64,000 nucleotides of DNA from Ahniella affigens (GTDB lineage: Bacteria > Pseudomonadota > Gammaproteobacteria > Xanthomonadales > Ahniellaceae): contig NZ_CP027860.1 in the NCBI RefSeq assembly GCF_003015185.1, positions 3,286,001 to 3,350,000 of the forward strand. Reading direction: 5' to 3'. The position numbers and the translations under genes were made by a program. Below the pieces are notes generated by a model. The model saw only the letters and a list, made by a program, of their open reading frames with translations, made no database searches and was not told the origin of the DNA. Positions 1-64,000 of this stretch are shown piece after piece. Position 1 is the first letter of the stretch, and every line of letters starts with the position of its first letter.

Positions 1-1
1 G

Positions 2-322
2 TACGGCATTCCGGTCAAGGTCATCGTCATCGACAACGCTGGCCTCGGCATGGTCCGGCAGTGGCAGGAACTCTTTTTCAACCAACGCTTCAGCGAAGTG
101 GATTTGTCGGACAACCCGGACTTCTCTGAGCTCGCGCGCGCGTTCCGGATTCCGGCACGCACCATCGACCGGCGCGAACAAGTGCTGCCGGCACTGAAAG
201 AACTGTTGGAAGACCAAGGCAGCCGCCTGCTGCATGTGCGCATCGACGCCAAGCGCAACGTCTGGCCTTTGGTTCCACCTGGCAAATCCAACGCTGACAT
301 GATCGAGGAGCACGCCCCATGA
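2..322 (+). CDS. ilvG: acetolactate synthase large subunit, C-terminal fragment
   Basis: This is the last 106 codons of a gene whose start lies before the window. The product is a ThDP-dependent catalytic subunit that condenses pyruvate with pyruvate or 2-oxobutyrate in valine, leucine and isoleucine synthesis. The visible part carries the family's C-terminal ThDP/Mg region (LGMVRQWQELFF near the fragment start), followed by the usual tail. The stop overlaps the start of the small-subunit gene in an ATGA arrangement, so the two are probably translationally coupled. The name ilvG rather than ilvB or ilvI rests on the IlvM-like partner and the ilvE-ilvA context downstream. The family call is firm; the isozyme name is inferred. 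Confidence 0.9.
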   Translation, partial: YGIPVKVIVIDNAGLGMVRQWQELFFNQRFSEVDLSDNPDFSELARAFRIPARTIDRREQVLPALKELLEDQGSRLLHVRIDAKRNVWPLVPPGKSNADMIEEHAP

Positions 323-588
323 TCCGCCAACAATCCATGAGAGTCCTGCTGCGTCGAAGCGAAGGCGCCTTGCTGCGCCTGATCGGCACGGTGCAGCGCC
401 GTGGCTTTGAAGTCACCGACATCGCCACACACGCGCAGGATCATGATTCCTGGCTCGTGATGTTGAAAGTCGAATCAAATCGCGAGCTCAGACTCTTGGA
501 ACGCCAAGTCGAGAAGCTCTACGACGTGATCGAACTGATCGAAGAAGCACCCCGCTTCGAACACCCTGCCCTGGCTGCGTATGCCTAA
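319..588 (+). CDS. ilvM: acetolactate synthase small (regulatory) subunit, IlvM-like ACT protein
   Basis: An 89-residue single ACT domain, the size of the short IlvM type rather than the longer IlvN/IlvH subunits. It would bind and activate the large subunit encoded just upstream. The ACT fold is suggested by the opening strand (RVLLRRSEGALLRLIGTVQRRGF) and the later strand SWLVMLKVES. The ATG start overlaps the ilvG stop by four bases. The TAA stop (586-588) lies inside the left end of a dispersed palindromic element, so the element abuts or slightly altered the gene's 3' end. Order ilvG-ilvM-ilvE-ilvA matches the enteric ilvGMEDA operon minus ilvD. Confidence 0.88.
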   Translation: MIRQQSMRVLLRRSEGALLRLIGTVQRRGFEVTDIATHAQDHDSWLVMLKVESNRELRLLERQVEKLYDVIELIEEAPRFEHPALAAYA

Positions 589-660
589 GTTGGGTCTGAA
601 TCAGTCCATTCTGGACTTTCAGACCCGCATCGCCTCTGAACTTGTTCAGAGGCTCCCTAA
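585..660 (+). repeat. short copy of TA-flanked palindromic (MITE-like) element: outer hairpins only
   Basis: This 76-bp copy contains only the first (A) and last (E) hairpins of the five seen in the full element at 4677-4836; the three middle hairpins are missing. It begins CTAAGTTGGGTCTGAA and ends GAGGCTCCCTAA, so both ends are flanked by TA. The ilvM stop codon TAA is formed by its left end. It sits between ilvM and ilvE, where the hairpins could act as a partial terminator or mRNA stabiliser. Confidence 0.85.
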
Positions 661-693
661 GCCCCGAATACGAAAATCAAGAGAGAACCCATC

Positions 694-1668
694 ATGGCCC
701 ACAAACCCTCACAACTGATCTGGCACAACGGTCACTTCGTGCCTTGGTGGGAAGCCAAAGTGCATGTGCTGACTCACGGTCTGCACTATGGCTCCTCGGT
801 GTTCGAAGGCATTCGCGCCTACGCGACCGACAAAGGCGCGGCGATCTTCCGCTTGCGCGATCATGTGGAGCGGCTGTTCGAATCCGCGCGCATTCATCGC
901 ATGCAGATTCCCTATAGCCAGGACGATCTGTTCGACGCATGCAAGCAGATCATCCGCGTCAATCGCTTGACCAATGGTGCCTACCTGCGTCCGATCGTGT
1001 TCCGCGGCTATGGCGAGTATGCGCTGGCACCGTCGCCACAGTTGCCGATCGAAGTGGCGATTGCCGCCACGGAAATGGGCGCGTACCTCGGTGCCGAAGG
1101 CTTGGAGCGCGGCGTTGATGCGTGCATTTCATCGTGGCAGCGCCCGGCCGCCAATACCTTTCCGACGATGGCCAAGGCGGGCGGAAACTACCTGAACTCC
1201 TCGCAGATCAGCATGGAGGCGCAACGGCACGGTTACCAGGAAGGCATCGCGCTGGGTACCGATGGCATGTTGAGCGAAGGTGGCGGCGAGAACGTGTTCC
1301 TGGTGAAAAAGGGCGTGCTGTACACACCGCCGACCAGCGCTGCGATCCTGACCGGCATCACCCGTGACACCGTCATGACGCTCGCGCAGGAACTCGGCTA
1401 TGAAGTGCGCCAGCAAACCATGCCGCGCGAAGCGCTGTATGTCTGCGATGAAGCCTTCTTCACCGGTACTGCCTGCGAAATCACCCCGATTCGTTCGATC
1501 GATGGCCTGACGATTGGCAATGGCAGCCGCGGGCCGATCACGCACGAGCTGCAGGATCTGTTCTTTGGCCTCGTCAAAGGCAAGTTGGCTGATCGCTTTG
1601 GCTGGCTCGATTATGTCGGCGGTGGCGAGATCGAAGTCGAGCACGATCTGCATTCGGCCCTGGCCTGA
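694..1668 (+). CDS. ilvE: branched-chain-amino-acid aminotransferase
   Basis: A 324-residue class-IV PLP aminotransferase that performs the last step of valine, leucine and isoleucine synthesis using glutamate as amino donor. The N-terminal block (HVLTHGLHYGSSVFEGIRAY), the PLP lysine at about K161 in the AKAGGNYLNS motif and the phosphate-binding LSEGGGENVF segment are all present. Length is close to the family norm of 305-310 with a slightly longer tail. A GAGAGA Shine-Dalgarno precedes the ATG. It follows ilvM after a short repeat element and lies 11 bp upstream of ilvA. Confidence 0.95.
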   Translation: MAHKPSQLIWHNGHFVPWWEAKVHVLTHGLHYGSSVFEGIRAYATDKGAAIFRLRDHVERLFESARIHRMQIPYSQDDLFDACKQIIRVNRLTNGAYLRPIVFRGYGEYALAPSPQLPIEVAIAATEMGAYLGAEGLERGVDACISSWQRPAANTFPTMAKAGGNYLNSSQISMEAQRHGYQEGIALGTDGMLSEGGGENVFLVKKGVLYTPPTSAAILTGITRDTVMTLAQELGYEVRQQTMPREALYVCDEAFFTGTACEITPIRSIDGLTIGNGSRGPITHELQDLFFGLVKGKLADRFGWLDYVGGGEIEVEHDLHSALA

Positions 1669-1679
1669 TCAGCCCGCTC

Positions 1680-3233
1680 ATGAGCGAACTTCGCCACGCC
1701 GAACCAAGACCGCATGCCAGCAGCGAGCCCTATCTGCATCGGGTGCTGCGCGCACAGGTTTACGACGTGGCCGAAGAAACCCCATTGGAGCGCGCGCCAC
1801 GCCTGTCCAAGCGACTCGGCACGCTGGTGATGCTGAAGCGCGAGGATCTGCAACCGGTCTTCTCTTTCAAGCTCCGCGGCGCCTACAACAAGATGCGGCA
1901 ACTCAGCACTGCGGAGCGGGCGCGCGGCGTGATCTGCGCGTCGGCGGGCAATCACGCGCAAGGTGTGGCACTCGCGGGCCGCAGGTTGGGTGTACGCGCG
2001 GTCATCGTGATGCCGCAGACGACTCCGCGCATCAAGGTGCAAGCCGTGGCCGACTTGGGTGGCGATATCGTATTGTTTGGCGATGATTTTGACGCGGCGT
2101 ATGCGCATGCGCGCGAGCTTGCCGAGCAACAGGGCCTGAGCTTTGTGCATCCGTTCGACGACCCGGATGTCATAGCGGGCCAGGGCACAATCGGCATGGA
2201 AATCGTCCGCCAGCGGCCGGGGGACGAGGTCGATGCGATCTTCCTGCCCATTGGTGGCGGTGGCCTTGCTGCCGGCGTTGCCGCCTACGTCAAGGCGCTG
2301 TATCCGCACATCCAGATTATCGGCGTCGAGCCTCGCGATGCCGCCTGCATGAAAGCTGCGCTGGAGCATGGCGGACCGGTGCGTCTGCCGCGAGTCGGTG
2401 CATTTGCCGACGGCGCTGCGGTGCGCGAGGCCGGGTCGGAGACGTATCGCTTGCTCGCGCAGCATCTGGATGATCTCGTGTTGGTGGATACGGACGAAAT
2501 CTGTGCCGCCATCCAAGATGGTTTTGAGGACACTCGCGTGCTGCTTGAGCCCGCTGGCGCGTTGGCGCTCGCAGGCCTGAAGCGTTATGTGCACGAACAC
2601 GGACCCTTCGAGCATGCAGCAGTAGCGGTGCTGAGCGGCGCCAACATGAATTTCGATCGGCTGCGGCATGTTGCCGAGCGGGCTGACCTGGGCGCCGAAC
2701 GTGAGATGCTGCTCGCCGTCAGCATTCCAGAACGACCGGGCAGCTTCCGCGAATTCTGCGCGCTGCTCGGGCAGCGCTCGGTCACTGAGTTCAACTATCG
2801 CTATTCGGAGTCCGAACGCGCGCAGATTTTTGTTGGCTTGGGGATCGAGCCCAATAGCTCGGACCGCCGGCAGCTATTGGAGAACCTCCGCCAGGCAGGC
2901 TTCCCCGTTACGGACATGAGCCAGAACGAGATGGCCAAATTGCATGTCCGTTACATGGTGGGTGGACGCGCGCCGAACCTGGGTGATGAGCGACTGTTCC
3001 GTTTCGAGTTCCCCGAACGCAAAGGCGCCCTGCTCCGCTTCCTGGATGCGATTGGCAGTCGCTGGAATATCAGCCTGTTTCACTATCGCAATCACGGTTC
3101 GGACTACGGCCGCGTGCTTGCTGGCATACAAGTTCCTGATGCCACAGCGACCGAGTTTGCGGAACACTTGCAGGCGCTTGGCTACGCCTGGACGGAAGAG
3201 ACGGACAATCCGGCGTATCGGGCATTTTTGTAG
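1680..3233 (+). CDS. ilvA: threonine ammonia-lyase (threonine deaminase), biosynthetic
   Basis: A 517-residue fold-type II PLP enzyme that converts threonine to 2-oxobutyrate, the entry to isoleucine. The catalytic domain has the PLP lysine near K64 in FSFKLRGAYN and the glycine loop PIGGGGLAAGV. Two ACT-like regulatory repeats follow (about residues 340-425 and 435-517), the arrangement of the isoleucine-inhibited biosynthetic enzyme and not the short catabolic TdcB. The ATG start is 12 bp after ilvE with only weak ribosome-binding sequence, consistent with operon read-through. ilvD, present between ilvE and ilvA in enteric bacteria, is absent here. Confidence 0.95.
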   Translation: MSELRHAEPRPHASSEPYLHRVLRAQVYDVAEETPLERAPRLSKRLGTLVMLKREDLQPVFSFKLRGAYNKMRQLSTAERARGVICASAGNHAQGVALAGRRLGVRAVIVMPQTTPRIKVQAVADLGGDIVLFGDDFDAAYAHARELAEQQGLSFVHPFDDPDVIAGQGTIGMEIVRQRPGDEVDAIFLPIGGGGLAAGVAAYVKALYPHIQIIGVEPRDAACMKAALEHGGPVRLPRVGAFADGAAVREAGSETYRLLAQHLDDLVLVDTDEICAAIQDGFEDTRVLLEPAGALALAGLKRYVHEHGPFEHAAVAVLSGANMNFDRLRHVAERADLGAEREMLLAVSIPERPGSFREFCALLGQRSVTEFNYRYSESERAQIFVGLGIEPNSSDRRQLLENLRQAGFPVTDMSQNEMAKLHVRYMVGGRAPNLGDERLFRFEFPERKGALLRFLDAIGSRWNISLFHYRNHGSDYGRVLAGIQVPDATATEFAEHLQALGYAWTEETDNPAYRAFL

Positions 3234-3239
3234 GGTGCC

Positions 3240-3450
3240 GATCAGCGATTTTCGCAACGATGCAGTCTGGCAAGTAACCCTCTCCCCGGCCCTCTTCCAC
3301 TTGCGTGGGAGTCCAGCCGCCCCTTTGGTGCGCTTATTCGTGCATCAAACTATCAGCGACAATGCGCAATTCTTACAACGGCGCAGTTTCGCAAGTAGCC
3401 CTCTCCCCAGCCCGCTTCCACTCGCGTGGGAGCGGGAGTTGGCTCCCGCA
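3240..3450 (+). repeat. interspersed repeat, one partial and one longer copy in tandem
   Basis: Two copies of a sequence family that also occurs at 12333-12520. The first (about 3240-3310) keeps only the part running from the ATTTTCGC block to CTCTCCCC and CGTGGGAG. The second (3311-3440) begins GTCCAGCCGCCCCTTTGG and repeats the same CTCTCCCCAGCCC segment. It separates ilvA from the minus-strand gene ending at 3468. No open frame here looks coding. Confidence 0.75.
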
Positions 3451-3467
3451 CGCTCGGCACGGCGCTA

Positions 3468-4595
3468 TCACCGCAAATTGCGGGCATTGGCCCACCAGGA
3501 CACGATCAGCAAGTCAGCACCAGCCAAGAGCACCGCGGCAATCAGCGTTGCGAACCAGGCATTAGCGAGAAACGCCGCCAGGGTCACCGCTGCCACGACA
3601 AAAGCCACCCAGAAGCCATGCAGCGCTGGCACTGGGAGCGCGATGAGTCGACGCGTCCACGCGTGAAACGGCGTGTTCGGATGCCAGAACGCCAGAACGA
3701 GGTTCAACGCGAGCAAGGGCGCCAACCAAGCCATACCCAGATTGATGCGCACGCGGAAATCAGGTCGATAGGATGCGCACTGCGCCGCGGCCTCCTGCCA
3801 CTCCTGGTCGTAGTGCCATTCCCCCGCATAGATGTTGCGCGCCACAGGCATGCGCTCATTGCCCCAATTCACCAGAATCGGCTCGGGGCCGAAATCAGAA
3901 ACTTGCTTCTCCCCAATATAGGTCACTGCTTGCGCCGGCACGTAAAACCAAGCCACGCGCACCCAGTCATCGTGTCCGTAGTAGACCCCGGGCTCGCCCG
4001 CGCGCTCGACAAATCCCTGCTCGGTCAGCAGCGCCTGTGCTGGGGCAGTCAAGCGCATGGGCAATTCCTGCAATGCCAGCTGATCACTGTCGTACATCAC
4101 AAGGTCGCCAAACTGTTTCGGCAGATCTCCAACGATTTCCGACTGTAATGGCGCGCCGCCAAGGCGTGGCGCCAAAGGCGAGTCTGCCAGTGGCCACCAG
4201 GTGTCATACGCGATGGTGGTGGATTGGGGTGTGGTGCGCCGCCCGCCCTGGTAGCTCGGCGTGGTCGTTCGAAACTCAGTCTTTCGAGTCTCTACCAGTC
4301 GACGCCACCGAAAGCCGCGCTCAGGGATGACAAAGTCGTGGTCGCTGAGCTCGGGCGCATCTTGGGGTGGTGCCAACCAACCGTTGACTTGCAGCAGGCT
4401 GCCGTTCGGTTGCTCGGCCACTTGATTGGCTGCCACGATTTTGAGTGCCTGACGCGCAACATCAAAGCGCCCACAATCCTCAAGCGTGGGTTGCGCCTGA
4501 TACAAGACGGCCGCAACCGCAACCACAATCGCGCCAATCGCTAGCGCACTGACGATCTGCTGGGACGTACCGCCTGTCTGTTGCATGCCGGCCAA
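3468..4595 (-). CDS. TMEM43-like integral membrane protein
   Basis: A 375-residue membrane protein. There is one transmembrane helix near residues 14-33, a large soluble domain (about 35-280), then three or four hydrophobic helices at the C terminus. One N-terminal span, a big extracytoplasmic domain and a C-terminal helix cluster is the topology of the TMEM43 family, and this is the best match I can suggest; function in bacteria is unknown. The start chosen is TTG at 4595, because a strong AGGAGGG lies five bases upstream of it. The next ATG (4586) is too far from that site. It lies alone between two repeat tracts and is convergent with ilvA. Confidence 0.55.
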   Translation of the reverse strand: MAGMQQTGGTSQQIVSALAIGAIVVAVAAVLYQAQPTLEDCGRFDVARQALKIVAANQVAEQPNGSLLQVNGWLAPPQDAPELSDHDFVIPERGFRWRRLVETRKTEFRTTTPSYQGGRRTTPQSTTIAYDTWWPLADSPLAPRLGGAPLQSEIVGDLPKQFGDLVMYDSDQLALQELPMRLTAPAQALLTEQGFVERAGEPGVYYGHDDWVRVAWFYVPAQAVTYIGEKQVSDFGPEPILVNWGNERMPVARNIYAGEWHYDQEWQEAAAQCASYRPDFRVRINLGMAWLAPLLALNLVLAFWHPNTPFHAWTRRLIALPVPALHGFWVAFVVAAVTLAAFLANAWFATLIAAVLLAGADLLIVSWWANARNLR

Positions 4596-4676
4596 GGCCG
4601 CCCTCCTCTATGGACACCTTGCCACCTGAACATAGCGGCAACGTTCCAACCAGGCAATTGCAGCAGCGACTCTTGG

Positions 4677-4836
4677 CTAAGGAGGGTCTGAATCAGTCCA
4701 TCCTGGACTTTCAGACCCGCAATGAGTCCGGCACATATCCGGACTCATTTCCCCAGAATCAAGCAATTGCGTGCTTGATTCTGAGCGGGCCATCCCTGGC
4801 CCGCATCGCCTCTGAACTTATTCAGAGGCTCCCTAA
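4677..4836 (+). repeat. full-length TA-flanked palindromic (MITE-like) element with five hairpins
   Basis: A 160-bp element made of five successive perfect or near-perfect hairpins: A 4684-4718, B 4721-4749, C 4755-4782, D 4785-4804 and E 4808-4829. Its ends form an imperfect inverted repeat (AGGAGGGTCTGAA against GGGAGCCTCTGAA read inward) and both are bordered by TA. It lies between the TMEM43-like gene's upstream region and the end of phoU. A same-length copy in the opposite orientation is at 17126-17285, with shorter copies at 585, 19807 and 54161. Confidence 0.88.
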
Positions 4837-4843
4837 AAGCCCA

Positions 4844-5557
4844 CTATTCGTCGGCGCGTGACTCAGCCGTGTGATCCGCCTTCTCGCGCCCGCCGCTCAA
4901 CATTTCGCCGTTAACGAGGAACCACACCGACTCGCAGATGTTGGTGCTGTGGTCACCAATCCGCTCGATGTCCTTGCCGAGGAACATCAGCTGCGTGCAT
5001 GCCGTGATCTTCCGCGTGTCTTCTGCCATATAGGTCAGCAGACCGCGAAACAACGTGGTGTACAGCGCATCGATTTCGGCATCGCGGGCGCGAATATGCA
5101 TGGCCTGCTGATCGTTGCGCTCGCGATACGCGCGCATGGCTGCTTCCAGCGAGTCGAGCGCCATTTGCGCCAGTGGCAGCATGCCAGCGGTGATCCGCAT
5201 CGGCTCGGCTGCGCTGATCACTTTCGAGCGCTTGGCAACGTTGGCCGCATAGTCGCCAATCCGCTCAATGTCGGCCGACACGCGCAGCGCGGCGTAGACC
5301 TCGCGCAAATCTCGCGCCATGGGTTGGCGCAACACCAGCAGCTTGAGCGCATCGTGTGCAACGATCCGTTCCAGCTGATCAATCTCGTGGTCACGGGCAA
5401 TGACCTGGTCGGCGGCCGGTTCATCACGATGCTGCAGCGCGTGCATCGCGGCGCGCAGTTGCTCGGCTGCCAACTGTCCCATGCGGGCGATTTCGGCATT
5501 CAGACGAGCGAGTTCGCTGTCGAAACTCTTGACGATGTGGTCGTGGGTCTGATTCAT
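4844..5557 (-). CDS. phoU: phosphate signalling complex protein PhoU
   Basis: A 237-residue all-helical protein made of two PhoU repeats, each with the metal-binding signature (DIERIGDYAAN in the first, DIERIGDHSTN in the second). PhoU couples the PstSCAB transporter to the PhoR/PhoB two-component system and keeps the Pho regulon off when phosphate is plentiful. The ATG at 5557 was preferred over upstream in-frame starts because GAGGAGCG sits just before it and the N terminus then matches the family (MNQTHDHIVKSFD). It is the last gene of the pst operon, 10 bp after pstB. phoBR are not in the window. Confidence 0.95.
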   Translation of the reverse strand: MNQTHDHIVKSFDSELARLNAEIARMGQLAAEQLRAAMHALQHRDEPAADQVIARDHEIDQLERIVAHDALKLLVLRQPMARDLREVYAALRVSADIERIGDYAANVAKRSKVISAAEPMRITAGMLPLAQMALDSLEAAMRAYRERNDQQAMHIRARDAEIDALYTTLFRGLLTYMAEDTRKITACTQLMFLGKDIERIGDHSTNICESVWFLVNGEMLSGGREKADHTAESRADE

Positions 5558-5567
5558 GACGCGCTCC

Positions 5568-6344
5568 TCAGCCAAAGCGGCCGGTGATGTAGTCTTCGGT
5601 CTGCTGCTTGGTGGGCTTGGTAAAAATCGTCTCGGTCGTACCAAACTCGACCAACTCACCCAGATACATGAACGCCGTGTAGTCCGAGCAGCGGGCCGCC
5701 TGCTGCATATTATGCGTCACGATGAGAATCGTGAATTGCTGTTTGAGTTCGGCGAACAACTGCTCGATCTTGCCAGTGGCAATCGGATCCAGCGCCGAAG
5801 TCGGCTCGTCGAACAGAATGACTTCTGGCTTCAGCGCCACGGCGCGGGCAATGCACAGGCGCTGCTGCTGACCACCAGACAAACCAAGAGCACTATGTTT
5901 CAGCTTGTCCTTGACCTCTTCCCAGAGCGCGGCCTGGTGCAGGGCTTGCTCGACGCGAACGGCCATGTCGGACCGGCTCAGTTTCTCGTAGTGACCGATG
6001 CCGTAGGCGATGTTGTCGTAGATCGACATGGGAAACGGTACCGGCTTCTGAAACACCATGCCGATCTTGCTGCGCAGACGGTTCATCGAGTAACCCGGCG
6101 CGAGAATGTTCTCGCCATCGAGCGTGACCTCGCCTTCGGCCCGGAGCCCTGGATAGATCGAGTAGATCCGGTTGAACACACGCAGCAAGGTGCTCTTGCC
6201 GCAGCCAGACGGGCCAATCAGCGCCGTGACCTTTTTCTCGGCGACGTCAAGATTGATGCCATCCAGCGCGCGCGCCTGCTGGTAGTAGAAGCTTAAGTTG
6301 CGGGCCGCGAGTTTGGCCGGCACTGCGGGGTTGGTCTCAGTCAT
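5568..6344 (-). CDS. pstB: phosphate ABC transporter ATP-binding protein
   Basis: A 258-residue ABC ATPase that energises high-affinity phosphate uptake at the inner face of the membrane. Walker A is GPSGCGKS (residues 44-51), the signature is LSGGQQQRL, and Walker B is VILFDEP. Length is normal for PstB. Its start overlaps the end of pstA by eight bases, and phoU follows after 10 bp, so the genes form one transcript. Confidence 0.96.
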
Positions 6345-7197
6345 GGCTGGTCTTGTTTTTCAGAATCAGGAGGCGTGCGGTCACGCTGATCAGGAGCACA
6401 AATGCGGTCACCAGGAGAGCGCCCGCCCATGCCAGCTGCTGCCAGTCCTCAAACGGACTCTTGGCATACTCATAGATCGTCATCGGCAGATTGCTCATCG
6501 GCGCAAACGGCGACGTGCTCCAATACTGGTTATTGGTATTGGTGAAAATCAATGGTGCCGTCTCGCCGCTGATACGCGCCAAGCCGAGCAGCACACCGGT
6601 CGTGATGCCAGAGCGCGCAGCGCGATACAGCACTTGCGTGGTCACCTTCCACTGCGGAATGCCGAGCGACAGCGCGGCCTCGCGCATTTGTGTCGGCACC
6701 ATGCGCAACATTTCATCGGTCGTCCGGACCACAACGGGCAGCACAATGAAGCCGAGCGCGAGGACACCGGCGAACATCGAGAACTGCTCCATGGGGCGTA
6801 CCACCAGGGTGTAGACGAACAAACCCAGCACAATCGATGGGGCCGACAGCAGAATGTCGTTGACGAACCGGATGGTCGCGCCACGGCGCGTGTAGTTAGC
6901 ATATTCAGCCAGGTACGTGCCGGCCAGAATGCCAAGCGGCGTCGCCCAAGCGACCGCGCTCAGACAAATGAGCACCGTGCCAACCAGGGCGTTCGCCAGG
7001 CCACCCGGCTCGCCGGGCGGCGCAGTGGGCAAGAGAAACAGATGCGGGCTCAGCGCCGCTGCGCCCTTGCTGATCGTGGTCCACAAGATCCAACAGAGCA
7101 TGGCGAGACCGAACAGCGCTGCAGTCCCCGACAGCACCAGCGCCACGACGTTGACCAGGCGCCGCCGTCGATAGATACGTTCCGCTTGCCGACTCAT
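6337..7197 (-). CDS. pstA: phosphate ABC transporter permease PstA
   Basis: A 286-residue permease with six hydrophobic segments and the MetI-type cytoplasmic loop ([15 protein letters not shown]) that contacts PstB. Together with PstC it forms the membrane channel for phosphate delivered by PstS. The start overlaps the pstC stop in an ATGA arrangement, and its end overlaps pstB. The N-terminal basic stretch ([11 protein letters not shown]) before the first helix is typical for a cytoplasmic N terminus. Confidence 0.95.
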
Positions 7198-8177
7198 TTC
7201 TTGCCCTCCCAGCGCGACATGCCGCGCAGCAGCAGTTTGGCGAAGCTCAGCACGACAAAACTCACGACAAACAACAGGAAGCCCAAACCGAGGAGCGCCG
7301 AGCGATGCTCGTCGGCAAAGGCTTCGGCAAATTCATTGGCGATGGTCGCCGAGATCGAGCTACCCGGTTCCATCAGCGAGCCGAGACGGTTGGCATTGCC
7401 GATCACGAACGTCACCGCCATCGTTTCGCCAAGCGCGCGCCCGAGCCCGAGAAATACGCCGCCAATCACCGCCGAACGGGTGTAGGGCAGCACGATGTCC
7501 CAGACGACTTCCCAGCGCGTGGACCCGAGCGCGTAGGCGGATTCCTTCAGTCGGTTTGGAACCGTCTGAAAGACCTCGCGCATGATCGAGCTGATGAATG
7601 GAATGATCATGATGGCGAGCACGAAGCCGGCGGTCAGCAAACCAATGCCAATCGGGATGCCCTGAAACCAACTGCCGATGATCGGCCAGGTACCGACTTC
7701 ATCGATGAGCCAGGGATACACGTACTCGCCGAGCCACGGCACGAGCACAAACAATCCCCACATGCCGTAGATGATCGACGGAATCCCCGCAAGCAACTCG
7801 ATCGCCGTTGCAACTGGCGTACGAAGCCAGGTTGGCGCGACTTCGGTGAGGAACAAGGCAATTCCAAAGCTGACCGGCACCGCAAACACCAGCGCAATCA
7901 GCGACGTCAGCAAGGTCCCGACAATCGGCGCCAGACCGTGGAAGATCAGATTCGCCGGATCCCAGAAGTCGGTGGTGATGAACTTCAGCCCCTGGGCCTT
8001 CAGTGCGGAACTGCCACCGAGGAACATCACCGTCAAGGCGCCGGCCAGCGCAATCAACACGAACCACGCGGCACCGCCGGTGACGGACTTGAATAACCAG
8101 TCGTGCCGCTGGTCGCGCCGGGCCCGGTCAGCCGGGGGGGCGCGTTCGCTTGGAGTTGCAGATCCCTGTTCAGTCAT
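7194..8177 (-). CDS. pstC: phosphate ABC transporter permease PstC
   Basis: A 327-residue permease, partner of PstA, with six or more membrane helices and the coupling loop (LKESAYALGSTRWEVVWD). The first helix follows a charged cytoplasmic segment of about 35 residues. The 132-bp gap from pstS contains a GC-rich hairpin that could lower expression of pstC and the downstream genes relative to pstS. The stop overlaps the pstA start. Confidence 0.95.
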   Translation of the reverse strand: MTEQGSATPSERAPPADRARRDQRHDWLFKSVTGGAAWFVLIALAGALTVMFLGGSSALKAQGLKFITTDFWDPANLIFHGLAPIVGTLLTSLIALVFAVPVSFGIALFLTEVAPTWLRTPVATAIELLAGIPSIIYGMWGLFVLVPWLGEYVYPWLIDEVGTWPIIGSWFQGIPIGIGLLTAGFVLAIMIIPFISSIMREVFQTVPNRLKESAYALGSTRWEVVWDIVLPYTRSAVIGGVFLGLGRALGETMAVTFVIGNANRLGSLMEPGSSISATIANEFAEAFADEHRSALLGLGFLLFVVSFVVLSFAKLLLRGMSRWEGKK

Positions 8178-8234
8178 GGCTCGTGCTCGTCAACAACGGT
8201 CGGATTCGGATGCACACAAATTCAGTAAGCCGAA

Positions 8235-8262
8235 ATCGGGAGGGCGTTTCCGCCCCCCCGAT
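8235..8262 (-). terminator. intercistronic hairpin between pstS and pstC
   Basis: Arms ATCGGGAGGGCG and CGCCCCCCCGAT (read on the plus strand) pair over 12 positions with one A/C mismatch around a four-base TTTC loop. There is no long U-tract on the minus strand, so it fits a partial attenuator or an mRNA 3'-stabilising hairpin better than a full terminator. Such a structure would favour excess periplasmic PstS over the membrane subunits. Confidence 0.6.
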
Positions 8263-8309
8263 CGAAGATCGACGTTCCCAGAGTCGCGCTTCCGAACCTG
8301 TGTCTAACC

Positions 8310-9326
8310 TCAGTACTTCAGATTGGTTGCCCAGTATTGTTCGATCTGCGCTACCAACGTGTCTGGCAGGGGCACGTAGCCAAGCGCCTTGGCCGACTCG
8401 TCACCCGACGCGTAGACCCACTTGAAGAACTCGATCGCCGCTTTGGCGTCGTCGACCTTCTTGGGCGATTCCGACATGAGGATGAAGTTGGTTGCCGCGA
8501 TCGGCCAGGACGCCTTGCCCGGAGCGTTCGTGATCACCAGGTAGAAGTCCTTGGCATTAGCCCAGTCGGCGCTTTCAGCAGCGGCCACGAAGCTGTCGAA
8601 GCTCGGCTGCACAAACTCACCGTCGGCATTCTTCATCGATGTGTACGTGAGCTTGTTGGTCAGCGCGTAGCTCAGTTCCACGTAACCGATCGAGCCTTGA
8701 ATCTGCTTGACGTAAGCCGCGACGCCTTCGTTGCCCTTGCCACCGAAGCCACCCGGCCAGCGCACGGCCGTGCCCTCGCCCACCTTGGTCTTCCATTCCG
8801 GCGACAGCTTGCTCAAATAGTTGACGAAGTTGAACGTGGTGCCCGAGCCATCCGAGCGGTAGATCAGTCGGATCGGTTTGGCCGGCAGGGTCACGCCCGG
8901 GTTCAGTGCCTTGATGTCGGCGTGATCCCACGTGGCCACCTTGCCGAGGTACATGTTGGCAAGCAGCTCACCCGTCAATTTGAGTTGGCCGGCGTTCACG
9001 CCCGGCAGATTGACTACGGGCACCACGCCGCCAATTACCGATGGGAACTGACGAAGCTTATGGGCGGCTAAGTCTTCCGGCGTCAGGGGGGCGTCGGACG
9101 AACCAAAGGCGACCGTATTGGCCTTGGCCTGGGCGATGCCACCACCCGAGCCGATGCTCTGGTAATTGATCTGGTTGTTCGTGGCCTTCTTGTATTCCGA
9201 GGACCATTTTGTCATCGCCGGAAACACAAACGACGCGCCAGCGCCCGTGATGCTGTTGGCGGCATGTGCCGGGGCATTGAGGGCGATCGCCGTTAGGGCG
9301 GCAAACAGCCATTGCTTTGCAAACAT
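8310..9326 (-). CDS. pstS: periplasmic phosphate-binding protein PstS
   Basis: A 338-residue secreted protein. The signal peptide MFAKQWLFAALTAIALNAPAHA is followed by the family N terminus ITGAGASFVFPAMTKW and the phosphate-binding YRSDGSGTTFNF region. It captures phosphate in the periplasm for PstCAB. The reading frame stays open far upstream, but ATG 9326 is chosen because of the signal peptide, the GGAG site eight bases before it, and the Pho box that would otherwise fall inside the gene. It heads the pstSCAB-phoU operon. Confidence 0.95.
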   Translation of the reverse strand: MFAKQWLFAALTAIALNAPAHAANSITGAGASFVFPAMTKWSSEYKKATNNQINYQSIGSGGGIAQAKANTVAFGSSDAPLTPEDLAAHKLRQFPSVIGGVVPVVNLPGVNAGQLKLTGELLANMYLGKVATWDHADIKALNPGVTLPAKPIRLIYRSDGSGTTFNFVNYLSKLSPEWKTKVGEGTAVRWPGGFGGKGNEGVAAYVKQIQGSIGYVELSYALTNKLTYTSMKNADGEFVQPSFDSFVAAAESADWANAKDFYLVITNAPGKASWPIAATNFILMSESPKKVDDAKAAIEFFKWVYASGDESAKALGYVPLPDTLVAQIEQYWATNLKY

Positions 9327-9369
9327 GTGATTGCTCCATTTCAGAATGAGGGCATTCTGCGCCGCCGAT

Positions 9370-9387
9370 ATGACAGCGATATGACAC
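9370..9387 (-). promoter_or_regulatory. Pho box (PhoB site) of the pst operon
   Basis: On the minus strand the sequence reads GTGTCAT, four bases, CTGTCAT: two 7-mers spaced by 4 bp, almost identical to the PhoB consensus CTGTCAT-N4-CTGTCAT. It ends 43 bp before the pstS start. A possible -10 (CAGAAT, 9354-9359) follows at about the distance expected when the Pho box replaces the -35. Confidence 0.82.
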
Positions 9388-9650
9388 GAGCAAGTCTGTG
9401 TCGACGAAGCTGTGGCGGCACTTCGCTTGGCGGCTGCTGCTCGGCAGCATTGGCGCCCAACGACGACACGGAACGGGTCTGGCTTTACTAGGCGACCACA
9501 ATGACGGCCCGCCGCAGGCAAAGCGTTGGAAATGCGTGGGCAGGTGGCAGTCGCGGCCAATCGTGCGCGCTGCCACCTGCATACCTCACCCATATCGGTC
9601 TATCTGCCGATGACGAGGCCGGCCACGCCCCGAGAGTGTGTTGTTGCCGA

Positions 9651-9679
9651 ATGACACAATCGTGACGCTCACATGACAT
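9651..9679 (-). promoter_or_regulatory. distal triple Pho-box-like cluster
   Basis: Three 7-mers in 11-bp register on the minus strand, ATGTCAT, GCGTCAC and GTGTCAT, separated by exactly four bases each. The outer two match the PhoB half-site well and the middle one is weaker. The cluster lies 325 bp upstream of pstS in the same orientation as the proximal box, with no convincing gene between. It could be an upstream PhoB array for pstS or the promoter of an untranslated Pho-regulated RNA. Confidence 0.6.
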
Positions 9680-9865
9680 GTTTCGCACGATTCGGGTCAG
9701 CCTTTGGCATAGGAGCGGTGGTTTGCCTGCGGATATGCTTTCGTACTTTGGCGGCAAAGTCGTTCTGTCCTGGAATCCAACCCAGCGTATTCACACTGGG
9801 AGCAACCTGCACAGCCCGAACTCGTCCCATTCCCCACGCCATGCATGCTGCACGAGGTCCGTCCG

Positions 9866-11926
9866 ATGTTGAAGAACACCACCCTGAGTCTGCTCCTTTG
9901 CCTGCCTGGTTTTGCGCTTGCGGCAGAAGGCATGTGGACTCTGGACAACTTGCCACGCGCCGACCTTGAGCAGGCGTACCAGTTCAAGCCCGACCAAAAG
10001 TGGCTGGATCATGCCCGCCTTGCGTCGGCACGCCTCGCCGGCGGCTGTTCGGGCTCTTTTGTGTCGCCCGAGGGGCTGGTGCTGACCAACCAGCACTGCG
10101 TGATTGGCTGCGTGTCCGATTTGTCATCGCCCGAGCATGACTACGTCAACAACGGGTTTCTGGCCAACAAGCGCCAGGACGAAAAGCAATGTCCGGGTGC
10201 CGAAATCAATCGCCTCGAGTCCGTCTCAGACGTCACCGGGCGCATTCTGAAGGTCACGAACGGCTTGACCGGCAAGGCATACAATGATGCCAAGAAAGCG
10301 GAACAAAGCCGGATCGAGTCAGAGTGTGTCGCAGGCGCTGCGAACACCGTGCGCTGCGACCTCGTGGAGTTGTACCAAGGCGGCGTGCAACACCTGTATC
10401 GCTACACCCGGTTCCAGGATGTGCGCCTGGTGTTTGCACCGGAGTACCAGGCGGGCTTCTTCGGTGGTGACCCCGATAATTTCAACTTCCCGCGATTCAA
10501 CCTCGACATGGGGCTGTTGCGGGTCTACGAAAACGGCAAGCCGGCTCGGATCAAGCATTACCTGCCGATCAAGTCGGCGGGCGCGGAACCGGGCGAACTG
10601 GTGATGACCTTGGGTCACCCAGGCTCCACGCAGCGTTTGCTGACCGCAGCGCAGTTGGAAACACTCCGGGATGTGATGCTGCCGTTTCGCCTGATGATTG
10701 GCTATGAGTATCGCGGTCTAGTGACCCAATTCGCGTCAGAAAGCGCCGAGAACGCCCGGATCGTGCGCTCGGACTTGACCAATATCGAAAACGGTTTGAA
10801 GGTACGCAGCGGTCAGTTCAAAGCGTTACTGAATACTGAAGTGTTGACCAAGAAACGCGCCGACGAAGCATCGCTGCAAGCCTATGTCCAGAGCGACGCG
10901 GCCCGCGCGGCGCAATTTGGCAACCCTTGGGCCGACATTGCGGCAGCGCAGGCAATCGCGCGCCAGAGCGTCGTGCGGTACCAAATGATCGAAGGCGGCC
11001 TGGGCTTTGCCTCGACTCATTTGAACTACGCCAAGTCCTTGATGCGCGCAGCCGACGAACGCCAGAAGCCTGACGGCGAGCGCCTGCGTGAGTTCGCTGA
11101 GGCGGGTCTGCCTGCTGTAGAAGCACGCTTGCTCGCCGACGTACCGGTGTATCCGAACTACGAAAAGCTAAAGCTCGGGTGGTCGCTGACCAAATTGCGC
11201 GAACGCCTGGGCACGGATCATCCGTTCGTGCAGCAGATTCTTGGCAAGAAGTCGCCGCAAAAGCTCGCCGCCGAGATCATCGAAGGCAGTCATCTGGCCG
11301 ACCCGAAAGTGCGCAAGGCCTTATGGGAAGGCGGTCAGGCTGCCGTAGCGGCGAGTCAAGACCCAGCCATCATGTTGATGCGTGAGATCGATCCGGTCGC
11401 CCGCCGCTTGCGTGCCGAGTACGAGACCGAAGTGGAGTCGGTGGAGAAGCGTGCCGCCGAGCGCCTCGCCGCAGCACGTTTTGCCCAAAAAGGCACCACT
11501 GTTTATCCCGATGCCACCTTCAGCCTGCGCCTGAGCCATGGCGTTGTCCGCGGCTTTGATGAAGACGGCGACACGATCGCCCCGTTCACAGATTTCAACG
11601 GCCTGTACCGGCGCGCCACGGCCGACGAGCCATTCAATTTGGCGCCACGCTGGACGGCTGCACAGTCCAAACTCAACTTGGCAACGCGATTCAATCAGGT
11701 CACCACGAATGACATCATCGGCGGCAATTCTGGCAGCCCGTTGTTGAACGCGAACGGCGAGATCGTAGGCTTGGCGTTCGACGGCAATATCCACTCACTG
11801 GGCGGTGCGTATTTCTACGACGAAACCCAGAATCGCACCGTCTCGGTTCACCCGGCCGCAATTCTTGCCGCGTTGAAGACGGTGTATGGGGCTGACAAGG
11901 TGGTCAAGGAACTGACCGTTCGGTGA
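9866..11926 (+). CDS. S46 family dipeptidyl-peptidase (DPP7-like)
   Basis: A 686-residue secreted serine peptidase of family S46, which removes dipeptides from peptide N termini outside the cytoplasm. A signal peptide (MLKNTTLSLLLCLPGFALA) precedes the family opening EGMWTLD. The catalytic histidine is in LTNQHC and the catalytic serine in GGNSGSPLLN. The residue 18 positions after that serine, which sets P1 preference in the family, is glycine (LAFDGN), as in DPP7 enzymes that prefer hydrophobic residues, not the arginine of acid-specific DPP11. ATG 9866 is preferred to ATG 9845 because it starts the signal peptide directly and has GAGG upstream. It stands alone, divergent from pstS. Confidence 0.9.
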   Translation: MLKNTTLSLLLCLPGFALAAEGMWTLDNLPRADLEQAYQFKPDQKWLDHARLASARLAGGCSGSFVSPEGLVLTNQHCVIGCVSDLSSPEHDYVNNGFLANKRQDEKQCPGAEINRLESVSDVTGRILKVTNGLTGKAYNDAKKAEQSRIESECVAGAANTVRCDLVELYQGGVQHLYRYTRFQDVRLVFAPEYQAGFFGGDPDNFNFPRFNLDMGLLRVYENGKPARIKHYLPIKSAGAEPGELVMTLGHPGSTQRLLTAAQLETLRDVMLPFRLMIGYEYRGLVTQFASESAENARIVRSDLTNIENGLKVRSGQFKALLNTEVLTKKRADEASLQAYVQSDAARAAQFGNPWADIAAAQAIARQSVVRYQMIEGGLGFASTHLNYAKSLMRAADERQKPDGERLREFAEAGLPAVEARLLADVPVYPNYEKLKLGWSLTKLRERLGTDHPFVQQILGKKSPQKLAAEIIEGSHLADPKVRKALWEGGQAAVAASQDPAIMLMREIDPVARRLRAEYETEVESVEKRAAERLAAARFAQKGTTVYPDATFSLRLSHGVVRGFDEDGDTIAPFTDFNGLYRRATADEPFNLAPRWTAAQSKLNLATRFNQVTTNDIIGGNSGSPLLNANGEIVGLAFDGNIHSLGGAYFYDETQNRTVSVHPAAILAALKTVYGADKVVKELTVR

Positions 11927-12068
11927 TGGGTTGATGAGGCAGAAGCCACGCCGGCAGCGCGTCAAACTATTTTCCCGAGTCGGAGGTAGCGCTCAGCCTA
12001 CTCGCCGTCGTGCCAACGAAAGCTGGCATCCATTTCGACTGTCGCACACTGGTCACCTCAAAAAATCG
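11927..12068. other. gene-free tract after the S46 peptidase gene
   Basis: No gene, RNA or terminator with a U-run could be supported in these 142 bp. They lead into the repeat-rich tract that continues to 13149. Confidence 0.5.
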
Positions 12069-12296
12069 ATTCCAGCTTTCCAGGTTGTGTGAAAACGGCT
12101 TTGGCGGCCGCATTCATGGCGCCTGACGCCATCGCAAGGGGCTTACTCTGTTGTCGTCATCCCGACGAAAGTCGGGACCCAGAATACTTGCGGCACCGCG
12201 GCCAGATTGCCCTGGGTCCCGACTTTCGTCGGGATGACGGCAATGAGGTGGCGCCGCAAACTCCAACCGTTTTCACACAGCTTGTTTCGCTGGAAT
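12069..12296 (+). repeat. palindromic element with inverted termini, second family
   Basis: A 228-bp element. Its ends are inverted copies of ATTCCAGC-N5-AGGTTGTGTG and then AAAACGG (left end; the right end reads the same inward with minor changes). Inside is a long hairpin with arms CATCCCGACGAAAGTCGGGA (about 12159-12178) and its complement at 12219-12238. A related, larger element lies at 60481-60848. No coding capacity, so it would depend on transposition functions supplied elsewhere if it is mobile. Confidence 0.7.
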
Positions 12297-12332
12297 AACG
12301 ATAAGGACAGTGCCTTGGGTGATGTTTGATTA

Positions 12333-12520
12333 GAGTCCAGCCGCCCCTTTGGTGCGCTTATTCGCGCATCAAACTGTCAGCGGCGATGCGCGATTTTCGC
12401 GACGGCACAGTGTGGCAAGTAGCCCTCTCCCCAGCCCTCTCCCACTCGCGTGGGAGAGGGAGCCGGCTCCCTCCCCCGCGATCGCGGGGGAGGGCTGGGG
12501 AGGGGGCTACTTGCGGTCAG
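12333..12520 (+). repeat. interspersed repeat copy ending in a long palindrome
   Basis: The first part is nearly identical to 3310-3430, starting GAGTCCAGCCGCCCCTTTGG. From 12416 to 12513 it forms a large palindrome: CAAGTAGCCCTCTCCCCAGC and its inverted counterpart ending GGGGGCTACTTG. A smaller nested hairpin (CCCCCGCGATCGCGGGGG) lies near 12474-12491. Nothing coding is visible. Confidence 0.75.
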
Positions 12521-13407
<887 letters not shown>

Positions 13408-13413
13408 TTCGCC

Positions 13414-14715
13414 TTGGATTTCTTTCATCGCGCTCGCGGTGGCGAGCGGGCCCTCCTGGTTCAGCCCGTGGGCGCCCATACAGACGACTCGGCCGCTGCC
13501 GAGTTCGAGGAGCTTGCGCGCTCCGCTGGCGCGTCGGTGCTGGGTGTCATCACTGGCCGCCTGGATCGACCGAATCCCCGGTTTCTGATCGGCACTGGCA
13601 AGGCGGACGAAATCCGCGACCGGGTTGAAGCCGAAGGCGCCGACCTCGTCTTGATCAACGCCACGCTGTCACCCGTTCAGGAGCGCAATCTCGAAAGCCA
13701 TTGCAAATGCCGCGTGGTCGACCGCACTGGACTGATCCTGGACATCTTTGCGCAGCGCGCGCGCTCGCACGAAGGCAAGCTGCAGGTGGAACTGGCCCAG
13801 CTGAAGCACTTGGCCACGCGCTTGGCCGGCGGCTGGACCCATCTGGAGCGCCAGCGAGGCGGCGCGATCGGGCTGCGTGGCCCAGGCGAGACCCAACTTG
13901 AGCTGGACCGCCGACTGCTGTCCGAGCGCGTCAAGATGCTGGAGTCCCGACTTGAAAAGGTTGAGGTGCAGCGCCAACAGGCGAAACGGCGTCGTGAGCG
14001 GCAGGCCGTCCCGGTCGTCACGCTCGCGGGCTATACCAATGCCGGCAAGTCAACCTTGTTCAATGCGCTGACCGAAGCCGACGTGTATGCGGCTGATCAA
14101 TTGTTCGCGACGCTGGATCCAACCCTTCGCAAGTTGGAAGGACTCAATGCCGGTGACGTCTTGTTGGCCGACACGGTCGGCTTTGTTCGCGATCTGCCCC
14201 ATGATCTGGTGGTGGCGTTCCGGTCCACCCTGTCGGAAGTCCGCGATGCCGATCTGATCCTGCACGTCATCGATGCCTCCGACCCCGAGCGCGACGCCAG
14301 AATCGAGCAGGTCAACGCCGTACTCGCCGAAATCGGCGCTGCTGACGTGCCGCAGATCCTCGTGTTCAACAAGATCGATCTGGTCGATGGCCTTCGCGCC
14401 AAGCGTCATCGTGCGAGCGATGATTTGCCTGAGCGCGTGTTGGTCAGTGCAATGGGGAATCAGGGCTTGCCGCTGTTGCGAGCGGCGATCGATGACTTTC
14501 TCAGCGGCGAGCGAATCAAGAAGCAGCTCAAACTCACCCACAGTCAGGCCCGTCTGCGTGCGCGTCTGTTCGATGCGGGCGTCGTTGCTCACGAAACCAT
14601 CACAGAAACGGGCTGGACCTTGAAGATCGAAGCCCCGAAAGCGCGACTGACGCCGCTGCTCGGCCTTGCCGACGGCGACGGCATTTGGCTTGGCAAAGCC
14701 TTGAAATTGGACTGA
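13414..14715 (+). CDS. hflX: GTPase HflX
   Basis: A 433-residue ribosome-binding GTPase that splits stalled or stressed ribosomes. An N-terminal HflX domain (to about residue 195, with the GPGETQLELDRR motif) and linker helices precede the G domain. G1 is GYTNAGKS (about 206-213), G3 is DTVGF and G4 is NKID. The start is an uncommon TTG at 13414. It has GAGGG about 11 bases upstream and puts the family-typical RGGERALLVQ at residue 9; no closer ATG exists. Very close spacing to hfq indicates one transcript. Confidence 0.93.
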   Translation: MDFFHRARGGERALLVQPVGAHTDDSAAAEFEELARSAGASVLGVITGRLDRPNPRFLIGTGKADEIRDRVEAEGADLVLINATLSPVQERNLESHCKCRVVDRTGLILDIFAQRARSHEGKLQVELAQLKHLATRLAGGWTHLERQRGGAIGLRGPGETQLELDRRLLSERVKMLESRLEKVEVQRQQAKRRRERQAVPVVTLAGYTNAGKSTLFNALTEADVYAADQLFATLDPTLRKLEGLNAGDVLLADTVGFVRDLPHDLVVAFRSTLSEVRDADLILHVIDASDPERDARIEQVNAVLAEIGAADVPQILVFNKIDLVDGLRAKRHRASDDLPERVLVSAMGNQGLPLLRAAIDDFLSGERIKKQLKLTHSQARLRARLFDAGVVAHETITETGWTLKIEAPKARLTPLLGLADGDGIWLGKALKLD

Positions 14716-14868
14716 GCCGCCCGCATAGCTGCAACGAATGCGGGCGCCGCGGTTCAGATTCACGCACTGACGAACGTGTGTTTGCCGAGACTTTCGTTTT
14801 CATTGCATCACGAAGCCAATAGAATGGCGGACTTTTGACGGCACCGCCGTCAAACCCTGGAGATACCG

Positions 14869-16023
14869 ATGGCCTGGAATCAACCCGGCAACAACAACAA
14901 GAAGCGTGACCCCTGGCAGGACGGCGATCCACCGGATCTGGAGGAAGCACTGAAGAACATGAAAGATCGGCTTGGCCGCATCTTTAATGGTGGCGGTGGC
15001 GGCGGTTCCAGCAGCGGGCGGAGCAACAATGGTGGCACCGCATTTGTCGTCGGCTCCATCGTGGCGATTGCAGTGGCCATTTGGCTGCTGACCACCACTT
15101 GGGTCACGATCGACGAATCCGAGCGCGGCGTCGTGTTGCGCTTCGGCAAGTTCAATCGCATTCTGGAGCCGGGCCTAGGTCTCAAGCTGCCGAGCCCGAT
15201 CGAAACCGTGACCAAGGTCGAATCGTTGCGCGTTCGCTCGATTTCTGAAGAACGCCGCATGCTGACTTCGGACGAGAACTTCGTCATCGTCGACTACAAC
15301 GTGCAATACCAGGCCACGACGCCGAAGGACTTCCTGTACAACGTCCGAAGCCCGGAGGAAACCCTGCAGCAAGTCGCAAACAGCGCCGTGCGTCAGGTGG
15401 TGGGTGGTAACACGCTGGATTCCGTATTGTCTGGCGAGCGCACCAAAATGGCCGCCGATGCCAAGGAGATCATGCAAGGTTTACTGGGGCAGGAGGGCTA
15501 TGCCACCGGTATGGTCGTCACCGAAATGAACTTCCAGAACGTTCGCCCGCCAGACGAAGTCAAGAAAGCATTCGACGATGCGATCGCCGCCCGCGAAGAC
15601 AATCAGCGCATCAAGAACGAGGCCGAGGCGTATCGGAGCAAGGTCGAACCCGAAGCCCGCGGTGTGGCGCAGCGTCTGCGCACCGAAGCCGAAGGTTACA
15701 AGACGGCACTGATTGCCACCGCTACGGGTGAGGCAAAGCGCTTCGATTTGCTGGTGGAACAGTATCAGCAGGCGCCGCAGGTGACCCGGAAGCGTCTGTT
15801 CCTGGAGACCATGCAAGAGGTGCTGTCGAAGAACCCGAAGGTCATGGTCGATGTCGGTGGTGGCAATCAGGTCATGTATCTGCCGCTCGACAAACTGATG
15901 CGCAGTTCAGTGGTGCCCAACTTCGTCGATCCGAAGCGCGACACGTCCCAGGCCTTGCCTGAGCGCACGGCGAGCCCTGACTTGCTGGATCCCCTTGGCG
16001 CCAACCGGGAGCCGCGTCAATGA
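14869..16023 (+). CDS. hflK: FtsH protease regulator subunit HflK
   Basis: A 384-residue membrane-anchored SPFH-domain protein that assembles with HflC around FtsH and modulates membrane-protein degradation. The first 65 residues are Gly/Asn-rich with the DPWQDGDPPDLEE motif. One transmembrane helix lies near 60-82, then the SPFH domain (about 85-260) and a charged helical region. The ATG has GGAGATACC upstream. Its stop overlaps hflC's start (ATGA). Confidence 0.95.
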   Translation: MAWNQPGNNNKKRDPWQDGDPPDLEEALKNMKDRLGRIFNGGGGGGSSSGRSNNGGTAFVVGSIVAIAVAIWLLTTTWVTIDESERGVVLRFGKFNRILEPGLGLKLPSPIETVTKVESLRVRSISEERRMLTSDENFVIVDYNVQYQATTPKDFLYNVRSPEETLQQVANSAVRQVVGGNTLDSVLSGERTKMAADAKEIMQGLLGQEGYATGMVVTEMNFQNVRPPDEVKKAFDDAIAAREDNQRIKNEAEAYRSKVEPEARGVAQRLRTEAEGYKTALIATATGEAKRFDLLVEQYQQAPQVTRKRLFLETMQEVLSKNPKVMVDVGGGNQVMYLPLDKLMRSSVVPNFVDPKRDTSQALPERTASPDLLDPLGANREPRQ

Positions 16024-16880
16024 AATTTGCCATTTCGATTATCGTTTTCATCGTGTTGGCGATTGCTGCCAGCGGCATGTTCGTGGTCAACGAAGGCGAG
16101 CGCGCCGTCGTGCTGCAGTTCGGCAAGGTGGTCAGTGCTGACTTCGCACCAGGCCTGCACTATCGCTATCCGTTCATCCAGGATGTCAAGAAGTACGAAG
16201 GCCGAATCGTCACGCTGGACAAGGAACCACAACGTTACCTGACCAGCGAGAAGAAAGACGTGTTAGTCGACTTCTTCGTCAAATGGCGCATTGCCGACGT
16301 GGCGCGCTTCTACACCAGCACCGGTGGCGATGAAATATTGGCTGAAACGCGCCTGGAATCCACCGTGCGCAATGCGCTCGGCAAGGAGATCATCACGCGC
16401 AAAGTGCGCGATGTGGTGTCCGATCAGCGCGCCGGGGTCATGAAAGCAATGCGGGATCAGTTGAACGCGGCGGTCGACGAACTGGGCATCCAGGTCATCG
16501 ACATGCGCGTCATGAGTATCGATCTCCCGACCGAGGTCAGCCAGCCGGTGTTCGACCGCATGTCGGCAGAACGGAAGAGCGTGGCGAATCGCCTCCGTTC
16601 GGAGGGCACGGAAGCGTCGCTTGGTATTCGCGCCCAGGCCGATCAGACTCAGAAGATCACGATTGCAGAAGCCGATCGCGATGCGTCGCTGATTCGTGGT
16701 GAGGGCGATGCCGAAGCCGCCAAAATCTATGCGCGGGCCTACCAGAAGGATCCCGAGTTCTACGCGTTCTACCGGAGCTTGGAGGCTTACCGATCCAGCT
16801 TCGCAAACGGCGACTCGGTTCTGGTGCTGGATCCGAAATCGGAGTTCTTCCAGTACTTTAGCGAAGGCGCCAAGAAGTAA
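16020..16880 (+). CDS. hflC: FtsH protease regulator subunit HflC
   Basis: A 286-residue partner of HflK. An N-terminal signal-anchor helix (residues 3-22) is followed by an SPFH domain opening VVNEGERAVVLQFGKVV and a C-terminal helical segment (GEGDAEAAKIYARAYQKDPEFYAFYRSLEAY), both typical of HflC. Translation is coupled to hflK through a four-base overlap. A strong terminator follows 15 bp after the stop, closing the hflKC unit. Confidence 0.95.
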   Translation: MKFAISIIVFIVLAIAASGMFVVNEGERAVVLQFGKVVSADFAPGLHYRYPFIQDVKKYEGRIVTLDKEPQRYLTSEKKDVLVDFFVKWRIADVARFYTSTGGDEILAETRLESTVRNALGKEIITRKVRDVVSDQRAGVMKAMRDQLNAAVDELGIQVIDMRVMSIDLPTEVSQPVFDRMSAERKSVANRLRSEGTEASLGIRAQADQTQKITIAEADRDASLIRGEGDAEAAKIYARAYQKDPEFYAFYRSLEAYRSSFANGDSVLVLDPKSEFFQYFSEGAKK

Positions 16881-16895
16881 CTGCCAGATCGAAAC

Positions 16896-16926
16896 GAAGG
16901 CCCGGCGCGTCCGGGCCTTCTTTTTT
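16896..16926 (+). terminator. rho-independent terminator after hflC
   Basis: GAAGGCCCGG and CCGGGCCTTC pair perfectly around CGCGT and are followed by six T. This is the cleanest terminator in the window. It lies just before the DUF2065 start, so that small gene would need read-through or its own promoter. Confidence 0.92.
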
Positions 16927-16936
16927 GGCCACGACC

Positions 16937-17140
16937 ATGCCCAAAGACCTCGCCGCTGCGCTGTGCCTCGTGTTTGTCATTGAAGGCCTGCTGCTCTTTG
17001 CCGTGCCGCGGTTTTGGCGGGAAATGATGCTGCGTGCCACCGAAATGACCGATCGGCAAATCCGGATCAGTGGCGCAGCCGCTATCATTGCCGGCGTATT
17101 GGCGCTGATGCTTGTGCGTGGCGTCCTAGGGAGCCTCTGA
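16937..17140 (+). CDS. DUF2065 family small membrane protein
   Basis: A 67-residue protein with two hydrophobic helices (about residues 4-23 and 44-63), matching the DUF2065 proteins that sit between hflC and purA in many gammaproteobacteria; function unknown. ATG 16937 is used because the earlier in-frame TTG lies inside the hflC terminator. The last residues (GVLGSL) and the TGA stop are encoded by the right-hand end of an inverted palindromic element starting at 17126. The original C terminus was therefore probably replaced by insertion. Confidence 0.8.
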   Translation: MPKDLAAALCLVFVIEGLLLFAVPRFWREMMLRATEMTDRQIRISGAAAIIAGVLALMLVRGVLGSL

Positions 17141-17285
17141 ACAAGTTCAGAGGCGATGCGGGCGATGGATGGCCCGCCCAGAATCGAGCACGCAAGTGCT
17201 TGATTCTGGAGCACTGAGTCCGGACATGCGCCGGACTCATTGTGGGTCTGAAAGTCCAGGATGGACTTATTCAGACCCTCCTTAG
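17126..17285 (-). repeat. full-length TA-flanked palindromic (MITE-like) element, inverted copy
   Basis: The same 160-bp five-hairpin element as at 4677-4836, in the opposite orientation (hairpins E, D, C, B, A along the plus strand). Both ends read TA (CTAGGGAGCC at left, CCCTCCTTAG at right). The left end overlaps the last codons and stop of the DUF2065 gene. It separates that gene from purA. Confidence 0.88.
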
Positions 17286-17309
17286 ACTGATTTCTTTTTC
17301 ATTGTGTAG

Positions 17310-18611
<1,302 letters not shown>

Positions 18612-18688
18612 TTCGGGCGCGCGCCGATGCAGTGATTCTGTGTCGGCGCGTCGAAGTGGTTGGCGTTACCGGATTGGTCGGTGCCCTC

Positions 18689-18717
18689 TTGACTCAAATC
18701 AGACTTCCCGCTTTAAT
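18689..18717 (+). promoter_or_regulatory. sigma70-type promoter of tRNA-Phe
   Basis: TTGACT and TTTAAT separated by exactly 17 bp, ending 35 bp before the tRNA. This is the best -35/-10 pair seen in the window and fits a strong stable-RNA promoter. Confidence 0.75.
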
Positions 18718-18752
18718 GTGCGGCTCTTGCGCGGGGTATGCAGCGCACGGTT

Positions 18753-18828
18753 GGCCAGGTAGCTCAGTTGGTAGAGCAGGGGACTGAAAATCCCCGTGTC
18801 GGGGGTTCGATTCCCTCCCTGGCCACCA
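18753..18828 (+). tRNA. tRNA-Phe (anticodon GAA)
   Basis: A 76-nt cloverleaf. Acceptor GGCCAGG pairs with CCTGGCC; the D-arm is AGCTCAGTTGGTAGAGC; the anticodon loop CTGAAAA carries GAA; the T-loop is GGTTCGATTCC; CCA is encoded. It is a single gene downstream of purA. Confidence 0.97.
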
Positions 18829-18899
18829 TCTTTCCGATAGCCCTATTTCTTGAAGCAGATCCGCTTGTAATCCGTTTTGTAGGCACGGCATTTGACGCT

Positions 18900-18966
18900 G
18901 TGGCTTCAGCCGCGAATCAATCTCGCCGCAAGTTTGTTCGGGCCTGAAGGCCCTCCTACAAAAATC
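18900..18966. repeat. solo unit related to the 53-bp tandem repeat
   Basis: Contains CGAATCAATCTCGCCGCAAG and the small palindrome GGGCCTGAAGGCCCTCCTAC. Both modules recur at 52016-52290, where they form a tandem array. Here they occur once and partly inverted, between tRNA-Phe and the minus-strand gene ending at 19042. Confidence 0.6.
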
Positions 18967-19041
18967 TGGCTCGAAAGACTTCAGGTGATTGCATGAGCGT
19001 CCGGAAAATCTGCGCCGTCACCCAATGCCTCCGGCACGCAA

Positions 19042-19788
19042 TCAGATTCGATGGTCCTTGCCCGGTGCGTCGCTCAACACCCACGGCAACTCAGCATTGA
19101 GATCTGCAGTATTGAAGTCCGATGTCGTGAAGCGCTGCGTCGCGATGAGCGACTTCCGCTGTACCAGTGCGCGCAGCAGATAGTCCGGCGGCACCTGCAG
19201 GCACACCAACAGATACGCATTAAAGCCCTCCGAATCAAACAGGGCCATGATGCGATCTCGCACCGCCTGCCCGATCTGCCCCCAAAGCAGACCTCCAATT
19301 TGATTGCGCACTGGGCTGAACAAATGCTCGCAACGGCCAGGCTCAAAACCTCGCTCAGCCAATGCCTCATCCAACACCTGCGGCAACGACGCCTGCGCTC
19401 GCAACACGCGCTGGGTCCAGAAGCCACCTGGCAATGGCTCAAACACGTCGAAACCAAACCAGAGCGGCGCGCGCCCAGGCTTGGTAAAGCTCGCATCCAG
19501 CCGGAGTGGCATCGCGCTCGCAATGAACTGGAAGTACCGCGTGATCTGAACGAGCCGCCCCGTCTCGGTCTGTTCGCAAACGATCCCGCTGCGCAGCTCG
19601 TTCAGAAACGCGTGCCAGGCGAGCCGCAACGTCGCATGCAGAATTGAATCCAGATTCAGGTGCGACCAGGCAACCGGCGCTTGCTGGGCGGCGATCCAAC
19701 GCTCGGTGGCATCGCAATCCAGCACAGCCGGATCAAGAAACGCAGACCATTCGCGCAGTTCGCGCATGTCAGTGACGGGTGCAAACAT
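19042..19788 (-). CDS. hypothetical protein, 248 residues
   Basis: I do not recognise this protein. It is soluble by composition, rich in Leu, Ala, Trp and Phe, with no signal peptide or membrane segment. The N-terminal half contains several amphipathic helices (TLRLAWHAFLNELRSG); the middle has WFGFDVFEPLPGGFW and the C-terminal half SEGFNAYLLVCLQVPPDYLL. It is a single-gene unit flanked by repeats (a 53-bp-family unit on one side, a short palindromic element on the other). Codon use looks like its neighbours, so it is probably a genuine gene. Confidence 0.65.
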   Translation of the reverse strand: MFAPVTDMRELREWSAFLDPAVLDCDATERWIAAQQAPVAWSHLNLDSILHATLRLAWHAFLNELRSGIVCEQTETGRLVQITRYFQFIASAMPLRLDASFTKPGRAPLWFGFDVFEPLPGGFWTQRVLRAQASLPQVLDEALAERGFEPGRCEHLFSPVRNQIGGLLWGQIGQAVRDRIMALFDSEGFNAYLLVCLQVPPDYLLRALVQRKSLIATQRFTTSDFNTADLNAELPWVLSDAPGKDHRI

Positions 19789-19806
19789 GGCAACCTCAAC
19801 GCAACG

Positions 19807-19858
19807 CTAGGGAGGGTCTGAATCAGTCCTTCTTGGACTTTCAGGGGCTACCTGAGCA
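19807..19858 (+). repeat. truncated copy of the TA-flanked palindromic element
   Basis: Begins CTAGGGAGGGTCTGAATCAG and keeps all of hairpin A's left arm and most of its right arm. It then jumps to GGGGCTACCTGAGC, a degraded version of the element's far end. The middle hairpins and the right TA are lost. Confidence 0.7.
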
Positions 19859-19980
19859 TCATGCCCAAACGCTTTCGCACAGGCTGAGACGGACGGCACG
19901 ACTGGCCCCTATCCGGCATTGGACGCGCTTTCGCTGCGGTCTGACTTGGCCGCGGCGCAACCTCGCGTTACCCTGGGTGT

Positions 19981-21354
19981 ATGACACGTACCCGCCCTTT
20001 TCTGATCAACGGCCAGACACAGTATTTGGCCCCCCAGGACGACCCGCGCGAATCGCTGTTGCGCTGGCTCAAACGACAGCGCTTTCATGGCACCAAGGAA
20101 GGCTGCGGTGATGGCGACTGCGGCGCCTGCACCGTGGCCGAAGTCGTCACCGAGCAAGGCGAACGGCAGTTGCGCGCCCTCAACAGCTGTTTGCTGCCCA
20201 TGGGTCAGGTGCTCGGCCGGGAGTTCGTCACCGTCGAAGGGCTTGCCCAAGGCCAACGGCTGCACCCGGTGCAGGAGGCCATGGTCCAAACCGCCGGCTC
20301 GCAATGTGGCTACTGCACGCCCGGATTCGTCATGAGCCTCTTCGTGGGCTATCACGAGGGCAAGCTCGATGATCATGCCATCGATGGCAACCTGTGCCGC
20401 TGCACCGGCTATGTGCCGATCCGAAATGCGATGGCCAAAGTCGAGCACGACGCCGAATCCGTGCGTACGTCCGCCCTGCCTGCCGCCGTTCGCGAGCGCT
20501 CCGCCAATCTGGACGGGCCACCACATTCTGCGTTTCTCCTGCCAACCAGTATCGACGAAGCGATCGCATTCAAGCAGCAGTTTCCGGAGTTTCAGTGGCT
20601 CGCGGGCGCGACCGATTCTGGCGTGGCGCTCAGTCGTGGCCAGACGCTGGCACCGGGATTCGTGTGCCTGGATCGCATCCCGTCGTTGACCACGCTCAGC
20701 ACACACGATGACGGTTACCGCATCGGCGCCGGCGTCAGCCTCGTGCAATTGGAGCGCTCGCTCGCCGACGCGTTGCCAATGCTTGCCGACATGTTGCCGT
20801 GGTTTGCCGCGCGCCAGGTCAAAAATCGCGCAACAGTTGGCGGCAACATTGGCTCGGCATCGCCGATCGGCGATTTGCTGCCGTGCTTCCTGGCCCTGGA
20901 CGCCAGCTTCGAATTGCACGGACCAGACGGCGTCCGCCACGTCCCGGCGCATGCGTACTTTCTCGACTACCGCAAGACCGCCCGCCACCCGGGCGAACTG
21001 ATTGCGGCCGTCACCATTCCAAAGCCATCGGGCCGCCAACGGTTCTATAAAGTCGCCAAGCGGCAGACCGACGACATCAGCATTGTGGCGGGTGCGTTCC
21101 GCATCGATATCGATGAACAGGGCACGGTGCGGGATTTGCGCCTTGCCTACGGTGGCGTCGCCGCGATTCCGAAACGCGCCACAGCGACCGAGCAGTGGCT
21201 GCGCGGGCGTGTCATGGATGCGGCCACGATCGCCGAAGCGACGAAACGCGTCACCGAGGAATTCGCGCCATTGAGTGATCATCGGGCAAGCCGGGAGTAC
21301 CGAACGGCGCTGATCGGCAACCTGCTCCACCAGTTCCTGACAGGTGTCGCATGA
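19981..21354 (+). CDS. xdhA: xanthine dehydrogenase small subunit (2Fe-2S and FAD)
   Basis: A 457-residue subunit that passes electrons from the molybdenum site to FAD and NAD. The first 2Fe-2S cluster uses C42, C47, C50 and C70 (GCGDGDCGAC...NSC). The second uses CGYCTPG and CRCTGY. A FAD-binding domain follows, with the VGGNIGSASPIGDLLP motif, then the CO-dehydrogenase flavoprotein C-terminal domain. The ATGATGA at its end overlaps the large-subunit start. It oxidises hypoxanthine and xanthine to urate in purine breakdown. Confidence 0.93.
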   Translation: MTRTRPFLINGQTQYLAPQDDPRESLLRWLKRQRFHGTKEGCGDGDCGACTVAEVVTEQGERQLRALNSCLLPMGQVLGREFVTVEGLAQGQRLHPVQEAMVQTAGSQCGYCTPGFVMSLFVGYHEGKLDDHAIDGNLCRCTGYVPIRNAMAKVEHDAESVRTSALPAAVRERSANLDGPPHSAFLLPTSIDEAIAFKQQFPEFQWLAGATDSGVALSRGQTLAPGFVCLDRIPSLTTLSTHDDGYRIGAGVSLVQLERSLADALPMLADMLPWFAARQVKNRATVGGNIGSASPIGDLLPCFLALDASFELHGPDGVRHVPAHAYFLDYRKTARHPGELIAAVTIPKPSGRQRFYKVAKRQTDDISIVAGAFRIDIDEQGTVRDLRLAYGGVAAIPKRATATEQWLRGRVMDAATIAEATKRVTEEFAPLSDHRASREYRTALIGNLLHQFLTGVA

Positions 21355-23663
21355 TGACGCACCATGAAAGTGCCGTCGGCCATGTCACCGGCACGGCTCG
21401 CTACAGTGACGAGATTCCGGAAACGCATGGCACCTTGAGTGCGTGGCCCGTGCAGGCGCCGCATGCGCATGCAAGACTGCTTGGCATCGACATCAGCGCC
21501 GCGGCAAAGATGCCGGGCGTGCACGCCGTGCTGACGGCTACCGATATTCCCGGCGCCAATCAAACCGGGCCGATCATTCCGGATGAACCACTCCTGCCAG
21601 ACGCGGAAATTTCGTACTTCGGTCAAGCGATCGCCTGGGTGCTTGCCGACTCGGAATCGCAAGCGCGCCAAGCCGCTGCTTTAGTGACCGCGCAGTACGA
21701 GCCGTTGCCCGCGGTGCTGACCTACGACGCCGCCGAAGCGGCACAAAGCTATCATTTGAAACCATCAGTCATCGAACGGGGCGACCCGGTCGCGGCGCTA
21801 GCAGCTGCCGCGCACAGCGCCAAAGGCCGGCTCGATGTGGGTGGCCAAGATCATTTCTATTTGGAGACACACAGTTGCCGCGCTGAGTTCGATGCCGATG
21901 GGCAACTGATTCTGCACGCCTCCACGCAGCACCCGACCGAGACGCAGCACATTGTCGCTCATGTTTTGAACCTGCCCGCGCACCGGGTCACATGCCGCTG
22001 CATACGCATGGGTGGCGGTTTCGGTGGCAAAGAGACGCAGGCGAACGGGTTTGCGGCAATCTGCGCGATTGGCGCGCAGAAAACCGGACGCCCAGTCCGG
22101 CTGAAGTTGCATCGTAGCCAGGACATGCAGTTGACGGGCAAGCGCCATCCGTTCCGGGCCGACTACGACGTTGGTTTCGATGCTGATGGCCGGATCGAGG
22201 CCGCCATCATTGATCTGGTAGCCGATGCCGGTTGGAGCGTCGATCTGTCGCCACCGGTGCTGATGCGCGCGATGGTGCACGTCGACAACGCCTACTTCCT
22301 GCCGAATGTGCGCGTGCAGGGGCGCATGGCGAAGACGAATCTGCCCTCAAATACGGCGTTCCGAGGATTCGGTGGCCCGCAGGGCATGATTGTCGCCGAG
22401 GAGATGATTGCAGCGATCGCCGCAACGCTGAATCTACCGGCCGACGTGGTCCGCGAGCGGAACTTCTATCGCGGCGCCAACGACGCACCCCGCAATCAGA
22501 CACACTATGGTCAGGCGGTCATCGACAACGAGTTGCCCGAGCTCTGGGCAGCCCTGAAAGACAGCGCGGATTTCAGCACCCGGCGAGCTGCCATCGAGTC
22601 GTTCAACGCCGCGCATCCGCACCAGAAACGCGGTCTCGCCATCACGCCCGTCAAGTTCGGCATTTCGTTCAACAAGACCATCTACAACCAGGCCGGCGCG
22701 CTCGTGCAGGTCTACCACGACGGCAGCATCCAGCTGAATCACGGCGGCACCGAAATGGGCCAGGGTCTGCACAGCAAGATGATCGTCGTGGCAAGCCGCG
22801 TGTTGGGCGTCAATCCGGAACGCATCAGAGTGATGGTGACGAGCACCGAGAAAGTGCCCAACACGTCTGCCACCGCCGCGAGTTCCGGTTCGGACTTGAA
22901 TGGCCATGCCGTTGCCGACGCCTGTAATACCTTGCTATCGCGTTTGCGCCCGGTGGCCGCAGCGGCGCTGCAAGTGCATCCCGAACACGTCGAATTTGCG
23001 GCCGACGGCGCCCAGGTCCGCGGTGAACCCGAACGTCGTCTGAGCTTTGAAAAGCTGATCCATCTTGCCTACGACGCGCGCATCAGTCTGTCGGCGGCAG
23101 GCTACTATTTCACCCCCGAGATTCACTGGGACCCGATCAGATTGACGGGTCGCCCGTTCTACTACTACGCGTTCGGTGCAGCGGTCGCCGAGGTGGAGGT
23201 CTGCGGCCATACCGGCATCCATCAACTCCGCCGGGTCGATCTGCTGCACGATGTCGGCAACAGCCTGCATGAGCTCATTGATCGTGGTCAGATCGAAGGC
23301 GGATTTGTGCAAGGCATGGGTTGGCTGACCAGCGAGGAACTCTGTACCAACGCCCAGGGCCGACTGCTGACCGATGCGCCCAGCACGTACAAGATTCCGA
23401 GCCTTGGCGAGGTTCCAACGGATTTCCGCGTTCAGCTTTATGCCCGTCGGCAACCCGCGACTACCGCGACGATCTTCGGCAGCAAAGGCGTCGGCGAACC
23501 GCCCTTCATGTTGGCGCTGTCGGTACGCGAAGCATTGCGCGATGCGGTGTCGGCGTTCGCGCCAATCGAGCGCCGGCGTTTCGTCGACCTGGCCGCACCG
23601 GCAACACCGGAAGCGATTTGGCGTGCGGTGACTCGGGTGCGACCGGACCTTGCCGAGACTTGA
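21351..23663 (+). CDS. xdhB: xanthine dehydrogenase molybdopterin-binding large subunit
   Basis: A 770-residue molybdenum hydroxylase subunit. The small N-terminal domain begins SAVGHVTGTARYSDEIPE. Cofactor and substrate regions are visible as GGGFGGKETQ, AFRGFGGPQG and GTEMGQGLHSK, and the catalytic glutamate lies in the conserved C-terminal SKGVGEPPFM. Start and stop of the pair overlap, so the subunits are co-translated. The XdhC chaperone that inserts sulfurated molybdenum cofactor is not adjacent and must be elsewhere. Confidence 0.93.
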   Translation: MMTHHESAVGHVTGTARYSDEIPETHGTLSAWPVQAPHAHARLLGIDISAAAKMPGVHAVLTATDIPGANQTGPIIPDEPLLPDAEISYFGQAIAWVLADSESQARQAAALVTAQYEPLPAVLTYDAAEAAQSYHLKPSVIERGDPVAALAAAAHSAKGRLDVGGQDHFYLETHSCRAEFDADGQLILHASTQHPTETQHIVAHVLNLPAHRVTCRCIRMGGGFGGKETQANGFAAICAIGAQKTGRPVRLKLHRSQDMQLTGKRHPFRADYDVGFDADGRIEAAIIDLVADAGWSVDLSPPVLMRAMVHVDNAYFLPNVRVQGRMAKTNLPSNTAFRGFGGPQGMIVAEEMIAAIAATLNLPADVVRERNFYRGANDAPRNQTHYGQAVIDNELPELWAALKDSADFSTRRAAIESFNAAHPHQKRGLAITPVKFGISFNKTIYNQAGALVQVYHDGSIQLNHGGTEMGQGLHSKMIVVASRVLGVNPERIRVMVTSTEKVPNTSATAASSGSDLNGHAVADACNTLLSRLRPVAAAALQVHPEHVEFAADGAQVRGEPERRLSFEKLIHLAYDARISLSAAGYYFTPEIHWDPIRLTGRPFYYYAFGAAVAEVEVCGHTGIHQLRRVDLLHDVGNSLHELIDRGQIEGGFVQGMGWLTSEELCTNAQGRLLTDAPSTYKIPSLGEVPTDFRVQLYARRQPATTATIFGSKGVGEPPFMLALSVREALRDAVSAFAPIERRRFVDLAAPATPEAIWRAVTRVRPDLAET

Positions 23664-23838
23664 TCCACGTTGAATCAGGCCCGATCAGTGCGTCCCGATT
23701 GATCGCAAGCGTCATACGATCGCCCGCCCGGTCGCAAGTCGCGAAGCCTTCTCACTTTTCTCACTTGCGAATGGTTGGCAGTCCGCGTAGAACATCGGCG
23801 TACTTTGCCCAACTTGGGCGGCATTGAGGCCACTGATC

Positions 23839-24309
23839 ATGGTTCACGAGCAACAACGGCGCAATCCGATTCAAAAACCGGTTCAGCTGGTGCTGCTCGC
23901 CATCGGCATGTTCGGCGCATTGGGTGACGCCGTCGCCGGCCCGGATCCTTGCACGCTTGGAAGCAGTCAGACGCAGACTGTCGTGAACTCTGGATTCACT
24001 GCGTTTTCGCTGAACACCATGCTGAACCCGACGCTGACGGTAGTGCGCGGCTGCAGCTACACGTTCAACATTACCGCGTCGGGCCATCCGTTCCTGATCA
24101 AATCCGTGCAAGGCACCGGCGCTGGGAACGCATATAACGATGGCGTCAGCGGCAATGGCACCCAATCCGGCACATTGACCTGGACCGTCGCCGCCAACGC
24201 ACCAAGCACGCTGTTCTACAACTGTCAGTTTCATTCGCCGATGACGGGCACGATTCAGGTGATTGATGGCGGTCCCAGCGACAACGTGTTTGCCAGCAGT
24301 TTCGAGTAA
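23839..24309 (+). CDS. secreted single-domain cupredoxin-like protein
   Basis: A 156-residue protein with an N-terminal hydrophobic segment (about 15-33, a signal peptide after a basic start) and one plastocyanin-like domain. The type-1 copper ligand pattern is present: H83 in SGHPF, then C129, H132 and M135 in NCQFHSPM. An electron-transfer role in the periplasm or outside the cell is likely, but the partner is unknown. ATG 23839 is preferred over an upstream TTG. The last residues (DNVFASSFE) resemble a short acidic-aromatic tail I recall from secreted proteins of this bacterial order; that part is inference. Convergent with uvrB. Confidence 0.75.
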   Translation: MVHEQQRRNPIQKPVQLVLLAIGMFGALGDAVAGPDPCTLGSSQTQTVVNSGFTAFSLNTMLNPTLTVVRGCSYTFNITASGHPFLIKSVQGTGAGNAYNDGVSGNGTQSGTLTWTVAANAPSTLFYNCQFHSPMTGTIQVIDGGPSDNVFASSFE

Positions 24310-24321
24310 CCCGCGGCAGCG

Positions 24322-26370
24322 CTACTCCGACTTGAAGCCCAGTTCCTTGACGCGCGTCATCTCGTCGCGCACGGCTGCGGCCTGCTCGAATTCGAGATTC
24401 TGCGCATGCTGGTACATCTTGGTTTCGAGCTTCTTCAGTGCCGCCGACAATTGCGACGGCGTCAGCAGTCGATAGTCAATCGCGTCCTCTGCAGCCTTCT
24501 TCATCTTGACCTGACGCACAGGGCTTGCCGTGGCTTCCGCCTCGCCGCGATCACGCGCCCCTTCGAGGATGTCGACAATCTTCTTCCGGACGCTCTTCGG
24601 CACAATGCCGTGCGCCTCGTTGTGGGCCAACTGCTTGTTGCGACGCCGCTCCGTTTCGTCCATCGCCGCTCGCATCGAGCGGGTGATCGTTTCGGCGTAA
24701 AGAATCGCCTTGCCGCGAACGTTTCGGGCGGCGCGGCCAATCGTCTGGATCAACGAGCCGGTTGAACGGAGGAACCCTTCCTTGTCGGCATCGAGAATGG
24801 CGACGAGCGACACTTCCGGCATGTCCAGACCTTCGCGCAGCAGGTTGATCCCCACCAGCACATCGAACACCCCCAAGCGCAGGTCGCGAATGATCTCCAC
24901 GCGTTCCACCGTATCGATATCGGAATGCAGATATCGGACTTTGACTCCGGCGTCGTTCAGGTACTCGGTCAAATTCTCGGCCATCTTCTTGGTCAGCGTC
25001 GTCACCAGCACGCGATCGCCATCGGCCACCCGAATGCGGATTTCGGACAACAGATCGTCGACCTGGGTCCGCACGGGCCGCACCTCGACCATTGGATCCA
25101 CGAGACCAGTCGGGCGCACCACTTGCTCAATCACCTGCCCGGCCGAACGCTCCAGTTCATAGGCGCTTGGCGTGGCTGATACGTAGATGGCGCGCGGTGC
25201 CCGGAGTTCGAACTCTTCAAACTTCAGCGGTCGATTGTCCAGCGCCGAGGGCAATCGAAAGCCATACTCCACCAACGTTTCCTTGCGTGACCGATCGCCG
25301 CGATACATGCCACCAATCTGCGGGATGGTCACATGCGACTCGTCGACGACAAGCAGCGCATCAGACGGCAGGTAGTCAAACAACGTTGGCGGCGACTCAC
25401 CCGCCATGCGCCCGGTCAAATGGCGTGAATAGTTCTCCACGCCCTGGCAGTAGCCGATTTCACTCAGCATCTCCAGGTCAAACTGCGTGCGCTGCTTCAG
25501 GCGCTGCGCCTCCACCAGCTTGTTTTGAGCGTAGAGCTGCTCCAAGCGCTCCATCAATTCTGACTTGATGGTGTTGATTGCCTCCAACGTCGTGCGCCGC
25601 GTGGTCACGTAGTGCGACTTCGGAAAGATCGTGAAGCGTGGCAATTTGCGCCGGATCTGGCCCAGAAGCGGATCGAACACGGCAATACTCTCGATCTCAC
25701 CATCGAACAGCTCGATCCGGATCGCCTCGTTGTCTGACTCCGCCGGAAACACATCGACCGTTTCACCACGAACCCGGTAGGTACCGCGCTTCAACTCGAA
25801 CTCATTCCGTGTGTACTGAAGCTCGGTGAGCCGCCGCAGCAATTCGCGCTGATCAATCCGATCGCCGCGGGTCAGGTGCAGCACCATCTTGAAATATTCG
25901 TTCGGGTCTCCGAGGCCATAAATCGCCGACACCGTGGCCACGATCAGCGCATCGCGCCGCTCCAGCAATGCCTTGGTGGCCGAGAGGCGCATCTGCTCGA
26001 TGTGCTCGTTGATGGATGCATCCTTCTCGATATACGTGTCGGACGACGGCACATACGCCTCTGGCTGATAGTAGTCGTAGTACGACACGAAGTACTCGAC
26101 TGCATTGTTCGGAAAGAATGACTTGAACTCGCCATAGAGTTGCGCTGCCAGCGTCTTGTTGGGCGCCATGACGATCGTCGGGCACTGCACCGCCTGCACG
26201 ACGTTGGCGATCGCGAACGTCTTGCCCGAACCCGTCACACCCAGAAGCGTCTGATGCGAGAGCCCGGCGTCGAAACCTTCGATCAACCGCCGAATCGCTT
26301 CGGGCTGGTCGCCAGCAGGCTGATAGTCACTGACCAGTTGGAACGGTTGCGTGTTCGTCATCGTCATCAC
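24322..26370 (-). CDS. uvrB: excinuclease ABC subunit UvrB
   Basis: A 682-residue helicase-like subunit of nucleotide excision repair that verifies damage after UvrA loads it and then recruits UvrC. Walker A is GVTGSGKT, the beta-hairpin is in [20 protein letters not shown], helicase motifs include DESH and QTIGRAARN, and the C-terminal UVR motif ([15 protein letters not shown]) binds UvrC. Its start overlaps the end of the S46 gene upstream by about 44 bp. ATGs at 26370, 26367 and 26361 are all possible; the last gives an N terminus closest to the family. Confidence 0.95.
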
Positions 26371-28576
26371 TCATTTCCGGGGCGACAGGCGCCAGTCCCA
26401 TCTCAACCAACAACGCATCGGCATGCATCACCTCGTCCAACAGCCACAGCCAGTAACGGGCATCGACATGGATGGTACGCGTGCGCTCGGGATCAAAGAC
26501 CCAGTTCGATGGCACACTATCCCAAGTGGTGTCGAATGCCAGACCAATCAACTCCCCTTTGGCGTTGATGGTGGGCGAACCGGAGTTGCCGCCCGTAATA
26601 TCGAGGTCAGTCAGAAAGTTCACCGGCAGATCGTTGCTGACGGCGGGCTCGCGATAGCGACCGAAGTCGCCACGCCGAGCGTGACTCAGCATGGGCTCCG
26701 GGTAACTGAAATCCGGTGACTCACTGACTTTCGCCAAGAGGCCAGACATGGTGGTCTGATACCGCGATACCGATAGTTCACCGGGCAAGTCGCCACGGAT
26801 GCTCCCCAAGGCCAGCCGCAAACCGCCATTCGCGTCGGGGTAGTAGGCATCGCCCAAGCCGTCGCGATAAGCCCGCAGCGCATCAAGATACCCAGCTCGA
26901 AACCGGGCGTCGTCGCCCTGCCACTCCTTGAACTCTTTCTCGAATCGGCGAATCGCCGGATACAGCGTGATCGCAAGTTGCATCATCGGGTCTTTGCTGC
27001 GTTCGAGCGACGTGGGGCTCGCGTGCAACCATTGCTGCCGCACATTCAGATCGCCGACGCGCGTACCCCGGAACAGCGCATCGATGCGGGGCTGGATCGC
27101 GGCGAGCGTCGGCCGTTCGGCTTTCGCCGGGAGTCCCAGCCAGCGATCCAGCTCGACGATGCGCTGATCAGCCGGAAGCGCCAGGTAACGCGTCAGCCAG
27201 ATCTCGAACAGCCGCTGATCGAGCGTCAAATCGAATCGCTTGTCGAAGCTCTCGACGCGCGCAACGTACTTGTAGGCATCGCGGCGCTGGTAGCCGAAAT
27301 CCCGCTGATACGCCGGCTTTTGACTGGCCAGACTCCAGCGGTACAGATCTCTTGCCAATCCGAGCCCTTGCGCGATCGCGCCACCACCGCTCAGCACACT
27401 CGTGTAAACGAAATCGCGCTCGCGTTGCGACTGCCAACGCGCAAGGTGCGCATCGAGTGCCTCGACGTCCGACCAATAGCGATCGGCGCGCTCGGAGTCG
27501 GCTTTCAGCCAGTCGCGAAAGGTCCGTTCATCGATGCGCTTCGAGTCGAGCGCGTGCCGCTCGGCAAACCCGGAGAGCTGCCCTCGGAAGTTCTTCTCGT
27601 AGTTGGCCAGCGATTGCATGATCGCACCGTACTTCTTAAGCACGTCCGGACGTCGCTTGCCCTCCAGATTGATCGCCGCCATCACTTCGTTCATCGCCTG
27701 AATCGAACGCGGATACTGCCATTCGATGACATTGGCCAACTCGGCAGCCGTGCGATTGCGGTGCGTACGCAAGGGAAAACCGGCGAGCCACACCGGATCC
27801 CCGGGTTCAAAGCCCGCCCGGCTGGTCGCCAACCAATGCCGCGATCGATACGGCACATTGGTCTCGGCATAGTCGCTACTGCTGCCATCCGGTGCGACAT
27901 AGGCACGCAGCAACGCAATATCGGCGGCATGCCTGGGCCACATCCAATTATCGAATTCACCGCCAAAGTTGGCGGCCGCACTGGGTGGCGCATAAACGAG
28001 GCGCAAGTCGCGCAGTTCGAACTGGCGGACCAGTTGAAACTGCCCGCCACCATTGCTGACCAATAGATCGCAACGGCGGTCGCCTGAACGCTCGCAATGT
28101 TCCACCATGCCTTTGCTGACCCGATCGACGCGCTCATAGCGCGTGCGGCCCCGGCTTCGCACCGAGCCTCGCAGCACGGCGCGGGTCACGTCGATCTGCT
28201 CTTGCACCAGATACACGCGCAGATTGGGGTCGAGCGCACGCTCTGACTTGCGATCACGCGCAAGGAATCCGTCGCGAAGCAGATCGGTTTTCGCATCGGA
28301 CCCGATTTGCAGCGATGGCAGCAGGCAGTGCTGGTTCGTCAGGATCAGTCCATCGGGCGACACCAGCACGCCGGTACAAGTACCCAGGCTCACAATGGCC
28401 GACAGCGGGGCGGCACTGGGCTCCAGGGGCGCTTGATCGGCCCAATGGAAGCCCAAGGATTCGGCTTCGGATCGCAATGCACCACTCGTCTCTGGCGGCC
28501 ACATGCCCTCCAGTGTCCGGCCCACAGCCGGACACAACAGGAGCAGCAGGCAAAGCACGCCGGAATACCGAATCAT
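26327..28576 (-). CDS. S46 family dipeptidyl-peptidase, divergent specificity residue
   Basis: A 749-residue secreted peptidase, the second S46 member in the window. A signal peptide ([19 protein letters not shown]) is followed by LEGMWPPE. The catalytic histidine lies in LTNQHC and the serine in [10 protein letters not shown]. The P1-specificity position, 18 residues after the serine, is threonine (LAFDTT), neither the Gly of DPP7 nor the Arg of DPP11. The C terminus is extended and acidic (MSDDDDEHA). ATG 28576 was chosen at the signal peptide; the frame stays open another 99 bp upstream. It overlaps uvrB downstream and may be co-transcribed with it. Confidence 0.88.
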
Positions 28577-28833
28577 GCGCCTATCTGGCACAAAGCGACG
28601 CGCGACGCAAATGCGCGAAGTCAGTCTGTTCTGGCTGCGCGGTTGGCGTTTTTGACGGTCGTGATGGTCGACCACTTTGGAACAGTTGCAGGTTCACCGG
28701 ATACGGTCGATCGGAACGGAATCAGCCTGCAAGTGTGACACATTCTGTCCCGGCCCTGCCTCTGTTGCGTCATCGTCCAAACACGGCGACGCCGATATAC
28801 TCGCGGCATCGACACACTGACGACTCCTTCACC

Positions 28834-29556
28834 ATGCCCTATTGTTTTGATCAGGCTCGATTGATGGCGTTGGCGGCGGCCTCGCGCGACCAATACCAAA
28901 GCGCCCTGCCCTACCCGCACACCGTGATCGAGCAATTGTTGATTCCTGACACCGCGCGCCAGTTGCGCGCCGATTTTCCGCATCCCGACGACGACATGGC
29001 CTGGGACCGCTTCGGCGCAATTGGCTTTGAAGTCAAACGTGCGAGCCCGCACGAAGAGCGGTTTCCGGAGTCGATCCGCCACGCAGTGCACGATCTCAAT
29101 AGCGGCCCATTCATTCGCTTCCTCGAACATCTGACAGGCATTGAGCATTTGCTGCCCGACCCGCATCTGCACGGCGCCGGCATACACCTGAGCAAGCGGG
29201 GCGATCACCTTGGCATTCATGCCGATTTCAACTGGCATGAAGGGTTGCGCGCGCACCGCCGGATCAACTTGCTGATTTATCTCAACGATGATGACTGGCA
29301 GGAGACTTGGGGCGGTGAACTCGAAATCTGGTCCACCGATGCCGCGCGCAAGGAAAAATCCGTGGCACCGATCTTCAATCGCGCGGTGATCTTCAATACC
29401 CGGAGCGATACGTTTCACGGCCACCCAACCCCTTTGGCAACGCCCGAGCATACGTATCGCCGGTCGCTCGCCATGTACTACTACAGCACCGAACGCCCAG
29501 CGGACGAGCTGCGCCCGGTGCACAATACGCTCTACAAGGGTCTGCACGTGGCCTGA
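28834..29556 (+). CDS. 2-oxoglutarate/Fe(II)-dependent oxygenase
   Basis: A 240-residue double-stranded beta-helix oxygenase of the prolyl-4-hydroxylase-like (2OG-FeII_Oxy_3) type. The iron triad is H129-x-D131 (HLGIHADF) and a distal histidine near H195 (TFHGHP). An arginine in TYRRSLAMYYY would bind 2-oxoglutarate. Substrate is unknown; relatives act on proteins or on sugar-linked substrates. ATG 28834 gives an N terminus without the low-complexity upstream extension. It is transcribed divergently from the S46 gene, and tdh follows 45 bp downstream. Confidence 0.82.
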   Translation: MPYCFDQARLMALAAASRDQYQSALPYPHTVIEQLLIPDTARQLRADFPHPDDDMAWDRFGAIGFEVKRASPHEERFPESIRHAVHDLNSGPFIRFLEHLTGIEHLLPDPHLHGAGIHLSKRGDHLGIHADFNWHEGLRAHRRINLLIYLNDDDWQETWGGELEIWSTDAARKEKSVAPIFNRAVIFNTRSDTFHGHPTPLATPEHTYRRSLAMYYYSTERPADELRPVHNTLYKGLHVA

Positions 29557-29601
29557 TGGCCAATGCCCCGACCTCTCGGAACCAATTGCGGAGAATCGAT
29601 C

Positions 29602-30636
29602 ATGTCGCGGATGATGAAAGCCCTGGTCAAGCGGGAAGCCATCAAGGGCATCTGGATGGAGCAGGTGCCGATGCCCGAAGTCGGCACCAATGATGTGCTG
29701 ATCAAACTGGAAAAGACCGCCATCTGCGGCACCGACCTGCATATCTACAAATGGGATGAATGGAGCCAGCGCACGATCACGCCCGGGCTCGTCATCGGTC
29801 ATGAATTTGTCGGCCGCGTGGTCGAAATGGGCGCTGGCGTCCGCAACTATGAAGTGGGTCAACGGGTTTCGGCCGAGGGGCATATCGTCTGCGGCGTCTG
29901 CCGCAACTGCCGGGCCGGACGCCAGCATCTGTGCCCAAACACGGTCGGCATCGGCGTCAACCGCAACGGCGCCTTCGCTGAATACATCAGCGTTCCAGCG
30001 AGCAATCTGTGGCCGATTCCGGATCAGATTCCGAGCGAATTGGCGGCATTCTTCGATCCTTACGGCAACGCGGCGCACTGCGCCCTCGAATTCGATGTCA
30101 TCGGCGAGGATGTGCTCATCACCGGCGCGGGCCCGATCGGCATCATCGCGGCGGGGATCTGCAAACATATCGGCGCGCGCAATGTCGTGGTCACTGACAT
30201 CAACGACTATCGACTCAAACTCGCGGCCGACATGGGTGCCACCCGGGTCGTCAATGTGGCGAAGCAGTCGTTGAAGGAAGTGGTCAAGGATCTGCATATC
30301 GAAGGCTTCGATGTGGGTCTTGAAATGAGCGGCAACCAACGCGCGTTCCAGGACATGCTCGACTGCATGTACCACGGCGGCAAGGTCGCCCTGCTTGGCA
30401 TTCTGCCGAAGGGTGCAGGCATTGACTGGGACAAGGTCATTTTCAAGGGGCTGACGCTGCACGGCATTTACGGGCGCCGCATGTATGAAACCTGGTACAA
30501 GATGACCCAGATGGTGCTGACCGGCTTTCCGCTGCAGAAAGTGCTGACGCATCAGATTCACATCGATGATTTCCAGAAGGGATTCGATCTGATGGATGCC
30601 GGCGTTTGTGGCAAAGTGGTGTGTAGCTGGAACTGA
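29602..30636 (+). CDS. tdh: L-threonine 3-dehydrogenase
   Basis: A 344-residue zinc-dependent medium-chain dehydrogenase that oxidises threonine to 2-amino-3-ketobutyrate with NAD. The catalytic zinc site is in [13 protein letters not shown] and [12 protein letters not shown]. The four structural-zinc cysteines are in [15 protein letters not shown], and the NAD-binding fold has [11 protein letters not shown]. Near-identical in length to the E. coli enzyme. GGAG lies nine bases before ATG 29602. The usual partner kbl (KBL lyase) is not adjacent. Confidence 0.95.
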
Positions 30637-30647
30637 GGTCTTACCGC

Positions 30648-32126
30648 ATGCGTCTCTTTGCTAGGCATTGGTTACCTGCTGGTTTGGCCTGCTTCGGCTT
30701 GGCCTCGACCATGGCGCTGGCTGGCGAACCGGTGAACCCGGCGGCGACGCCATCCGAATCAGAATTGCCGGCAATGGCCGACGAATCGGCGCCGTCAGAG
30801 ACGGCAGGACCACCAGCGACTAACGAGCCTGCGGCAGCCGTAACCGCCCCGGTTGCCGACACCGCTGCAGCGAGCGACCGGCTGCTGGCCGCCGATGTGC
30901 TCGAACCAAGCCTGCTGAGCGGTCCGGGATATCAGATCGAGCCCGCGGTGGCACTCAGTGGCTACATGATGCAATTCACGATCAAGTCGGACTACGGCAC
31001 TTGGATTGCCGAAAGCCGGGAGCTCGTGCCCGTCCGCATCGAAGAGGTTGAAGCCCTTCGCAAACTCAAACAAGCCGGCCATGATGGCGCGGCCATGAAT
31101 GCCGCCAAGTCGAAAGCCTACAAGACATACAAGAGTCTCGTTCGCATCGTGACCCGGCCCATCGACACCGTCAAAGAACTGCCAAACGGAGTCGAGCGAC
31201 TGATCAAGCGCCGCGTGGCCGAGGTGAAGAAGGCCGCCTCGCGGGCACGCGATGATGTGGCCGATGAATTGGCAGACGACGCACCGAACCATCCGGGACC
31301 GTTCGATGCCGGGCGCAAACCGAGCCCTGAGCTGTCGTCGAAAGAGCGCAATATTCAGCGTGGCAAGAAGCAAGGCATGCGGCTCGTCAAGCGCAAAGTC
31401 GGCTTCAAGGACGCGCGCACTGAGATTGCGTTGCATCTGGGTGTCGACCCCTACTCCGACAACCCCGTGCTCGCGGCCGAACTCGATCGCATGGCCTGGT
31501 CGGCCACCGGCAGTCGCAAAGCGTTCTCGCTGGCCTTGGGCGCGCTTGGCGCCGCAACGTACGGCGTGCTGCCGGAATTGCTTCGGATCGATGACACCGC
31601 CTGGACTTTGGACGAAGAAAGCCTTGCCGAGAACAACCGTCTGCGCCTCAATGCCTTGGGCTGTGACGACGCGTTGAGCCGGCGGCTGGTGCGCAAATCG
31701 GCGTTCACGCCAACGCTCGAAACGGCCATGATCGTGGGCATGGAACAACTGCAGATTCAAAGCGGCTGCGATGAATTGCTGGAGTTGGCCAACACCGCCA
31801 AGAATCAGCCCGAGGCGCGCTTTGTCGTCAACGGCATCCGCCAATTGCTGTCGGCGCCGCTGCCGGGCAAGAGCGGCGTACCCGTGGGCAGCTGCCATTT
31901 GCGCCATCTGGGCGCGGGCTTTGGCGCCGAGTGCCAAGGTGAGATCTACGTACCCGTGCCCGTGGATCAGCTGAGCTGGGATGACGATATCGCAGCGTTT
32001 TTGGATGTCGAGACCGTGCGGACGCAGCAGCGCACGATCCTGTTGTTGGGTACGGCCACGCCGGAAGCCCGCGAGCGGCTGACGTCCCGCGGATTTGCCA
32101 TTATTGAGAACTCGCCGCTCGAATAG
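30648..32126 (+). CDS. hypothetical secreted protein, 492 residues
   Basis: I do not recognise a domain. A signal peptide (MRLFARHWLPAGLACFGLASTMALA) is followed by about 70 residues of Ala/Pro/Glu/Thr-rich linker. Then comes a mixed helical protein with a basic stretch (about 155-200, RLIKRRVAEVKKAASRARD) and a region DPYSDNPVLAAELDRMAW. It has few cysteines (near the C terminus, GSCHLRHLG and AECQGE). It begins 11 bp after tdh, so it may ride on the same transcript, but nothing links it to threonine use. It could be an envelope protein. Confidence 0.7.
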   Translation: MRLFARHWLPAGLACFGLASTMALAGEPVNPAATPSESELPAMADESAPSETAGPPATNEPAAAVTAPVADTAAASDRLLAADVLEPSLLSGPGYQIEPAVALSGYMMQFTIKSDYGTWIAESRELVPVRIEEVEALRKLKQAGHDGAAMNAAKSKAYKTYKSLVRIVTRPIDTVKELPNGVERLIKRRVAEVKKAASRARDDVADELADDAPNHPGPFDAGRKPSPELSSKERNIQRGKKQGMRLVKRKVGFKDARTEIALHLGVDPYSDNPVLAAELDRMAWSATGSRKAFSLALGALGAATYGVLPELLRIDDTAWTLDEESLAENNRLRLNALGCDDALSRRLVRKSAFTPTLETAMIVGMEQLQIQSGCDELLELANTAKNQPEARFVVNGIRQLLSAPLPGKSGVPVGSCHLRHLGAGFGAECQGEIYVPVPVDQLSWDDDIAAFLDVETVRTQQRTILLLGTATPEARERLTSRGFAIIENSPLE

Positions 32127-32183
32127 CGCGGCCACCAAAACCGCATATTCCAGGCGGTTACGCGACCTGTTCGTCAGAATTCA

Positions 32184-32204
32184 GTAATCGACATTATCGA
32201 TTAC
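32184..32204. promoter_or_regulatory. perfect inverted repeat upstream of katG (candidate operator)
   Basis: GTAATCGA and TCGATTAC are exact inverted repeats around CATTA, 131 bp before the katG start. It looks like a dimeric regulator site. It does not match the long OxyR consensus (four tetrads at 10-bp steps) well, so the regulator is unassigned. Confidence 0.5.
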
Positions 32205-32323
32205 GGTCACGAGAAATACTCGTTGGCCCGATTACCACAGTCGGAGTAGTCTCGTTCTCGACCCGACCCAGCACGCTGCTGGTCAGCAGCACGCGAGGCG
32301 CGGCCCGAATCAAGACCGTCTGA

Positions 32324-34534
<2,211 letters not shown>

Positions 34535-34568
34535 GGATCGTCGTCGGGTCCATCACCCGATCTCGCCG

Positions 34569-34590
34569 GGGCAGACCTCAGGGTCTGCCC
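34569..34590. terminator. bidirectional hairpin between katG and the ubiI-like gene
   Basis: GGGCAGACC and GGTCTGCCC pair perfectly with a TCAG loop in the gap between two convergent genes. There is no T-run on either side, so termination is plausible but not certain. Confidence 0.55.
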
Positions 34591-34644
34591 TGTCGGCGCG
34601 CGACACCGTCGCAACCATTCGGGATTGGCCCAACCATGACGCCG

Positions 34645-35868
34645 TCAGCGCGCGCTAAGGGTCGACACCCGCATCAAGCTCGGCATGCGCCCCACTTGCC
34701 CACATGCCGCCTCAGTCAACAGTCGCTTCAGGGGCTTCAAGTGGTTCAACCAACCCAAGCCAGTTTGGAGCAAACCGGGCAGGCCTGAGTCCGCAGCACC
34801 ACGAAAGCCCCGCTCCATGGCATCGACCAAGCCGGCGGTGAATTCGGCATCGCTCTGTCGCCAAGCCTGATAACGCTGCAAGCTGCCCGCACCGCCGAGG
34901 TCGCGGCCGCGTCGTCTTGCATCCATGATCACGTCGTACAACGCAGCGACATCCTGCAATCCGAGATTCAATCCCAATCCAGCCAGCGGATGCACCTTGT
35001 GCGCCGCATCGCCGATCAACACCACGCGCGCGCCAGCCACTTGATCGGCAAGCGCCAGGCGAAAGGGAAACGACTGCCTGGGACTGACCACGCGAACAGC
35101 GCCAAATCGGTGCGCGCTGGCTGTGCCCAAGCGTTCGGCAAACTCGGTATCCGAAAGCGCGAGCAGATCAGCCACCTGCTCCGTCGGCCGCGTCCAAACC
35201 AAGCTGGAGCGTCCACCAGCAATCGGCAGAAACGCCAGTGGCCCACCTTCGTCGAAGCGCTGAAAGGCGATGCCGGGATTGGGACGCTCGGTTTCAAGAT
35301 GACAGACAATGCCAGCGCTCTGGTAGTCGCGACCATGACTGCCAATGCCAAGCTGCTCGCGCAGACCGGAGAACTCGCCTTCGGCAACCACGAGCAAGCC
35401 CGGCCGCTTGCGACTGCCATCGGCGAGTTCCAGATCGAGTTGGTCGTCACGACGATTCAGCACGGCGATCGACTGCCCGACACGAAAGTCGCACAGTCGT
35501 GACGCCAGCAGCGCACGGTGCAACGCCACTTGCAACGCACGCAATTCAACGATGTGACCAAGCGCTGGCTGGGCAATGTCGCGCGCTGCGAATTGCACGC
35601 CCGCGGCATTCGCCGCGCCAGTCACCGCCATCTGCTGATACGGCGTGGCTTTGCCTTCCGGCAATGGCCAAACGGCCAATGCTTCGAACAGCAAGATGGC
35701 CGAAGGCGACAGCGCGACAACTCGGATATCGAGATCGATGCTCGGCTCCGGCAGTCGATGCTGCTCCAGCAAACACACCGGCACGCCGGCACGCACCAGG
35801 GCGAGCGCCAGACTGGCGCCTGCGACGCCGGCGCCACTAATGACGATTTCTTCGCGGATCGGATTCAT
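34645..35868 (-). CDS. ubiquinone biosynthesis FAD-dependent hydroxylase (UbiI/VisC-like)
   Basis: A 407-residue flavoprotein monooxygenase of the UbiH/UbiF/UbiI/VisC family. The N-terminal Rossmann motif is ISGAGVAGASLALALVRAG, and the second FAD motif is GDAAHKVHPLAGLGLNLGLQD, which resembles UbiI/VisC more than UbiH. It would hydroxylate the aromatic ring of a ubiquinone precursor. ATG 35868 is chosen because it has GTGAG upstream and sits before the fold; a GTG at 35880 directly after the previous stop is possible. It is the second gene of a two-gene unit with ubiH. Which ring position it modifies is not clear. Confidence 0.85.
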   Translation of the reverse strand: MNPIREEIVISGAGVAGASLALALVRAGVPVCLLEQHRLPEPSIDLDIRVVALSPSAILLFEALAVWPLPEGKATPYQQMAVTGAANAAGVQFAARDIAQPALGHIVELRALQVALHRALLASRLCDFRVGQSIAVLNRRDDQLDLELADGSRKRPGLLVVAEGEFSGLREQLGIGSHGRDYQSAGIVCHLETERPNPGIAFQRFDEGGPLAFLPIAGGRSSLVWTRPTEQVADLLALSDTEFAERLGTASAHRFGAVRVVSPRQSFPFRLALADQVAGARVVLIGDAAHKVHPLAGLGLNLGLQDVAALYDVIMDARRRGRDLGGAGSLQRYQAWRQSDAEFTAGLVDAMERGFRGAADSGLPGLLQTGLGWLNHLKPLKRLLTEAACGQVGRMPSLMRVSTLSAR

Positions 35869-35880
35869 GTGCACGCTCAC

Positions 35881-37053
35881 TCAGCGAAAACCCATGGCAC
35901 CCAACGCGAGCCGCTGTTTGAGCAGCGGCACGTGCGCGAGTGCGGTCATCGCCAGGAACCGACTGACATGGTGCCCCGTGCTTTCCGCCGAGCTAGTCTG
36001 GACCAGTCCATGGCTCATGGCCACCGTCTCGTTGCGATCGCGACGGCGGCGCTCGGCATAAGTCTGCAAGCGCGCGACTGCACCCGCGTCACCCGGCGAT
36101 TCGGTCAAAACATCAGCCAGCGCCATTGCATCGCGGAGACCGAGATTGAAGCCTTGCGCGCCCAACGGATGAATGGATTGCGCGGCATTGCCAATCAACA
36201 CCAAGCGCTGGCTAATCAGGCGCTCGGCCAGGACCAGCTTCAATGGCCACGGCTGGCGCAGACCAACGCCGCGCCAACGCCCGAGCCGATCGCGAAGATC
36301 GCCACGCAAACGGGTCAGAAAGTCGGCGTCCGACAATGCCAGAACGGCTTCCGCCTCGGCACTCGGAACGGTGTAGATGAGCCCAGATCGACTGTCGTCG
36401 ACGGGCAAGACAGCGAGGGGCCCAGACCGGGTCAATCGTTCATAGGCCAGACCGGGATGCGGCGTTTCCGGGCGCAGTGCCGCCACGATCGCCGTCTGCT
36501 GATAGTCGCGCTCGGCGACCTCGATCCCCGCCATCGCTCGCAATGCCGAGTGCATCCCGTCTGCCGCCACGAGCAAATCAGCCCGCAACTGCACCACTTC
36601 GCCCTCGCGTTGCACGACCACACAGACGTCCTGCTCGCTGGTATCGAAGGCCAACACCTTGGCTGGCTGCCAGCGCGTCAGTCCGCGTTCTGCTGCCGCG
36701 GTCAGGCCCGCGCGCAGCGCGGTATGCAGTTGCGAAGCTGGCACCGTGTAGCCGAGCGCTGGCACATGGTAGTCCTCGGCGCGGAATTCGAGGCGACCGA
36801 ATTCGCCGGCACGGTTGGCCAAGATTCGGGTGATGGGTGACTTGATCTGAATCTCGGGCCAAACGCCGATGTCAGACAGCGCCAAGCGACTCGCTTCGCC
36901 CAAGACGAAATGGCGCTCATCCCAGCGCGAACTCAATTTGGCTTCGGCATTGGCTTCGATTTGCACCACACGCCGGCCACTGCCCGCCAGGGCTATCGCC
37001 AGGCTGGCGCCGACCAGGCCGGAGCCGACAATCACAACATCTGCATGTTCCAT
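35881..37053 (-). CDS. ubiH: ubiquinone biosynthesis FAD-dependent hydroxylase UbiH
   Basis: A 390-residue FAD monooxygenase, likely the 2-polyprenyl-6-methoxyphenol hydroxylase step. The N-terminal dinucleotide motif is IVGSGLVGASLAIALAGSG; the second FAD-binding motif GNAAQSIHPLGAQGFNLGLRD has the Asn-Ala-Ala form typical of UbiH. The neighbouring downstream gene is a paralogue, so two ring hydroxylations are probably encoded here. Its stop is immediately followed by the next gene's possible start. Divergent from the DUF6580-type gene. Confidence 0.88.
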   Translation of the reverse strand: MEHADVVIVGSGLVGASLAIALAGSGRRVVQIEANAEAKLSSRWDERHFVLGEASRLALSDIGVWPEIQIKSPITRILANRAGEFGRLEFRAEDYHVPALGYTVPASQLHTALRAGLTAAAERGLTRWQPAKVLAFDTSEQDVCVVVQREGEVVQLRADLLVAADGMHSALRAMAGIEVAERDYQQTAIVAALRPETPHPGLAYERLTRSGPLAVLPVDDSRSGLIYTVPSAEAEAVLALSDADFLTRLRGDLRDRLGRWRGVGLRQPWPLKLVLAERLISQRLVLIGNAAQSIHPLGAQGFNLGLRDAMALADVLTESPGDAGAVARLQTYAERRRRDRNETVAMSHGLVQTSSAESTGHHVSRFLAMTALAHVPLLKQRLALGAMGFR

Positions 37054-37216
37054 AGCTCTGGCAGTCTAACAGGCCGAAGCAGAACCGTTGCCCGACCAGT
37101 ACCGCCCATGCCGGAATGCCGGTAAACGGACACAAGTCGCGGAATTGAAAAGCATTTGGTTTCTGGCGCCCCGCCCTCTAGAATGCTGACTTGCCTGAAT
37201 TCGCCCGGAAGCATCC

Positions 37217-37750
37217 ATGTCGTCGCCCAAACTCCTGTCGCCCCGTGTCTCGGTTTTGCTCGTTCTGGTGTTCGCTGCAGCGCTGAGCCGTCTGTTGCCG
37301 CATCCGATGAATTTCAGCCCGATCGAGGCGTTGGCCCTGTTCTCTGGCGCCATGTTCGCCAAGCGCTGGGTCGGCATTCTGGTGCCGCTCGCCGCCATGC
37401 TCGTGTCCGATCTGTTCCTCGGTTTGCATGCAGGCATGCCGATCATCTACGGAATGATTCTGCTGATCACGCTGTTCGGCCGCGTCCTCGGCACCCAACC
37501 CAAGGCGGGCAAAGTGCTCGGCGCCTCGGTGCTCAGCGTCCTCGCGTTCTTCCTGGTGACCAATGCCTTTGTCTGGCTCGAAGGCAGCATGTATCCGATG
37601 ACGGGCAGTGGTTTGCTGGCGTGCTATGTGGCTGGGATTCCATTCCTGGACAACCAACTGGCCGGCGCACTGTTCTTTAGCACGCTCCTGTTCGGCGGTT
37701 TCGCACTGCTGCGGCAGCGCTTTCCGCAGTTGTCGACCCAAACTGCCTGA
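37217..37750 (+). CDS. DUF6580-type integral membrane protein, possible transporter component
   Basis: A 177-residue protein with about five membrane helices and the opening PHPMNFSPIEALALFSGAMF that marks the DUF6580 (putative transport) family. Size and helix density resemble substrate-binding S components of ECF transporters, but no ATPase or T component is near. It is followed after 3 bp by a cobalamin adenosyltransferase, which makes a link to corrinoid uptake an attractive guess. GGAAG precedes the ATG. Function unproven. Confidence 0.7.
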   Translation: MSSPKLLSPRVSVLLVLVFAAALSRLLPHPMNFSPIEALALFSGAMFAKRWVGILVPLAAMLVSDLFLGLHAGMPIIYGMILLITLFGRVLGTQPKAGKVLGASVLSVLAFFLVTNAFVWLEGSMYPMTGSGLLACYVAGIPFLDNQLAGALFFSTLLFGGFALLRQRFPQLSTQTA

Positions 37751-37753
37751 GGC

Positions 37754-38308
37754 ATGGGCAATCGGCTGACTCGGATCTATACGCGAACCGGTGACGATGG
37801 CAGCACCGGTCTCGGCGACGGCACACGGGTCTCGAAAGACTCGGCACGGGTCAGCGCCTATGGCACCGTCGATGAATTGAATAGCGCGATCGGCACCGTG
37901 CTCGCGTGCGAGCTGCCGGAGCCGGTTCGCGATTGTCTCGTCGAGATTCAGCACGAGTTGTTCGATCTCGGTGGCGAGCTCTGCATTCCGGGCGCGGCGA
38001 TGGTCCATGATGCGGACATCACGCGACTTGAGAATCGACTGGATGGCTTTAACGCCGATCTGCCGGCGTTGAAGGATTTCATTCTGCCAGGTGGGGGCAT
38101 GGCCGCCGCGCATTGCCATCTGGCGCGAACGATTGCCCGCCGCGCCGAACGCGAGGTCGTCACACTGTCGCATCACGACGCCGTGCGTCCTGAAGCCGTG
38201 CGGTATCTGAACCGACTCTCTGATCTGCTGTTCGTCATAGCGCGCGTTCTGGCCCGTTTCAGCGGCCAGGGCGAAGTTCTTTGGCGGCATGAGCGCCGCA
38301 AACGCTGA
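37754..38308 (+). CDS. PduO-type ATP:cob(I)alamin adenosyltransferase
   Basis: A 184-residue trimeric helical-bundle enzyme that makes adenosylcobalamin from cob(I)alamin and ATP. The N-terminal ATP loop TRTGDDGSTGLGDGTRVSK, the YGTVDELNSAIG helix and the C-terminal RPEAVRYLNRLSDLLFVIAR motif are all characteristic. It is tightly spaced after the DUF6580-type gene and 12 bp before the deacetylase-like gene. No cobalamin-dependent enzyme is encoded in the window. Confidence 0.92.
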   Translation: MGNRLTRIYTRTGDDGSTGLGDGTRVSKDSARVSAYGTVDELNSAIGTVLACELPEPVRDCLVEIQHELFDLGGELCIPGAAMVHDADITRLENRLDGFNADLPALKDFILPGGGMAAAHCHLARTIARRAEREVVTLSHHDAVRPEAVRYLNRLSDLLFVIARVLARFSGQGEVLWRHERRKR

Positions 38309-38320
38309 GTTCTCGTGTCT

Positions 38321-39238
38321 ATGGCAGCCGGCCTGATCATCAGCCATCCTGACATGCTGCAGCATGACCCAGGTGCCGGACATCCCGAAGCCCCTTCGCG
38401 CTTGCAGGCAGTCTGGCAAGCATTGGCCGAACCTGAATTCCAGAACATCGAGCGTATTGACGCACCACTTGCAACACGCGCCGATCTGGAACGCGCGCAT
38501 GATCCGCAGATGGTCGCAGCCCTGTTCGCTGCAGCGCCCAGCGACGGCTGGACCGAGGTCGATGGTGATACCGTGATGTCGACTGGCTCGCTACGCGCCG
38601 CGCAACTGGCGGCCGGCGCCGCCATCGCCGGCATCGATGCGTTGATCAGCGGGCGCGTGCAGCGCGTGTTTGCGGCCGTTCGCCCACCCGGACATCACGC
38701 AACCAGACGCGAAGCCATGGGCTTTTGCCTGTTCAACAACATTGCGATCGCGGCGCACGCGGCGCTGGCGCGCGGCATTCAGCGGCTGGCGATCATCGAC
38801 TTTGATGTTCACCACGGCAACGGCACGCAGGACATCGTCGAAAATGATCCGCGCATCCTGTACGTGTCGTCGCACCAATGGCCGCTCTACCCTGGTACGG
38901 GCAGCCATTCCGAAACGGGCGTTGGCAATATCGTCAATATCGAACTCCCGGCGGGCACGGCGTCCATGCATTTCCGCGAACTTTGGCGCGAGCAGGCACT
39001 GGTGCCGCTCAGAGCCTTTGCGCCTGAACTCCTGCTGGTCTCAGCCGGCTTCGATGCACACCGCTTGGACCCGCTTGCGAACTTGAACCTGGTCGCCGAG
39101 GACTACGCCTGGCTCACGCGCGAATTGCTCGCGCTGCCGAGTACAGGCGGCCGCATGTTGTCGATGCTCGAGGGCGGCTACAGTCTGACGGCACTCTACG
39201 AGTGCACTCGGGCGCACGCCGGCGTGATGTTTGGATGA
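38321..39238 (+). CDS. histone-deacetylase-family zinc amidohydrolase
   Basis: A 305-residue arginase/deacetylase-fold hydrolase (class II HDAC or acetoin-utilisation type). The active-site His pair is H125-H126 (RPPGHHA). Zinc ligands are D162 and H164 (DFDVHHGNGT) and the Asp of SAGFDAH, with the catalytic Tyr region in EGGYSL near the end. In bacteria such enzymes deacetylate small amines or proteins. A GTG six bases upstream is an alternative start. It is the third gene of the 37.2-39.2 kb plus-strand run. Confidence 0.88.
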   Translation: MAAGLIISHPDMLQHDPGAGHPEAPSRLQAVWQALAEPEFQNIERIDAPLATRADLERAHDPQMVAALFAAAPSDGWTEVDGDTVMSTGSLRAAQLAAGAAIAGIDALISGRVQRVFAAVRPPGHHATRREAMGFCLFNNIAIAAHAALARGIQRLAIIDFDVHHGNGTQDIVENDPRILYVSSHQWPLYPGTGSHSETGVGNIVNIELPAGTASMHFRELWREQALVPLRAFAPELLLVSAGFDAHRLDPLANLNLVAEDYAWLTRELLALPSTGGRMLSMLEGGYSLTALYECTRAHAGVMFG

Positions 39239-39375
39239 CAATTGGTTCGAAACCCGCGCCAGCACAGCGTGCCGCTGCGCGCGACTCGGCGGTGTCAGTT
39301 CAGTGATCGGAGCACGTGCTTGACGCCAGAACAGCGTTCACAGAATTGGTCGATCAACTTTGGAGCATCGCCGTC

Positions 39376-39951
39376 ATGACATTACGCAAGTCGTTTGGAC
39401 CAGCTATCACGCTTTGTCTGGCGTGGCTCTGCTCGGCACCGCTTTATGCCGAAGACGCGGCGCCACAATCCCCCACGGCGGCCGAGCCCGTTACAACAGC
39501 AGTGGCTACCCCGGACGCACCACCGCCGGCGCCACCGCCGCCGCCCATCGAATCGAACGACCCGCGTCTGAGCCGCGGAACGTATGCCCTCTATGTCGGC
39601 GATGTGAACCGGATCATGCAGATTCCCGCGCAGATCGGTTTTATCAATGGCGTGCTCTACTTCATGACGCCACCGAGCAAGAGCAAGGCGCACGACTCGG
39701 CACGCGACCAGAACTTCATCATTCCCGCGACGGCCATCAAGGGTGTCGGATTGAAAAAGCTCGGTCTCAACCGGCAGATCCATCTCGACCTTGGTCTCCA
39801 GCGCGCGGTCTTCGTGTTGTCAGGTGCCGTCTTTGTGAATCGCAAGGGAACCGACGCTCTGTACGCCGAAATGGTGGCGGCTGGCATCCCCACATTCAAG
39901 CCGGAACGCTTTATCCAGGCGCCGCCAACGACGGTGATTTTGGTGCAGTAA
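39376..39951 (+). CDS. hypothetical secreted protein, 191 residues
   Basis: Function not recognised. A signal peptide (MTLRKSFGPAITLCLAWLCSAPLYA) leads to a Pro/Ala-rich linker with PPPAPPPPP. A compact domain of about 110 residues follows, with beta-strand-like stretches (GTYALYVGDVNRIMQIPAQIGFINGVLYF, positions about 70-100, and QIHLDLGLQRAVFVLSGAVFV). The start is set by GGAG upstream of ATG 39376. It stands alone between the deacetylase-like gene and the convergent gcdH. Confidence 0.65.
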   Translation: MTLRKSFGPAITLCLAWLCSAPLYAEDAAPQSPTAAEPVTTAVATPDAPPPAPPPPPIESNDPRLSRGTYALYVGDVNRIMQIPAQIGFINGVLYFMTPPSKSKAHDSARDQNFIIPATAIKGVGLKKLGLNRQIHLDLGLQRAVFVLSGAVFVNRKGTDALYAEMVAAGIPTFKPERFIQAPPTTVILVQ

Positions 39952-39970
39952 CGATTGGATGTTCGGGCCC

Positions 39971-40039
39971 GCGCTGCATGAACGCAGCGCGCCGATCAAA
40001 TGCTGGAGCGATAGCCGAGTGACGCCGAGGAGACTCGGC
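39971..40039. terminator. two hairpins in a convergent gap
   Basis: GCGCTGC/GCAGCGC (39971-39990) and GCCGAGT/ACTCGGC (40014-40039) lie between the 191-residue secreted protein gene and gcdH, which converge. Neither has a clear T-run, so they are candidate bidirectional terminators only. Confidence 0.45.
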
Positions 40040-40057
40040 CATGCCCACCAATCACCA

Positions 40058-41230
40058 TCAAAACGCGTTGATGCCGGTCAGCTCGCGGCCCACCACCAGC
40101 TGATGCACCGTCTCGGTGCCTTCATAGGTGATGACCGATTCCAGATTCAGCGCATGGCGAATCGGGCAGTATTCGGTCGTGATGCCGGCGCCACCCAGAA
40201 TGTCACGCGCTTCGCGGGCGATATCGAGCGCCATGCGCACGTTGTTCCACTTCGCGAGCGACACCTGCGTTGGCTGCATGGTGCCGGCGTCTTTCAGGCG
40301 ACCGAGCTGCAGCGACAGCAGCTGCGCCTGCGTGATGCGACGGGCCATGTCGGCGAGCTTCAATTGCACCGACTGCGTGGCCGCGATCGGGCGATTGAAC
40401 AGGACGCGCGTCTTGGAGTACTCGGTGGCCTCGTGCAGGCACGCGATAGCCGCGCCAATCGGGCCCCAGGTGATACCGAAGCGAGCCTGGGTCAAACAGC
40501 CCAACGGACCCTTCAGGCCGCGCACGTTCGGCAGACGATTGGCCTCCGGCACACGCACGTTGTCAAAAAAGAGACCCGAGGTGACCGAGGCGCGCAAGCT
40601 CATCTTGCGGTGCACTTCCTGCGCCTTGAAGCCAGGGAAGTCCTTCTCGACGAGAAAACCCTGGATGCCCTCTTCCGTCATCGCCCAAACGATCGCGATG
40701 TCGGCGAGGTTGCCGTTCGTGATCCACATTTTGGCGCCGTTGATCAGCCAATCGCTGCCGTCACGCTTGGCGTGGGTCTTCATGTTCGATGGATCCGAGC
40801 CGCCGTGCGGTTCGGTCAGACCAAAGCAGCCAATGACCTTGCCCGCAGCCATGTCCGGCAGCCAGCGGCGGCGCTGTTCTTCCGAACCATAGGCGTAGAT
40901 CGGATACATGCAGAGCGAGCTTTGCACGGACGCGAAACTGCGGATACCGGAGTCGCCGCGTTCCAGTTCCTGGCAAATCAGGCCGTAGCTGACGGCGTTC
41001 ATGCCGGCGCAGCCGTACTCAGTCGGCAGGCTGGAGCCCAAGAGGCCCATCTCGGCCATTTCCGGGATCAATTCGCGCGGAAACACGCCCTTGTCGAAGC
41101 ATTCGCCGATGATTGGCAGCACGCGCTCGTCGGTAAAACGGGCGACTGCGTCCTGCACCGCGCGTTCTTCATCGCTCAGCAAGGAGCGGACATCGAACAG
41201 GTCATAGGGGTTCAGCGCGACTGCGGGCAT
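40058..41230 (-). CDS. gcdH: glutaryl-CoA dehydrogenase
   Basis: A 390-residue FAD-dependent acyl-CoA dehydrogenase that converts glutaryl-CoA to crotonyl-CoA in lysine and tryptophan breakdown. The catalytic base is E370 in TYEGTETVH, followed by the family ending LVVGRELTGINAF that separates GcdH from general acyl-CoA dehydrogenases. The FAD/substrate motif CFGLTEPHGGSDPSNM is intact. ATG 41230 has GGAG upstream; the frame continues upstream without support. Single gene, divergent from the deacetylase at 41361. Confidence 0.9.
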   Translation of the reverse strand: MPAVALNPYDLFDVRSLLSDEERAVQDAVARFTDERVLPIIGECFDKGVFPRELIPEMAEMGLLGSSLPTEYGCAGMNAVSYGLICQELERGDSGIRSFASVQSSLCMYPIYAYGSEEQRRRWLPDMAAGKVIGCFGLTEPHGGSDPSNMKTHAKRDGSDWLINGAKMWITNGNLADIAIVWAMTEEGIQGFLVEKDFPGFKAQEVHRKMSLRASVTSGLFFDNVRVPEANRLPNVRGLKGPLGCLTQARFGITWGPIGAAIACLHEATEYSKTRVLFNRPIAATQSVQLKLADMARRITQAQLLSLQLGRLKDAGTMQPTQVSLAKWNNVRMALDIAREARDILGGAGITTEYCPIRHALNLESVITYEGTETVHQLVVGRELTGINAF

Positions 41231-41360
41231 GGTTAACTCCGTGATGCCAAAAGACGGAAAATGTAGCCCGATATTGTAGCCTTGCCAGCTCCGGGCGTGG
41301 CCGAAAGCAGCCAGATTCGCCCGAAATTCGTCACAAACCTCAAGCGAAACCAAATAAATC

Positions 41361-42188
41361 GTGCGCGTTCCGATATTGACCTATCACGCTGTGAACATCA
41401 GCGGCAATGACTACGCCAGCAACGACCACGTGGCGCTGGCCCAGGACCTCAGGTTGCTGACCCGACTCGGCAAGCGCATCGTGCCGCTGGATTGGGTGAT
41501 CGACACCTGGAACGGCACCGCGGTCCGCGATCTGGAGGATTGCGTCGTGCTGACGTGCGATGACGGCTCAGACCTCGACTACTTCGATCTCGACTTCCCG
41601 AACCATGGCATCCAGCGCAGTTTCTACAACGTGCTGGTCGACTTTCATGCCGAGTATGGCCGCGCCGCGCAACCGAATCTGCATTTGACGTGCTTCGTCA
41701 TCGCCGATCGGAGCTCGCGTCAAGACATCGATCAGGGCTGCCTGTTTTCGAAGGACTGGATGCGCGACATCTGGTGGCACTCGGCCATCCGGTCGGGTCT
41801 GATTGGCATCGAAAACCACAGCTTCGATCACAATCACGCGGCCGTAAAACAGCCCGGCCTGGCGGGCATGGCGCGCGGCGATTTTTTTGCGGTAGACAAT
41901 TTCGAGCGGGCCGAAGCGCAGATCGCGAACGCCCGCGTGTTGATCGATCAGGAGATTGCACCGGCAAAGACCCGAGTGTTCGCGTATCCGTTCGGCCACA
42001 TCCCGCCTTATCTGATCAACGATTACTTGCCGAATCACGGCGAACGGTTGGGGTTGGCCATTGCCGTCGGTGACGGCGCCCAGCCGGTGACGATGGATAG
42101 CCCAAGATGGAATTGGCCACGCTATATCTGCGGCTGGCACTGGAAAAACCCCGACGCGCTGGCCCAGATTCTGGCTCAAGCGGGTTGA
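41361..42188 (+). CDS. NodB-like polysaccharide deacetylase-family protein
   Basis: A 275-residue carbohydrate esterase-like protein. The NodB fold is indicated by ILTYHAV at the N terminus, the Asp pair in LTCDDGSDLDYF, the metal histidines in NHSFDHNH and a late YPFGHIP strand. There is no signal peptide, unlike many family members, so it may act inside the cell or the substrate may be a small glycan. The start is GTG with a weak ribosome-binding site. The tRNA-Leu promoter begins just after its stop. Confidence 0.78.
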   Translation: MRVPILTYHAVNISGNDYASNDHVALAQDLRLLTRLGKRIVPLDWVIDTWNGTAVRDLEDCVVLTCDDGSDLDYFDLDFPNHGIQRSFYNVLVDFHAEYGRAAQPNLHLTCFVIADRSSRQDIDQGCLFSKDWMRDIWWHSAIRSGLIGIENHSFDHNHAAVKQPGLAGMARGDFFAVDNFERAEAQIANARVLIDQEIAPAKTRVFAYPFGHIPPYLINDYLPNHGERLGLAIAVGDGAQPVTMDSPRWNWPRYICGWHWKNPDALAQILAQAG

Positions 42189-42216
42189 TCGCCCGCAGGT
42201 CCGCCAAAAAAAGCGC

Positions 42217-42244
42217 TGGACAATCCCATCAGGCTTTGTATGAT
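42217..42244 (+). promoter_or_regulatory. probable promoter of tRNA-Leu
   Basis: TGGACA and TATGAT spaced by 16 bp, ending 34 bp before the tRNA. A reasonable sigma70 match located in the short gap after the deacetylase gene. Confidence 0.6.
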
Positions 42245-42278
42245 CCTTCGCCCGGCCCTTGCGGCCTGGCCCCCATCA

Positions 42279-42365
42279 GCCGGTGTGGCGGAATTGGTAG
42301 ACGCGGCGGACTCAAAATCCGTTTGTGGTGACACAGTGTGGGTTCGAGTCCCTCCACCGGCACCA
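42279..42365 (+). tRNA. tRNA-Leu (anticodon CAA)
   Basis: An 87-nt class II tRNA. Acceptor GCCGGTG pairs with CACCGGC; the anticodon loop CTCAAAA carries CAA; a long variable arm (GTGGTGACACAGTG region) is present; the T-arm is GGGTTCGAGTCCC; CCA is encoded. Confidence 0.97.
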
Positions 42366-42407
42366 AATCGCCCTAGGATGTCAACAGAACATCCGATGAA
42401 GAAGAAC

Positions 42408-42437
42408 AAAAGGCCGGATCCCAGGATCCGGCCTTTT
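42408..42437 (+). terminator. rho-independent terminator after tRNA-Leu
   Basis: AAAAGGCCGGATCC and GGATCCGGCCTTTT pair through a very short loop and run into T residues (TTTTGCTTT). It lies 43 bp after the tRNA end. Confidence 0.88.
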
Positions 42438-42939
42438 GCTTTGTGCCGCGGTCGGAACATCCGTGCCCGTACGCGGGTCCAACGAACATGGTTCTGATTG
42501 GGGCGCTGCTAGTGCGTGCCCCGCAGCAGGTTTGAATAAGTCGCAGCCGAGCAGATGCAGGGACATCTGCCCGGCTGCTTGGGTTTACTGCCGGATGGCC
42601 GAGGGGAGATTCCGGCAGTGCGCGCTCTATGGTCGCGTTCCGGAAATGGCTTGAAGAAAATCTGGGGGCGTCCGAGCCAAGGCAAGATCCATTGCTGAGG
42701 CGTAGTGGCCACTCAGGCGACGACGAGCGCCGCGGCATGGGCTTGAAAGGCAAGATTTCTGTTCGAGCGATTTCCGGAACACGACCGTATTGGCAACGTA
42801 TGCGGCTCAATTGCGGCGGCAATTGATCCATGTCCCGATGTACGGATCGATCATGCTTGCACGGATCGATCGCACCAATGCGCTATCGGAGGCCGCGGAT
42901 CAACCAGGGGGCTGGTCAATCCGCAGCCAGAACAACCAC
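42438..42939. other. structured gene-free tract between tRNA-Leu and ompW
   Basis: No convincing gene. Two strong adjacent hairpins are present: GCAGCCG-A-GCAGATG pairs with CATCTGC-C-CGGCTGC (42543-42578), and CTGCCGGA with TCCGGCAG (42588-42618). Further on, a 20-bp imperfect inverted repeat (GGTCGCGTTCCGGAAATGGC at 42631-42650 and its counterpart at 42767-42786) encloses 116 bp. It could hold a small RNA or a palindromic element. Confidence 0.5.
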
Positions 42940-43545
42940 TCAGAAGCGCTTGCCGAAGTAGAAACCGTACACCAGCGGGTCAATGTTGACCGTGCCAACG
43001 TCGGCTCCATCCACGGACACATCGGCATCGATATCCATCCAGCGTGCATCCACGCCGAAGAACCAATCGTTCTGCATGGCGAAGTCGATACCAGCGTGCG
43101 CCGCCAGACCGAAGCTGTTGCTGAGGCTCAAATCGGTGCCATCGATCGGACCATCGCTGTTCTCATCGTAGATCCACGTGAAGTTCAGACCGAGGCCGAG
43201 ATACGGCGACACCTTTTCACCAGCATTGAAGTGATACTGCAGCGAGACCGTCGGCGGCAGATGGGTCACATCGCCAGCGTCTGCGCCATTCAGCTTGACA
43301 TCGTGCTTGAACGGCAGCGCGGCGAGCACTTCGAGACCCAGGTTGTCGCTGAAGAGATATTCGCCCGTGATCGTCGGACGCCACGCGTTGCCCACGTCTA
43401 CATCAAGCGCGCCATTGGCGAGGCTGCCGTTGTCCGACTTCGGATCAACATTGTGCGCACCTACCGTGAAACGCCAATTGCCGTCAGCGGCCCAGAGCGA
43501 GGGCGTAACGAGGGCCAGCAGCAACACACTTGTCAGCTTTTTCAT
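42940..43545 (-). CDS. ompW: OmpW family outer membrane protein
   Basis: A 201-residue eight-stranded beta-barrel protein. The signal peptide MKKLTSVLLLALVTPSLWA is followed by alternating amphipathic strands and the terminal YGFYFGKRF ending in an aromatic residue, as barrel proteins require. The family motif GEYLFSDNLGLEVLAALPF is present. OmpW is a small-hydrophobe channel linked to anaerobic and redox adaptation. ATG 43545 with GGAGA upstream is chosen; an in-frame start nine codons earlier is less likely. Two FNR-like boxes lie about 90-125 bp upstream. Confidence 0.92.
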   Translation of the reverse strand: MKKLTSVLLLALVTPSLWAADGNWRFTVGAHNVDPKSDNGSLANGALDVDVGNAWRPTITGEYLFSDNLGLEVLAALPFKHDVKLNGADAGDVTHLPPTVSLQYHFNAGEKVSPYLGLGLNFTWIYDENSDGPIDGTDLSLSNSFGLAAHAGIDFAMQNDWFFGVDARWMDIDADVSVDGADVGTVNIDPLVYGFYFGKRF

Positions 43546-43634
43546 GAGAGTCTCCAATACCTTGTTTGTCATCGGCTACGAATCGGGGCGATTCGCTCTG
43601 GAGGCAATCATGCGCGCTTTGAATTGGCGTCAAC

Positions 43635-43670
43635 TTGATCGGGGTCAAGCGCAAATTTGATGCAAGTCAA
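43635..43670 (-). promoter_or_regulatory. tandem FNR/ANR-type boxes upstream of ompW
   Basis: TTGATCGGGGTCAA (43635-43648) and TTGATGCAAGTCAA (43657-43670) each match TTGAT-N4-ATCAA with one change, and their centres are 22 bp apart. They lie upstream of ompW, a gene whose oxygen-responsive control by FNR is documented in enteric bacteria. Confidence 0.65.
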
Positions 43671-43795
43671 ATTCGGCTGACGATCGCGCCCGAGCAACGA
43701 TTCAGCGGGCCCCAGAGCCGAGTGGACGCGCGGCGGCCACGAAAAAAATTGTCGCGCCGCCAATTCGCCAGCGCTTCAGAATCGGCCCCGCTCTG

Positions 43796-45463
43796 TTACC
43801 GGGAACGCCGATGCAACGCCGCGAAGAACGCAATAACTGCGCCCACGAAGGCCACCACAATCGGCAAGCTGACGCCGAACCACTTGGTGCCCTCGGCATC
43901 CAAGCCATACAGCAGCGCTGAAGACACCAGCAAGCCCGAGCCGATCACCGCAAACACAGTGCGGCGCTGGATCTCTCGGGATTCCGCAACCAACGACGCG
44001 ATCTCTTCCGAGCGCATGTCAATGCGCGTGTTGCCACGCGCGGCGTTGTTTAGGTACTCATGGAAAAGTCGCGGCAATTCGGGTGCCTGTTCGACCAGCT
44101 CCGGCAGGCGCTTCTGGAATGCATCGATAAACGACTGCAGTCCGTATTCCTTGCGCATGATTTCTTCGAGCACCGGCTTCGCGACTGCAAACAAGTCAAG
44201 CTTCGGATGCAGTTGCCGGCCAACTCCCTCGATATTGAGCAAGGTCTTTTGCAGCAATAGCAACTGCGGCTGGATCGTCAGCTCATAGCGATGCGCCAGT
44301 CGGAAAATCTTGGCGAGCACTTCACCCAGCGAAATCTCGGCAATCGGCTTCGTAAAGTACGGCTCACAAACACTGCGTACCGCCGCTTCCAACTCGTCAA
44401 CGCGCACATGGGCCGGCATCCAGCCGGCTTCCAGGTGCAACTCGGCGATGCGTCGGTAGTCGTTGTTGAACATGGCCCGAAAGTTCTCGGCCAGATAGCG
44501 TCGGTCCAACTCGGGCAGCGACCCGACGATCCCGAAGTCGAGCAGGATGAACCGCGGTTCATCCGGGTGTGCGCGATCGACCCAGATGTTGCCTGGGTGG
44601 GAATCGGCATGAAAAAAGTTGTGCTTGAATACTTGGATGTAAAAGAGCCGGACGCCCTTTTCAGCCAGCTTGATACGATCGATGCCGGCGGCGTCGAGTG
44701 CCGCCAAGTCACCAATCGGAATGCCGCTGACCCGCTCCATCGTCAGGACCCGCTCGGAACTGTAGTCCCAATGCACCACCGGCACATGGACATCGTCCGA
44801 ATCTTTGAAATGCCGGGCGAAATACGTGAGATTCGCCCCTTCGCGCTGCAGGTCGAGCTCGCTGGCCAGCGTGCGCTCGATCTCCGCAACGACTTCAAGG
44901 GGCTGCCATTTGTCGGCACTGGGAGCGTGCCGATCAACCAACGCAGCGACGCGCTTCAACAGGCCGAGGTCGGCCTGGATGCGCTGCTCAACGCGCGGTC
45001 GGAGGACTTTGATCACGACCGCCTGGCCATCTTTCAACGTGGCCGCATGGACTTGGGCAATCGATGCAGACGCGAGCGGCTTCAAATCGAAATCCGCAAA
45101 GATCTCACCGATTGGCCGGCCAAGCTCGGCCTCGATCATCGTCCGGGCTTCTTCACCCGAGAACGGCGCGACGCGATCTTGCAGCAACGCCAACGCCTCG
45201 GCCACATCGGCGGGCAGCAGGTCACGCCGGGTCGACAGAATCTGCCCGAACTTGACGAACAACGGCCCCAGTTCCTCCAGCGCCCGGCGGAGCCGATGAC
45301 CGCGACTCAGTGTCTCGGAATCAGCAGGCCCGGGAATCAGCGCCCGGCACCATTTCAGCCAGCCAAGACCCGGAAGCAGGTCCAGCAACTCGTCGAGTCG
45401 ATAGCGGGTCAGGATCAGGCCAATGCCAATGACCCGAAACGCCGAACGGCTCATCTTGATCAT
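43796..45463 (-). CDS. ubiB: ubiquinone biosynthesis regulatory kinase-like protein UbiB
   Basis: A 555-residue ABC1/ADCK atypical kinase needed for ubiquinone synthesis, probably as an ATPase that helps handle lipid intermediates. The KxGQ motif (FVKFGQILSTRRD), the A-rich loop SASIAQVH, the catalytic HADSHPGN and the metal-binding DFG (LLDFGIVG) are present. Two C-terminal membrane helices (about 500-548) anchor it. The start overlaps the ubiJ stop in ATGA, giving a ppiB-ubiJ-ubiB run. Confidence 0.95.
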   Translation of the reverse strand: MIKMSRSAFRVIGIGLILTRYRLDELLDLLPGLGWLKWCRALIPGPADSETLSRGHRLRRALEELGPLFVKFGQILSTRRDLLPADVAEALALLQDRVAPFSGEEARTMIEAELGRPIGEIFADFDLKPLASASIAQVHAATLKDGQAVVIKVLRPRVEQRIQADLGLLKRVAALVDRHAPSADKWQPLEVVAEIERTLASELDLQREGANLTYFARHFKDSDDVHVPVVHWDYSSERVLTMERVSGIPIGDLAALDAAGIDRIKLAEKGVRLFYIQVFKHNFFHADSHPGNIWVDRAHPDEPRFILLDFGIVGSLPELDRRYLAENFRAMFNNDYRRIAELHLEAGWMPAHVRVDELEAAVRSVCEPYFTKPIAEISLGEVLAKIFRLAHRYELTIQPQLLLLQKTLLNIEGVGRQLHPKLDLFAVAKPVLEEIMRKEYGLQSFIDAFQKRLPELVEQAPELPRLFHEYLNNAARGNTRIDMRSEEIASLVAESREIQRRTVFAVIGSGLLVSSALLYGLDAEGTKWFGVSLPIVVAFVGAVIAFFAALHRRSR

Positions 45464-46092
45464 GTGCGGCTCAAACGGGCTAGACGGGCTTCAAAACGCT
45501 CGACGTCATCGCGAAGTTGATCCACATCGGCCGCAAAGTCTTCGAGCAGCTCGCGCGTCGGGACCAATTCGCCTTCATACAGGACATATTCGGCGCTGGC
45601 CAGAACCGCCTGTCGACCCTGCTCACGAAACGCGTTGAATACCGATTGCAGCAGGCGGGCGACTTGTGGCCCGAACACCGGCCCGAGTCGCTCGGCAAAA
45701 CGCACTTCCAGATCGGGCTGGTAGCGCTTTGCCAGGGTTTCCAGGCTCCGCAACAAATCGGCGTCGCCACTGATCTGCACCTTACCGACCGGCAGCACGC
45801 CCTTTGCCTCGGGCCGGAGCAGCCCGGCGAGTCCGGCCAAAGACGTACGCAGGCTGAAATCCGGCTCGGGCTCGCTCGTAGGCTTTTCGATCCGGATTTG
45901 CGCGTTGTCGACGCGCGCCTGCAGCGTCCACTCCGGGCCCGCCCAGGTCAACTGGAAGCGTCGCCCCGCGAGCCCGGCGAGTTCGCCAGGCAAGTCGGGA
46001 TCGAGGCTGATCAAGCGATTCAGTGCCAGCGCCAGGGCCTCGCCAGCCATGGCGCGAAACAGTGAACCGGGAGAACGTGCGGAATCAGGCAC
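45460..46092 (-). CDS. ubiJ: ubiquinone biosynthesis accessory factor UbiJ (SCP2 domain)
   Basis: A 210-residue protein with an N-terminal SCP2-like lipid-binding domain (about 20-125, including [20 protein letters not shown]) and a C-terminal helical tail with a coiled-coil flavour ([17 protein letters not shown]). UbiJ holds polyprenylated intermediates within the soluble Ubi complex. Placement directly before ubiB is the standard arrangement, though ubiE is not adjacent here. Its start overlaps the end of ppiB by eight bases. Confidence 0.9.
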
Positions 46093-46609
46093 GGGCGTTC
46101 AGAATCTGATTCCACTCATTGACCTTGGCTGCCGTCTTGGCAAACAAGGCGGTGGTGTCGCCATGGATGGTGATCGACGCAATTTTCTCGCCGCCACGGA
46201 TGGCATTGACGATGGCCTGGTCTTCGGCACCCAGGACCTTGCCGAACACCGTGTGCTTGCCATCCAACCACGGCGTTGCCACATGTGTGATGAAGAATTG
46301 GCTGCCATTGGTGCCGCGCCCCATGCGCGAGCCGGCGTTGGCCATCGACAAGACGCCTGGGCCGCTGTGCTTTAGCGTCGGCACGATTTCGTCGTCGAAG
46401 TTGTAACCTGGGCCGCCGGTGCCGGTGCCAGACGGGCAACCGCCCTGAATCATGAAATCGGCAATGACCCGGTGAAACGTCAAGCCGTCGTAATACTTGC
46501 GCTGAGCGAGATTGACGAAATTGGCGACCGTAATCGGGGTTTCATCGGGGGTGAGCTGCACTTTGATGGTGCCGCGAGCGGTTTGGATGTGAGCCTGCAA
46601 ATCAGACAT
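46085..46609 (-). CDS. ppiB: cytoplasmic peptidyl-prolyl cis-trans isomerase (cyclophilin)
   Basis: A 174-residue single-domain cyclophilin without a signal peptide, so the cytoplasmic PpiB type. The active-site motif [34 protein letters not shown] and [12 protein letters not shown] are all intact. GGAG lies seven bases before the ATG. Its last bases overlap the ubiJ start, which makes a foldase the lead gene of a ubiquinone unit; the link is probably only transcriptional. Confidence 0.95.
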
Positions 46610-46866
46610 GGAGTTCTCCTTAAGACAAACCTGAATCGTATCAGGCCCCGTGTCTTCGATCTGCCAATCCGGGCCGTTTGTCAGCGACCGACGGGCTGCA
46701 TCTTGAAAAATCCAGATTCGGTCTACAGTTTGTTGCCAACAGGGAAACGCCCTTCTCGCCCTGCCGAGTCGCCCAACGCGCGCACACCAATGTCGCGGGC
46801 AGGCTGGTTCTCGGCCCCGGCCGCGGCTATGCTCGGCCCCAATCGTAGGTTTCTGGAGGTTGGTCT

Positions 46867-47460
46867 ATGTTGCTGACGCCAAGGACGACGGCTGATATTC
46901 ATTCGACCCGAATACTGTCGCTGGATGCGAACGGTCGAATTCTGGATTGGATTTCCTGGCAGGATGCTGCCTGCCTGTACGTGCGCGATGCGGTGGCCTG
47001 GACCATCGGCGAGCCTTGCCTCACCGTGCATGGCGGCAATAATCGCAACACGGGCGAGCAAAGCCTGCTGCAGTTGCACCCGATCGTTGCCAGTCGAGGC
47101 CAGCGCCGCATGGGCGCAAAGGAACCGGCGCCGGCACTGACGAATGCCGCCCTGTTCAATCGCGACCGTTACACGTGCCTCTACTGCGGCAACCACTTTC
47201 AGAAGGCCGCACTGACTCGCGATCACGTGATCCCGATTTCCCGCGGCGGTCGCGATATCTGGCAGAACGTGGTCACCGCCTGCCTGCCGTGCAATGTGCG
47301 CAAGGGCTGCCGTACGCCGCAGCAGGCGCATATGCCGCTGCTGGCCGTACCGTACCGGCCGAGTTGGGTCGAGCACTTGATCCTGTCGAACCGGAACATC
47401 CTGGCGGACCAGATGGAGTTCCTGATGAGCCACTTGCCAAAGAAACGCGCGTTGAGTTGA
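46867..47460 (+). CDS. HNH endonuclease-domain protein
   Basis: A 197-residue protein with an N-terminal region of about 95 residues (TRILSLDANGRILDWISWQDAACLY, residues 15-39, is a typical opening of this subgroup) and a C-terminal HNH domain. Zinc cysteine pairs are C104/C107 and C139/C142; the catalytic pair is D119-H120 (LTRDHVIPISRGG). It belongs to the stand-alone group widespread in proteobacteria, often lacking any partner methylase. Biological substrate unknown. GGAGG lies six bases before ATG 46867. Confidence 0.85.
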   Translation: MLLTPRTTADIHSTRILSLDANGRILDWISWQDAACLYVRDAVAWTIGEPCLTVHGGNNRNTGEQSLLQLHPIVASRGQRRMGAKEPAPALTNAALFNRDRYTCLYCGNHFQKAALTRDHVIPISRGGRDIWQNVVTACLPCNVRKGCRTPQQAHMPLLAVPYRPSWVEHLILSNRNILADQMEFLMSHLPKKRALS

Positions 47461-47518
47461 TGCCAACAGCGGTGCCGGTTGAGCCACCCCGGCGCCACCG
47501 TTCGAGCGCGAATCCGAG

Positions 47519-47800
47519 TCAGCCGCCCGCCTCGTCGATGGCCTTGCGCTGCGCCGCAGCCTGGTCCAGCACCTGTTGTTCGACCTCGTTCGCTTTGCGC
47601 AGGGCCTTACCTTGGGTGTCGTAAACCGTGCCCTCCAAGGCGTTCGCATTGGGGTCTCTGGCGGCCGTCGTGGGTTCGGGTGGCGGCGGTGATTCGGCGC
47701 AAGCGGCCAGCGTCAAAACAAAGAGCAACACACTAATTCGACCAAAACTGGCTTGCCCAAGCAGCGATCGGTTGATTGCAGGACACATGGCATGGTTCAT
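47519..47800 (-). CDS. small hypothetical lipoprotein
   Basis: A 93-residue protein with a lipobox LTLAAC near residue 33, so it is predicted to be lipid-anchored after cleavage. The mature part has a proline run (SPPPPEPT) and a short helical tail rich in Glu, Gln and Ala (KANEVEQQVLDQAAAQRKAIDEA). ATG 47800 is chosen because AAGGAG stands eight bases upstream; the longer open frame lacks support. No family recognised. Convergent with the HNH gene. Confidence 0.7.
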   Translation of the reverse strand: MNHAMCPAINRSLLGQASFGRISVLLFVLTLAACAESPPPPEPTTAARDPNANALEGTVYDTQGKALRKANEVEQQVLDQAAAQRKAIDEAGG

Positions 47801-48042
47801 GAACTCACTCCTTCGTTCGCAAGGAATCAATGCGCTGATCGCTCGCGTCAGCACCTTGGCACGAGCCTGACAGATTTGCCCATGCAAGGCCACGCGAAGT
47901 CCGTCGCACATTGAACGATTCCATCGTTTACGGGGCTGCGAATTCTCGGCGTCTGAGTGACAATCGCGACCGTTGCCGACGGGCCGCGGATCTTAAGCCC
48001 GGTCGCCATCGGCAGCATACTGACCTGCTTTGGAGGAAGCCC

Positions 48043-48819
48043 ATGAATGCCTCGCGCTGGCGAATGGATGGACGAACCGCGTTGATCACCGGTGCCAGCA
48101 AAGGCATTGGCAAGGCGATTGCCGAAGAATTCTTGAGCCTCGGCGCGGATACGCTGTTGGTTGCCCGTGATGAGGATGCATTGAACGAGGTGACCCATGA
48201 ACTGTCGCGCCGATTTTCCGAGCAGCGTGTGGCGTCGTTCGCTGCCGATCTGACCGAGCCTGAGCAACGCCTGGAGCTCATCGATTGGGTCCACGATCTC
48301 GAAACGCCGCTTGATTATCTGATCAACAACGTCGGCGGCAATGAGCGCCGGGCTGCGCTGGATGTGGACGATGCGCTGTTGGAGCGACTCTTCGTGTTGA
48401 ACTGCGAGTCGGCGCTCGCGTTGAGCCGGCTCTGCCACCCGCTGCTGATTGAAAGTCCGGAACCTGCAATCGTGAATCTGGCGTCGGTCTCTGGCATGAC
48501 GCACGTCCGTACGGGCGTCGCGTATGGCATGACCAAAGCAGCCATCGTCCAGATGACGCGCAATCTCGCCTGTGAATGGGGCGAGGACGGCATCCGAGTC
48601 AATGCGGTGTCGCCTTGGTACACCCGTACCCAACGCACGCAAGTGGCATTGAACGACCTCGACTACCTGGAGGAGGTCCTGGCGGCCACGCCGATTGGTC
48701 GCGTTGCCGAAGCCTATGAAGTCGCGACGGCTGTTGCGTTTCTCTGTCTGCCGGCTTCGAGCTATATCAGCGGGGTGACGTTGCCCGTTGACGGTGGTTT
48801 TCTGGCCTACGGGTTCTGA
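48043..48819 (+). CDS. SDR family oxidoreductase, tropinone-reductase-like
   Basis: A 258-residue short-chain dehydrogenase. The NAD(P) motif is TGASKGIG (16-23), NNVGG follows near 95, and the catalytic set is S148, Y161 and K165 (YGMTK). The segments [22 protein letters not shown] and [19 protein letters not shown] are the hallmarks of the tropinone-reductase-like subgroup best known from plants. A basic Arg after the first strand (VARDED) suggests NADPH use. Substrate unknown. GGAGG precedes ATG 48043. Confidence 0.88.
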
Positions 48820-48837
48820 TGCAACACGCGCGCCGTA

Positions 48838-48856
48838 GCGCGGCTTTAGGCCGCGC
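48838..48856. terminator. GC-rich hairpin in a convergent gap
   Basis: GCGCGGC and GCCGCGC pair perfectly around TTTAG between the SDR gene and the minus-strand gene ending at 48911. No T-run follows, so it is a weak terminator candidate. Confidence 0.45.
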
Positions 48857-48910
48857 GGGCAACGCCCGATGACGCCAAGTTGGCCAAGCCGAGATTTGCC
48901 GCTTCAACAC

Positions 48911-49576
48911 TCAGGGTGTCTGAGTTTTGCAGGACGCCACAAACTCAAGATCGAGCTGGTTGCCTTCGGCCTCCAGTTGCGGACGCTGCGACTCCGATGC
49001 AGCCGCGAGCTTCTCTTCCACTTGCCGCCGTTCAGTGCGGATCATGGTGCAGAGCTCGCTGCCCGTCACCAGCAGACATTGATCGCGAACAAGCACGAGA
49101 CGTGAAGACGCCTCTGCTTTCTCCGGGTTCGGCTTGGCCGATGCGACCGGAGGACGCTTTGCAGCCTGCACGTCGGCGCCTCCGGAATCCAGAATCAGAT
49201 TCGGCCGCTCGACCTTCCAGAGCGGTACCCAACGGGTTTCGTCATGGGTGGTATTGGAAACATAGTCGCCCCCCTCCGGCCGAATGCAGCGATAGCGTTT
49301 CCGCGGTTTCGGCACCGGCGGCGGCGCGTTCTTGCGCGTTTCTTCGTCGGTATTCGCAACTTCCGTGGGTGGCGCGGCGGTGTCTACCGGGTCCGCCGGT
49401 GGCGGCGGTGGCGGTTTGGGATCGGCAATAAAGCGCGGCAACTCTTTCGCATTCTTTGGACAGGGCTGATCGGTAAAGATCTTGCTCCCGTCGGCGAGAA
49501 TGCACTCCTGGAACGAAATCGCGCTGGCAGAGCCTGCCAGCGCGAACATCATGAGCAACCCAAGCGAACGCTGCAC
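48911..49576 (-). CDS. secreted DUF4124-like protein, closely linked to the kinase gene
   Basis: A 221-residue protein. An N-terminal signal peptide (QRSLGLLMMFALAGSASA) leads to a short domain with ILADGSKIFTDQPCP, resembling the DUF4124 start. A proline-rich linker and a C-terminal helical domain with a coiled-coil stretch (TERRQVEEKLAAASESQRPQLEAEGNQ, about 180-206) follow. GTG 49576 is preferred, with GAGGG upstream; a TTG at 49591 would overlap the kinase stop. Either way it is closely coupled to the Ser/Thr kinase gene and may belong to its signalling unit. Function unknown. Confidence 0.7.
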   Translation of the reverse strand: MQRSLGLLMMFALAGSASAISFQECILADGSKIFTDQPCPKNAKELPRFIADPKPPPPPPADPVDTAAPPTEVANTDEETRKNAPPPVPKPRKRYRCIRPEGGDYVSNTTHDETRWVPLWKVERPNLILDSGGADVQAAKRPPVASAKPNPEKAEASSRLVLVRDQCLLVTGSELCTMIRTERRQVEEKLAAASESQRPQLEAEGNQLDLEFVASCKTQTP

Positions 49577-49587
49577 GCTGCCTACCC

Positions 49588-51678
49588 TCAACCGCCGCTG
49601 CCAGTGGGTCGGTACGCAGCCATCGCGGCCACGTAACGATCAATGCCTTCCGCCACCGCCTCTTCGGCCTTTTCGTTTGCCGTCAGATTGGTGAAATCGA
49701 CTTTCTGACTGAGCTGCGGCCCGACGGGCTGTTTCGTGCGGACATCGACCGTCTTGATGGTCAGGTTGGCCGAGTACAGCGTGTCGGTCTGGCCGTAGTA
49801 GGTCAACGGCGTCGAGCCGAGTTCTTCGGCGCGAATGATGGTGACCGCACGAACACCATTCTCACGCGCCAGAATTCCGAGCAAGCGCGGAATGTCCGGG
49901 CGCCCGCTTTCGATGATGCGGTCAACGCCATCGATCAGTTCTTCATCGGCGACGAGGAATCCGCGTTCATTGAGCGCATCCTCCAGCGCCTTCTCAGCAG
50001 CCAGCGCCAAGCCACGATCACCCAGGCCGATTACCAGGATGCGCGGCGGGACGTTGGCAACCGGCGGCATCGCGGCGGCACGCAGCGCAGCCGCTGCAGC
50101 ACGCGGCGGGATATTGCGCTCACCCGACGCAATGGCGGCCTGAGCCTGCTCGATGCGCTGTTCGCGGCGACCCTCGGATTTCTCCGCGAGCTCAGCAAGC
50201 GCTTGGATGCCTGGCGCCGTGTCGTCGTACTCGTCCGACTCCACGTCGTCCTCAGCAGCGCCGGCATAACCCGTATGAGCCGTATCAGTGCCGTCGGGCG
50301 GCTCGGAACCCGCTTCTGCGGCGACCGAATTGCCCGCCATGGTCTTGCCATCGGCAATGATGTCGGAAGGCTTCAGCATGCCGTCGTTGGCGCCGGTCTC
50401 GGCAGACGGATCCGTCTCGGTGCCCGGTTCGTCGCCGACGGTGCCGTTGTTGGCAGTCGTATCGGCATTCTCATTGCCGGCATCAGTCAATCCCGTCAGC
50501 AAGCCGTTTGAACCGGTGTTGCCCGTGGCGGCAAGTTGCGCCTCCTGAAAACGATCCCAGACGAGCTTGACGCCAAACGCACCACCACCGAGCAAACCCA
50601 GCACGAGAATCGCGGCCACTGGCCAGATCCAGGCCGACGACGACTTTTGCGGCCGATCGAGTACCGATGGGCGTACCGACGCTGGCGGCGGCGGTTCGGG
50701 CAGCGGCGGATTGGTCATTGGCGTTGGCCGCGAAGCCGGCACGGGCGACGGCCGCGCGGACGGCATCGCAGCCATGGCTTCCACCGGTGTCTTCATGCCC
50801 GCAACGACCGTCGCTGCGGCGGTCGGAATCTTGGCTTTGGCCGTGATCGGGCCACCCTTCGCCACCAGCGGGTGCCGCTGCAGGTCTTCGATCAACTGGT
50901 GACAATCCTGGTACCGGTTTTCGGGTTCCTTGGCGACCATTTTCGTCAGAATGCGGGCGATTTCCGGGTCTACCTCGCCATTGAGCGCGCGGACATCCGG
51001 GATTTCGGCCCGCACCACCTCGAGCAGCAGACCCAGGGGCGATTCATCGGTAAATGGCATCCGACCGGTCAGCATTTCGAAGAACACAATGCCAAGCGAA
51101 AAGATGTCGGAGCGCAGGTCCACGACCTTGCCCAGGCAGACTTCTGGCGACAGGTAACCAGGCGTACCGACGAATTCGCCCGTCGCCGTGAGCTTCTTCG
51201 AGAAGTCATGCTGCGCGAGCGCAATACCAAAGTCGGCAATCTTGATGTTGCCGCGCGTCGTCAGCATCAGGTTGGCGGGCTTGATATCACGATGCACCAC
51301 GCCCTTGTCATGCGCCACGGCCAGCCCACTGGCGGTCTGGACGATCACTTTGGCGGCCTGTTCGGGCGTGAGTTTGACCTCTCGCTTCAAGAACGACGAG
51401 AGCGACTCGCCCTCCACGAACTCCATCGCGAAGAACGGCTGGCTCTGATCTTCGCCGATGAAGTAGATCTGGATGATATGCGCATCGTTGAGTTGCGCCA
51501 TGGACCGCGCCTCACGCAGAAAGCGCTCTTTGACGCTCTCGTCGTGCGACAACGATTCCGACAGCGTCTTGATGGCGACATAGCGGTTCAGGGCTGATTC
51601 GAAGCCCTTGTACACCACGCCCATCCCACCTCGACCCAGCTCACAGACCACTTCGTAATGACCGACCTGGCTCCGCAT
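49588..51678 (-). CDS. transmembrane serine/threonine protein kinase with a non-PASTA extracytoplasmic domain
   Basis: A 696-residue Hanks-type kinase. The glycine loop GRGGMG (15-20), K37, catalytic HRDIKPAN with D131 and the DFG at D149 are intact, so it should be active. After a Pro/Ala-rich juxtamembrane linker a single helix (about 350-370) crosses the membrane. An acidic low-complexity stalk and a C-terminal domain (about 553-696, opening PPRILVIGLGDRGLALAAEKALEDAL) follow. That domain recalls CsgG/FlgT/TolB-N-like alpha-beta folds, not PASTA repeats. ATG 51678 gives a kinase domain right at the N terminus. Linked to the downstream secreted protein. Confidence 0.9.
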   Translation of the reverse strand: MRSQVGHYEVVCELGRGGMGVVYKGFESALNRYVAIKTLSESLSHDESVKERFLREARSMAQLNDAHIIQIYFIGEDQSQPFFAMEFVEGESLSSFLKREVKLTPEQAAKVIVQTASGLAVAHDKGVVHRDIKPANLMLTTRGNIKIADFGIALAQHDFSKKLTATGEFVGTPGYLSPEVCLGKVVDLRSDIFSLGIVFFEMLTGRMPFTDESPLGLLLEVVRAEIPDVRALNGEVDPEIARILTKMVAKEPENRYQDCHQLIEDLQRHPLVAKGGPITAKAKIPTAAATVVAGMKTPVEAMAAMPSARPSPVPASRPTPMTNPPLPEPPPPASVRPSVLDRPQKSSSAWIWPVAAILVLGLLGGGAFGVKLVWDRFQEAQLAATGNTGSNGLLTGLTDAGNENADTTANNGTVGDEPGTETDPSAETGANDGMLKPSDIIADGKTMAGNSVAAEAGSEPPDGTDTAHTGYAGAAEDDVESDEYDDTAPGIQALAELAEKSEGRREQRIEQAQAAIASGERNIPPRAAAAALRAAAMPPVANVPPRILVIGLGDRGLALAAEKALEDALNERGFLVADEELIDGVDRIIESGRPDIPRLLGILARENGVRAVTIIRAEELGSTPLTYYGQTDTLYSANLTIKTVDVRTKQPVGPQLSQKVDFTNLTANEKAEEAVAEGIDRYVAAMAAYRPTGSGG

Positions 51679-52015
51679 GACCGTCTCCAAAAACGCGCTC
51701 GATGTATTGTGCCACCACCGCCGACCGAACACGCGAGTCGGCGTTGGCACCCCTTCTGAACGGTCGCGGCAGGGGGGCCTGCGACGCGCTCGAAAGGATC
51801 AGATTCAGGCCTTGAGTCTAGCATTCAAAGCTGAATCTTCCGGAAAGCCGCGATGTGCGCTTGATCACACTCAAACGTTGATCTGACGCGGCCTACGCGC
51901 AATCGCGTGAATTCCGTGCACCACTGGTCGGGAGTCTTTCCGCCGCTTGTCGCAGCCTTTGAAATCCATGCGCCGGCGCCTCGTGAGAACTCAATAGCAA
52001 CACGTCGCCGAGCTT
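51679..52015. other. upstream region of the kinase gene
   Basis: No gene visible. The only open frames are upstream extensions of the kinase frame or run into the tandem repeat. No clear promoter could be fixed. Confidence 0.4.
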
Positions 52016-52290
52016 GGGCGGGCCTTCAGGCTCGAATCGACCTTGCCGCAAGACGGGTCCCCCTTTGTGGGCGGGCCTTCAGGCTTGAACCAACCTTGCC
52101 GCAAGACGGGTTCCCCTTTGTGGGAGGCCCTTCAGGCCCGAATCAATCTGGCCGCAAGACTGGTTCCCCTTTGTGGGAGGGCCTTCAGGCCCGAATCAAT
52201 CTGGCCGCAAGACTGGTTCCCCTTTGTAAGAGGGCCTTCAGGCCCGAATCATCCTTGCCGCAAAATTGCTTCGCAGCTGAAGCCGCTCCA
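52016..52290 (+). repeat. 53-bp direct tandem repeat, about five units
   Basis: The core TTCAGG recurs at 52025, 52078, 52131, 52184 and 52237, an exact 53-bp period. Each unit reads GGGCCTTCAGGCCCGAATC, then a GGCCGCAAGAC block, then GGTTCCCCTTTGTGG with small changes. Units 3 to 5 are almost identical; the first two have drifted. The unit includes a small GGCCTTCAGGCC palindrome. A solo related unit is at 18900-18966. 53 is not a multiple of three, so the array is not coding. Confidence 0.88.
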
Positions 52291-52318
52291 ACAAAAACCT
52301 AGCGGGCCTTAGCCACAC

Positions 52319-52681
52319 TCAATCCCGCAGCAGACGCACCCAACCATCGACGACCTTGACGGGGAAGGGATGCAGCGACTGCCCACGGCAGGGGCCACCG
52401 ACGCACAACCCGGTATCCAGCGTGAACGCCGCCCCATGGGAGGCACAGATCACGTGCCCGTGCTCCATCAAAAACCGGTTCGGCGCCCAATCCAGGCGTC
52501 GCCCAGCATGCGGGCACTCGTTGTGGAATGCCTGCACGCGCTCGCCCAGCCGCGTCAGCAGCACGGACACGGGGCCCGTGCTTAAAGTCACCATGACTGC
52601 ATGCACACCACCATCGGGGATCATCGCCACCGGGCATAAGCCTGCCTGCGATTCGCCTTCATTCGTTTGCAAATCGTTCAT
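52319..52681 (-). CDS. Rieske [2Fe-2S] domain protein
   Basis: A 120-residue single Rieske domain. The cluster ligands are C56 and H58 (NECPHAGRRL) and C79 and H82 (ICASHGAAF). No transmembrane anchor, so it is a soluble ferredoxin-like carrier and not the bc1 subunit. It resembles the small NirD- or BphF-like proteins that feed oxygenases. No oxygenase is adjacent. ATG 52681 is used; the codon before it (GTG) is an alternative. Confidence 0.85.
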   Translation of the reverse strand: MNDLQTNEGESQAGLCPVAMIPDGGVHAVMVTLSTGPVSVLLTRLGERVQAFHNECPHAGRRLDWAPNRFLMEHGHVICASHGAAFTLDTGLCVGGPCRGQSLHPFPVKVVDGWVRLLRD

Positions 52682-52920
52682 CACCGCACAGTCAGTTCGT
52701 CAGAGAATGCGGATCATATTGGTGGCATTGCAGGCAACGCCAGTCGGCCGGAGGTCCGGACCGACAATCGATTCAGGAAGACCGAGGCGACTTGCGATTC
52801 ACCAATCTGGCGGAACCAGCCGACACGATGTCGGAACTTGCACCCGCCACCACGATCCAAAGATGGGACGCTTACCCGATGGCGTCCCAACCACGCTGGC
52901 ACCAGGAAGGAGCAGCAAAC

Positions 52921-53223
52921 ATGTCACACCGCAGTCCGCTGGAAGGGTTTTCATTGTTCGACGCCCTGTTTCGTCTGCTGAAGTTCGTCGTGATAGGCGG
53001 CGTGGTATTGCTCGCCTTCGTGTTCACGAGCTTCGTCGGTCTCGGCCTGCTGCTCGGCTGGTTTGCATTCCGTCTGATCCGCCGCTGGCGCGCGCCCGCA
53101 AAGCCGGTGCATGGTCCGCAAGTGTTCGAAGGCGAGTTTGAGGTTGTGCGTCGCCCGACCGTGCCGCGCGCGCTGAACGACCTTGACTGGCCGCGACCGT
53201 TCGATTCCACCCGGCCAAGCTGA
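52921..53223 (+). CDS. small single-span membrane protein
   Basis: A 100-residue protein of unknown function. A long hydrophobic stretch (about residues 16-45, LLKFVVIGGVVLLAFVFTSF onward) is followed by a basic segment (RLIRRWRAPAKP) and a C-terminal tail ending DWPRPFDSTRPS. ATG 52921 has an excellent GGAAGGAGC ribosome-binding site, so it is very likely a real gene although short. It is nine bases upstream of the exporter gene and probably co-transcribed. Confidence 0.7.
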   Translation: MSHRSPLEGFSLFDALFRLLKFVVIGGVVLLAFVFTSFVGLGLLLGWFAFRLIRRWRAPAKPVHGPQVFEGEFEVVRRPTVPRALNDLDWPRPFDSTRPS

Positions 53224-53231
53224 GTGACGCA

Positions 53232-54164
53232 ATGAGTGTGGCAGTGACCGACCCGGCCGTGGTTCCGGCCGAGCGAAATTGGCGGCTGGTCCTGGTCCTG
53301 TTTACGCTCTATATCGTTTGGGGCTCGACTTACCTCGGCATGAAGCTGGCATTGCCCGGCTTTACCCCATACGCCCTCGCCACCTTTCGCTTGATGGTCG
53401 CTGCCAGCCTGCTCGGCGGATGGCTCTGGTGGCACGGGGCGCGTTGGCCAACGGCCCGCCAATGGCGCCACTGCGCGCTTGTTGCGTTTTTTCTGTTGGT
53501 CATCGGCAATGGGCTCGTCACGGTTGGCATGGAACTCGGCGTCTCGTCAGGTGTTGCGGCCATTGCGGTCGCCTGCATGCCCTTGTTTGCAGCGCTGTTT
53601 GCCGGCATATTTGGCAAGTGGCCACAAGGGGGCGACTGGCTGGGACTTGGCATCGGTTTTATCGGCGTCCTGCTGCTGAACCTCGGCGGCGATCTGAGCG
53701 CGAATCCTTGGGCAGCGCTGCTGCTGCTGCTCGCACCGGCCGGCTGGGCATTTGGTTCGGTCATTGGCAAGCGCCTGGATTTGCCCGAACCCATCACCGC
53801 GTCGGCGACGCAAATGGTCTGCGCCTTGCCGATGATGGCCTTGGTCACCGTGCTGCGTGGCGAAACCTGGATTCGTCCGGGGCTCGACTGGGTCTCAGTC
53901 AGTGCCCTGCTCTATCTCGCGGTGTTCGGCTCCGTCATCGGACTCAGTGCCTACGCCTATGCGCTGCACCATACGCGGCCAGCATTGGCAACCAGCTACG
54001 CCTACATCAATCCGCCCGTGGCGGTGATCTTTGGCGTGCTATTCCTCAGTGAATCATTTCATGCGTTCGATTTGATTGGCATGGCAGTCATCTTGCTCGG
54101 CGTCGCGCTGATTACGCTCCGTCGACAAGCACCGCTGCCCAAGCCGGAACCGGAAATCAGCTAA
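53232..54164 (+). CDS. EamA/DMT family exporter, YedA-like
   Basis: A 310-residue permease with ten hydrophobic helices in two EamA halves. YIVWGSTYLGMKLALPGF in the first half, LGIGFIGVLLLNLGGDLSANPWA in the middle and PALATSYAYINPPVAVIFG in the second closely resemble E. coli YedA, an uncharacterised drug/metabolite transporter. Substrate not known. The TAA stop (54162-54164) lies in the left end of a degraded palindromic element, the third gene in this window to end inside that element. Confidence 0.88.
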   Translation: MSVAVTDPAVVPAERNWRLVLVLFTLYIVWGSTYLGMKLALPGFTPYALATFRLMVAASLLGGWLWWHGARWPTARQWRHCALVAFFLLVIGNGLVTVGMELGVSSGVAAIAVACMPLFAALFAGIFGKWPQGGDWLGLGIGFIGVLLLNLGGDLSANPWAALLLLLAPAGWAFGSVIGKRLDLPEPITASATQMVCALPMMALVTVLRGETWIRPGLDWVSVSALLYLAVFGSVIGLSAYAYALHHTRPALATSYAYINPPVAVIFGVLFLSESFHAFDLIGMAVILLGVALITLRRQAPLPKPEPEIS

Positions 54165-54236
54165 GCAGGATCTGTGTAGGTCCGCCCTGGACTGTCAGAC
54201 CCGCATCGACTCTGAACTTGTTCAGCGCCTCCCTGA
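54161..54236 (+). repeat. degraded short copy of the TA-flanked palindromic element
   Basis: Begins CTAAGCAGGATCTG and includes AGGTCCGCCCTGGACTGTCA, CAGACCCGCATCGACTCTGA and ACTTGTTCAGCGCCTCCCTG. It retains the outer hairpins A and E in mutated form and lacks the middle three. The left TA falls in the stop codon of the exporter gene; the right TA has become TG. Confidence 0.75.
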
Positions 54237-54342
54237 CACGTCCTGTTCGCGCTTGAATCCGCACGCCAATTCCGCGGCCCAGCGGTAGGCAAACCGCGCC
54301 GAGCCTGCTATCCATGCGCGACCGTTTCGCTCCGAGGTCACC

Positions 54343-57342
54343 ATGCGCACATTGCTCTGCTCGCTCGCCCTGGTCAGCAGCCTGGTCGGTGCCGCTGTTC
54401 CGGAAGACTCCCTCAATGACCTCGATTGGCGCCTCATCGGGCCGTTTCGGGCCGGCTGGAGCACGGTCGCAGTGGGCGTACCGACTGAACCCGGTCGCTA
54501 TTACTTCGGGGCTGCGGGTGGCGGTGTCTGGACGAGCTCGGACTATGGCCACAACTGGCAGCCCATCTTTGATCAGGGCGCGCCCTCGATCGGCGCGCTG
54601 GCGGTCGCACACAGCAATCCGAAGGTGCTCTATGTCGGGACCGGCCAGCCGCAGGCGCGCTACGACGTCGCCGCTGGCAATGGTGTCTGGCGCTCGGATG
54701 ACGCGGGTCAACACTGGCAGCACCTCGGCCTGACCGATACCCGACATATCGGCGAAATCTGGGTGCATCCAGAGCGGCCCGATACGGTGCTCGTTGCAGC
54801 CCTTGGGCCCTACTACGCCGATAGTCCAGACCGCGGCGTGTATCGAAGTACCGATGGCGGTCGCCATTGGACGCACACCCTGAAGCTCGACGCAGCATCC
54901 GGCGCGGTCGATTTGGGGGCTGACCCAACCAACCCAGATATCGTGTTTGCGGCGACTTGGACCGCCCGCAACTACCCGTGGATGAGCTACTTCACGCCGA
55001 TGTATGGCGAAGGCAGCGGGCTCTACCGCAGTACCGACGGCGGGCAGCATTGGACCCGCGTGCAAGGCGAAGGGTGGCCCGACGGCCCACTCGGGCGCGT
55101 GGGCATTAGTGTCACTCATTGGCAAGGCCAGACGCGCGTCTACGCGCTGATCGATCACAATGTGCATGGCGGCCTGTACCGCTCGGATGACGGCGGCCAG
55201 CATTGGCAAGTGGTGCAGGCCGACCCGAGCCTGACCACCCGCTACTTCGCGCGCGTGACCGCGCACCCGACCGACCCCGACCAAGTGTTCGTCATGGGGC
55301 GCTCGATGAAAGTCTCGAAGGACGCTGGCAAGACCCTGACGATCTTCCGCGGCTCACCCGGAGGCGATGACTATCACGACCTCTGGATCGACCCGAGCGC
55401 CCCGTCGCGCATGATCGCCGCGAGTGACCAGGGCACGATCGTCAGTACGAATGGTGGCCAGAGCTGGAGCGACTGGTACAACCAGCCCACCGGCCAGTTC
55501 TACTGTCTGCACGTCGATCAGCAGTTTCCGTATCGACTCTTCGCCGGGCAGCAGGACAACGGCTCGGTGGCGATCAAAAGCCGCTCGGATTTCGGTGCGA
55601 TCAGTTTTCGTGACTGGATGCCCGCTGGCGCCGATGAGCGCGATTGCGTGGTGCCAGACCCGGATGATCCAAACGTACTGTACGGCAGTGGCTTGGGTGG
55701 TCGCGTGAGCCGCTTTGATGCCCGCACGGGCGACGTGCAGAACATCACGCCGCTGCTGGTCAACACCTATGGCCGCGATCCGCGCACGATTGATCAGCGC
55801 TTTAGTTGGATCACGCCGCTGACGATCTCGCCGGTAGCGCCGCACGCGCTCTATCTCGGCTCACAATCCGTCTATCGAAGCGTGGATCGCGGCGCGACGT
55901 GGCAACCGATCAGCGCTGATCTGACGGGACGCAGCGAGACCGCCGAAACGTGCCAGGGCGATCTCCCGCAAAGCCGTGCGCGGGCCTGTGGCTTTGGCGT
56001 GATTTTCAACATCGCGCCATCGCCGTTAAACGCTGACGAACTCTGGGTTGGTACGGATTCGGGTCTGATTCAACGCACGCGCGATGGCGGCAAGACATGG
56101 CAGAATCTGACGCCTGGCATCCTGCCGGAATGGGGTTTGGTCGCGCGCATCGACCCATCGCCACTGAATGCCGAGCACGCCTATGTGGCGGTCGATTTGC
56201 ATCGGATGAACCGCTTCGAACCGATGTTTCTTCGCACCAGCGATGGCGGCAAGACCTGGACGAACATCTCGGACGGCATTCCGAAGAACGAATTCAGCGC
56301 CGTCATTCGTGCCGACGTGAAGCAACCAGGTTTGCTCTATGCCGGCACGGATCGCAGTGTCTACGTGTCGTTCGACGACGGCGCCCATTGGCAGCCGCTG
56401 GCACAAAGTCTGCCGGTCGCCTGGGTGCGTGATCTGCGCGTGGTCGGCAATGATCTGGCCATTGCGACCCAGGGCCGTGCGCTGTGGATTCTGGACAACG
56501 TCGAGCGGCTTCGTGCCTTGGCCCAATCGGTTCCGACATCGCCAACGCTGTTTCCGGTCGCCGATACCTGGCGCCTCCGCAAAAGTCAGAACAAGGACAC
56601 GCCGCTCGCCGCCGAGATTCCACTCGGCAAGAACCCACCGACAGGCGCGATCATCGAGTACTACCTGCCTGAGTCTGGCGACGCGTTGTCGCTCCGCGTC
56701 AAGGATGCTGCCGGAACCGTCATCTTTGAACGGAGCAGCGAGGCAACCCCAGAAGCAGTACCCGCCGAGCAGTACTTCTCAGATCTTTATCGCAAGCCCG
56801 AGCAAGCCTTGCCCAACACACGTGGCAGTCATCGCGTGATCTGGAATCTGCGCCATCCGCGACCGTTGGCCACCGCCTACGAGTATTCGATTGCCGCGAC
56901 CGCAGGTGTCGAGACCTCGGCCCTGCCCGAAGGTCCGCTTGCGTTGCCTGGACGCTATACGGTCGAACTCCTCTTGGCTGGAAAAACCGAGCGTCAGTCA
57001 TTCGAGGTCAAACTCGATCCGCGCCTCAACTTGGCGCCGGCGCAATTGCAGCACATCCTCGATTTCAACCTGGAACTGGCCACCGTGTTGAAACAACTGA
57101 CCAGCAGCATTGGCAAGACGGAAGCCGCACTGAGCGCGCTGGCGAGCCGGACCGATGCGGCCGCCGAAACAGAGCGCGCCGCGCTGCAGGCACAATTGGA
57201 CGGCGACCCGAAGCGACGCGGTCTCCATAGCTGGATGGAGGTGCTGTCTGGCATGGCGACCGATGCGGAGAGTGCTGAGCGCGAACCAACTGCAGCGCAG
57301 CAGCAACTGCTGACTCAGGCCAAGACTGCTATCGCGCACTGA
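54343..57342 (+). CDS. large secreted BNR/sortilin-type beta-propeller protein
   Basis: A 999-residue protein with an N-terminal signal peptide (MRTLLCSLALVSSLVGA). About ten Asp-box motifs of the form S-x-D-x-G-x-x-W are spread through the first 700 residues (for example SSDYGHNW, STDGGRHW, SDDGGQHW, TRDGGKTW, SFDDGAHW). The pattern matches the Vps10/sortilin-type ten-bladed propeller found in bacterial BNR-repeat proteins. The last 250 residues form a separate Ig-like and helical region ending in a coiled coil. Often annotated as glycosyl hydrolase, but no catalytic residues are evident; a binding or scaffolding role is as likely. Confidence 0.82.
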   Translation: MRTLLCSLALVSSLVGAAVPEDSLNDLDWRLIGPFRAGWSTVAVGVPTEPGRYYFGAAGGGVWTSSDYGHNWQPIFDQGAPSIGALAVAHSNPKVLYVGTGQPQARYDVAAGNGVWRSDDAGQHWQHLGLTDTRHIGEIWVHPERPDTVLVAALGPYYADSPDRGVYRSTDGGRHWTHTLKLDAASGAVDLGADPTNPDIVFAATWTARNYPWMSYFTPMYGEGSGLYRSTDGGQHWTRVQGEGWPDGPLGRVGISVTHWQGQTRVYALIDHNVHGGLYRSDDGGQHWQVVQADPSLTTRYFARVTAHPTDPDQVFVMGRSMKVSKDAGKTLTIFRGSPGGDDYHDLWIDPSAPSRMIAASDQGTIVSTNGGQSWSDWYNQPTGQFYCLHVDQQFPYRLFAGQQDNGSVAIKSRSDFGAISFRDWMPAGADERDCVVPDPDDPNVLYGSGLGGRVSRFDARTGDVQNITPLLVNTYGRDPRTIDQRFSWITPLTISPVAPHALYLGSQSVYRSVDRGATWQPISADLTGRSETAETCQGDLPQSRARACGFGVIFNIAPSPLNADELWVGTDSGLIQRTRDGGKTWQNLTPGILPEWGLVARIDPSPLNAEHAYVAVDLHRMNRFEPMFLRTSDGGKTWTNISDGIPKNEFSAVIRADVKQPGLLYAGTDRSVYVSFDDGAHWQPLAQSLPVAWVRDLRVVGNDLAIATQGRALWILDNVERLRALAQSVPTSPTLFPVADTWRLRKSQNKDTPLAAEIPLGKNPPTGAIIEYYLPESGDALSLRVKDAAGTVIFERSSEATPEAVPAEQYFSDLYRKPEQALPNTRGSHRVIWNLRHPRPLATAYEYSIAATAGVETSALPEGPLALPGRYTVELLLAGKTERQSFEVKLDPRLNLAPAQLQHILDFNLELATVLKQLTSSIGKTEAALSALASRTDAAAETERAALQAQLDGDPKRRGLHSWMEVLSGMATDAESAEREPTAAQQQLLTQAKTAIAH

Positions 57343-57380
57343 CAATCCAGGCATAATCCGGTCTTTTAGCGAGAGTGAAT

Positions 57381-58652
57381 ATGGCCCCTTCCCAGCAAGC
57401 AGCGCCCTCAAGTGGTAGTCGTCTGACGATCTGGATCATCGTCGCCCTAGTGCTTGGCATCGGGACTGGCTTGATCCTGAACAAGAATGGTTGGTACGGG
57501 CCAGGGCTGGGTCAGGGGCTGGGCTTGATGACCACGATATTCCTTCGCCTGATCAAGATGATCATCTCGCCGTTGGTGTTCGCCACGCTCGTCGTTGGTA
57601 TCGCACGCATGGGCGACATGCAGACGGTCGGTCGTGTCGGACTCAAGGCTATGGTCTGGTTCGTCACGGCCTCATTCATATCGCTGCTGCTGGGTCTGGT
57701 TCTAGTCAACCTGTTGAAGCCGGGCGTCGGGATTACGCTTGATGACACGCATGCAGCCAGCGGCGTTGCTGCGGCCAGCATGAGTCTGACCGAGTTCGTC
57801 AACCATCTGGTGCCAACAAGCTTGCTGGACGCGATGGCCAAGAACGAGATCTTGCAGATTGTTGTGTTCTCGATCTTCTTCGGCCTAGCCTGTTCGAGTC
57901 TCGGCGAAAAGTCCAAAGCGGTCGTGGATGTGCTCGACAGCGTTGGTCACGCCATGTTGAAAGTGACAATGATGGTCATGTGGTTCGCGCCGTTTGCGGT
58001 GTTTGCTGCAGTCACCGATATCGTTGCCAAACTTGGAGCGGACATTCTCCAGAAGTACGGAATCTTCATGGTCGAGTTCTACCTTGGCATCGCGCTGCTT
58101 TGGTTGATTCTTTTCGCCGCCTGCACGTTGGTAATTAGAAAGCGCACCGCAAGGCTTTTCAGCCTGATTCGTGAACCCATTCTGCTAGCGTTTTCCACCG
58201 CCTCCAGCGAATCGGCCTATCCAAAAACTTTGGCGCAATTAGAGAAATTCGGCTGCAGCAACCGTGTCGCATCATTTGTCTTGCCGCTCGGCTATTCATT
58301 CAACCTCGACGGCTCGATGATGTACTGCACCTTTGCCACGGTATTTATTGCGCAGGCCTATGGCATCGAGCTGAGCTGGAGCCAGCAGGCCACCATGCTC
58401 CTGATCCTGATGGTGACCTCGAAAGGCATGGCCGGCGTTCCACGCGCGTCGCTGGTTGTCATCGCCGCGACACTGGCGCAGTTCAATATTCCAGAAGCAG
58501 GGTTGCTGCTACTCCTCGGTGTTGATCATTTCCTCGACATGGGCCGCTCGGCGACCAATGTGGTTGGCAACAGTGTGGCCACGGCGGTCGTTTCGAAATG
58601 GGAAGGCCAACTCCGCGACGAACAACCTGACGAACCGAAGACCGCCAGCTGA
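57381..58652 (+). CDS. dicarboxylate/amino acid:cation symporter (DAACS)
   Basis: A 423-residue symporter of the GltP/DctA family for glutamate, aspartate or C4-dicarboxylates. Features are the membrane segments opening IWIIVALVLGIGTGLIL, the re-entrant serine-rich loop FSTASSESAYPKTL (HP1), the NLDGSMMYC segment of TM7 and the HP2-like MAGVPRASLVV. The substrate-defining TM8 has DHFLDMGRSATNVVGN. ATG 57381 is preferred to the GTG two codons earlier. phoD follows after eight bases. Glutamate and dicarboxylate types cannot be told apart with confidence here. Confidence 0.9.
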   Translation: MAPSQQAAPSSGSRLTIWIIVALVLGIGTGLILNKNGWYGPGLGQGLGLMTTIFLRLIKMIISPLVFATLVVGIARMGDMQTVGRVGLKAMVWFVTASFISLLLGLVLVNLLKPGVGITLDDTHAASGVAAASMSLTEFVNHLVPTSLLDAMAKNEILQIVVFSIFFGLACSSLGEKSKAVVDVLDSVGHAMLKVTMMVMWFAPFAVFAAVTDIVAKLGADILQKYGIFMVEFYLGIALLWLILFAACTLVIRKRTARLFSLIREPILLAFSTASSESAYPKTLAQLEKFGCSNRVASFVLPLGYSFNLDGSMMYCTFATVFIAQAYGIELSWSQQATMLLILMVTSKGMAGVPRASLVVIAATLAQFNIPEAGLLLLLGVDHFLDMGRSATNVVGNSVATAVVSKWEGQLRDEQPDEPKTAS

Positions 58653-58660
58653 GGTCGACC

Positions 58661-60271
58661 ATGGATCACCGGGATCACACACGTGCACTGAATGCCTATC
58701 TGAGCGCCCATCGCGGCATGGATCGCCGCACCGTGCTGGGCGGCGGCCTGGGTCTTGCCCTCGCCGGCCTACTTGCCCCATTGGGCAGCGCGCGAGCCCA
58801 ATCGGTGCCGATCTTCACGGGCCATCCGTTCACGCTGGGTGTGGCGTCAGGCTATCCGCGCGCGGATGGCTTTTCGATCTGGACGCGCTTGGCTTCCGAA
58901 CCGCTGTCTGCCGACGGCGGCCTGGAGTTCAACTTCTACAATGTGGATTGGGAAGTGGCCGAAGACGAGCGTTTCAGCAAGGTCGTCGCGCGCGGTCTTG
59001 CGCGCGCGGCACCGGAGCTCGCGCACAGCGTCCATGTTGATGTCTACGGCCTGAAGCCAGGGCGCTGGTACTTCTACCGGTTCACCTGCGGTTCCGAAGT
59101 CAGCCGCACCGGACGCACGCGTACTTTGCCAGCGGTCACCGAGAACACCGCGCAGCTGCGCCTGGCATTTGGCTCCTGCCAGCACTATCAGCAGGCTTGG
59201 TTCAGCGCGCATCGGCACTTGCAAGCCGAGAACCTCGATCTGATGCTGTTTCTCGGCGACTACATCTACGAGAGCAACTGGGGCAGCAATCTCGTGCGCC
59301 GTCATCATGGCGCCGAGGCCTATTCACTGACCGATTACCGCATCCGGCACGCACAGTACAAGACCGACAGCGACTTGCAGAACCACCATGCGCTCGTGCC
59401 GTTTGCGTACTGCTGGGACGATCACGAAGTCGACAACGACTATGCCGATTGGCGCTCAGAGAGTCTCGATCCGGCGTTTCTGTTGCGCCGGGCGGCCGCC
59501 TATCAGGCGTTCTATGAACACCAGCCCATGCCGGTCAGCATGGTCCCGCGTGGCCCGAACATGGCGATCTACACGCACCTCGATTTCGGCAATCTGGCGC
59601 GCATCTACTTACTCGACAACCGCCAATACCGCACCGTGCAGCCCTGCCCCAGCCCAAGCAAGGGGGGTGGCTCCGCTGACGTCGATGAGTCCTGCAAGGC
59701 AGTGCTTGACCCAGCTCAGACCATGCTCGGCGGCGAGCAGGAACGCTGGCTCCGCGAGCGCTTTCACGACTCGTCGGCACGTTTCAATCTAATCGCTCAG
59801 CAAACGATCTTTGGGCGCTTCGATTCGGCCCCGGGGCCCGCCCGAAAGCGCTTCACCGATGGCTGGGACGGCTACCCGATCGCCCGTGCCCGTTTGCTAA
59901 AAGACCTGGAGCAGAGCCAGCTCAAGAACCCGGCCATTCTCGGCGGCGATATTCATGCCTACGCGATCGGGCATGTCCGCCGTGATTCGGATGATTTCAA
60001 ATCGCCAATCTTGGCCCCTGAGTTTTGCGGCACGTCGATCGCGTCGGAGGGCTGGGCCGATGTCGCCAGCTTCAACGCGCGTCTGCCGGAAAACCCGGAC
60101 ACGTTGTTCGCCGACACCACCAAGCGTGGCTACGTGATGATGGAGATCACGGCCCGCGGCATGGACGTCAAACTCCGCAATCTGGTGGCAGAGAAAGAAC
60201 GCGATTCCGATATCGTCACTGCCAAGCACTATGTTGTTGAAGCCGGGCAGCCGAAGATCGAAAGCGCGTAA
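58661..60271 (+). CDS. phoD: alkaline phosphatase D family protein, Tat-exported
   Basis: A 536-residue PhoD-type metallophosphatase/phosphodiesterase. A twin-arginine signal (DRRTVLGGGLGLALAGLLAP, starting near residue 21) points to folded export. An N-terminal Fn3-like domain is followed by the catalytic domain with LAFGSCQHYQQAW, FLGDYIYESNWG, CWDDHEVDNDYADW and a late GGDIHAYAIGHV, the metal- and phosphate-binding motifs of the family. It would release phosphate from esters outside the cytoplasm. No Pho box was seen directly upstream; it may rely on the symporter's promoter. Confidence 0.9.
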   Translation: MDHRDHTRALNAYLSAHRGMDRRTVLGGGLGLALAGLLAPLGSARAQSVPIFTGHPFTLGVASGYPRADGFSIWTRLASEPLSADGGLEFNFYNVDWEVAEDERFSKVVARGLARAAPELAHSVHVDVYGLKPGRWYFYRFTCGSEVSRTGRTRTLPAVTENTAQLRLAFGSCQHYQQAWFSAHRHLQAENLDLMLFLGDYIYESNWGSNLVRRHHGAEAYSLTDYRIRHAQYKTDSDLQNHHALVPFAYCWDDHEVDNDYADWRSESLDPAFLLRRAAAYQAFYEHQPMPVSMVPRGPNMAIYTHLDFGNLARIYLLDNRQYRTVQPCPSPSKGGGSADVDESCKAVLDPAQTMLGGEQERWLRERFHDSSARFNLIAQQTIFGRFDSAPGPARKRFTDGWDGYPIARARLLKDLEQSQLKNPAILGGDIHAYAIGHVRRDSDDFKSPILAPEFCGTSIASEGWADVASFNARLPENPDTLFADTTKRGYVMMEITARGMDVKLRNLVAEKERDSDIVTAKHYVVEAGQPKIESA

Positions 60272-60480
60272 TGGCCTGCACTTAGTTGCCGGAAGTATCC
60301 GTGTGACCGAAAGAACTTCCCCCCGGATCGTGTCCGGGGCGACGAGAGGTGGGTTGGAGATCTCTGGGAAACCACACCTTCCCAGCATCTGAAGCACCGG
60401 TTCTGCCACGAAAGACCGACTCGCGATTCATAACCAAATGCCGCTCATCGAACGTCACTCGAGGCATTGTCCGGAACCTC
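60272..60480. other. short gene-free tract with adjacent hairpins after phoD
   Basis: GGAAGT/ACTTCC (60291-60320) is directly followed by CCCCGGA/TCCGGGG (60321-60339). They may serve as a terminator-like or REP-like structure. Nothing coding is supportable. Confidence 0.45.
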
Positions 60481-60848
60481 ATTCCAGCGAAACGGACCGT
60501 GTGAGAACGCCCCACGCTGGTGTACTCAATTCGAAATCCGGTGCTTCACGAGTAGGCTAAAACCTCATCAAGCATTGAGGATCACCCAGTCGGCGTCAGC
60601 CGCGCCTCGCGGTGGCAGCCACTATTGTCGTCATCCTGGCGCAGCCGGGATCCAGGGCAATCTTGCGTCAAAATAAGGATCTAGCGTGCCGAATGCCATC
60701 GTTGCGCGCACGCCGCAAGATCGCCCTGGATCCCGGAATCCGCTGCGCGGCTTCCAGGATGACGACTATTGTGGCGCCAATATAGTCGTGCGCTTTTCAG
60801 TCGTTCGGGCTGATCGATGCGTTTTCATGCAGTCTGTTTCGCTGGCAT
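60481..60848 (+). repeat. palindromic element with inverted termini, larger copy
   Basis: The left end, ATTCCAGCGAAACGGACCGT followed by GTGAGAACG, and the right end, CGTTTTCATGCAGTCTGTTT followed by CGCTGGCAT, are inverted versions of each other and of the 12069-12296 element ends. Inside, long arms (GTCGTCATCCTGGCGCAGCC near 60629 and its complement near 60745-60766) enclose a second inverted block, CCAGGGCAATCTTG/CAAGATCGCCCTGG. No reading frame is supportable. Confidence 0.65.
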
Positions 60849-61029
60849 GACGGCGGGGGCGCAGCGCCTCCGGTACAGAGGTTTGCTGCAAGCACTAGCG
60901 CCCAGCCGGTGCGACCAGAATTCCAACCAAACTGATGCCGACGAGAACCAACACATCTATCCGCCAACCGGCACTTGCGAGCCGCCATAGGCAATCGCAT
61001 GCTTGCGGCTTCACCCACCGGAGCCCACC
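60849..61029. other. gap before the VOC gene
   Basis: No gene, RNA or clear promoter could be supported between the palindromic element and the VOC start. Confidence 0.4.
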
Positions 61030-61398
61030 ATGATCGGATACGTCACCGTCGGTACCAATGACCTCGCCCGCGCCGCGGCGTTCTACGATGCCCTGCTCGC
61101 CGAAATCGGCGCCAAGCGCTGGATGGAAGGCGAGCAATTCATCGCGTGGGCGGTCGCGCCCGACAAACCGTCGCTCGGCATCATCAAGCCCTATGACAAG
61201 CGCCCGGCAACCTGGGGCAATGGCACGATGGTGGCCCTGGTGGTCGACAGCAAGGAAAAGGTCGATCGTCTGTACCAGAAGGCAATCGAACTCGGCGCCA
61301 TGGACGAAGGCGCCGCCGGTCCGCGCGGCGATAGCTTTTACGCCGGCTACTTCCGCGATCTGGACGGCAACAAGCTGAATGTCTTCACGATGGGCTGA
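61030..61398 (+). CDS. VOC (glyoxalase/bleomycin-resistance fold) family protein
   Basis: A 122-residue single vicinal-oxygen-chelate domain. The N-terminal strand YVTVGTNDLARAAAFYDALL and the C-terminal SFYAGYFRDLDGNKLNVF motif define the family. The last strand carries the metal-region Asp-Gly-Asn-Lys, typical of uncharacterised VOC proteins; the usual first histidine of glyoxalase I is not evident. Substrate unknown. ATG 61030 is preferred to an ATG nine codons earlier for length and family alignment. Confidence 0.85.
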   Translation: MIGYVTVGTNDLARAAAFYDALLAEIGAKRWMEGEQFIAWAVAPDKPSLGIIKPYDKRPATWGNGTMVALVVDSKEKVDRLYQKAIELGAMDEGAAGPRGDSFYAGYFRDLDGNKLNVFTMG

Positions 61399-61437
61399 AC
61401 CAAGCGAACGCTAAGATGCGCGGATCAGTACTGATGC

Positions 61438-61467
61438 TTGCAGCCAAGGCCTGGAAGCCCGCATAAT
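61438..61467 (+). promoter_or_regulatory. possible promoter of tRNA-Gly
   Basis: TTGCAG and CATAAT with an 18-bp spacer, ending 10 bp before the tRNA 5' end. The very short distance leaves almost no leader, so the assignment is tentative. Confidence 0.4.
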
Positions 61468-61477
61468 GTTGCCCATC

Positions 61478-61551
61478 GCGGGTGTAGTTCAATGGTAGAA
61501 CTGTAGCTTCCCAAGCTACTAGCGTGGGTTCGATTCCCATCACCCGCTCCA
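61478..61551 (+). tRNA. tRNA-Gly (anticodon CCC)
   Basis: A 74-nt cloverleaf: acceptor GCGGGTG pairs with CACCCGC; the D-arm is AGTTCAATGGTAGAACT; the anticodon stem-loop GTAGC-TTCCCAA-GCTAC gives CCC; the T-arm is TGGGTTCGATTCCCA; it ends TCCA, so CCA is encoded. Confidence 0.96.
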
Positions 61552-61556
61552 ATTCC

Positions 61557-61580
61557 ACACCCCGCTTCGGCGGGGTGTTT
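61557..61580 (+). terminator. rho-independent terminator after tRNA-Gly
   Basis: ACACCCCG and CGGGGTGT pair around a CTTCGG loop (stable UUCG tetraloop), followed by TTT. It begins five bases after the tRNA. Confidence 0.85.
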
Positions 61581-61682
61581 CGTTTGGCAAACCGCACGGC
61601 AACCGTTGGTCGTTCGCGTGGATGATCCAAGCGCTGTTGCATCAGGCTTGTCGGCGACGGGCCACCACAAGAGAATCCCGAC

Positions 61683-62006
61683 ATGCGCGGCAAAAAACTC
61701 TACAAGATCACGTTTCTATCCGGCGGCAAAAGTTACGAACTCTACGCCCGCAATGTCTATTCGTCCGAACTGTGGGGCTTCACCACCGTTGCCGACATCG
61801 TGTTTGAGGAACAGAAGGAATCGCTGATCATCGACCCGGCTGAAGACCGCCTGCGCGAAGAGTTCCAACACACCAAGGCGCTGCATCTGCCCATTCAGGC
61901 GATTCTGCGCATCGAAGAAGTAGCTCAACGCGGTAGCGCCCAAATCCGGGATGCTGAGTCCGGTGAGAAAGTCACACCGTTTCCGATGCCGCCGAAGGTG
62001 CGGTAG
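61683..62006 (+). CDS. DUF1820 family protein
   Basis: A 107-residue protein that matches DUF1820, a small family of gammaproteobacteria without known function. Typical segments are LYKITFLSGGKSYELYARNV, SSELWGFTTVADIVF, a central VDPAED-like acidic turn, PIQAILRIEEV and the terminal PFPMPPKV. No signal peptide or membrane helix, so cytoplasmic. ATG 61683 follows an AGAG site. Convergent with pilU. Confidence 0.9.
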   Translation: MRGKKLYKITFLSGGKSYELYARNVYSSELWGFTTVADIVFEEQKESLIIDPAEDRLREEFQHTKALHLPIQAILRIEEVAQRGSAQIRDAESGEKVTPFPMPPKVR

Positions 62007-62027
62007 TCCGCACCTGAGTATCCACAC

Positions 62028-63134
62028 TCAAAACGCATTCGGATCGTAAGGATCGTGCTCGGTCGAGCTGCCGCCGCCTTCGGCCAAGCGGATCTTCAGG
62101 GCCAGACCATCACGTGAGTCGGCCTTGCTGAGCACTTCCTCCAACTCGCACTTGCCTTCCTTGTACAACTTGAATAGGCATTGATCGAAGGTCTGCATGC
62201 CCGACTCCAGCGAGCGGTCCATCGCCTCTTTGATTTCGTGCACTTGGCCGCGGCGCATCAGATCGCGAATCATCGGCGTATTGATCAATACTTCGACAGC
62301 AGGCAGGCGCTTGCCATCGATTCCCAATACCAGCCGCTGCGAAATGACGGCCTTCAAATTCAAGGACAGGTTCATCAGGATGTTCTTGTGCGCCGACTCC
62401 GGGAAGAAGTTCAGGATGCGCTCAAGGGTTTGGTCGGCGTTGTTCGAGTGCAGTGTCGCCAGGCACAGGTGCCCGGTTTCGGAGAACTGGATCGCTGCTT
62501 CCATCGTTTCCTGGTCGCGGATTTCGCCGATCAAGATCACGTCGGGCGCTTCGCGCATCGCGTTCTTCAGGGCATTGTGATACGTGTGCGTATCGAGCCC
62601 GACTTCACGCTGATTGACGATCGACTTCTTGTGCCGATGCAGAAACTCGATCGGGTCTTCGATCGTCAGAATGTGACCGGCCGAATTCGAGTTGCGGTAA
62701 TCGATCATCGCCGCCAGCGACGTGGATTTGCCCGAACCGGTGGCACCGACGACGAGCACCAGACCACGCGGCTCCATGATGATCTCGCGCAGCACGTTCG
62801 GCAGCTTCAATTGTTCAAAATTGGGGATTTCGCTCTTGATCGAACGGATTACCATGCCAACTTCGCCGCGCTGCTTGAATACATTCACGCGGAAGCGGCC
62901 GGCGTCCTTGATCGCGATGGCCATATTGGCTTCCAGATCACGCTCAAATGCCGGCACCATGCCCTCGTCCATCAAAGAGTAGGCAATTTTCTTTACCATT
63001 CCACCTGGCAAACCGGTGTTGCCCAGGGGGTAGAGTCGACCTTCCACCTTGATGTTCACCGGCGCGCCGGTGGTCAGGAACATGTCGGACGCTCCTTTTT
63101 CCGACATGAGCTTAAGGAAGTAGCCAATATCCAT
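62028..63134 (-). CDS. pilU: type IV pilus retraction ATPase PilU
   Basis: A 368-residue hexameric GSPII_E ATPase that assists PilT in pulling back type IV pili for twitching and DNA uptake. Walker A is GATGSGKS (130-137), the Walker B region VILIGEIRD and the His box TGHLCLATLHSNNA are intact. The N terminus (DIGYFLKLMSEKGASDMFLT) and the lack of the PilT AIRNLIRE motif favour PilU. pilT usually lies next to pilU; it is not here, where the divergent neighbour is a DUF4398 gene. No other pilus gene is in the window. Confidence 0.92.
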   Translation of the reverse strand: MDIGYFLKLMSEKGASDMFLTTGAPVNIKVEGRLYPLGNTGLPGGMVKKIAYSLMDEGMVPAFERDLEANMAIAIKDAGRFRVNVFKQRGEVGMVIRSIKSEIPNFEQLKLPNVLREIIMEPRGLVLVVGATGSGKSTSLAAMIDYRNSNSAGHILTIEDPIEFLHRHKKSIVNQREVGLDTHTYHNALKNAMREAPDVILIGEIRDQETMEAAIQFSETGHLCLATLHSNNADQTLERILNFFPESAHKNILMNLSLNLKAVISQRLVLGIDGKRLPAVEVLINTPMIRDLMRRGQVHEIKEAMDRSLESGMQTFDQCLFKLYKEGKCELEEVLSKADSRDGLALKIRLAEGGGSSTEHDPYDPNAF

Positions 63135-63222
63135 GCAGACCTCGGTCCTCTACATTGCGATTGCATTGCGGCCAGCGCGACTTGAGAATAGCCGACCGGA
63201 CGCCGCCGATTTTCGTGAGTTT

Positions 63223-63597
63223 ATGACAGCTAGAAGCAAAAAAATCTATTCCCTGATCGGCCTATGCCTGCTCAGCGCCGGCGCCTTTGCGAAGGCGCTC
63301 CCACCTGAGCAGGAGCTCGCTGACGCCGAGGCGGCGCTCCGCGTGGCCGACGAACGTGAGGCAAAAGTTTATGCCCCGGTTGAACGTGGCTTCGCCGAGG
63401 ACAAACTGGTCCGCGCCCGTGCCGCCGTCGAGGACAAAGACATGAAACTGGCCCGGCGGCTCGCGCTGGAAGCCGAGGTAGACGCCGAACTGGCCGCCAC
63501 GCGAAGCCGCCTGCAAAAGGCGCGCGAGTTGGTCGAAACGAGGACCGAGGAGAACCGGACCTTGCGCCGCGATCTGCTGGGCGGAGAGCAGCCATGA
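63223..63597 (+). CDS. DUF4398 domain-containing secreted protein
   Basis: A 124-residue protein with an N-terminal signal-like segment (SKKIYSLIGLCLLSAGAFAKA) and a helical DUF4398 domain. Alternating EQELADAEAALRVADEREA and KDMKLARRLALEAEVDAELA helices build a coiled-coil hairpin. Such domains commonly precede OmpA-type envelope proteins, which fits the next gene. ATG 63223 is preferred because GTGAG precedes it and the signal segment starts there. Its stop overlaps the next start (ATGA). Confidence 0.85.
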   Translation: MTARSKKIYSLIGLCLLSAGAFAKALPPEQELADAEAALRVADEREAKVYAPVERGFAEDKLVRARAAVEDKDMKLARRLALEAEVDAELAATRSRLQKARELVETRTEENRTLRRDLLGGEQP

Positions 63598-64000
63598 AGC
63601 GACTGTTGCTCACTCTGCCGCTCCTGCTGCTGGCCGCTTGCGCCAGTACCCCAAAGCGTGATCTGGAGCACGATCGGATTGCGTCCCAGCTTCGTCAGTT
63701 CGAAGAAAACACGGCGCTCTCAGACCTCGCCCGTAGCGAAATAGCGCGCGTTCGCGAGTCCCTCCGCCGCATGAGCGAGACGAAGGATCGTGACCCGGAG
63801 GTCCGTCAGCACCTGTCGTATATCGCCGAGCGTCGACTCGATATCGCCAAGGCCAGCGCACAGGCTCAGGCGGCCGAAAACCAGCTGGTCGATCTGCAAC
63901 GTGAACACGATCAGATATTGGTTGAGGCCAGCCGGCGCGATGCCGAAGTGTCGCGGCTCGAGGCCGAAAAGCTCCGTGTACAGTCGTTGGCCCGGGCCGA
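63594..64000 (+). CDS. coiled-coil lipoprotein, start of an OmpA-type or DUF4398-linked envelope protein (partial)
   Basis: The first 135 residues of a gene that runs off the window. A lipoprotein signal (MKRLLLTLPLLLLAAC, lipobox LAAC) is followed by a highly charged helical region with long Glu/Arg/Ala heptads (SDLARSEIARVRESLRRMSE; AQAAENQLVDLQREHDQILV). In related bacteria such N termini lead to a C-terminal OmpA peptidoglycan-binding domain, but that part is not visible. Translational coupling to the DUF4398 gene suggests a joint envelope role. Confidence 0.75.
   Translation, partial: MKRLLLTLPLLLLAACASTPKRDLEHDRIASQLRQFEENTALSDLARSEIARVRESLRRMSETKDRDPEVRQHLSYIAERRLDIAKASAQAQAAENQLVDLQREHDQILVEASRRDAEVSRLEAEKLRVQSLARA

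Follow-up and report, generated by a model that had tools for sequence, protein, structure and literature searches.

Bacterial MITEs are mostly viewed as short-lived scraps of insertion sequences (IS) that occur in one or a few species, and a 4-bp duplication at YTAR is a trait of the IS5 subgroup of the IS5 family. According to the accessible part of its description, MITEPsy1 of Pseudomonas syringae pv. phaseolicola is a 100-nt element with IS5-type ends (GGAAGGTCTGAAAAAGCC / GTATCCTCTGAAAAAGCC) and a 4-nt duplication at CTAG or YTAA, for which transposition has been observed and the mover is thought by its authors to be the IS5-family IS ISPsy2 (PMC3189936). MITEPsy1-like sequences are reported there from other Pseudomonas species, Marinobacter, Klebsiella and a plasmid, and the authors suggest a wide occurrence (PMC3189936). 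QMITE1 and QMITE2 of Coxiella burnetii, in the portion of the report available, have strong predicted folds, come in full and short forms and are a source of small RNAs; their authors did not see QMITE1 in other genomes, and QMITE2 gave short hits in alphaproteobacteria (PMC5896051). At the RNA level, the excerpted source on CsrA/RsmA gives the ligand consensus RUACARGGAUGU, with GGA placed in hairpin loops (PMC4347634).

The stretch of DNA analysed here, 64 kb in full and called the window below, contains two 160-bp copies of a five-hairpin element in inverse orientation. The original prediction had placed them at 4677-4836 and 17126-17285, where both were found, and they are 92% identical. 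The element itself measures 152 bp and reaches 160 bp with its flanking repeats. The window holds the following copies of the element and of other repeats:

4677..4836, plus strand: full five-hairpin element, body 4681-4832, with CTAA direct repeats at 4677-4680 and 4833-4836
17126..17285, minus strand: second full copy; plus-strand flanks CTAG and TTAG, with three of four bases alike
585..660, plus strand: two-hairpin form with hairpins 1 and 5 only; CTAA on either side
54161..54236, plus strand: diverged two-hairpin form with hairpins 1 and 5 only; flanks CTAA and CTGA
19807..19858, plus strand: one-hairpin form; CTAG and end kept on the left, decayed on the right
12423..12524, no strand: copy of another repeat family, an unfilled paralogue of the L011 insertion site
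12207..12327, no strand: copy of another repeat, an unfilled paralogue of the L026 insertion site

Flanks of bare TA, as first described, are not what surrounds the full copies; the actual flanks form a 4-bp repeat (CTAA/CTAA, and CTAG/TTAG in the second copy). The three short copies that had been noticed do exist, and those at 585-660 and 54161-54236 keep the outer hairpins as claimed, but the one at 19807-19858 is a single hairpin. The copy at 4677-4836 is separated by 7 bp from the stop-codon side of a minus-strand gene for a PhoU-domain protein (Pfam), and the copy at 17126-17285 is 33 bp away from the start of purA (17319). A scan of the window against Rfam found three tRNAs, while the same kind of scan of the element gave no family at the gathering score.

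Five successive hairpins per 160-bp copy, another claim made from the letters alone, are well supported by folding. The 160-bp sequence folds at -92.8 kcal/mol, compared with a mean of -43.4 (sd 3.7) for 200 shuffles (z = -13.3). Numbered along the plus strand and lettered E to A on the minus strand, the hairpins are:

4684..4718, minus strand: hairpin 1 (E on the minus strand), terminal, holding the GGAGGGTCTGAA end; minus-strand loop AGGAT
4721..4749, minus strand: hairpin 2 (D); basal pairs covary between copies in the host genome
4754..4783, minus strand: hairpin 3 (C); 39 of 60 compared copies have a GNRA-like loop on the minus strand
4785..4804, minus strand: hairpin 4 (B); 44 of 60 compared copies read C-ANGGAN-G at the minus-strand loop
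4808..4829, minus strand: hairpin 5 (A), terminal, holding the GGAGCCTCTGAA end

The loop counts come from aligned minus-strand copies in 38 genomes, the best 60 of 97 aligned matches, with the remainder being mostly the opposite strand of the same places. In this set, 44 copies have CANGGANG at loop B, 39 have a GNRA-like loop C, and 57 have GGA inside or beside loop E.

With its 152 bp, its lack of genes and its terminal inverted repeats (GGAGGGTCTGAA / GGAGCCTCTGAA), the element has the traits of a MITE. Perfect 4-bp direct repeats flank 28 of 47 five-hairpin copies (25 of 47 are both perfect and YTAR), and the other 19 have no perfect repeat. Among all 66 elements examined, drawn from the genome sample described below and from the loci of a genome-wide DNA search, 53% have perfect 4-bp repeats versus 12% when the sides of different elements are compared, and all 30 perfect YTAR repeats end at four bases. 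Two elements (L011 and L026) are inserted in other repeats. When the two flanks are joined, unfilled paralogues of those repeats align to them and show one 4-base slot. These slots are not YTAR themselves, as in CGAG versus CTAG at the filled site. A duplication visible at empty sites had been expected, and the two paralogous sites do show a single slot, but it spans 4 bp and not TA.

An IS of 1,223 bp is resident in the same genome in 13 copies with 0-1 differences. All 13 have 4-bp repeats, 12 of them YTAR, and the IS ends, GGAGGGTCTGAACAAGTC[C/G], are the same as those of the element. The transposase of this IS matches NF033581 (IS5_4) with 325.6 bits against a cut-off of 140, and also PF01609 and PF05598. 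The duplication that characterises the IS5 subgroup is found in both, at 25 of 47 element copies and 12 of 13 IS copies, and the element is a non-autonomous, MITE-type member of the IS5 group. The first assignment had been to the IS630/Tc1 type, that is, a MITE with TA duplication. YTAR does contain TA; the repeats, however, are 4 bp long and not the 2-bp TA duplication of IS630/Tc1 members, the resident IS with the same ends carries an IS5-family transposase, and the empty sites show one 4-base slot. We rejected this membership, which we judge to be extremely improbable.

Element and resident IS have a 12-base exact word in common at their ends, and a comparison of the element interior with the IS yielded only short, chance-like matches beyond them. 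Because the two have the same ends and duplications, and given the empty sites, an IS5-group transposase most likely moves the element in trans, and the spread of the element is probably due to an ordinary transposase of the IS5 type. We infer that the mover is the enzyme of the resident IS or one closely related to it. The notion of a MITE-like element with a trans-acting partner has held up in that a same-ended IS is resident (13 copies), which would have mobilised it. A close relative of its transposase (E <= 1e-60) was found in 25 of 250 genomes of the order. It occurs in 11 of the 44 genomes with the element and in 14 of the 206 others (Fisher p = 0.001, assuming that the element and transposase searches drew the same 250 order genomes), and 33 of the 44 element genomes have no relative at this threshold. 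In another genus of the family, the sole element copy found (G002:C22:64498-64657) is about 1.2 kb away from a transposase gene (G002:C22:62291-63313) whose product is 94% identical to the resident one. At L044, a resident IS copy has its transposase gene disrupted and both ends kept, with CTAG on either side.

Several hairpins in a row and some strand asymmetry are also what might be seen in a REP/BIME-type repeat, for which the mover would be a tyrosine transposase (RAYT) with strand-specific hairpin recognition. An ORF beside one IS5 copy (L032:325-999) does have a weak match to REP-associated tyrosine transposases, at 34.4 bits with a cut-off of 80. Terminal inverted repeats and YTAR duplications are nevertheless common to the element and the IS5-family IS, which makes movement by a RAYT enzyme very unlikely in our judgement.

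The host genome consists of 6.12 Mb in two contigs. A DNA search of all of it gave at least 48 matches, with 40 of 267 candidate places scored. The prediction that termini would be shared between copies was confirmed by the end pattern YTARGGAGSSTCTGAANNNGTYC, which occurs 189 + 178 times with up to three mismatches, versus 1 + 0 for the reversed control in the same genome. Further copies had also been foreseen, and a sequence profile detected 136 hits, corresponding to 94 places, in a sample of 2.064 Mb (the window, a single stretch of the second contig and 99 stretches of 20 kb taken every 60 kb along the chromosome, including 5,000 N). The reversed 2.064-Mb sample gave no hits with this profile.

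All five hairpins are present at 44 of the 94 places, and 50 have other hairpin sets. These partial hits, which include the decay of old copies, comprise hairpins 1+2 (11 places), 1 (9), 3+4+5 (7), 1+5 (7), 1-4 (4), 4+5 (4), 2-4 (3), 1+2+5 (2) and three sets seen once each. Mean identity, measured over hairpins 1 and 5, is 0.636 among the two-hairpin forms of 68 bp (12 copies) and 0.899 among the full forms (27 copies). With divergence this much greater, the short forms are not recent deletion products of today's full form. Of three paired three-hairpin forms, two are flanked by their own perfect 4-bp repeats. The proposed loss of the middle hairpins as a block is unsupported, given the many hairpin combinations, the three-hairpin forms with their own repeats and the greater divergence of the two-hairpin forms.

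Other arrangements were seen alongside these. A 175/176-bp form (6 copies) contains one more hairpin, similar to GCCTGCCCCGGCGAAGGCCGGGG, within the loop of hairpin 2, as if another hairpin repeat had been taken in. There are also tandem arrays with units of about 127-135 bp, mostly without hairpin 5; in the 406-bp array of L185, a direct repeat of TTTG flanks the array as a whole. The loci are:

L153:1997, L136:12703, L173:13845, L221:14282, L162:14914 and L200:14494: 175/176-bp form
L136:2656-3321, L185:8589-8996, L190:4927-5273 and G000:C1:1228230-1228643: tandem arrays

A separate, abundant family of near-perfect palindromes of about 100 bp occurs at 12423-12524 of the window and at about 35 other loci. 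It folds at -78.3 kcal/mol for 102 nt and is the host of the L011 insertion.

Beyond the host genome, the breadth of the element was absent from the original prediction because other genomes were needed to see it. At the family level, DNA matches were found in 4 of 10 genomes, including the host. A covariance model of the five hairpins (21 copies) detected the element in 44 of 250 genomes of the order and 29 of 78 genera, again with the host included. A second model, built from 39 order-wide copies, found it in 58 of 369 genomes sampled across the class (46 of 272 genera; host included, and two of the 58 genomes belonging to its own order) and in 49 of 398 genomes drawn from the phylum, the host among them and 44 outside its class. 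Those 44 include 36 from one family of 1.2-3.1-Mb genomes, and one is marginal (E 9e-4). As few candidates per genome were scored, copy numbers per genome are lower bounds. Perfect 4-bp repeats at the model's ends were seen in 7 of 14 loci of the class search viewed as sequence (all 7 YTAR), in 8 of 13 folded loci of the phylum search (7 YTAR) and in 19 of 57 order loci (12 YTAR), the class and phylum loci being without a per-hairpin count and L315 being weak.

Searches with other material gave no further members. The exact hairpin-5 pattern had no match in named-species genomes, a set from which the host genome and its near kin were possibly left out. The second model found nothing at E <= 0.01 in 80 named IS5 loci (303 kb), a search that doubles as a negative control, and plasmids (three forms searched) and phages (one form) had no match. 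That distant bacteria have the same hairpin order and several of the same loops points to a role for the fold itself.

By eye, at least three kinds of termini accompany the core, of the GGAAG.TCTGA, TAGCAGGCTGTTGA and GAGGTTGTGA types. They may stem from an exchange of ends or from an old split between lineages. Two end kinds are found within single genomes in G244 (L267, L266), G019 (L247, L272) and G245 (L248, L274). One end of the second kind adjoins a degraded IS5-family gene; the other end of that IS was looked for and not found, as was a partner IS for the third kind of ends. In six genomes chosen for other termini, PF01609 had no match in three.

The stems of the element vary with compensation while the loops stay, with GGA in two hairpins and a GNRA-like loop in a third. 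When 39 copies from across the order are aligned with MAFFT, without structural information, 82.5% of cells pair versus 67.9 when shuffled, and both sides have changed at 47 of 54 pairs (score 0.414, compared with 0.172 shuffled and 0.061-0.113 slid). In a set of 27 copies, mostly from the class and phylum, 78.0% of cells pair versus 63.2 shuffled, a value biased upwards because a model of the five-hairpin structure served to find the members from class and phylum. Changes on both sides occur there at 45 of 60 pairs (score 0.382, compared with 0.159 shuffled and 0.087-0.219 slid). The structures for both sets came from folding the same rows, which biases the results upwards, and the shuffles and slides are a partial control.

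When hairpins are taken per sequence, G·U pairs are in excess on the minus strand in the host genome (45 versus 15) and in relatives found with the plus-strand model (69 versus 37), both being counts over related, non-independent copies. Counted as distinct events in both alignments, the minus strand has 62 G·U and 31 A·C, part of this set having been found with a minus-strand model. By genome, the comparison of G·U over A·C stands at 27 versus 6 with 15 ties (both alignments). The minus strand is the more stable fold in 55 of 66 rows, with some genomes occurring in both alignments. A column-wise count on fixed alignment columns found no strand asymmetry (G·U 94 versus A·C 87). The bias of G·U pairs and stability to one strand is a hint of constraint at the RNA level, which is opposed by the asymmetry-free column count and by the unbiased orientation of the element in relatives. 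A strand-biased mutation process could yield a G·U asymmetry of the same sign.

In the host sample, 83 of the 94 places lie between called genes, 6 inside and 5 at edges. The intergenic places comprise 51 co-directional, 22 convergent and 10 divergent gaps, compared with 467, 165 and 164 among all gaps. The upstream gene is on the same strand in 54 cases versus 29, an excess that arises partly because convergent gaps are preferred. In relatives, there is no orientation bias to the upstream gene (17 versus 17 at 34 loci), and 9 of 47 loci are inside an ORF by a rough rule. Context and orientation counts carry errors because genes were called by rough ORF rules; at 4677-4836, the caller chose a plus-strand ORF where Pfam finds the PhoU protein on the minus strand.

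Template switching during replication corrects imperfect DNA palindromes towards perfect ones. By this route, the hairpins could be kept without selection and the stems would only appear to covary. The basal five-mers of hairpin 2 fit this process, as they vary within one genome and still match: among 62 copies of the host genome, found by sequence, 22 of the 35 readable ones match, versus 7.3 (maximum 14) when shuffled. The relatives without orientation bias and the column-wise count without strand asymmetry also fit. However, template switching leaves unexplained why loops are so widely kept (of 60 copies, 57 with GGA in or beside loop E, 44 with CANGGANG at B and 39 with a GNRA-like loop C) and why G·U pairs taken per sequence are in excess on one strand, and we regard it as a somewhat unlikely explanation of the hairpins.

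We consider it likely that the element is an IS5-group MITE with ends read by a transposase of the resident type, and that its interior is an old, conserved hairpin module with the folded strand under selection. In such a scheme, the transposase of the 1,223-bp IS or a close relative would read both element ends, and insertion at YTAR would duplicate those 4 bp. The interior would be an old hairpin module and not a remnant of the resident IS; across many genera, compensatory changes would have preserved its pairing, and three or more kinds of termini accompany it. This would most likely be because selection sees the folded strand starting with hairpin 5, which may act as structured RNA made by readout from a neighbouring gene, or as folded DNA during mobility. 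A bolder version, which appears unlikely to us, is a mobile RNA that spans the phylum: a conserved transcript starting with hairpin 5, offering GGA loops to CsrA/RsmA-like proteins and bearing a GNRA loop, that has switched transposases by swapping its terminal hairpins while its core was kept. If this were true, a single RNA, selfish or useful, would have travelled with several IS groups.

The interior of the element looks older than its ends, with the five-hairpin order and kept loops in dozens of genera and varied termini. Selection on the fold of a MITE, at the DNA or RNA level, becomes directly testable, and the covariance models allow the five-hairpin family to be mapped.

We found no description of this family in a literature search whose scope excluded most subscription journals, and the accessible part of a MITE review does not name it (PMC10969869). 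Among the systems compared, IS5-family IS of the NF033581 (IS5_4) kind have the same ends and YTAR duplication as the element, which differs from them in being gene-free and is similar to them only at the ends. QMITE1 and QMITE2 are likewise MITEs with strong predicted folds in full and short forms, but, as far as the available portion of that report goes, their direct repeats are of 2-4 nt or 7-11 nt and not the 4-bp YTAR of the element (PMC5896051). None of the Csr/Rsm families of Rfam matched the element at the gathering score, the best such sRNA being RsmW with 14 bits (E 4.2). The minus strand nevertheless resembles CsrA/RsmA ligands in having GGA in hairpin loops, in or beside loop E in 57 of 60 copies and at loop B, as C-ANGGAN-G, in 44 of 60, and binding of such proteins is a prediction from these loops. 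MITEPsy1 has the same sort of ends and 4-bp duplication as the five-hairpin element, whereas its length is 100 nt and the accessible part of its report describes neither five hairpins nor a conserved structure. Compared by description, MITEPsy1 may already foreshadow part of the breadth seen here for the five-hairpin family.
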